Of a stretch of DNA of 21,384 nucleotides, positions 1 through 21,384 are shown piece after piece (position 1 is the stretch's first letter; each line of letters begins with the position of its first letter). The stretch is from a virus, in IMG/VR virus record IMGVR_UViG_3300046010_003204, positions 1 to 21,384 of that record; one strand, written 5' to 3'. The position numbers were made by a program, and so were the translations under genes. The notes beneath the pieces were generated by a model that saw nothing but the letters and a program-made list of their open reading frames with translations, made no database searches and had not been told where the DNA came from.

Positions 1-238
1 TATAAAATTTTCCATCAAATTTGAAAACTCCATAACAATATTCGCCAGAACCTTCTCCACCCAATTCCCCTTCAATCCATTGGTATTCATGTTGCAAAAC
101 TTTTTCTGCAACTTCTTTGGTTACATTATCTGGACCATAACTTTGGGCAATATATCCTGTAGACATATCATATACCAGCCCCTCAATATTAGAATCTTCA
201 TCCAGAAATTGTTGCAAAGTTGTTAAAATATCACTCAT
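1..238 (-). CDS. Small conserved phage protein, 3' end outside window
   Basis: An ORF starts at the ATG at 238 and runs off the left edge with no stop, giving 79 residues. A GGAG ribosome-binding site lies 7 bases upstream of the start. The visible protein begins MSDILTTLQQFLDEDSNIEG and ends in a Gly/Glu-rich stretch followed by YGVFKFDGKFY. That ending resembles the GIFKLDDVYF segment of the next upstream gene (254-574), and both contain GSGEY, so the two may be related small proteins. It is the last gene seen in the leftward operon. Function unknown. Confidence 0.75.
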   Translation of the reverse strand, partial: MSDILTTLQQFLDEDSNIEGLVYDMSTGYIAQSYGPDNVTKEVAEKVLQHEYQWIEGELGGEGSGEYCYGVFKFDGKFY

Positions 239-253
239 AATTTTCTCCAATTG

Positions 254-574
254 TTATTCGTATGTTGTTACGTTTTTTGTTACAGGGGTTACTACTTTTA
301 TTGATTCTGGTATTGCATATTCACCAGACCCATATGAATCCGATTCAATTATGCCCGAAAAATATACATCATCCAATTTAAAAATTCCTTGTGATGTTGA
401 ATCTTCATCACAATATTTTATTTCAACAATATCATAATTTGTAAAATATCTTCCGCCATGACCTCTTAACAAAGCTGTTAACACATCTTGCACAGATACA
501 TAAACCAATCGTCGTTCTTTAATTAAGACAAAAATTAAATCAAATAATTGATCTTTTGTTTCAATTTTATTCAT
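254..574 (-). CDS. Conserved small phage protein (106 aa), function unknown
   Basis: A 106-residue soluble protein. The C-terminal half has the pattern GIFKLDDVYF, then GSGEY, then PVTKNVTTYE. I recall this layout from small conserved phage proteins of unknown function (FKLDG, a short beta-rich segment, then an EV.PV.KTVT.YE tail). There is no signal peptide or membrane segment. The start at 574 has a GGAG site and overlaps the stop of the nucleotidyltransferase gene by ATGA, so the two are probably translationally coupled. It may be a paralogue of the partial gene downstream. Confidence 0.8.
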   Translation of the reverse strand: MNKIETKDQLFDLIFVLIKERRLVYVSVQDVLTALLRGHGGRYFTNYDIVEIKYCDEDSTSQGIFKLDDVYFSGIIESDSYGSGEYAIPESIKVVTPVTKNVTTYE

Positions 575-1335
575 ATTAACTCCAATGTTGCCAATGCATG
601 TTTAAAATACTGGTAATCAGGCTTACAAAATTCTTTTAAATTCATTATCAAAAAATCATTTGCCCAATTCTTGGTTAAATTTGTTATAGTTTTTTTCAAT
701 GCATATTGATAAGCTCTTAGCCAAGATAATTTGTTACCATCTTGAACCAACCATCGCTCAATTGCTATAACAGTTATTTCTTCCCGAAACATGCGTATTT
801 TATCATCATTTGTTAATTTGTCAAATGATTTTTTACTAATCATTACATCTGCACCAGGACGTAAACATTTTGTATAAACTGGTGGATTTGGATATGCAAC
901 CAATTCATGCAACCAATCGTGATCATATTTGTATTTTACACCATCTGTAAAGAAATCTTTCTTTGTTTTATCCAAACATAAAAAATCTTTGCTACCATGA
1001 ACTGTTTCCCAAAATTGTTTTAATTTTGTATACAATTCGGGAACAATTTTACACCCTTTATGGTTTAACCATAAAATATCTTGTAAAGTTTTTTCCCAAT
1101 GTTGGTTCCAGGCGAAATGTGAACATTTTAATGTGTAAATATGATCTGGTATAACATAATGTAATCCATTGGATTCTACATATTTAAACATAGCATATAA
1201 ATCTTTAGAAATAATATGATAATCACATTTTTCTTCTGGAATTTTATCACCAATTGAAATGAATATATCCAAATCTTTTGGTTCTTGTCTGTTTAAACCA
1301 AAATGTTTTAATGCTGTCGATCCAATGATTATCAT
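571..1335 (-). CDS. Nucleotidyltransferase-fold protein
   Basis: The protein begins MIIIGSTALKHFGL and continues with EPKDLDIFI. The G-S turn (residues 5-6) and the D-x-D pair (D21, D23) are the hallmark of the polymerase-beta/MNT nucleotidyltransferase fold and bind the metal-nucleotide complex. The remaining 230 residues show no motif I can name. The ORF is open back to 1398, but that would overlap the RNA ligase gene. The ATG at 1335 lies 4 bases after the ligase stop and places the GS motif at the very N-terminus, as usual for the family, so I choose it (254 aa). Substrate unknown. Adjacency to an RNA ligase hints at an RNA or nucleotide role (inference). Confidence 0.75.
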   Translation of the reverse strand: MIIIGSTALKHFGLNRQEPKDLDIFISIGDKIPEEKCDYHIISKDLYAMFKYVESNGLHYVIPDHIYTLKCSHFAWNQHWEKTLQDILWLNHKGCKIVPELYTKLKQFWETVHGSKDFLCLDKTKKDFFTDGVKYKYDHDWLHELVAYPNPPVYTKCLRPGADVMISKKSFDKLTNDDKIRMFREEITVIAIERWLVQDGNKLSWLRAYQYALKKTITNLTKNWANDFLIMNLKEFCKPDYQYFKHALATLELI

Positions 1336-1339
1336 AATT

Positions 1340-2425
1340 TTACCAAAGAGGTTTTGTAGAAAAATTTTCAACCCTGTGTTTAAGATAATGTTGAACAATT
1401 ATATCATCATTATCCCCCAATTGTTTAAAAATGTTGATTGCTGGATTAAATTGTGGATGTTTACCATAATTGGTGCCAATCTCCCGCAAACTTTTTCCTT
1501 CCCATTCTGAAACCAAATTGTAAACAACTTGTGAATAAATTTCAAGCTCTTTTAAAATTATTTTCTCCAAATTTTCAAGAATGTTCTTGCGTTCTGGAGA
1601 CAGAACTGGTTTCAAATCATCATGTAAATCTTTTGCAATCAGTGTTGCCAAGTTTTTTGCATTGAATTCATCCAATACTCGATGTTTTGCCAAATATGGG
1701 TCGCATTTGAGTTTAACTCGTTGCCCAGTTTTCAATACTGCCACAAACCCTTCGATATCACTGTCTTCATTATGGGTTTCATTAATGGCATCAAAAATGG
1801 TTAGATTGTCATATTTTTTAACAATGTTTAATGAACAGGAAGTTGCCATAAGGCCCAATAGTTCTCTATATAGATATTCACCATCACCATTAAATCTTGC
1901 TGCCAATAATGTTAACTGTGGTTTTGAGCCATAATCAATTACAATCGGATATTTTCGTGTAGTATATTCAAAAATAAATGTTATCATTGGATATGATGTT
2001 ACCAAGTTGATTAACTCTGGATTATTCCCAAAATCATTCTGGCAAGAGATTGCAACATCTGAAAAAAATGATTTTTTCGTTTTTGCATATATTTGCCCAT
2101 CAATTGGAACAAATGTAATCATTGAACCATCTACTTTTAAATAAAATTCTGCATCAGTGAAATCCAAATCTTTGGAAAGAGTCCATTGGGAACCATCAAG
2201 GTTAAAAAATTTCTCGAATGGTCGAGACACGATTTTGCCATCTTCATCAAATGTTATACCACGACTTTCTAATAATAATGGATCATTAAATGTATCATTA
2301 TTGTTGTAGATATATGAAACAATATTGAATACCTTACCTGCAACAGTTTCTTGTTTGATCTTGATATTATCTTTTAAAATTCCATTTTCATAATCGATAT
2401 AATAATTTTGTAGAATTGGTGTCAT
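1340..2425 (-). CDS. rnlA: T4 Rnl1-type RNA ligase
   Basis: ATP-dependent RNA ligase joining 3'-OH and 5'-phosphate RNA ends through a lysyl-AMP intermediate. Nucleotidyltransferase motif I is K-V-D-G at residues 97-100, the same place as the T4 Rnl1 catalytic Lys99. Upstream is ESRGITFD followed by RPFEKFFN (residues 53-75), typical of Rnl1. Motif IIIa is FEYTTRKYPIVI (about 152-163), motif IV is EGFV (225-228) and motif V is KLK (238-240). At 361 aa it is close to the 374 aa of T4 Rnl1. The start at 2425 has GGAG 7 bases upstream. In T4 this enzyme, with polynucleotide kinase, repairs tRNAs cut by host anticodon nuclease; here the nucleotidyltransferase-fold gene follows 4 bases downstream. 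Confidence 0.92.
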   Translation of the reverse strand: MTPILQNYYIDYENGILKDNIKIKQETVAGKVFNIVSYIYNNNDTFNDPLLLESRGITFDEDGKIVSRPFEKFFNLDGSQWTLSKDLDFTDAEFYLKVDGSMITFVPIDGQIYAKTKKSFFSDVAISCQNDFGNNPELINLVTSYPMITFIFEYTTRKYPIVIDYGSKPQLTLLAARFNGDGEYLYRELLGLMATSCSLNIVKKYDNLTIFDAINETHNEDSDIEGFVAVLKTGQRVKLKCDPYLAKHRVLDEFNAKNLATLIAKDLHDDLKPVLSPERKNILENLEKIILKELEIYSQVVYNLVSEWEGKSLREIGTNYGKHPQFNPAINIFKQLGDNDDIIVQHYLKHRVENFSTKPLW

Positions 2426-2428
2426 AAT

Positions 2429-2623
2429 TTACTCCATAATGTCCCAAATATTAACTAAAAGTGTTTGATCAATAATCTTGCACGACCCGTGCCCATGTTT
2501 GGTATCAGAATTGTCCAAGTACGAACATTTTACACTAATCTTGGTTTCTGTCAAGAAAAAATATTCTTCTAGTTCCAAATGTGGGTGATTTATTGCCAAC
2601 CATCTTTTTAGTATTGGTTCCAT
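2429..2623 (-). CDS. Small hypothetical protein (64 aa)
   Basis: Unrecognised 64-residue protein, MEPILKRWLAINHP to the end. It contains a short GHGSCK segment and an acidic stretch, with no clear domain, signal peptide or membrane segment. The start at 2623 shares one base with the stop of the upstream gene (TAATG), and a GAGG site lies just before it. A sigma-70 promoter candidate lies inside this gene at 2527-2554 and could add transcription of the RNA ligase gene. Confidence 0.7.
   Translation of the reverse strand: MEPILKRWLAINHPHLELEEYFFLTETKISVKCSYLDNSDTKHGHGSCKIIDQTLLVNIWDIME
2527..2554 (-). promoter_or_regulatory. Sigma-70-type promoter candidate inside a gene
   Basis: On the minus strand TTGACA (2554-2549) is followed by a 16-base spacer and TAAAAT (2532-2527). 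The spacing equals that of the clearer promoters at 3621, 4745 and 17737. It lies within the 64-aa gene about 100 bases before the RNA ligase start. The hexamers match well, but the coding location makes it uncertain. Confidence 0.45.
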
Positions 2624-2967
2624 TATTCTGCCTCAAATTCTTTTTTTAATTCCAGGTATTGTTTTTTTCGCAATTCTTTTTGTCTGGTTGCTTCAAATTC
2701 TGATCTATTGATCCGAAAATTGTATTCAGAATCAGTTTCAAATCTGGTAAATATTATAGTTGACTCTGTATAATATTCGCATGAACAAATATAAAATGTT
2801 GCCTCTGGTGATTCTGTTTTATATTTTGTGTTATAATCATTAACAATTTTTTCTACGGCAGTGGTTAAATCATTTAACCCTTCTGCAACAGGTTTTCTAT
2901 CCAACAAATAATTTAAATTAAAATCTACTTCATATGTTATTTTTATTTTACCTATATTATTGTCCAT
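2623..2967 (-). CDS. Hypothetical protein with charged helical C-terminus (114 aa)
   Basis: A 114-residue protein of unknown function. The N-terminal 80 residues look alpha/beta: ITYEVDFNLNYLLDRKP, then a helix ending VNDYNTKYK, then two beta-like strands around CSCEYYTES and IIFTRFETDSEYNF. The last 30 residues are rich in Arg, Lys and Glu and likely form one long helix. The start at 2967 has GGGA 7 bases upstream and follows the previous stop by 2 bases. The stop overlaps the next start by one base. Confidence 0.75.
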   Translation of the reverse strand: MDNNIGKIKITYEVDFNLNYLLDRKPVAEGLNDLTTAVEKIVNDYNTKYKTESPEATFYICSCEYYTESTIIFTRFETDSEYNFRINRSEFEATRQKELRKKQYLELKKEFEAE

Positions 2968-2969
2968 AG

Positions 2970-3158
2970 TTATTTCCCATCATCGTATTGCATCATTAGT
3001 TCCAAAGCCATTAGATACATTAGTGATCCATGGTATGTATCAGTACATTTGTAAGATTCTTTAAATGCAATTTCTGCAATTTTGTGTGGGTCATCAACCG
3101 GTAGCCCATGTTTTTCAAATTCTCTGATTGCATTGATCATATTATTAATATCTGTCAT
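2970..3158 (-). CDS. Small hypothetical protein (62 aa)
   Basis: Mostly helical small protein beginning MTDINNMINAIREFEKHGLP, with a Met-rich C-terminal helix (MYLMALELMMQ). An earlier in-frame ATG at 3170 has no ribosome-binding site, whereas the ATG at 3158 is preceded by GGGGAAGGG, so the later start is preferred. It overlaps the end of the tiny membrane-protein gene 3145-3276 in another frame. Function unknown. Confidence 0.72.
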   Translation of the reverse strand: MTDINNMINAIREFEKHGLPVDDPHKIAEIAFKESYKCTDTYHGSLMYLMALELMMQYDDGK

Positions 3159-3276
3159 ACCCTTCCCCATAATTTATGATATCAATTTGTTCCAAAATAT
3201 CTTGATGGGAAAATAATGATATCGATATTATAAACCCAATGATTAGTACTAATATTAGTTTTTCAAATTTTGTCAT
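3145..3276 (-). CDS. Tiny single-span membrane protein (43 aa)
   Basis: A 43-codon ORF starting at the ATG at 3276. It begins MTKFEKLILVLIIGFIISIS, a basic N-terminus followed by a hydrophobic helix at residues 7-22, then an acidic, Asp/Glu-containing tail. This is the layout of a one-span inner-membrane peptide with a short exposed tail. The start overlaps the end of the upstream membrane protein gene by 14 bases and the end overlaps the next gene by 14 bases, consistent with a chain of coupled genes. The ribosome-binding site is weak. Phages carry many such peptides (holin-like, superinfection-exclusion or host-takeover roles); none can be assigned here. Confidence 0.6.
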   Translation of the reverse strand: MTKFEKLILVLIIGFIISISLFSHQDILEQIDIINYGEGYDRY

Positions 3277-3589
3277 ACAATAATTTTAATACTGTTAATG
3301 TTACAAATAATGTACCAAATATTGAATATGTTAACAATGGCGGAACCCAGTTGGCCATTTTCTGTGTGCTGTAATATAAATCCATCCAGTCACTACGAGA
3401 TTTTTTGTAATACTCAATAAGGTCTGTTTTTAGGCCAATAAGTTCATTATGCTTATCCAATAGAATCATTTGCGAAACAATCTTTTCATGGTCTTTTACC
3501 AACATATATTCACCATCATTACATTGCTCCAATGGTCCAAAATATTTGAACCCTTGGGTATATCTATTAAAATCTGTTTTAGTTTCCAT
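3263..3589 (-). CDS. Small protein with C-terminal membrane anchor (108 aa)
   Basis: The protein starts METKTDFNRYTQGFKYFGPL, has a charged helical middle (about residues 40-75) and ends with one hydrophobic helix (YSIFGTLFVTLTVLKLL, about 87-103), so it is probably tail-anchored in the inner membrane with the helical part in the cytoplasm. The frame is open back to 3688, but a consensus promoter (3621-3648) lies inside that extension and GGGAAA sits 7 bases before the ATG at 3589. The short form is therefore chosen. It would be the first gene of that transcript, with a leader of about 25 bases. Confidence 0.75.
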   Translation of the reverse strand: METKTDFNRYTQGFKYFGPLEQCNDGEYMLVKDHEKIVSQMILLDKHNELIGLKTDLIEYYKKSRSDWMDLYYSTQKMANWVPPLLTYSIFGTLFVTLTVLKLLYDKI

Positions 3590-3620
3590 TTTAGTTTCCC
3601 GATTTGGTTGATGTGTGCCT

Positions 3621-3648
3621 ATTCTAACATATTTCTTAAATATGTCAA
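3621..3648 (-). promoter_or_regulatory. Sigma-70 promoter with extended -10
   Basis: Minus strand: TTGACA (3648-3643), 16-base spacer, then TGT directly before TAGAAT (3626-3621). The consensus -35 and the TGn extended -10 make this a strong call. Predicted transcription starts near 3614, giving a short leader with a GGGAAA site before the ATG at 3589. Confidence 0.8.
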
Positions 3649-3701
3649 TATGTTTTATATACCATGTTGAAGATGGATTATCAATCATATATTATTTCAA
3701 A

Positions 3702-3742
3702 ATTTTATATAATATTTGCCGTCCCTGGCACATTTTATATAA
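3702..3742. repeat. Direct repeat flanking a short hairpin
   Basis: Between the DUF932 gene and the next promoter, the 11-mer ATTTTATATAA occurs at 3702-3712 and again at 3732-3742, exactly 30 bases apart. Between them TGCC (3717-3720) and GGCA (3727-3730) can pair around a 6-base loop. There is no T-tract, so it is a poor intrinsic terminator. It may be a protein-binding site, or chance in AT-rich DNA. Confidence 0.4.
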
Positions 3743-3745
3743 GGA

Positions 3746-4711
3746 TTAGACCATTTCTAACAATTTGGATTGGATATCCAATTTGATTTTATCTGATGTA
3801 TAAAAACTGTTCCAAAATGCTGCTGATTCCGATCTTGGTTTAACTTTGTGATCAAAGTAATCTGTAGTAGCTTGTAACACACCATACAAAGTACCTTTTG
3901 AAAATTCTGCACCTTTACCAACATGGTACAAAGTCATCAAATCATTTACTTTATTTACAAGGGAACCATGTTGTTCATCAACTGCAACATCTTTTTTGTA
4001 AAATTGATCTTGGAAAAATTTGCGAACATCTTTTGTTTCAATTCTTGCTGTTGCCAATGTTCTCATATTTTCGATAAATTGGTGTTGTGTATCTGAAATC
4101 AAGCCGAGTTCCAATTTGGCTTTGCTTGCATCAAAATCGGTTGAATGGGTAACTTTGACCATGTTTTTAGATGATTCATTTAGCGCCATAGTCAAGGTGT
4201 TAGAACAAACTGTTCGAATACTAGTAGCCTTTGCGGTTGTGGCCAAAGTTCCATCCAAGCTTGTTGTAAGTAGCAAAAACCCTGAAATTTTATCGCCAGA
4301 AATGACTTCAAAATCTTCACCCAATTTTGCAGTGGCGAAAAATCTTTTGCCACCAAATAGGGAACCTGCTGTTGACATTTTCATATCATGATTTTCCAAC
4401 AAATCATGAAAAAAATCTAAAACTTCTTTTGGTTGAACAATGCGATAATCATTGCTCATAATAGATAATGGAGCATTCGTATCGCTACGGAACAATGCTT
4501 TTTTATCTGGAAACACTGTTGGCATATCATCACCATTATTAAACAAAATTGGTGATTCTTTTGCAAACCAATCCAATCCTGCTGCAACTCTCCATTCATC
4601 CAATGGGGCATCTTCTGCAATTACATTGCCCATACCGTGCCAAATTTTTGTTGTATCACCAGTGTAGGCAAAATTTACACGGTTGTTGCTCATATCTAAA
4701 TTTGCTGCCAT
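3746..4711 (-). CDS. DUF932 / phage-plasmid-like protein
   Basis: A 321-residue protein with the signature of the DUF932 family (phage/plasmid-like protein): an N-terminal WHGMG motif (about residues 24-28), a central SNDYRIVQPKEVLDFF segment (about 87-102), and TTSLDGTLATTAKATSIRTV followed by C-x-N-T-L. The family is common on phages and plasmids, and its biochemical role is not established. The gene has its own consensus promoter (4745-4772), a leader of about 28 bases and a GGAG site, and is separated from the upstream gene by an intrinsic terminator. It is thus an independently controlled unit, probably early (inference). Confidence 0.9.
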   Translation of the reverse strand: MAANLDMSNNRVNFAYTGDTTKIWHGMGNVIAEDAPLDEWRVAAGLDWFAKESPILFNNGDDMPTVFPDKKALFRSDTNAPLSIMSNDYRIVQPKEVLDFFHDLLENHDMKMSTAGSLFGGKRFFATAKLGEDFEVISGDKISGFLLLTTSLDGTLATTAKATSIRTVCSNTLTMALNESSKNMVKVTHSTDFDASKAKLELGLISDTQHQFIENMRTLATARIETKDVRKFFQDQFYKKDVAVDEQHGSLVNKVNDLMTLYHVGKGAEFSKGTLYGVLQATTDYFDHKVKPRSESAAFWNSFYTSDKIKLDIQSKLLEMV

Positions 4712-4744
4712 TTTATTTCTCCGGTTTGTTTAAAGTATGGGCAC

Positions 4745-4772
4745 ATTATACATGTATCCAATCGAATGTCAA
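4745..4772 (-). promoter_or_regulatory. Consensus sigma-70 promoter for the DUF932 gene
   Basis: Minus strand: perfect TTGACA (4772-4767), 16-base spacer, perfect TATAAT (4750-4745). The bases following the -35 end in TG right before the -10. The -10 is followed by GTGCCCAT, also seen after the -10 of the promoter at 17737. Predicted start is near 4738. Confidence 0.88.
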
Positions 4773-4784
4773 CAAATTTTAAAC

Positions 4785-4809
4785 AAAAAAAATACCCCAA
4801 TTAAGGGGC
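4785..4809 (-). terminator. Intrinsic terminator after the lipoprotein gene
   Basis: On the minus strand CCCC TTAATT GGGG (4808-4795) forms a short GC stem, extendable by one G-U pair, followed by TATTTTTTTT. It lies 19 bases past the lipoprotein stop and just before the DUF932 promoter. The stem is short but the T-tract is good. Confidence 0.7.
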
Positions 4810-4827
4810 ACAGAGAGCGCAAAATTT

Positions 4828-5469
4828 TTACCGTCTTAATCGGGCACTTGAGCCACCACTTCTTGTAAAAGGTCTTGGCGAAGGTCGTGCCCCATAACTG
4901 CTTAATTTGGATGTATCCATATAATTTTTCTTTGGAACAATTGGAGCAACTGGTGCTACAGGTTTATTAACAATGGTTACATTTTTTGTAATATTTTGTC
5001 TGTATACTGGTTGCCTATTGTTGTAATAGGCTCCACTATTGTTACTGGTATTATTACTTGATCCCATAGCATGACCAATCATTCCACCGATGGCCATGTC
5101 TCTAATAGTGTCTGCAGTACTTGACCCATTCTGGACAACTGGAGCCGATTGTACAGGCACTGGTACATATTGGGGCTGTTGTACTACCTGTTGCACAGGT
5201 TGCCCACCATTGGGCGCAATTTGTTCCACATAAGGCTGTTGTGCCACTTCTGGAACATATTCGCCAGATTGTTGTAATCCATTCTGTGGAACATTCTGTG
5301 AAACAACTTTTCGATATTCAGGCAACAAATTTAAACAAAATGGGGTAGGTTCCTGCCCAGATTGGATTTGTTCTTTGCAAACAAAAATTTGTTTTTCTTT
5401 GATCTTTTCTTCTTCAGATTGGCAGCCAATTAAACCAACCAGTAAAAATAAATATACAATTTTTCTCAT
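4828..5469 (-). CDS. Phage lipoprotein, Gln/Pro/Asn-rich
   Basis: A 213-residue protein with a type II signal peptide: MRKIVYLFLLVGLIGC, with Cys16 as the predicted lipidated residue in an L-I-G-C lipobox. The mature part is low-complexity and rich in Gln, Pro, Val and Asn (about residues 60-120). A short glycine-zipper-like GGMIGHAMGSS follows (about 128-138), then a basic Ser/Arg-rich end (SSARLRR). A strong AGGAGG site precedes the ATG. The start overlaps the stop of a 35-aa membrane protein (ATGA). Expressed phage lipoproteins act in superinfection exclusion or as outer-membrane spanins; no homology supports either here. It ends at an intrinsic terminator. Confidence 0.85.
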   Translation of the reverse strand: MRKIVYLFLLVGLIGCQSEEEKIKEKQIFVCKEQIQSGQEPTPFCLNLLPEYRKVVSQNVPQNGLQQSGEYVPEVAQQPYVEQIAPNGGQPVQQVVQQPQYVPVPVQSAPVVQNGSSTADTIRDMAIGGMIGHAMGSSNNTSNNSGAYYNNRQPVYRQNITKNVTIVNKPVAPVAPIVPKKNYMDTSKLSSYGARPSPRPFTRSGGSSARLRR

Positions 5470-5573
5470 AACATTTCCTCCTCACTTGCCAATAAAATTA
5501 TAAATCCAATAATCCACCATAGTACTGGTAGGTGAAAAATTAAACCCGTAAATAAACAAAACCAACCTAACAT
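5466..5573 (-). CDS. Tiny membrane protein (35 aa)
   Basis: A 35-codon ORF that starts MLGWFCLFTGLIFHLPVLWW and ends ASEEEML. Nearly the whole chain is hydrophobic, enough for one long or two short spans, with an acidic C-terminus. GGGGAC lies 6 bases before the ATG at 5573. The start overlaps the stop of the upstream 47-aa membrane protein and the stop overlaps the lipoprotein start by ATGA. The tight coupling argues that it is a real gene acting with its neighbours at the cell envelope. Confidence 0.62.
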   Translation of the reverse strand: MLGWFCLFTGLIFHLPVLWWIIGFIILLASEEEML

Positions 5574-5710
5574 ACTTTGTCCCCATACACAAAAATTAAA
5601 CATGTGATAAGATTGATTATCACCCATATCATCCTATCTTTTATTTCCATTGTAGGGGAAATTGCTATACCAGCCAGAGAAATAATTGGTAACCACATTA
5701 AATTATTCAT
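5567..5710 (-). CDS. Tiny two-span membrane protein (47 aa)
   Basis: A 47-codon ORF from the ATG at 5710. It begins MNNLMWLPIISLAGIAIS (first hydrophobic span), then a short loop with EIKDR, then a second span (MIWVIINLITCLIFVY, residues 27-42) and a GDKVC tail. Such a helical hairpin is typical of very small phage membrane proteins. GTGGGA lies 5 bases upstream of the start, which comes 1 base after the stop of the 178-aa gene. It forms a coupled set with the 35-aa protein and the lipoprotein. Function unknown. Confidence 0.62.
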   Translation of the reverse strand: MNNLMWLPIISLAGIAISPTMEIKDRMIWVIINLITCLIFVYGDKVC

Positions 5711-5711
5711 A

Positions 5712-6248
5712 TCAATCCCACATCGAAGTCAGATAACGACCAAAAAGAGTGGTTCCACCCCTTACCCTATCATTCAATTCCATTGATAACTTGTGGTCAT
5801 ATTTTCCATCTATGTATGACAAGTCATCTATATCATCTTTGGACAATCGTTCAAATGCCCAAATGATTTCATCCATAACATATTGCCATTTCTTTTCGGT
5901 ATCCGAAAAATTTTCTTCATAAAAGGATATCCCAGTTCGTAAATGTTCTGGAACATCATTGTCATCAACATATGACACACCCTGTTTCCTAGCCTTTAAT
6001 TGCACCATCAATGGATAAATTATTTGTGCTAACATGTAATCCATACTCCACAAATCCCATTTATCTATTTTTACTACAACTTTTTGTTTCTTTTTTGAAT
6101 GAATCCATGTTAGGAATTTATCAAACCATGTGTCAGACAAATATTCGCCCAATTTATCAGACTGTTCTTCTGTTATAATTGGGCGAAACATTTCTGCAAA
6201 TTGGTATACACCAAACCATGTGCAATATGGACCAAATTTAAATTTCAT
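5712..6248 (-). CDS. Conserved phage protein (178 aa), function unknown
   Basis: The protein begins MKFKFGPYCTWFGVYQFAEM. Its core has KIDKWDLWSMDYMLAQIIYP (about residues 60-79), QLKARKQGVSYVDDNDVPEHLR (about 83-104) and KWQYVMDEIIWAFE (about 119-132). I recognise this combination (a D-W-S-MD segment, a VDDxDVP loop, then W..V.DEMIWAFE) from a family widespread in T4-like and other large phages, without a known function. The length fits. The start overlaps the upstream stop by ATGA. Confidence 0.85.
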   Translation of the reverse strand: MKFKFGPYCTWFGVYQFAEMFRPIITEEQSDKLGEYLSDTWFDKFLTWIHSKKKQKVVVKIDKWDLWSMDYMLAQIIYPLMVQLKARKQGVSYVDDNDVPEHLRTGISFYEENFSDTEKKWQYVMDEIIWAFERLSKDDIDDLSYIDGKYDHKLSMELNDRVRGGTTLFGRYLTSMWD

Positions 6249-6427
6249 GATTTCTCCAAAAATATCTGATCAATAATTGTGTAATATGAATTAAACCATG
6301 CCTCACTCTCAGGATAGTCATTGCCGTAAAAGTAATATTCAACTATTCCATTTCGCTCAATTGCTTGAACTATTTCTGGTGGCTCGTCTAATGATAACGT
6401 TTGAACCCAAAAATATGTAATTCTCAT
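6245..6427 (-). CDS. Small hypothetical protein (60 aa)
   Basis: Unrecognised 60-residue acidic, aromatic-rich protein beginning MRITYFWVQTLSLDEPPEIV. AAGGA lies 8 bases upstream of the ATG at 6427. Four bases separate its start from the previous stop, and its end overlaps the next gene by ATGA. No motif, signal or membrane segment. Confidence 0.7.
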   Translation of the reverse strand: MRITYFWVQTLSLDEPPEIVQAIERNGIVEYYFYGNDYPESEAWFNSYYTIIDQIFLEKS

Positions 6428-6430
6428 TTT

Positions 6431-6667
6431 TTAATCCTTTACAACAAGTCTATAATAATAGTATGTTGGATATTTGGTCAAATTTCTTGGTAACCCAGAA
6501 TATCTATCCCATACCATATTTAAATGAAATGGAGTTTTATCTGGTAAAATTACTTCTACAAGTCCAACAACATCTGGACCATCAACATGGAAATATACCT
6601 TGCTGCCACAGGCAGAAAATACTTTTTCTGGAAAATATAAAATACAATCTGCTAAACTTTGTTTCAT
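6431..6667 (-). CDS. Small hypothetical protein (78 aa)
   Basis: A 78-residue protein beginning MKQSLADCILYFPEKVFSAC and ending with an aromatic strand, TYYYYRLVVKD. Predicted mostly beta. The frame is open to 6700, but GGAG (the last codons of the upstream gene) lies 7 bases before the ATG at 6667, which follows the upstream stop by one base. That start is chosen. Function unknown. Confidence 0.72.
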   Translation of the reverse strand: MKQSLADCILYFPEKVFSACGSKVYFHVDGPDVVGLVEVILPDKTPFHLNMVWDRYSGLPRNLTKYPTYYYYRLVVKD

Positions 6668-6668
6668 A

Positions 6669-7082
6669 TTATTCTCCATGTATAGGGCAATCTGAAACAA
6701 TTACTTTATACGGTACACCAAGTCGTTCCATATTATCTATTTTGGGACATTTACAGCCAGGAACTTCCCAAAAATGGTGATAATTTGAATCCAATGGAAA
6801 TCCCCATAACTGTTGCAAATTATATTCACACTCTTGCACCAATTTGGCACATTTTTTCAGTTCATCTGAATCATCTGTGCCCCTCATTTGTTCAAATATT
6901 GCCAATTTTGCTTTATGCCAATGAACAATTCGTTTCAAAGTTTCATCAGATATTTTACGAGATTTGGCTAATTTATCGTTCAAATAATATTGGGTATCTT
7001 TAAATTTTACCAAATATTTTTCATCTGGTGGTGCTGGAGTAAACTCCCCATTCATAATAGTATAAAATTCTTTTGGTGTCAT
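6669..7082 (-). CDS. Conserved phage protein with C-terminal zinc-type motif (137 aa)
   Basis: The first 90 residues are charged and helical (a coiled segment around residues 45-90, ISDETLKRIVHWHKAKLAIF onward). The C-terminus has GCKCPKIDNMERLG and then CPIHGE, giving a C-x-C-P-x-x-D-N plus C-P-x-H-G arrangement that probably binds one zinc. I recognise this tail from small orphan proteins shared by many phages; the function is unknown. It is the first gene after the promoter at 7111-7138, with a GTGGAA site upstream of the ATG at 7082. Confidence 0.82.
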   Translation of the reverse strand: MTPKEFYTIMNGEFTPAPPDEKYLVKFKDTQYYLNDKLAKSRKISDETLKRIVHWHKAKLAIFEQMRGTDDSDELKKCAKLVQECEYNLQQLWGFPLDSNYHHFWEVPGCKCPKIDNMERLGVPYKVIVSDCPIHGE

Positions 7083-7110
7083 ATTCGTTCCACTTGTTGA
7101 AAGTTGGTTT

Positions 7111-7138
7111 ATGATACCATATTTCTATGATTTGTCAA
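7111..7138 (-). promoter_or_regulatory. Sigma-70-type promoter
   Basis: Minus strand: TTGACA (7138-7133), 16-base spacer, TATCAT (7116-7111). It overlaps the last codons of the 67-aa gene and precedes the 7082 gene by about 28 bases. Same spacer length as the other promoters of this window. Confidence 0.72.
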
Positions 7139-7328
7139 CCAGTTTTTCTACAAATGTGTAATCAGATATTTTTCCCCATAGTGGAGTCTGTTGCGAAATG
7201 CCAGCAATTGTATATTTAAAATATTTTTTTGATGGTGATAATTCCAAAAGATTGTACTCATTTATTCTGGTATCATTTGTACCAACATACAACAACATTC
7301 TTGTTCCAATATTCATGTTAGCAATCAT
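7125..7328 (-). CDS. Small hypothetical protein (67 aa)
   Basis: A 67-residue, probably beta-rich protein beginning MIANMNIGTRMLLYVGTNDT, with no known motif. The start at 7328 overlaps the PTH2 gene stop by ATGA, with GGGGAT about 10 bases upstream; a second in-frame ATG lies at 7316. Its 3' end carries the -35 region of the next promoter. Confidence 0.68.
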   Translation of the reverse strand: MIANMNIGTRMLLYVGTNDTRINEYNLLELSPSKKYFKYTIAGISQQTPLWGKISDYTFVEKLVDKS

Positions 7329-7714
7329 AACAAACTCAATCCCCTAGTAAATCTATCAATCTCTTCTGAAAAATATGGACCAATGCCCAATGCTGTTACA
7401 GTTGGAATACCATTAAATTCTGTATCACCAATATCTGTTACCAAATGGCATGGAATTTTCCATGCAATACATTTGTTGTAAATGTCCATCAAATTTTTTG
7501 TGGTTTCAACTTTTAATACAACTTTTGTATAGTCATTGTCCATCCAATCTGCAGCAATTTGCCTGGAATGATTTGACCAAGATATTGCCCCCATATATGA
7601 ATTGATAGATGCATGGGCAAGTTGCGCACAAATCTTTCCTGTGCGAACCTTTTGCCCAAGATGGTTACGAACACCATTATTCCAAATTAAAACCTGTTTG
7701 ATTTTTTTACTCAT
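7325..7714 (-). CDS. Peptidyl-tRNA hydrolase, PTH2 family
   Basis: A 129-residue protein matching the whole PTH2 fold (Pfam PTH2, the archaeal/eukaryotic type). The N-terminal RTGKICAQLAHAS (about residues 23-35) matches the conserved GK..AQ.aHA helix. KVVLKV (about 64-69) is the next strand. VTDIGDTEFNGIPTVTALGIGP (about 92-113) contains the catalytic Asp and the closing G-P. PTH2 enzymes release tRNA from peptidyl-tRNA stalled off the ribosome. Phage copies could recycle tRNA during infection or have drifted to another task (inference). It overlaps the zinc-ribbon gene by ATGA. Confidence 0.85.
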   Translation of the reverse strand: MSKKIKQVLIWNNGVRNHLGQKVRTGKICAQLAHASINSYMGAISWSNHSRQIAADWMDNDYTKVVLKVETTKNLMDIYNKCIAWKIPCHLVTDIGDTEFNGIPTVTALGIGPYFSEEIDRFTRGLSLL

Positions 7715-7929
7715 ACATGTTTCATTGTTTTTTGTGTAAATGTTTTTGGTTTATCTGCACCATTAGTAACCAATCCACCTGGAGCAGATATCAATCTTGT
7801 GGTATTTTCTGAACCACAATTTGTACATTTGGGGGACATATTTAGAATTTCTTCTAATGTATTTCCCCGAATGATGTAATCATCAATGGTGCCGCAATCG
7901 GCACATTTGTAGTCATAACTTCTAATCAT
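7711..7929 (-). CDS. FmdB-type zinc-ribbon protein (72 aa)
   Basis: The start MIRSYDYKCADCG carries the first zinc knuckle (C9-x-x-C12) and CTNCGS the second (C35, C38). The spacing and the Y-D-Y-K-C lead-in match the FmdB/CxxC_CxxC_SSSS putative regulatory family. A short basic tail follows (KTFTQKTMKHV). Role unknown; such proteins may bind nucleic acid or partner proteins. Its start overlaps the previous stop by ATGA. Confidence 0.82.
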   Translation of the reverse strand: MIRSYDYKCADCGTIDDYIIRGNTLEEILNMSPKCTNCGSENTTRLISAPGGLVTNGADKPKTFTQKTMKHV

Positions 7930-8183
7930 TGTTGGTCACCATAAATTTGTTCGTTTATTTTTACCATTTCTTTCCATGCATTATATTCTAATATTGTAAT
8001 AGAATCTGAAAAATGTTGTCCAGAATCCATATCACAATAATCAAATTTTACATAATTAGTTGAAAATGATGTGCTAATTAATTCTGGGCACATTACATTA
8101 CAAAAACTTTTTTCAAAATTTCTATAATTTTCCCACAAAAATGATTCTTCTTTTTCAATCAGTTGTATTAATTGTTCATCCAT
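7926..8183 (-). CDS. Small hypothetical protein (85 aa)
   Basis: An acidic protein beginning MDEQLIQLIEKEESFLWENY, with a Cys-containing middle (FCNVMCPELI) and a YCDMDSGQHF segment. No known domain. A GTG at 8192 is an alternative start 3 codons earlier; neither has a good ribosome-binding site, and the ATG at 8183 is preferred. It overlaps the upstream gene by 8 bases. Confidence 0.68.
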   Translation of the reverse strand: MDEQLIQLIEKEESFLWENYRNFEKSFCNVMCPELISTSFSTNYVKFDYCDMDSGQHFSDSITILEYNAWKEMVKINEQIYGDQQ

Positions 8184-8574
8184 TGTTTTCACAATATGTT
8201 TCTAAATAAAATTTTTCCCATCTTGATATTCTATCCATATCATCAATTGATAAATCAACCGATATTAAATCAATTTTTGTATTTAGGGCAGAATCTAATG
8301 ATTTTAATAAATCAAACAAATTATAACATGAATTTTGTGCCCATATATATTCTGAATATTGGTCTGGATCATATTTTTCTATGTATTCAACTGCATCATG
8401 ATAGGTTTCAATCTTTATATATTTTTTCCACCAAAGGTGTCCAACTGTAAACGTTTTTCCTATATATTGATCCAATATATTTTCACATGATTTTTCCCTA
8501 TGATCTTCAATCTGATTGATATATAGGGTGACAAGTTGTTTTAAATTATAGACAGATACTGTAAAGGTTGTCAT
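8176..8574 (-). CDS. Hypothetical protein (132 aa)
   Basis: A 132-residue acidic protein beginning MTTFTVSVYNLKQLVTLYIN. GKTFTVGHLWWKKYIKIETY lies near residues 44-63 and the remainder is helical. I do not recognise it. The start shares one base with the upstream stop (TAATG). There is no signal peptide or membrane span. Confidence 0.75.
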   Translation of the reverse strand: MTTFTVSVYNLKQLVTLYINQIEDHREKSCENILDQYIGKTFTVGHLWWKKYIKIETYHDAVEYIEKYDPDQYSEYIWAQNSCYNLFDLLKSLDSALNTKIDLISVDLSIDDMDRISRWEKFYLETYCENNG

Positions 8575-8930
8575 TATTTTTTACCCTCTGGTGGAGTAAG
8601 CATTTTATCCAATTCTTGGTTTAATACTTTCATAGTTTTTTGTGCTATATCACTATTCCCAACTGCTTGACCGAATTCGGCAGAAGCTTTTGCCGCACCC
8701 ATTAAATAAATTGTTTGTTTATCTGGAACAAATGCAGTTATCAAAGATAATGCCAATGTAAAATATGCCAAACAATGGTGTTTTTGTTTACAGCATTCTC
8801 CCTCTGATACACCAAATGCAACCCATTCAATAACATATGTTATTGCAGCGGCCCAAGCAAAAAAGTCAAAAACGTTGCCAATATTAGGCAAAACATCTGC
8901 AAAATACAGAAATAATACTACATCATTCAT
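8574..8930 (-). CDS. Conserved phage membrane protein (118 aa)
   Basis: Two likely membrane helices lie around residues 20-40 (FDFFAWAAAITYVIEWVAFG) and 54-68 (LAYFTLALSLITAFV), separated by a Cys/His-rich loop (ECCKQKHHC). A soluble helical tail begins DKQTIYLMGAAKASAEFGQA and ends in a charged region. I recall the segment after the second span (PDKxTxYLxAAxxAxE) from small conserved membrane proteins of large phages, function unknown. It has GGAG 8 bases before the start and its own promoter upstream (8982-9010). Confidence 0.78.
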   Translation of the reverse strand: MNDVVLFLYFADVLPNIGNVFDFFAWAAAITYVIEWVAFGVSEGECCKQKHHCLAYFTLALSLITAFVPDKQTIYLMGAAKASAEFGQAVGNSDIAQKTMKVLNQELDKMLTPPEGKK

Positions 8931-8962
8931 AAAATATTCTCCACTTTTGTTTATAAAATTAC

Positions 8963-9000
8963 TGCGCCAACCATGTGTAATATATTACAGGATTGGCGCA
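8963..9000. repeat. Nested palindromes in the nrdB-8930 intergenic region
   Basis: Outer arms TGCGCCAA (8963-8970) and TTGGCGCA (8993-9000) are perfect 8-base complements. Between them is a perfect 14-base palindrome, TGTAATATATTACA (8976-8989). The centres differ by one base. As RNA it folds into a long stem with a small internal loop. As DNA it covers the spacer and -10 of the promoter at 8982-9010, so it could be an operator, or a processing or weak termination hairpin after nrdB. Confidence 0.7.
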
Positions 9001-9010
9001 GGATTGTCAA
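8982..9010 (-). promoter_or_regulatory. Sigma-70-type promoter downstream of nrdB
   Basis: Minus strand: TTGACA (9010-9005), 17-base spacer, TAATAT (8987-8982) preceded by TG. It is embedded in the nested palindromes at 8963-9000 and would drive the membrane-protein operon starting at 8930. Confidence 0.65.
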
Positions 9011-9017
9011 GAGAAAC

Positions 9018-9995
9018 TTAATTTGCCCATACATCGCCCCAAGTGCCAGATAGGGCACCTTTGGCATAGGCAGTTGACCTATTCTCAAAAAAGTTTGTAT
9101 GTTGTGGAGCCGATACCATTTCATCAACCCATGGTAAAGGATTTTTCTTAACTTTGTAAATTCCTTTTAGACCCATTGAAATCAATCTTCTATCACAAAT
9201 ATATCTAATATATTGTTTTACATCTTCAATAGGTAGCCCATTTGGTGCACCCATGTTGTACGAGATATCTATAAAATCATCTTCTAATGAAACCATTGTT
9301 TCAGCCATTGTATACAATTTTGATTTTAATGAATCATTCCAAATTTTTTTATTTTCTTCAATATGGGTGCGAAATAATTTAATCATTCCTTCAACATGTG
9401 CACCTTCGTCCAAAATTGACCAAGATACAATTTGTCCCATTCCACGCATTAATCCCCTTCTTGGAAAATTTAACAGCATCACAAAAGATGAAAATAATTG
9501 TAACCCTTCGGTAAATGCAGAAAATAAAGCCAAATGCTCTGCAGTAGTGGATTCAGAAGAATTTGCTATATTCTCAATATAATCATGCTTGGCCTTCATT
9601 GCAGGAACATTCATAAATTCATTATAAATTGTTTCCGGCATCCCCAAAGTTTCAATTAAGTGACTATATCCGGCAATATGAATAGATTCTCTTGAAGCAA
9701 ATCCTAGCAACATCATTCTCACTTCTGGTTGAGAAAATATGGGCAAATAATTGTTTACATAACCACCAGCAACATCAATATCACCCTGTGTAAAGAATCT
9801 AAAAATATTGGTGAGAAAATATTTTTCTTCTTTGGTTAAAGAATTTTGCCAATCTTTTACATCTTGAGTCATTTCTACTTCGGTATGAATCCAGTGCATT
9901 TTTTCGTGGTCTAACCACGCATCATAGCACCAATCATATGAAAATGGTTTAAAAAATGGTCTTGAATCAGTTAATTTGTATTTTTTCTTTGACAT
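9018..9995 (-). CDS. nrdB: Ribonucleotide reductase class I beta subunit
   Basis: NrdB houses the diiron-tyrosyl radical cofactor that activates NrdA for reduction of ribonucleotides to deoxyribonucleotides. Six metal ligands can be placed by spacing against E. coli NrdB: D72, E103, H106 (RESIH), E163 (FTEGLQ), E197 and H200 (DEGAH). The radical tyrosine is present as Y110, four residues after H106. Length is 325 aa against 376 in E. coli. The C-terminus (GTWGDVWAN) should be the tail that docks on NrdA. The gene starts 13 bases after the nrdA stop, so both subunits are probably co-transcribed. There is no frameshift or intron, and no clear GGAG site before the ATG at 9995. Confidence 0.95.
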   Translation of the reverse strand: MSKKKYKLTDSRPFFKPFSYDWCYDAWLDHEKMHWIHTEVEMTQDVKDWQNSLTKEEKYFLTNIFRFFTQGDIDVAGGYVNNYLPIFSQPEVRMMLLGFASRESIHIAGYSHLIETLGMPETIYNEFMNVPAMKAKHDYIENIANSSESTTAEHLALFSAFTEGLQLFSSFVMLLNFPRRGLMRGMGQIVSWSILDEGAHVEGMIKLFRTHIEENKKIWNDSLKSKLYTMAETMVSLEDDFIDISYNMGAPNGLPIEDVKQYIRYICDRRLISMGLKGIYKVKKNPLPWVDEMVSAPQHTNFFENRSTAYAKGALSGTWGDVWAN

Positions 9996-10008
9996 ATATT
10001 ATTACCAA

Positions 10009-11811
10009 TTATTGGCACGCTATGCAATCTTCGCCAGAAATAATCGTTGACAAATCTAATTCATCAATAATATTTCTCTCAATTTGTTTAGAAATTTTAT
10101 CAGATTTCTTTAAACTATCACTTCTACAATAATACAAAGTTGGCAACCCATGTTTCCATGCCATATAATGTACCGCATGTATATATTTTATATCAGCATC
10201 TGGTCTAAAAAATAAGTTTACACTTTGAGTTTGTGACAAATGTTTTTGCCGGTCACCGGCCAATTCAATGATCCATCTTTGATCAATTTCCATTGCAGTT
10301 TTAAACACATCTTTGGTATCCTGTGTAAATATATCCATATGTTGGATTGAACCATCATTTGAAATAATATCTAACCAAATTTCATCATAATCTAGTGAAG
10401 AATCTTTTGAACACATATCTTTGATTAGATTATCTAATACAAAATTTTTGTTCAAAAATGAGCCAGAAATAGTATCTTGACGATAAGCATTGGCTCTAAC
10501 TGGTTCAATGGATGGAGAAATATTCCCAAAAATTATGGATGAACTTGCATTGGGTGCCACACTGGTCATGACTGAAAATCTTTTAAACGATGTATTATCG
10601 GAACCATTAATGTAATCTGGACATGATCCTCGTTCTTTGCCCAAATCATAATTAACTTTATCTAATTTTTGTTCAATATTTTTAAATATTCGTCTATTAA
10701 TAGATTTAGCCAACGCTGATTCAAATGGAATATTTCCCATTTGCAGATATGTGTGAAATCCAAGAGCACCAATTCCAATTGCGCGAGACTGTTCTGTACT
10801 ATATATTGCGCGGGATACTTCTTTTGGTGCATTATCAATAAACAATTGTAATGAATTATCCAATGCCTCTGCTACATCTCTGAAAAACAATTCATTTTCC
10901 GACCATTCATCATAATATCGCAAATTTAGTGATGACAAACAACATGTGGCTGTTCTTTCCGCATCAGTTGGCTCCAATATTTCACAGCAAATATTTACTT
11001 GTTTAATACTTAATCCAAGAGATTTTTGAAAATCTGGTAGTATATCATTTGCTGTATCAATATATACAATATATGGTTCACCAGTTTGCATACGCAATTC
11101 AATAATCCGTTGCCATAATTCTTTTGCCGAAACAACTTCTTTTATGTTTGTTGGATTGTGTGAGTCATATAGTTCCCAGGAATCATCATAATTTGGATCA
11201 ATCATGCATTGTTCAATAATTTGCATAAATTTGTCATTAATGACAATACCATGATGCAAATTTAAACATTTGGAGTTCTGATCACCAGTTGGTTTCCTCA
11301 TATCCAAAAACATCATAACATCTGGATGATGTATGGGCAAAAACGCAGCATAAGAGCCTCTGCGAGTCTCCTGTTTGTATGCCAATGTGCTTGCATCATA
11401 AACCTTTAGGTGAGGCATTACGCCCACAGATTTTGAATCTGATGACCGCATACCCAATCCAATTCCAACTCCACCACCAAGCATTGATAGAGTATTAATT
11501 TCACTTAATGCTTCAACCAATCCAGAACTTGTATCAGGAATATATGACAAATAACAAGATAGGGTTAATCCACTTTTTGATTTTCCATATGACAAATTTG
11601 GAGTTGACCAACTTAACCAATGATTTGACGCATAATCATACAATCTTTGGGCATGTTCTTTATTTGAACCTAATGCATTTGCAACATATGCAAACCTTTG
11701 TTGTGGAGAATACTCCGAATCTTTCATATAAGATTCCCGCAATCTCCTTAGTCCCAATTCATCAAACAGGGTATCCCTTTCTAAATCAATTTGTAACCCA
11801 AGATATTCCAT
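10009..11811 (-). CDS. nrdA: Ribonucleotide reductase class I alpha subunit
   Basis: Catalytic subunit of ribonucleotide reductase. Active-site residues by analogy to E. coli NrdA: N273, C275 (thiyl radical) and E277 in the segment N-I-C-C-E; redox cysteines C86 (LTLSCYLSY) and C290 (TATCCLSSLNL). Tyr560-Tyr561 (TLYYCRSDS) match the radical-transfer pair, and the C-terminal C596-I-A-C599 is the thioredoxin/glutaredoxin-accepting pair. At 600 aa it is clearly shorter than E. coli NrdA (761 aa). It begins directly in the barrel-preceding region, so the N-terminal ATP-cone is absent and the enzyme should not be switched off by dATP (inference). GGAG lies 7 bases before the start at 11811. Confidence 0.95.
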   Translation of the reverse strand: MEYLGLQIDLERDTLFDELGLRRLRESYMKDSEYSPQQRFAYVANALGSNKEHAQRLYDYASNHWLSWSTPNLSYGKSKSGLTLSCYLSYIPDTSSGLVEALSEINTLSMLGGGVGIGLGMRSSDSKSVGVMPHLKVYDASTLAYKQETRRGSYAAFLPIHHPDVMMFLDMRKPTGDQNSKCLNLHHGIVINDKFMQIIEQCMIDPNYDDSWELYDSHNPTNIKEVVSAKELWQRIIELRMQTGEPYIVYIDTANDILPDFQKSLGLSIKQVNICCEILEPTDAERTATCCLSSLNLRYYDEWSENELFFRDVAEALDNSLQLFIDNAPKEVSRAIYSTEQSRAIGIGALGFHTYLQMGNIPFESALAKSINRRIFKNIEQKLDKVNYDLGKERGSCPDYINGSDNTSFKRFSVMTSVAPNASSSIIFGNISPSIEPVRANAYRQDTISGSFLNKNFVLDNLIKDMCSKDSSLDYDEIWLDIISNDGSIQHMDIFTQDTKDVFKTAMEIDQRWIIELAGDRQKHLSQTQSVNLFFRPDADIKYIHAVHYMAWKHGLPTLYYCRSDSLKKSDKISKQIERNIIDELDLSTIISGEDCIACQ

Positions 11812-11846
11812 TCATTTCTCCAATTTGTTAATTTTTTACAATTGTT

Positions 11847-12524
11847 TTATATATATTTTTCCACTGGGAACACTTCCGACATTACTTTTGCAATTTCTTT
11901 AGCCAATTCAATATGTTCCTTTTGTGTCCCATTTCCAGTCCGTAATGACAAATAATGAATCCAATCTCTTACGCTGCCTTTCATATACATTCTTGTTTTT
12001 GTTAGACCCTCTGGCAAAATTTTCCTAGCAACTTCTTTAGCTATACCAAATTTCAATGCAACCAAATATATAAATTTTACTAAATTAATGATTATAACCT
12101 GGGACATGTACCAGAAAATTTTTTTTGCTAGAAATGTAATAGATTTTTTTGGTATGATACTATTTTGTCTATTGTTTGTGTCTTGTAATCTGCACTCGGA
12201 ATATTCAAACATTTCGCCCAAATCTGTTACATTAGCATATCTTTGAGAAAATTCTTGGGGTGTTAGTGACCAATGGCGGATAAATTGTCTACCAATGTCT
12301 CTAGTTGTTTCTATCTCAAATGTTAAGTCTACCATTTCTAACGGCGACCAATGTTTATGTTTAATTAAATATGTAATTAGTTTTTCAGCAGTCATGTTAT
12401 TAAACTGATTATCTGGATTTGAAACTCTCGCAACATACGCAATCAATTCCTGCACAGATTCTACTTTATTACTCAGCAATTTTTGTGATACTGGTTTGGT
12501 ATATGATATTAGTGTAACTTTCAT
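11847..12524 (-). CDS. thyX: Flavin-dependent thymidylate synthase
   Basis: ThyX makes dTMP from dUMP using FAD and methylenetetrahydrofolate. The signature RHRx7S appears as R83-H84-W85-x7-S93 followed by QRY, so the third position is Trp, not Arg. The C-terminal ARKILPEGLTKTRMYMKGSV and RDWIHYLSLR blocks match the family's substrate-binding and closing helices. The frame is open to 12566, but MKVTLISYT at 12524 matches family N-termini and has GAGGA 5 bases upstream, giving 225 aa (T4-like phages vary around this). An ATG at 12554 with GGAG is the alternative. The ORF ends 35 bases before nrdA, so the gene forms a nucleotide-synthesis cluster with nrdA and nrdB. Confidence 0.92.
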   Translation of the reverse strand: MKVTLISYTKPVSQKLLSNKVESVQELIAYVARVSNPDNQFNNMTAEKLITYLIKHKHWSPLEMVDLTFEIETTRDIGRQFIRHWSLTPQEFSQRYANVTDLGEMFEYSECRLQDTNNRQNSIIPKKSITFLAKKIFWYMSQVIIINLVKFIYLVALKFGIAKEVARKILPEGLTKTRMYMKGSVRDWIHYLSLRTGNGTQKEHIELAKEIAKVMSEVFPVEKYI

Positions 12525-12622
12525 TGCATCCTCATTTTTATCGTGTTCGGTCATGTCTCCACCCAATTGGGAGTTGACCCGTTATTTTATTTAATTGTAA
12601 ATTATTTTTCCCATCGGTTATC

Positions 12623-12653
12623 CATATAACACATCTACCAACTGAGTTATATG
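12623..12653. repeat. Inverted repeat in the thyX leader
   Basis: CATATAAC (12623-12630) and GTTATATG (12646-12653) are perfect 8-base complements with a 15-base loop. An overlapping alternative hairpin GTTAT-4-ATAAC lies at 12617-12630. Both sit in the 110-base gap between thyX and the upstream 115-aa gene. The rest of the gap is AT-rich, with no ORF and no good minus-strand promoter seen. Confidence 0.5.
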
Positions 12654-12676
12654 TTGTATGAGCATGTACTAAAAAG

Positions 12677-13024
12677 TCATTTTACAATATCTCCATTGGT
12701 CTTAATATAATATTCTTTCACAATGTTTTTAATATCACTATTAGTAGTATTGAATAATTTAACATAGTCATCTATTGATTTTTGTATCTCTTCTCTACAA
12801 ATATTCCAATCTTTTAAATTTTCTTTGTCACGATATTGCGGCAAGATTTTTGTTGGCACTTTTATTCCATATAGTTCAATATAATTTGCTGAAGGTATTA
12901 TTGCTAATGAATATACAGCACTTGCAAAATTATCAGCGTCAACCCACCACCCAACATTCACAAATTGATGTGCTATTTTGTTGTGATTTGAGTCAAAAAA
13001 TACAGCATATGTTGGTAAACTCAC
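12677..13024 (-). CDS. Hypothetical protein with GTG start (115 aa)
   Basis: A protein of unknown function beginning (V)SLPTYAVFFDSNHNKIAHQF, with an alpha/beta first half (VGWWVDADNFASAVYSLAI) and a charged helical second half. The start is taken as the GTG at 13024. It overlaps the primase stop as GTGA and lies 6 bases after GGAG; a TTG at 13036 in the same frame would overlap that GGAG. Coupling to the primase suggests it is made with the replication proteins; that says nothing firm about its role. Confidence 0.75.
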   Translation of the reverse strand: MSLPTYAVFFDSNHNKIAHQFVNVGWWVDADNFASAVYSLAIIPSANYIELYGIKVPTKILPQYRDKENLKDWNICREEIQKSIDDYVKLFNTTNSDIKNIVKEYYIKTNGDIVK

Positions 13025-14001
13025 ACTTTTCTCCAATTATTAAAACGAATTTTTGCTTCCAATCCTTGAAAGGTATTGCTATTTATTATTTCCAATATTT
13101 TATCCCTACTGTATCCTGCTAGGATCATATCATTGATATCCTTTTCTTTTACATGTTCTGGCCAAAGAACTACCATAAAATCTTCATCAATAAATTTACC
13201 AATCAGTTTTACAATTTCTTTGTTTCTGTTTTGATTATCTGGCACCAATATTTTTTTACAATCATCTAATCCTTTTACCCTATGTAAACTACTAGTACAT
13301 GCTGCTACACAATTTGGTAGAAATAGACTGTCTATGCCACCTTCAACAATGTATACAGGTTTGGATTTATCAATTCTATTTAAACCAAATACAAAATCTT
13401 CTACCAGTTTTAGTGTATAATATTTTGGTTCTTCCCCATTGATCGATCTACAACTGTATCCAATTATGTTTCTATTTTGATCATATGCAGGAAAAATTAT
13501 TCTGCAATGATCTTTTATAGTTTCTTTGAATTTTTGGGGAAAGTTTTTTGCCCCCCAGGCAAAGAAATTGTCCACATAATAGGCATCATTTGATGGAATT
13601 TGTCTACTTCTTAGATACATCCTGGCTGGATGCTTGTATTCCAATTCTGAAACATGTATTAACCCATACTTGTTTCCAAAAATGGTTTCTGGTTTTGGTT
13701 TTTTATTTATGGTGGTTTTTTTTGTTACATTTTGTTCATCTTTTAGTTTATCAATAATATATTGGGTATAAACATCTGGGTCAAAATCTTTTAAAAATGT
13801 TTGAAATGTGGATGAGTATCCACAATTATGGCAATATACATTAAATTTTCCATGTTTGTATATAGCAAATGCTCTTTTTCTTTTTTTCTTGGAATTTCCC
13901 TCATTACAAATTGTGCAAGACCAATTAGCAAGCATAGACGATTTCCATCTAAAATTTGGTAATATATAGGAAATCTTATTTATATACTCATTATCAACCA
14001 T
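13021..14001 (-). CDS. DNA primase, zinc-finger plus TOPRIM (T4 gp61-like)
   Basis: A 326-residue protein synthesising RNA primers for the lagging strand. The N-terminal zinc finger uses C29-x-x-C32 and C57-x-x-C60 (WSCTICNEG, VYCHNCGYS), with a Lys/Arg-rich insert between. The central catalytic part includes CRIIFPAYDQNRNIIGYSCR (about 166-185), typical of phage primase RNA-polymerase domains. The TOPRIM fold shows YIVEGGIDSLF with E220, ILVPDNQNRN with D255, and KEKDINDM (286-292). Length is close to T4 gp61 (342 aa). No helicase domain is fused, so the helicase must be encoded elsewhere. The start at 14001 is divergent from the homing endonuclease. Confidence 0.88.
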   Translation of the reverse strand: MVDNEYINKISYILPNFRWKSSMLANWSCTICNEGNSKKKRKRAFAIYKHGKFNVYCHNCGYSSTFQTFLKDFDPDVYTQYIIDKLKDEQNVTKKTTINKKPKPETIFGNKYGLIHVSELEYKHPARMYLRSRQIPSNDAYYVDNFFAWGAKNFPQKFKETIKDHCRIIFPAYDQNRNIIGYSCRSINGEEPKYYTLKLVEDFVFGLNRIDKSKPVYIVEGGIDSLFLPNCVAACTSSLHRVKGLDDCKKILVPDNQNRNKEIVKLIGKFIDEDFMVVLWPEHVKEKDINDMILAGYSRDKILEIINSNTFQGLEAKIRFNNWRKV

Positions 14002-14102
14002 TATATAACACTCATATTAAAATATAATAAATAATTGTGTATCGCGGAATTGGCGTTCCCATACACTCTAAACATTCTTATTGACAATTACAAGGAATCA
14101 TC
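14002..14102. other. Divergent intergenic region, primase / homing endonuclease
   Basis: A 101-base AT-rich gap between divergent starts. On the plus side TTGACA (14081-14086) lies too close to the endonuclease ATG to be its -35. GGAAT (14046-14050) and ATTCC-like bases around GGCGTTCC can form only a weak hairpin. No convincing promoter for either gene was found. Confidence 0.4.
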
Positions 14103-14951
14103 ATGTCCAGCGAAAATATTTATACCATATACACATTAACAAATATATTAAACCAAAAAATTTATATTGGATTCACATCCAATATACATAAAAGATTGAT
14201 AGACCACAAGTCTGCATCTAAATCAAGCAACTATAAATTATATCGTGCCATTCGAAAACATGGATGGGATAATTTCACATCGGAAATCTTATATCAATCC
14301 AAAGATCGTGTTCACACATTAACAATAATGGAGCCATATTTTATATCAGAATATGATTCATATCACAATGGGTATAACTCCACGCTAGGCGGAGAAGGAA
14401 CATTTGGGCGCAGGTGGAAAATACCCTATCATCTAGTTAAACGTGGAGAAACGCATCATAACTATGGGAAACCCCTATCAGAAGAAACAAAGAAAAAAAT
14501 ATCTATCGGCAAATTGGGCGAAAAAAATCCAATGTATGGTAAACATATATCGGACGAGGCAAAAATTAAAATTGCGGAAAAATCAGCAAAATCATTTATA
14601 ATAATTTTTCCCGACAACACAATATCAAAGATAAAAAATCTAAATCGATTTTGCGTCCAACATAATTTAGATGCTGCTAACATGATTAATGTAGCCAATG
14701 GAACTGCTGAATCATATCATGGATATAGATGTTTTTATGCAGACTCATACATTGGGCACTCAATCAACACATACGAATTTACAAATAATACTGGCGAGAT
14801 ATTTATAACAAAAAATATGGCGTATTTTTGTATTCAGCATTCATTATCTGTACCAAACATAAAACAAGTATTAAAAGGCACACATAAATCCTATAAAGGG
14901 TGGATATGTAAATTTGTTGACACAATATTTGTTCATAGTACTTTTGAGTAA
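14103..14951 (+). CDS. Free-standing GIY-YIG homing endonuclease
   Basis: A 282-residue homing endonuclease, the only plus-strand gene. The N-terminal GIY-YIG nuclease domain (residues 5-100) shows the paired motif as YTIYTLTN and KIYIGFTS, a conserved Arg in KRLIDH, and MEPYFISEYDSYHNGYNSTLGG near residues 76-97. Two NUMOD3 DNA-binding motifs follow (HHNYGKPLSEETKKKIS, KNPMYGKHISDEAKIKI, about 117-155). Two NUMOD1/IENR-like repeats of about 50 residues come last, each with a FC-Q-H helix and a final G-Y/W-x-C. It resembles T4 Seg enzymes and SPO1-type nucleases. It probably cuts a related phage at this locus to spread itself (inference). AAGGA precedes the ATG. Confidence 0.93.
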   Translation: MSSENIYTIYTLTNILNQKIYIGFTSNIHKRLIDHKSASKSSNYKLYRAIRKHGWDNFTSEILYQSKDRVHTLTIMEPYFISEYDSYHNGYNSTLGGEGTFGRRWKIPYHLVKRGETHHNYGKPLSEETKKKISIGKLGEKNPMYGKHISDEAKIKIAEKSAKSFIIIFPDNTISKIKNLNRFCVQHNLDAANMINVANGTAESYHGYRCFYADSYIGHSINTYEFTNNTGEIFITKNMAYFCIQHSLSVPNIKQVLKGTHKSYKGWICKFVDTIFVHSTFE

Positions 14952-14972
14952 TCAATTGCATAACTCATTTGT

Positions 14973-15155
14973 TCAAATTATTCCTGGTTCCCTATCTGCA
15001 GCACAATTTTTTAATCTTTTTATATCTTCTGCAACAATATGGTAATTAGTATTCTGTTTCAAAATCTGCACACATTCTTCGCGGGACCATACCGCGACAA
15101 TTGTTGTGCAATATCGCCAAAGAGGCACCAATGATTTGCTATCAGAATTTCTCAT
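14973..15155 (-). CDS. Small hypothetical protein (60 aa)
   Basis: A basic 60-residue protein beginning MRNSDSKSLVPLWRYCTTIV, with a helical C-terminal half (EDIKRLKNCAADREPG). AAGGAAG precedes the ATG at 15155, which overlaps the upstream stop by ATGA. It is convergent with the homing endonuclease, with 21 bases between them. No known domain. Confidence 0.68.
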   Translation of the reverse strand: MRNSDSKSLVPLWRYCTTIVAVWSREECVQILKQNTNYHIVAEDIKRLKNCAADREPGII

Positions 15156-15391
15156 TTGTACGCTTCCTTTGTCAAATACTCTTTTGCCAATTCTATTTGT
15201 CTATTACAATATTCTATATATTGAACCAATGTGTCGGCAGATGCGTCATTAGCCAATACTTCAAAGTCCCCTTGACCATCACCAAAGAAAATCCAATATG
15301 GACCATATTCACTCATCCCAGTTGTACTATTATATCTGGTTTCCATAGTTTTTGATATGCTTGTAATATAATCTACAATTTGTTTATTCAT
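15152..15391 (-). CDS. Small hypothetical protein (79 aa)
   Basis: A 79-residue protein, MNKQIVDYITSISKTMETRY to the end, with a middle beta-like segment GPYWIFFGDGQGDFEVLAND and two C-terminal helices (DTLVQYIEYCNRQIELAKEY). GGGAT lies 6 bases before the start, and the start overlaps the macro-domain gene stop by ATGA. Not recognised. Confidence 0.72.
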   Translation of the reverse strand: MNKQIVDYITSISKTMETRYNSTTGMSEYGPYWIFFGDGQGDFEVLANDASADTLVQYIEYCNRQIELAKEYLTKEAYK

Positions 15392-15846
15392 GATTTATCC
15401 CATTCTACAATTGTGGCATCACAGTGTCCCAATTCTGCCTCAATAATTGATAAAATTATATCCCAATTTCCTCCGGCTTTACCGGAGCCAATCTTTGGCA
15501 TACCAATTTTATATTCACCAATCTCTGATGCCAATTTTCTCATACCTGAGCGTATGGCATCATAATTTGCATATAATCGACCATTGTATCCATATCTATA
15601 TTGAGTATACATATTAAGGATAAAACAATCTTCTTCTGTCAAATATACTTTTGACCAACTTCCCAATTTTCTTTCATCGCCTTTAATGGTTTTACAATCT
15701 GCAGTATAAATTTGTGGCCAAGTTTCTCGAAGTTGTTTCGCAATTCCAGAATTCATGGTGTTGAAACAATTGCAACCATGTACAGCAACATCAAAACATC
15801 CATCTTTGATTAATTGTATTAAATCACCCTTTACAAATTTTATCAT
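15388..15846 (-). CDS. Macro-domain protein (ADP-ribose 1''-phosphatase type)
   Basis: A single macro domain of 152 aa. The first motif, VKGDLIQ (residues 5-11), holds the adenine-contacting Asp8. HGCNCFNTMNSGIAKQL (23-39) is the distal-ribose loop with the conserved N-x-x-N/M-N-S-G-I-A pattern. IGMPKIGSGKAGGNW (114-128) is the diphosphate-binding loop. The KGDERKLG and NMYTQY segments fit the Poa1p/ADP-ribose-1''-phosphate phosphatase branch, also seen in phages. Possible roles are hydrolysis of ADP-ribose-1''-phosphate, reversal of ADP-ribosylation by a host defence, or NAD salvage. It overlaps both neighbours by ATGA. Confidence 0.88.
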   Translation of the reverse strand: MIKFVKGDLIQLIKDGCFDVAVHGCNCFNTMNSGIAKQLRETWPQIYTADCKTIKGDERKLGSWSKVYLTEEDCFILNMYTQYRYGYNGRLYANYDAIRSGMRKLASEIGEYKIGMPKIGSGKAGGNWDIILSIIEAELGHCDATIVEWDKS

Positions 15847-16052
15847 AATATTGTTATCGCATGTGTTTGATCGTCTACCAAGATTCTTCGTTTGGTATAA
15901 AATGCTTCAAGTAGTTTCATATATTTTTTATCACATTCCATATAATCATCAGAATAGATTGGAAAAGATGTGGAATCGAGAAACTCAATATATATAACAG
16001 TTGTTTCGGGATTCCAATTAATCCAATCTATTAATGTGCTATCAATTCTCAT
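15843..16052 (-). CDS. Small hypothetical protein (69 aa)
   Basis: A 69-residue protein beginning MRIDSTLIDWINWNPETTVI, with IYIEFLDSTSFPIYSDDY and a helix KKYMKLLEAFYTK. The strand-strand-helix order faintly resembles the KTSC fold, but the signature residues are not clear, so I make no assignment. Its ATG follows the upstream stop by one base. Confidence 0.7.
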   Translation of the reverse strand: MRIDSTLIDWINWNPETTVIYIEFLDSTSFPIYSDDYMECDKKYMKLLEAFYTKRRILVDDQTHAITIL

Positions 16053-16053
16053 A

Positions 16054-16317
16054 TCAAATTTTTTCTAAATGGTCAATGAAACCTTGCAATTCTGATTGAA
16101 TTAATTTCAACTTACTGATAAAATCTTGAGTACTATGATTATTATCCTTGTGTATCCTAGATTTTGACTCACATGCTGCAAATTCTACAAACATATATTC
16201 TTCCATATATTTGCCCCTATTTACCAGATCGGTAAAATGGGCACATGTAATTGATCCAGTATAATGGGAATCATTCTCATTTAACCAAGTTCTTTTGTTA
16301 TACTTTGCTTCGCTCAT
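16054..16317 (-). CDS. Conserved small phage protein (87 aa)
   Basis: The protein begins MSEAKYNKRTWLNENDSHYT, continues GSITCAHF and ends with a helix, DFISKLKLIQSELQGFIDHL. I recall this start (MSEAKYNKRKWLNPxDSxxTGS) and this end from a family of short proteins present in phages and some bacteria, without known function. The start at 16317 lacks a clear ribosome-binding site. A T4-late-type octamer TATAAATA lies 24 bases upstream. Confidence 0.8.
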   Translation of the reverse strand: MSEAKYNKRTWLNENDSHYTGSITCAHFTDLVNRGKYMEEYMFVEFAACESKSRIHKDNNHSTQDFISKLKLIQSELQGFIDHLEKI

Positions 16318-16340
16318 ATGTAGAATTATTTGAAATGTAA

Positions 16341-16348
16341 TATTTATA
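16341..16348 (-). promoter_or_regulatory. Possible T4-type late promoter octamer
   Basis: TATAAATA on the minus strand, overlapping the stop of the zinc-finger gene and 24 bases before the 16317 start. The octamer is expected several times by chance in DNA this AT-rich, so only its position supports it. Confidence 0.4.
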
Positions 16349-16907
16349 CAATAACTCTATATTTACTTGGATACCAACTTGTTATATTATTCTTGTTATA
16401 ATTTTTAATAATTTCGTTTAATTCATCAAATGCATCCATTATCTCGGAAGGGACTTCCCCATCTTCTGGTAACTTATCTGTAAAATAATCATATGGATCA
16501 ATCATTGGTAAATATTGTGGTTCGCACCAAACCAGTCGCAATTCTTCAACAGATGTATAATCATATTGTTCCAATATTTCTTCAAATGAAATATCAAAAA
16601 AATATTCATCCAATGCGTCAGAATATAACACTAATTCATTTACACCAAATTTTTCCATGCATTGGAAAGCATATAATGGTTCCAATTTTGTATATCTTTC
16701 TATTTCATTTTGTGTCCTGCATAGTGGACACACTGTATACAATTTTTCAGTTAGGGCACCACATTTGGCACATGCTCGATGGGTACACCCATCATATCTT
16801 GCCAAATCTTCTTTTGCTCCATAAAAATGCCCTTTTGATGAAACCCAACCAGAAATATTGGTAACATATTTTGCTGCTTCATCTGAATCATAATGTATAA
16901 TATTCAT
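16344..16907 (-). CDS. Conserved phage zinc-finger protein (187 aa)
   Basis: After an N-terminal GWVSSKGHFYGAKEDLARYD (about residues 20-39), a four-cysteine cluster C-A-K-C-G (47-50) and C-P-L-C-R (60-63) should bind one zinc. The C-terminal part has LVLYSDALDEYFFDISFEEI, LRLVWCEPQYLP and DKLPEDGEVPSEIMDAFDEL, then SWYPSKYR. I recognise this as a family frequent in phages and prophages (gain of GWVS..G..F.G.....ARY.GCTH..C..CG). Function unknown. It overlaps the kinase stop by ATGA. Confidence 0.83.
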   Translation of the reverse strand: MNIIHYDSDEAAKYVTNISGWVSSKGHFYGAKEDLARYDGCTHRACAKCGALTEKLYTVCPLCRTQNEIERYTKLEPLYAFQCMEKFGVNELVLYSDALDEYFFDISFEEILEQYDYTSVEELRLVWCEPQYLPMIDPYDYFTDKLPEDGEVPSEIMDAFDELNEIIKNYNKNNITSWYPSKYRVIV

Positions 16908-17305
16908 AAATTTACTTTAAACCTATTTCTCATTTTGGTTATAGTTTTTTCTGGTACATTATGATCATTTTTGTTGCTATGGGTTGTTTCTACAACAATT
17001 GATCTAATATTGTACCCATATTGATTGCCTAAGTCAATATAATATTGGTACTCTTGTTCTGTTGTATTGGTATTATCAATAATAATCAATCCACTTGCCT
17101 GAATTGCCGCCAATCTGGCCAGCCTCTGGCAATCTTGATGTGCGAATCTAATATGGGAAGGATTATACACATAATTTCCATAACTGTCAACAAAATAATT
17201 ATCTGCAGAACATATTACAGAACTTGGGCAGGCTCCTGCCAAAATTTTGGCTAAAGAACTTTTACCAGATGATGGTAACCCTCTCAAAATAATCATTTCT
17301 TTCAT
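16904..17305 (-). CDS. P-loop kinase, polynucleotide-kinase-like
   Basis: A single AAA_33-type kinase domain of 133 aa. Walker A is GLPSSGKSS (residues 8-16). The segment CSADNYF supplies the catalytic-type Asp, and IIIDNTNTTEQEYQYYIDLG is the conserved D-N-T-N motif of T4 Pnkp/NEDD4BP2-like kinases. The phosphatase domain that T4 Pnkp carries after its kinase domain is absent. The frame opens at 17341, but the ATG at 17305 overlaps the upstream stop as ATGA and starts close to the first strand, so it is chosen. A 5'-OH RNA/DNA kinase is likely, though a nucleotide or other small-molecule kinase is possible. Confidence 0.83.
   Translation of the reverse strand: MKEMIILRGLPSSGKSSLAKILAGACPSSVICSADNYFVDSYGNYVYNPSHIRFAHQDCQRLARLAAIQASGLIIIDNTNTTEQEYQYYIDLGNQYGYNIRSIVVETTHSNKNDHNVPEKTITKMRNRFKVNL
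17162..17190 (-). promoter_or_regulatory. Perfect-consensus promoter hexamers inside the kinase gene
   Basis: Minus strand TTGACA (17190-17185), 17-base spacer, TATAAT (17167-17162), within codons for VDSYGNYVYN. Both hexamers and spacing are ideal. It could supply extra transcripts for the zinc-finger gene at 16907, or be a by-product of coding sequence. Confidence 0.5.
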
Positions 17306-17505
17306 ACTTGATCCAAATTTATTTCGTATTCTTCTACACAAAATTCTTTACTATTGGAACCATTCCACACAACATATGGATAATCACATACACCGGATTC
17401 TAATCCAACAACTTCCAATATGTCACCTTTTGTTGCCAATAGTGTACCAAAAGAATTACTGATATCTCTGGTAGCAATTACTTTATCATTAATTGTAAAT
17501 TTCAT
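17302..17505 (-). CDS. Small SH3-like hypothetical protein (67 aa)
   Basis: A 67-residue, probably all-beta protein beginning MKFTINDKVIATRDISNSFG, with KGDILEVVGLE and YPYVVWNGSNSKEFCVEEYE. The pattern of a start loop, a KGD turn and a final E-Y-E strand recalls small SH3-like barrels. An ATG at 17517 gives four more residues, but 17505 comes one base after the stop of the 20-codon ORF and is preferred. Function unknown. Confidence 0.72.
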   Translation of the reverse strand: MKFTINDKVIATRDISNSFGTLLATKGDILEVVGLESGVCDYPYVVWNGSNSKEFCVEEYEINLDQV

Positions 17506-17506
17506 G

Positions 17507-17569
17507 TTATTGATCATAGAATTTTAATATACATCCAAAAATTAATAACCATTGATATGTTTTGTTCAT
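17507..17569 (-). CDS. Possible 20-codon leader or membrane peptide
   Basis: A 20-codon ORF, MNKTYQWLLIFGCILKFYDQ, with GGGAAA 6 bases before its ATG. Its stop is one base before the ATG of the 67-aa gene, which itself has no ribosome-binding site. It may couple translation of that gene or be a tiny hydrophobic peptide. Too short to be certain. Confidence 0.42.
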   Translation of the reverse strand: MNKTYQWLLIFGCILKFYDQ

Positions 17570-17591
17570 AGTATTTCCCATAATGTATTAG

Positions 17592-17620
17592 AAATCTGTT
17601 ACATATATTGTGACAGATTT
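17592..17620. repeat. Inverted repeat at the end of the 43-aa gene
   Basis: AAATCTGT (17592-17599) pairs with ACAGATTT (17613-17620) around a 13-base loop containing the stop of the 43-aa gene. The T-run (6 T) follows it only in the plus direction, so it is not a good terminator for the minus-strand gene. Confidence 0.45.
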
Positions 17621-17730
17621 TTTGACCGTTTGTATACCTTTTTAGATTGTTCTACTTTTGGTTTACAATAAGTAGAACAATGTTTGGCAACAAAATTTCT
17701 TGATGTTGGTTTTTGTGTTTTCTTTTTCAT
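17599..17730 (-). CDS. Small basic protein of a conserved phage type (43 aa), probably leaderless
   Basis: A 43-codon ORF beginning MKKKTQKPTSRNFVAKHC and ending KVYKRSKNLSQYM. It is strongly basic. The R-N-F-V-A-K-H core is one I recall from very small conserved phage proteins of unknown function, followed by a Lys/Arg-rich stretch. There is no ribosome-binding site: the promoter -10 (17742-17737) is only 6 bases before the ATG, so the mRNA should begin at or within a base or two of the start codon. The coding region holds a perfect 12-base inverted repeat. A nucleic-acid-binding role is plausible (inference). Confidence 0.72.
   Translation of the reverse strand: MKKKTQKPTSRNFVAKHCSTYCKPKVEQSKKVYKRSKNLSQYM
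17646..17681. repeat. Perfect 12-bp inverted repeat inside the 43-aa gene
   Basis: ATTGTTCTACTT (17646-17657) and AAGTAGAACAAT (17670-17681) are exact complements around a 12-base loop. It is not followed by a T-tract in the minus direction and lies within coding sequence, so it is an mRNA structure or a protein-binding site, not a terminator. Confidence 0.7.
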
Positions 17731-17736
17731 GGGCAC

Positions 17737-17764
17737 ATAATATCACAAAAAACCAATTTGTCAA
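17737..17764 (-). promoter_or_regulatory. Sigma-70 promoter for the leaderless 43-aa gene
   Basis: Minus strand: TTGACA (17764-17759), 16-base spacer, TATTAT (17742-17737). The following GTGCCCAT is identical to the bases after the -10 of the DUF932 promoter at 4745-4772. In the present case the AT belongs to the ATG start. Confidence 0.82.
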
Positions 17765-17767
17765 CAA

Positions 17768-18160
17768 CTATTTTAACAAATCTGGCAATTTGTTTATTAC
17801 AAATCCTATGGCAGTTGCTGCCCCAAGTAGATACCAACGATATTGTTCCAATTTGGTGATTCTTTCATCACGTTCTTTGTTATCTTTTGCAATAGTATCT
17901 TTTGTAGATTTTATATCAGCCAATATTTCAGTATGATTTTTGCTAAAATATGCAATATCTTCAGACAGCATTCCTACTCTTTGCTCATGAAGAGCCAAAA
18001 TTTTGGAAATGTTTGTGGCGGCATCTGCAATTTTTTCTACGGATACATCCAATTTTGAAAGAATTTCTTTCAACTGCAAATTGTCCCGTTTTAATAACTC
18101 AATTTCCGTGTATAATTTTACATTATTGGGTGTATCATGGTGATCAAATTGGTTAGCCAT
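17768..18160 (-). CDS. Coiled-coil protein with C-terminal membrane anchor (130 aa)
   Basis: Residues 15-105 are charged heptad-like helices (TEIELLKRDNLQLKEILSKL, then DIKSTKDTIAKDNKERDERI). They end at KLEQYRWYLLGAATAIGFVI, a single hydrophobic helix (about 108-125). The layout of long coiled coil, R-W, then one span near the C-terminus is common in small phage proteins encoded near virion or lysis genes. A holin-like or spanin-like role is possible but not shown. GAGGA precedes the ATG at 18160, which overlaps the previous gene by 8 bases. Confidence 0.8.
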   Translation of the reverse strand: MANQFDHHDTPNNVKLYTEIELLKRDNLQLKEILSKLDVSVEKIADAATNISKILALHEQRVGMLSEDIAYFSKNHTEILADIKSTKDTIAKDNKERDERITKLEQYRWYLLGAATAIGFVINKLPDLLK

Positions 18161-18320
18161 TTGGCGAATCCTCTTTTCTTTTTACAACATTTTTTAACAA
18201 CATTACCTTTTTCTTTTGATCGGGTTTTGCTGTATCTGGGGTGGATATTCCACCAGTATCTGTACTGGGTGACCCAGTAACATTGGCAATATCTTCCATA
18301 ATTTGTTTGAATGATTTCAT
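18153..18320 (-). CDS. Small protein with internal-head-protein-type leader (55 aa)
   Basis: A 55-codon ORF beginning MKSFKQIMEDIANVTG. The first ten residues match the plan of the T4 internal-protein capsid-targeting peptide (MKTYQEFIAE), with I-M-E at positions 7-9 as a possible prohead-protease site (T4 gp21 cuts after I/L-x-E). The remainder is Ser/Thr/Gly-rich then basic (KPDQKKKVMLLKNVVKRKED), as expected of a DNA-associated head peptide. GGAA precedes the ATG, which overlaps the upstream stop by ATGA. The P1' residue would be Asp, less usual than Ala or Gly. A virion role is inferred. Confidence 0.65.
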   Translation of the reverse strand: MKSFKQIMEDIANVTGSPSTDTGGISTPDTAKPDQKKKVMLLKNVVKRKEDSPNG

Positions 18321-18658
18321 ATCTGTTCCAATTTTTTTGAAAGTGTTATATCAATACCATATACAAATCTGTCATCTGGTAATCTATTTAAAAATATTAA
18401 AAAGGAATTTATATATTTGTATTCCTCTTTTGTAAATATAAAATATAATATATTGAGAGTAAACTCTCCAAACCCATTATATAATATTATGATATGATTT
18501 AAAACTAATTTTTCATTTATATCGCCAGTTGATATAAATTTTCTAATTAATTTTCTTACCATATGTATTCTTGCAATATCCTCGTTAAAAGAATATATGT
18601 CAATTGAATCATAATATTTGGCGCAAGCTAATTTAAAATTTTCTTCCGTTAAAATCAT
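18317..18658 (-). CDS. Conserved phage protein in virion gene block (113 aa)
   Basis: The protein begins MILTEENFKLACAKYYDSID, with RIHMVRKLIRKF in the middle, then LVLNHIIILYNGFGEFTLNI and FLIFLNRLP. I recognise this order (LTEENF..YAAKHYDN, then KERLILNHLIVLYNVFG, then FLVFLN.MP) as a family of about 110-120 aa found beside structural genes in many T4-like phages, especially marine ones. Function unknown. The frame is open to 18697, but the ATG at 18658 shares a base with the upstream stop (TAATG) and matches the family start. Confidence 0.83.
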   Translation of the reverse strand: MILTEENFKLACAKYYDSIDIYSFNEDIARIHMVRKLIRKFISTGDINEKLVLNHIIILYNGFGEFTLNILYFIFTKEEYKYINSFLIFLNRLPDDRFVYGIDITLSKKLEQI

Positions 18659-19089
18659 TATGCAACAATTCCGCCATAAATTGCGACAATTGCCCATGCA
18701 TTTGTGACAAATCTTAGTGTCACGGTTTGTCCAGTTGCATTTAATGTAATAGTTGTGCCACCTATTAACAAACTTGGTGTAATAACCACATTTGCAGTAC
18801 CTTTGTTTCTAAATAGGATAACTTTCTCTTGTCCATGGGTTCCACCAGATAATGTCAAATTAATTTGACTATTTGTGGTGACAACTTCGGACAAAGATTT
18901 TGATATATCTAGTGCCCCACTTGCTGTAACCTGTTCTGTTACCTGATTTGTGGCAATATATGTGGGAGCCTTTGTATACAATGTTGATGCCGGTATTCTA
19001 ACATTTGTTCCATTTCTGGCAACAACAAAGTTATCAGTTAGTTCAACAGTAGTTGCCAATGGTTGTTGAGAAATTTTTAAATCTGTCAT
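18658..19089 (-). CDS. Virion structural protein, fibre/appendage type (143 aa)
   Basis: Begins MTDLKISQQPLATTVELTDN, the opening typical of phage fibre-related or appendage proteins (M-T-D-x-K-I-S-Q-L). The rest is Thr/Val/Gly-rich and beta-strand-like (TATLYT, NLTLSGGTHGQEKVILFR, TITLNATGQTVTLRFV), without membrane segments. A trimeric beta-structured virion component is likely. A strong hairpin terminator lies directly upstream, and GGAG is 11 bases from the ATG. The gene would therefore be read either by partial read-through or from a promoter not recognised here. Confidence 0.75.
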   Translation of the reverse strand: MTDLKISQQPLATTVELTDNFVVARNGTNVRIPASTLYTKAPTYIATNQVTEQVTASGALDISKSLSEVVTTNSQINLTLSGGTHGQEKVILFRNKGTANVVITPSLLIGGTTITLNATGQTVTLRFVTNAWAIVAIYGGIVA

Positions 19090-19105
19090 GAGTTTGTTTA
19101 CTCCA

Positions 19106-19142
19106 ATAAAAATGGGAACATACTTTTACATATGTTCCCATT
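19106..19142 (-). terminator. Strong intrinsic terminator between virion genes
   Basis: TATGTTCCCATT (19131-19142) and AATGGGAACATA (19111-19122) form a perfect 12-bp stem with an 8-base loop. On the minus strand the stem is followed by TTTATT within CATTTTTATT. It ends about 20 bases before the 19089 start, limiting read-through from the 19937 gene. Confidence 0.82.
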
Positions 19143-19166
19143 ATTTATTTACAATATTATATATTA

Positions 19167-19937
19167 TTATGCAGTGGTTCTTTGCGTCAGTGCTGTTGCA
19201 ACAGCAGCAGAAATTGATTTATCTGGAGTACCATTTGTTCCAGTTGCATCAGCAATTGTTCCAGTAATGGTCTGTGTTTGAATGCCCAAAGATTTTCCGG
19301 CTACCGGAGCAGTGAATTCAAAAGTTGCGCCAGTTTTAGATGAATCCAATTGTGCAAAAGTTGCCACAATATTTACTGAATCTGTAAAATTTCTTACATT
19401 CAATGTTGCACCGGCAGTAATTGCAACAGGTTCATTGAAATCAACAATTACAGAAAATGTTGCAGATGCTGCAATAGTTCCAGTTCCTTTTGTTTTCCAT
19501 CTAACATTAGTAATTGTTGCACCAGCCAACAAATCATTTAGTCCACCAGAAATTGCAACCAATAATTCTGGTTCACCAGACACTTTAATGCCATATTTTC
19601 CAGTTACAATACTTGTACCAGTATATGGTGAAACTAATACTAAATTTGTTGCATCTGTAATTGATCTAATTCTACCAACAATTGCGCCAGTAGTAGAAAT
19701 CAAATAATTGCCAACTTTTGTTTCTGTTAAAAAATTTGCACCACTTGCACCAGTAACAGCAACCGCACCATTTGACACAGAAATGGTTCCAGTACCAACA
19801 ACATTAAGTTTTGGGTTAAGATATTCCCAACCACGATTTGATGCATATACATCTTCTTTTCTATATGTACCAAATTCACTATTTGATAAATATTTTGGTT
19901 TTGCCTCATTGGTAGAGGATTTTCCCCAAAGACTCAT
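19167..19937 (-). CDS. Virion structural protein, MSLWGK family (256 aa)
   Basis: Begins MSLWGKSSTNEAKPKYLSNS, the conserved N-terminus I recall for abundant structural proteins of T4-like marine phages. The rest is rich in Thr, Ala, Gly and Val and forms predicted beta strands: GTGTISVSNGAVAVTGASGA near residue 50, then a segment resembling an Ig-like or cadherin-like domain (about 150-225, KGTGTIAASATFSVIVDFNE onward). Base composition is less AT-rich than the neighbours, reflecting Ala/Gly/Thr codons. It has AGGAG 7 bases before the ATG and an exact T4-type late promoter octamer at 19969-19976, and is followed by a strong terminator, so it forms its own late transcription unit, consistent with high expression. 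Confidence 0.85.
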   Translation of the reverse strand: MSLWGKSSTNEAKPKYLSNSEFGTYRKEDVYASNRGWEYLNPKLNVVGTGTISVSNGAVAVTGASGANFLTETKVGNYLISTTGAIVGRIRSITDATNLVLVSPYTGTSIVTGKYGIKVSGEPELLVAISGGLNDLLAGATITNVRWKTKGTGTIAASATFSVIVDFNEPVAITAGATLNVRNFTDSVNIVATFAQLDSSKTGATFEFTAPVAGKSLGIQTQTITGTIADATGTNGTPDKSISAAVATALTQRTTA

Positions 19938-19968
19938 AATTTTCTCCTAATTAAAATTCTGTTTATAT

Positions 19969-19976
19969 TATTTATA
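19969..19976 (-). promoter_or_regulatory. T4-type late promoter for the MSLWGK structural gene
   Basis: Exact TATAAATA on the minus strand, starting 5 bases after the stop codon of the 53-aa gene. With T4 spacing, transcription would start at an A at 19963, giving a leader of about 26 bases that contains AGGAG. Position, start base and gene type all agree. Confidence 0.78.
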
Positions 19977-19980
19977 AAAA

Positions 19981-20142
19981 TTATTTCGAAGATTTTTGAT
20001 CTTGTTTGTTTGTCAATGCGTGGAGAATATGTCGCCACCGTGGTCCATATCTCTTTTTAAATTCTTCTTGGTGTGTTTTCAAGGCTTGTACAATCTCTTC
20101 TGCCTTTGCTTGCTGTTCTGGTGTTAATTCTTCTGTAATCAT
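19981..20142 (-). CDS. Conserved small phage protein (53 aa)
   Basis: A 53-codon ORF beginning MITEELTPEQQAKAEEIVQA and containing EEFKKRYGPRWRHILHAL. The motif F-K-K-R-Y-G-x-R-W-x-x-V/I-x-x-A-x-x-x is one I recall from short conserved proteins near structural genes of marine T4-like phages. It is highly charged and helical. Its ATG overlaps the upstream stop by ATGA, and the late promoter of the MSLWGK gene starts just after its stop. Function unknown. Confidence 0.78.
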   Translation of the reverse strand: MITEELTPEQQAKAEEIVQALKTHQEEFKKRYGPRWRHILHALTNKQDQKSSK

Positions 20143-20639
20143 GGTTTGTGATGCGCCAATCGCGAGTGTTCGATATCTCTAATATGGTTATACATTTTTG
20201 TTGTCATTGATGACACCAATCCTTTCCTACCTTTAACAATTCTATCAATTTGAGCACGTTCCATTGGTGCCAATTTATTATAATTCTTGTCTATATGATG
20301 TTTCACATAATATAAAGTTGCTGCCCTTGCTCTGTGAAATATTTTTTGTATAGAACTTGGAAACTTTACTGCCAATTTTCTATGCAAATGGATATCATAA
20401 CTATGGGATTTCATCCTAATTGATCGCATAATTCTTTCCATTCTATCCACTTCTTCATTCATTGGAATATCTTGTACATAATTTCCATCAGAATCCATTA
20501 TACAAAGTTCTGAATCATCATATATATGTAACAAATCTTCCAAAGATGTAATATTCAATTGCGCAATAAATGCATCCAAATTGGATTCAATTTTATCCAA
20601 TACTAGACCAATTTGAATATCTACTAGAGACTTAACCAT
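20139..20639 (-). CDS. Helical basic protein in virion block (166 aa)
   Basis: Begins MVKSLVDIQIGLVLDKIESN. A mixed acidic segment is followed by a strongly basic helical half (RMERIMRSIRMKSHSYDIHL, then APMERAQIDRIVKGRKGLVS and a His/Arg/Lys-rich end). The segment M-E-R-A-Q-I-D-R-I-V-K-G-R-K recalls small proteins next to structural genes in other T4-like phages; the function is not known. The start at 20639 shares a base with the upstream stop (TAATG), so it is preferred to the open frame from 20678. Confidence 0.78.
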   Translation of the reverse strand: MVKSLVDIQIGLVLDKIESNLDAFIAQLNITSLEDLLHIYDDSELCIMDSDGNYVQDIPMNEEVDRMERIMRSIRMKSHSYDIHLHRKLAVKFPSSIQKIFHRARAATLYYVKHHIDKNYNKLAPMERAQIDRIVKGRKGLVSSMTTKMYNHIRDIEHSRLAHHKP

Positions 20640-21031
20640 TATTTCAAATTTTCCAATTTGTATATAGTAGATGAACACAATTCAACTATTGTATCCAATA
20701 TATTTTGAAGGGTTGTAGAATCAGAAATTTGTTGACGATTGGTTTCAATCCATTCTTTCAACTCGTATACAGATACTTTGAAAGGTACTTGAATATTTTC
20801 TTGTACAGTTTCTAGTTTACCAAATAAACCAATATATGTTTCCAGGAAACTGTCTAAAAGCGGGATAATTCCATCATAGAATGCGCCCAATGCCATATGT
20901 TGGGCATAACTTTCTGTCATCAAGTGTTGATAATGAGAAAAGGTAGCAGCTTGGCGACATTTATGAAACAATTCTGTTGCCAAATGATTGTCGCCTCTAC
21001 CTTCTGTCAATAATTGTTTGAATGTTTTCAT
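20639..21031 (-). CDS. Dps/ferritin-like protein with internal-head-protein-type leader (130 aa)
   Basis: The N-terminus MKTFKQLLTEGRG closely follows the T4 internal-protein targeting peptide MKTYQEFIAE-A. L-T-E at residues 8-10 followed by Gly is a good prohead-protease site. Downstream, HYQHLMTESYAQHMALGAFY, DGIIPLLDSFLETYIGLFGK (about 34-73) shows the H...W/x.T.SYA.H.AL..FYD....D...E...G pattern of a Dps/ferritin-like helical protein; I recall it as a DUF-named phage family (possibly DUF5856, to be checked). It may be packaged into the head and injected (inference). Its start codon lies in an RNA hairpin (21030-21062) under a near-consensus late promoter. Confidence 0.78.
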   Translation of the reverse strand: MKTFKQLLTEGRGDNHLATELFHKCRQAATFSHYQHLMTESYAQHMALGAFYDGIIPLLDSFLETYIGLFGKLETVQENIQVPFKVSVYELKEWIETNRQQISDSTTLQNILDTIVELCSSTIYKLENLK

Positions 21032-21062
21032 AATACTATCCCAAGGAATTTGATAGTATTAT
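21030..21062 (-). promoter_or_regulatory. mRNA hairpin covering the start codon of the 21031 gene
   Basis: ATAATACTATC (21030-21040) pairs perfectly with GATAGTATTAT (21052-21062) around an 11-base loop. In the minus-strand mRNA the 3' arm contains the end of a GGGA site and the first two bases of the ATG, so translation from longer transcripts should be reduced. Confidence 0.72.
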
Positions 21063-21067
21063 TTATT
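21060..21067 (-). promoter_or_regulatory. Near-consensus T4-type late promoter
   Basis: AATAAATA on the minus strand, 7 of 8 matching TATAAATA. T4 spacing puts the start at 21054 (an A), inside the 5' arm of the hairpin at 21030-21062, so late mRNA would retain only three bases of that arm. Confidence 0.58.
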
Positions 21068-21068
21068 G

Positions 21069-21302
21069 TTAAAGTATATTATCCAGTGGCACAAATTCAT
21101 CTTCAAAACATAGAGACATTGGAGCAAATTTATCATAATCTGATTCATCATCTTCATGTGGTATACATTCAACAAATGCTGTACAAAATTTGTATCTAAT
21201 GTAATAAAATTTTTTATCTCGTTCATTCCATCTGGCAACATTTGTGTTCCGGCTAATACCGGAATAATACATACCATGTTGTAAAAAGTGTTTTTTAATC
21301 AT
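21069..21302 (-). CDS. Small hypothetical protein (77 aa)
   Basis: Begins MIKKHFLQHGMYYSGISRNT, has a basic first half (ARWNERDKKFYYIRYKFC) and an acidic second half (HEDDESDYDKF, then EDEFVPLDNIL). No known domain. The ATG at 21302 has GTGAG in front; a GTG at 21308 would add two residues and overlap the upstream stop. It lies just before the hairpin and late promoter of the Dps-like gene. Confidence 0.72.
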   Translation of the reverse strand: MIKKHFLQHGMYYSGISRNTNVARWNERDKKFYYIRYKFCTAFVECIPHEDDESDYDKFAPMSLCFEDEFVPLDNIL

Positions 21303-21304
21303 AC

Positions 21305-21384
21305 TCACATAAAAACTGTAAATTTTGCGTCACATTTTGCACAATGGCAATTTATCCAATATTGATCCAAATTTGCATTTCTTC
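21305..21384 (-). CDS. C-terminal fragment of a Cys-rich, probably zinc-binding protein
   Basis: The reading frame enters from the right edge and ends at the TGA at 21305. The last 26 residues include INCHCAKCDAKFTVFM, with C-x-C-x-x-C as in small phage zinc-ribbon proteins. The N-terminus lies outside the window. Confidence 0.6.
   Translation of the reverse strand, partial: RNANLDQYWINCHCAKCDAKFTVFM

Follow-up and report, generated by a model that had tools for sequence, protein, structure and literature searches.

A sigma-70 promoter with its -10 hexamer and predicted start site inside an inverted repeat leads from the ribonucleotide reductase (RNR) module to the next run of genes in the window, by which we mean the whole 21,384-base virus record analyzed here, and homology between two relatives switches sharply at this element. 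The promoter early stem-loops (PeSLs) of T4 phage are early promoters with an overlapping stem-loop. We read the element as a PeSL-like composite promoter-terminator of an uncultivated T4-type phage, one that would insulate transcription units and tolerate module exchange, and we give this reading a probability of about 0.68. The T4 PeSL class is absent from an earlier account of the same DNA made without database searches (the sequence-only reading); in our analysis it fits best.

Architecture of the promoter and stem-loop

The promoter and hairpin are situated on the minus strand, in the 87-bp gap that leads from nrdB to a 118-aa gene. The features of the locus are as follows.

9018-9995, minus strand: nrdB (Ribonuc_red_sm, 1.6e-72), ending 7 nt before the -35
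9011-9012, no strand: boundary between homologous (~98%) and non-homologous sequence, window against G001 (a 76-kb relative), from alignment
9005-9010, minus strand: -35 hexamer TTGACA, 6/6 consensus, just outside the 8-bp repeat
8999-9006, minus strand: first copy of the direct repeat CAATCCTG; the two copies lie 11 bp apart across the spacer
8988-8995, minus strand: second copy of CAATCCTG, 11 bp from the first
8988-9004, minus strand: 17-nt spacer ATCCTGCGCCAATCCTG, containing the hairpin 5' arm
8982-8987, minus strand: -10 hexamer TAATAT, 4/6 consensus, within the inner palindrome
8976-8989, no strand: perfect 14-bp palindrome TGTAATATATTACA, comprising the inner stem and the -10, centre 8982.5
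8974-8976, minus strand: predicted transcription start, ~7 nt past the -10, placed by sigma-70 spacing, in the hairpin loop
8962-9001, minus strand: imperfect inverted repeat/stem-loop of 40 nt, -20.6 kcal/mol as RNA
9001-8991 and 8972-8962, minus strand: outer arms of the stem-loop, 11 pairs including one G.U
8954-8961, minus strand: weak terminator tail TAATTTTA behind the 3' arm, with T at 5 of 8 positions
8939-8944, minus strand: GTGGAG, outside the hairpin, probably the ribosome-binding site of the 118-aa gene
8574-8930, minus strand: the 118-aa gene behind the promoter, phrog_3878, function unknown, N-terminal half hydrophobic

The promoter, TTGACA-17-TAATAT, scores 10/12 and is of sigma-70 (early) type as judged by its sequence; the 5' arm of the hairpin lies in its -35/-10 spacer and the 3' arm beyond the predicted start site. 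The RNA fold of the 40-mer consists of an 11-pair outer stem and a 5-pair inner stem (z = -5.6). The sequence-only reading had placed nested palindromes on a promoter that follows nrdB, with the -35 just outside and the -10 within them, and this description is borne out by the hexamer positions (9010-9005 and 8987-8982, minus strand). The palindrome centres are indeed one base apart, the 8-bp arms TGCGCCAA (8963-8970) and TTGGCGCA (8993-9000) being centred at 8981.5 and the inner palindrome at 8982.5. The inverted repeat reaches further than was first noted, with 15-nt arms at 8962-8976 and 8987-9001 that are 87% complementary. The description of the hairpin as lacking a T-tract was too strong, given the five T of TAATTTTA; this tail passes the terminator scanner's test for tails, and the 18-nt loop is the sole bar to the hairpin being listed. 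Such a tail is only suggestive of termination by the stem-loop. Scanned against Rfam and for tRNAs, the window gave no match.

The element stands between nrdB, the last gene of the window's RNR module, and the 118-aa gene, the first of a same-strand gene run that extends to ~690 and is common to G001, the relative in which the RNR module is replaced. The proposal that a hairpin sets nrdB apart from the transcription unit behind it is supported as an idea.

Relatives and the switch of homology at the -35

Searches of viral_contigs with an exact 19-base pattern and with a relaxed pattern returned, beyond the window, matches only to G001 and to G002 (13 kb), the latter identical to the window over the 91-bp query. 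A T4-type major capsid gene (Gp23, 1.7e-127) is present in G001. The Portal_T4 profile gave no match in the G001 fragment, and no capsid gene was found within the window's 21 kb. The putative T4-type assignment of the phage rests on Gp23 of G001, a ~98% relative.

Between 9011 and 690 the window and G001 share 97.7% identity, and the figure exceeds 99% in 19174-14951 and 13833-13021. Directly above 9011 there is no homology between the two, forced alignment giving 36-46% identity per 50-nt bin. The RNR module of G001 is a different one: its NrdB is 24% identical, its NrdA is 25-35% identical and in two fragments, and the gene order is reversed. The switch of homology in this single genome pair coincides with the promoter -35. 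The nrd stop codon lies 7 nt from the -35 in the window and 3 nt in G001, so that the promoter junction is also a gene-end junction.

Within 9011-8908 the window and G001 differ at 2 positions in 104 bp, through a stem substitution and a deletion in a T stretch, against 25 differences in the next 378 bp; the element thus forms an island of identity between the two genomes, although the contrast is not significant (Fisher p 0.09). Conservation of pairing in relatives, to which the sequence-only reading had tied its proposal, can be followed in two alleles only: the stem scores -18.5 in G001, with one pair removed by the substitution. A candidate upstream peptide, in a short frame that begins with an ATG at 8974 (ORF 8951-9127), was rejected, as a one-base deletion in G001 shifts its frame.

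Relatives of nrdB were found at 31 loci, of which 30 were read, one (L033) being omitted because the contig end truncates its match short of the end of the gene. The element is present in one of these 30 (L003, the G002 contig) and absent in 29, with L014-L019 and L021 near-identical and not independent. A search for relatives of the 118-aa gene gave none among the phages, and in viral_contigs only those of G001 and G002.

Several other features of these two genomes were recorded. The nrdA of G001 (L035:778-3918) is in two frames that carry N- and C-terminal intein parts, with Intein_splicing matches of 3.5e-5 (below the cut-off) and 9.6e-9 (just below), and between them is a separate 336-aa ORF with no Pfam match. 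The whole resembles a split intein with an endonuclease-type gene between its parts, the ORF being a putative HNH protein on our reading of its sequence. A GIY-YIG/NUMOD3 homing endonuclease gene (14103-14951) is present in the window and missing at the matching place in G001; its leader (window 14009-14110), which contains GTATCGCGGAATTGG(T)CGTTCCCATACA, recurs as the leader of a different NUMOD3 gene elsewhere in G001 (L047:4265-4375). A second block that is unaligned with G001, 19174-19932, is flanked by more than 94% identity and spans most of a gene at 19167-19937 with no Pfam match.

Further copies and the geometry of T4 promoters

The sequence-only reading had proposed a search for the arms or for repressor sites elsewhere, and this was negative. 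There is no second copy of the site by sequence homology in the window or in the 76-kb G001, both of which are fragments; the only other match in G001 is 20 nt long and inside a reading frame. The inner palindrome, allowing 1-3 mismatches, gave no matches beyond chance in the window, and the arms are not paired elsewhere there. Searches with the element in phages and plasmids gave no match that spanned the greater part of the query, and genome_contigs gave none for one relaxed pattern. One further element of like geometry was found in these fragmentary records, at G001:64952, where a 14-pair stem, a T run and the hexamers TTGACA/TAGAAT are arranged in the same way. We rejected it as a twin of the element, since no long gene starts directly behind it; it may be a terminator that carries a promoter by chance.

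Three G001 promoters within 1.4 kb (70947, 72050 and 72344) are identical over TTGACAATCCATTTTATACAATTATAATAA, each before a different leader, and have TTGACAATCC in common with the element. In the jumbo Escherichia phage 121Q (KM507819), at ~92-154 kb, many TTGACA-TATAAT promoters have the spacer sequence AGTACT before GTATAAT, a possible phage-specific promoter mark.

The geometry of promoter and hairpin was scanned in pieces of T4, six other named phages, six contigs, the window and G001, over 844 promoters at first and 840 with wider margins. A hairpin over the -10 at offset 0 was found in 8 of the 840, against a mean of 1.2 across 20 control offsets. T4 accounts for five of these among its 73 scanned promoters (control mean 0.25); without T4 there remain 3 of 767 (the window, G001:64952 and V45v66), against a control mean of 0.95, and the V45v66 case is weak (-14.7). 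The match is between the window phage and T4, and the other T4-type phages that were scanned are without the architecture as a class. In T4 the five promoters precede alc, alt.-3, dmd, ipII (in the ipII-ipIII gap) and mobD.2. Their spacers are 17 nt, as in the element; the 5' arm begins 0-4 nt past the -35 (3 in the window), the 3' arm stops 13-23 nt past the -10 (20 in the window), and the hairpin energies are -19.1 to -20.8 kcal/mol, compared with -20.6 in the window.

PeSLs of T4 phages were reportedly the subject of work by Arbiol et al. in 2010, and the title of a 2014 paper by Comeau et al. calls them composite conserved promoter-terminator motifs. Repoila et al. reportedly described, in 1994, early promoter regions of ~70 bp with overlapping inverted repeats near internal-protein genes, with which our T4 match between ipII and ipIII agrees. 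The element resembles a T4 PeSL in that an inverted repeat overlaps an early-type promoter within an intergenic gap, at a position where the gene content of relatives differs, and in that its geometry is within the range of the five T4 cases. It differs in that no sequence similarity was noticed beyond the promoter, the -35 is TTGACA in the element and TTTACA in T4, and the U tail of the element is better (5 T in 8, against 0-4 in the five T4 cases). In addition, a ribosome-binding motif lies in the 3' arm in three of the five T4 cases and not in the element, and the element is single copy by homology in the 21-kb and 76-kb fragments. PeSLs of T4 are described as dense, and the class is characterized by multiple mutually homologous copies per genome, located in plastic regions. 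They are also described as mediating gene shuffling between T4-like phages (PMC4503421).

A PeSL-like motif has also been reported in the haloarchaeal virus HGTV-1, where a TATA-box-like region with an inverted repeat stands before ORFs and a role in transcription and shuffling is suggested, as we do for the element (PMC3950731). That motif differs in having an archaeal promoter and in standing before most ORFs of one genome half, whereas a single element is found here.

Alternative explanations

The main rival is a repressor operator, in which a phage or host regulator, bound as a dimer or tetramer, would occupy the repeat near -7 and block RNA polymerase. The dyad symmetry over the -10 and spacer, the direct repeat with its 11-bp phase and the presence of the hairpin on only one of the window's TTGACA promoters are all features that an operator could have. 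However, repeated sites were not found in the window, in G001 or, with one relaxed pattern, in genome_contigs; the 10 window proteins scanned against PHROGs included no linked regulator; and one symmetric position is changed in G001. Nothing that we found asks for an operator, and we regard one as unlikely.

The hairpin might instead be a plain weak intrinsic terminator of the RNR transcript, or serve to process its 3' end, and overlap the promoter incidentally in the 87-bp gap; the main difference from the PeSL-like reading is whether the overlap is incidental or selected. A terminator followed by a promoter on the same strand does occur in these genomes, at window 4811-4792 and then 4772, and in the same order at G001:26303 and then 26343. 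G001:64952 combines a stem, a T run and a promoter with no long gene directly behind. These abutting pairs (window 4811-4772; G001 26303-26343) share with the element the packing of stop and start on one strand, but their hairpin precedes the promoter, whereas the element's promoter is inside its hairpin. The 18-nt loop and the tail interrupted by A speak against a plain terminator, as do the strong promoter hexamers followed in order by a ribosome-binding site and a gene, and this explanation seems to us quite improbable. The window pair itself (4811-4745) consists of a terminator-like hairpin and T run and then a perfect TTGACA-16-TATAAT promoter, behind which lies a DUF932-type gene (3746-4711).

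Chance overlap without function was examined by shuffling. The palindromes and the hairpin energy are each unremarkable and inside the shuffle range. The window has 7 palindromes of at least 14 bp, against a shuffle mean of 3.4; a loose rule for nested palindromes returned 6 of 200 shuffles, the window count being two nested cases. The hairpin is the strongest 40-mer in the window on both strands, and a 40-mer hairpin at least as strong was found at the same step in 7 of 60 shuffles. The longest palindrome of the window, a perfect 18-bp CAATAACATATGTTATTG at 8828-8845, is within the 118-aa gene. What stands out is the combination of promoter and hairpin. The 97.6 kb of window and G001 contain 52 strict TTGACA promoters with a -10 of at least 4/6, an enrichment over the shuffles, whose mean is 15.5 and maximum 26. 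Two of the 52 have a stem score of at least 17 over the -10, namely window 9010 and G001:64952. One such promoter-hairpin appeared in 2 of 200 shuffles of the 97.6 kb and two appeared in none of the 200. The G001 allele of the element, with its lost stem pair, scores 14 and is therefore not among the two counted. The loss of this pair is what chance would allow, but the rarity of the joint arrangement and its recurrence in T4 leave chance very improbable.

The sequence-only reading had also suggested an NrdR-type site, for which the AT-rich palindrome over the -10, behind nrdB, would speak. NrdR boxes end in ACA..TGT, and the TGT..ACA flanks of the element are the reverse of this. The element has a single 14-bp palindrome, downstream of nrdB and before a non-RNR gene, with no second one nearby within 3 mismatches; it is without the two 16-bp boxes, 12-27 bp apart, that occur as pairs upstream of RNR operons (PMC12051234; PMC4409342), and regulation of this type is scarcely credible here.

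Proposed function and implications

For termination, start site and recombination activity we infer the following scheme for the PeSL-like element. RNA from the element's own promoter would start in the loop; such a transcript would be without the 5' arm and so could not form the hairpin. Transcripts from nrdB would have both arms, and in these the hairpin would fold ahead of a U-rich stretch, so that they may be stopped or processed there at least in part, while the promoter would start the next transcription unit. The element would in this way insulate the RNR unit from the next. Because it would be a self-contained sign for start and stop, recombinational exchange of the neighboring module would be tolerated. 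This reading is weakened by the tail broken by an A, by the size of the loop, by the G001 substitution that leaves a base unpaired, by the failure to find homologous copies in the window or G001, and by the coincidence of the promoter with a gene end.

The PeSL-type arrangement is already known from T4, and the element is a new example of a known device. Promoter stem-loops are proposed joints for the block exchange of non-core genes in T4-type phages. The present case adds an uncultivated lineage with the T4 geometry and without T4-like sequence at the element, and sets the element beside a pair of near-identical genomes whose adjacent modules differ; the operator idea is not needed to explain its palindromes. 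We suggest, tentatively, that a promoter within a hairpin serves as a one-way RNA gate and a portable joint, with a fixed geometry but unrelated sequence in distant T4-type phages, caught here at the exact edge of a swapped RNR module. Both the logic of insulation, with the start in the loop, and the idea of a joint are now testable by a small reporter.
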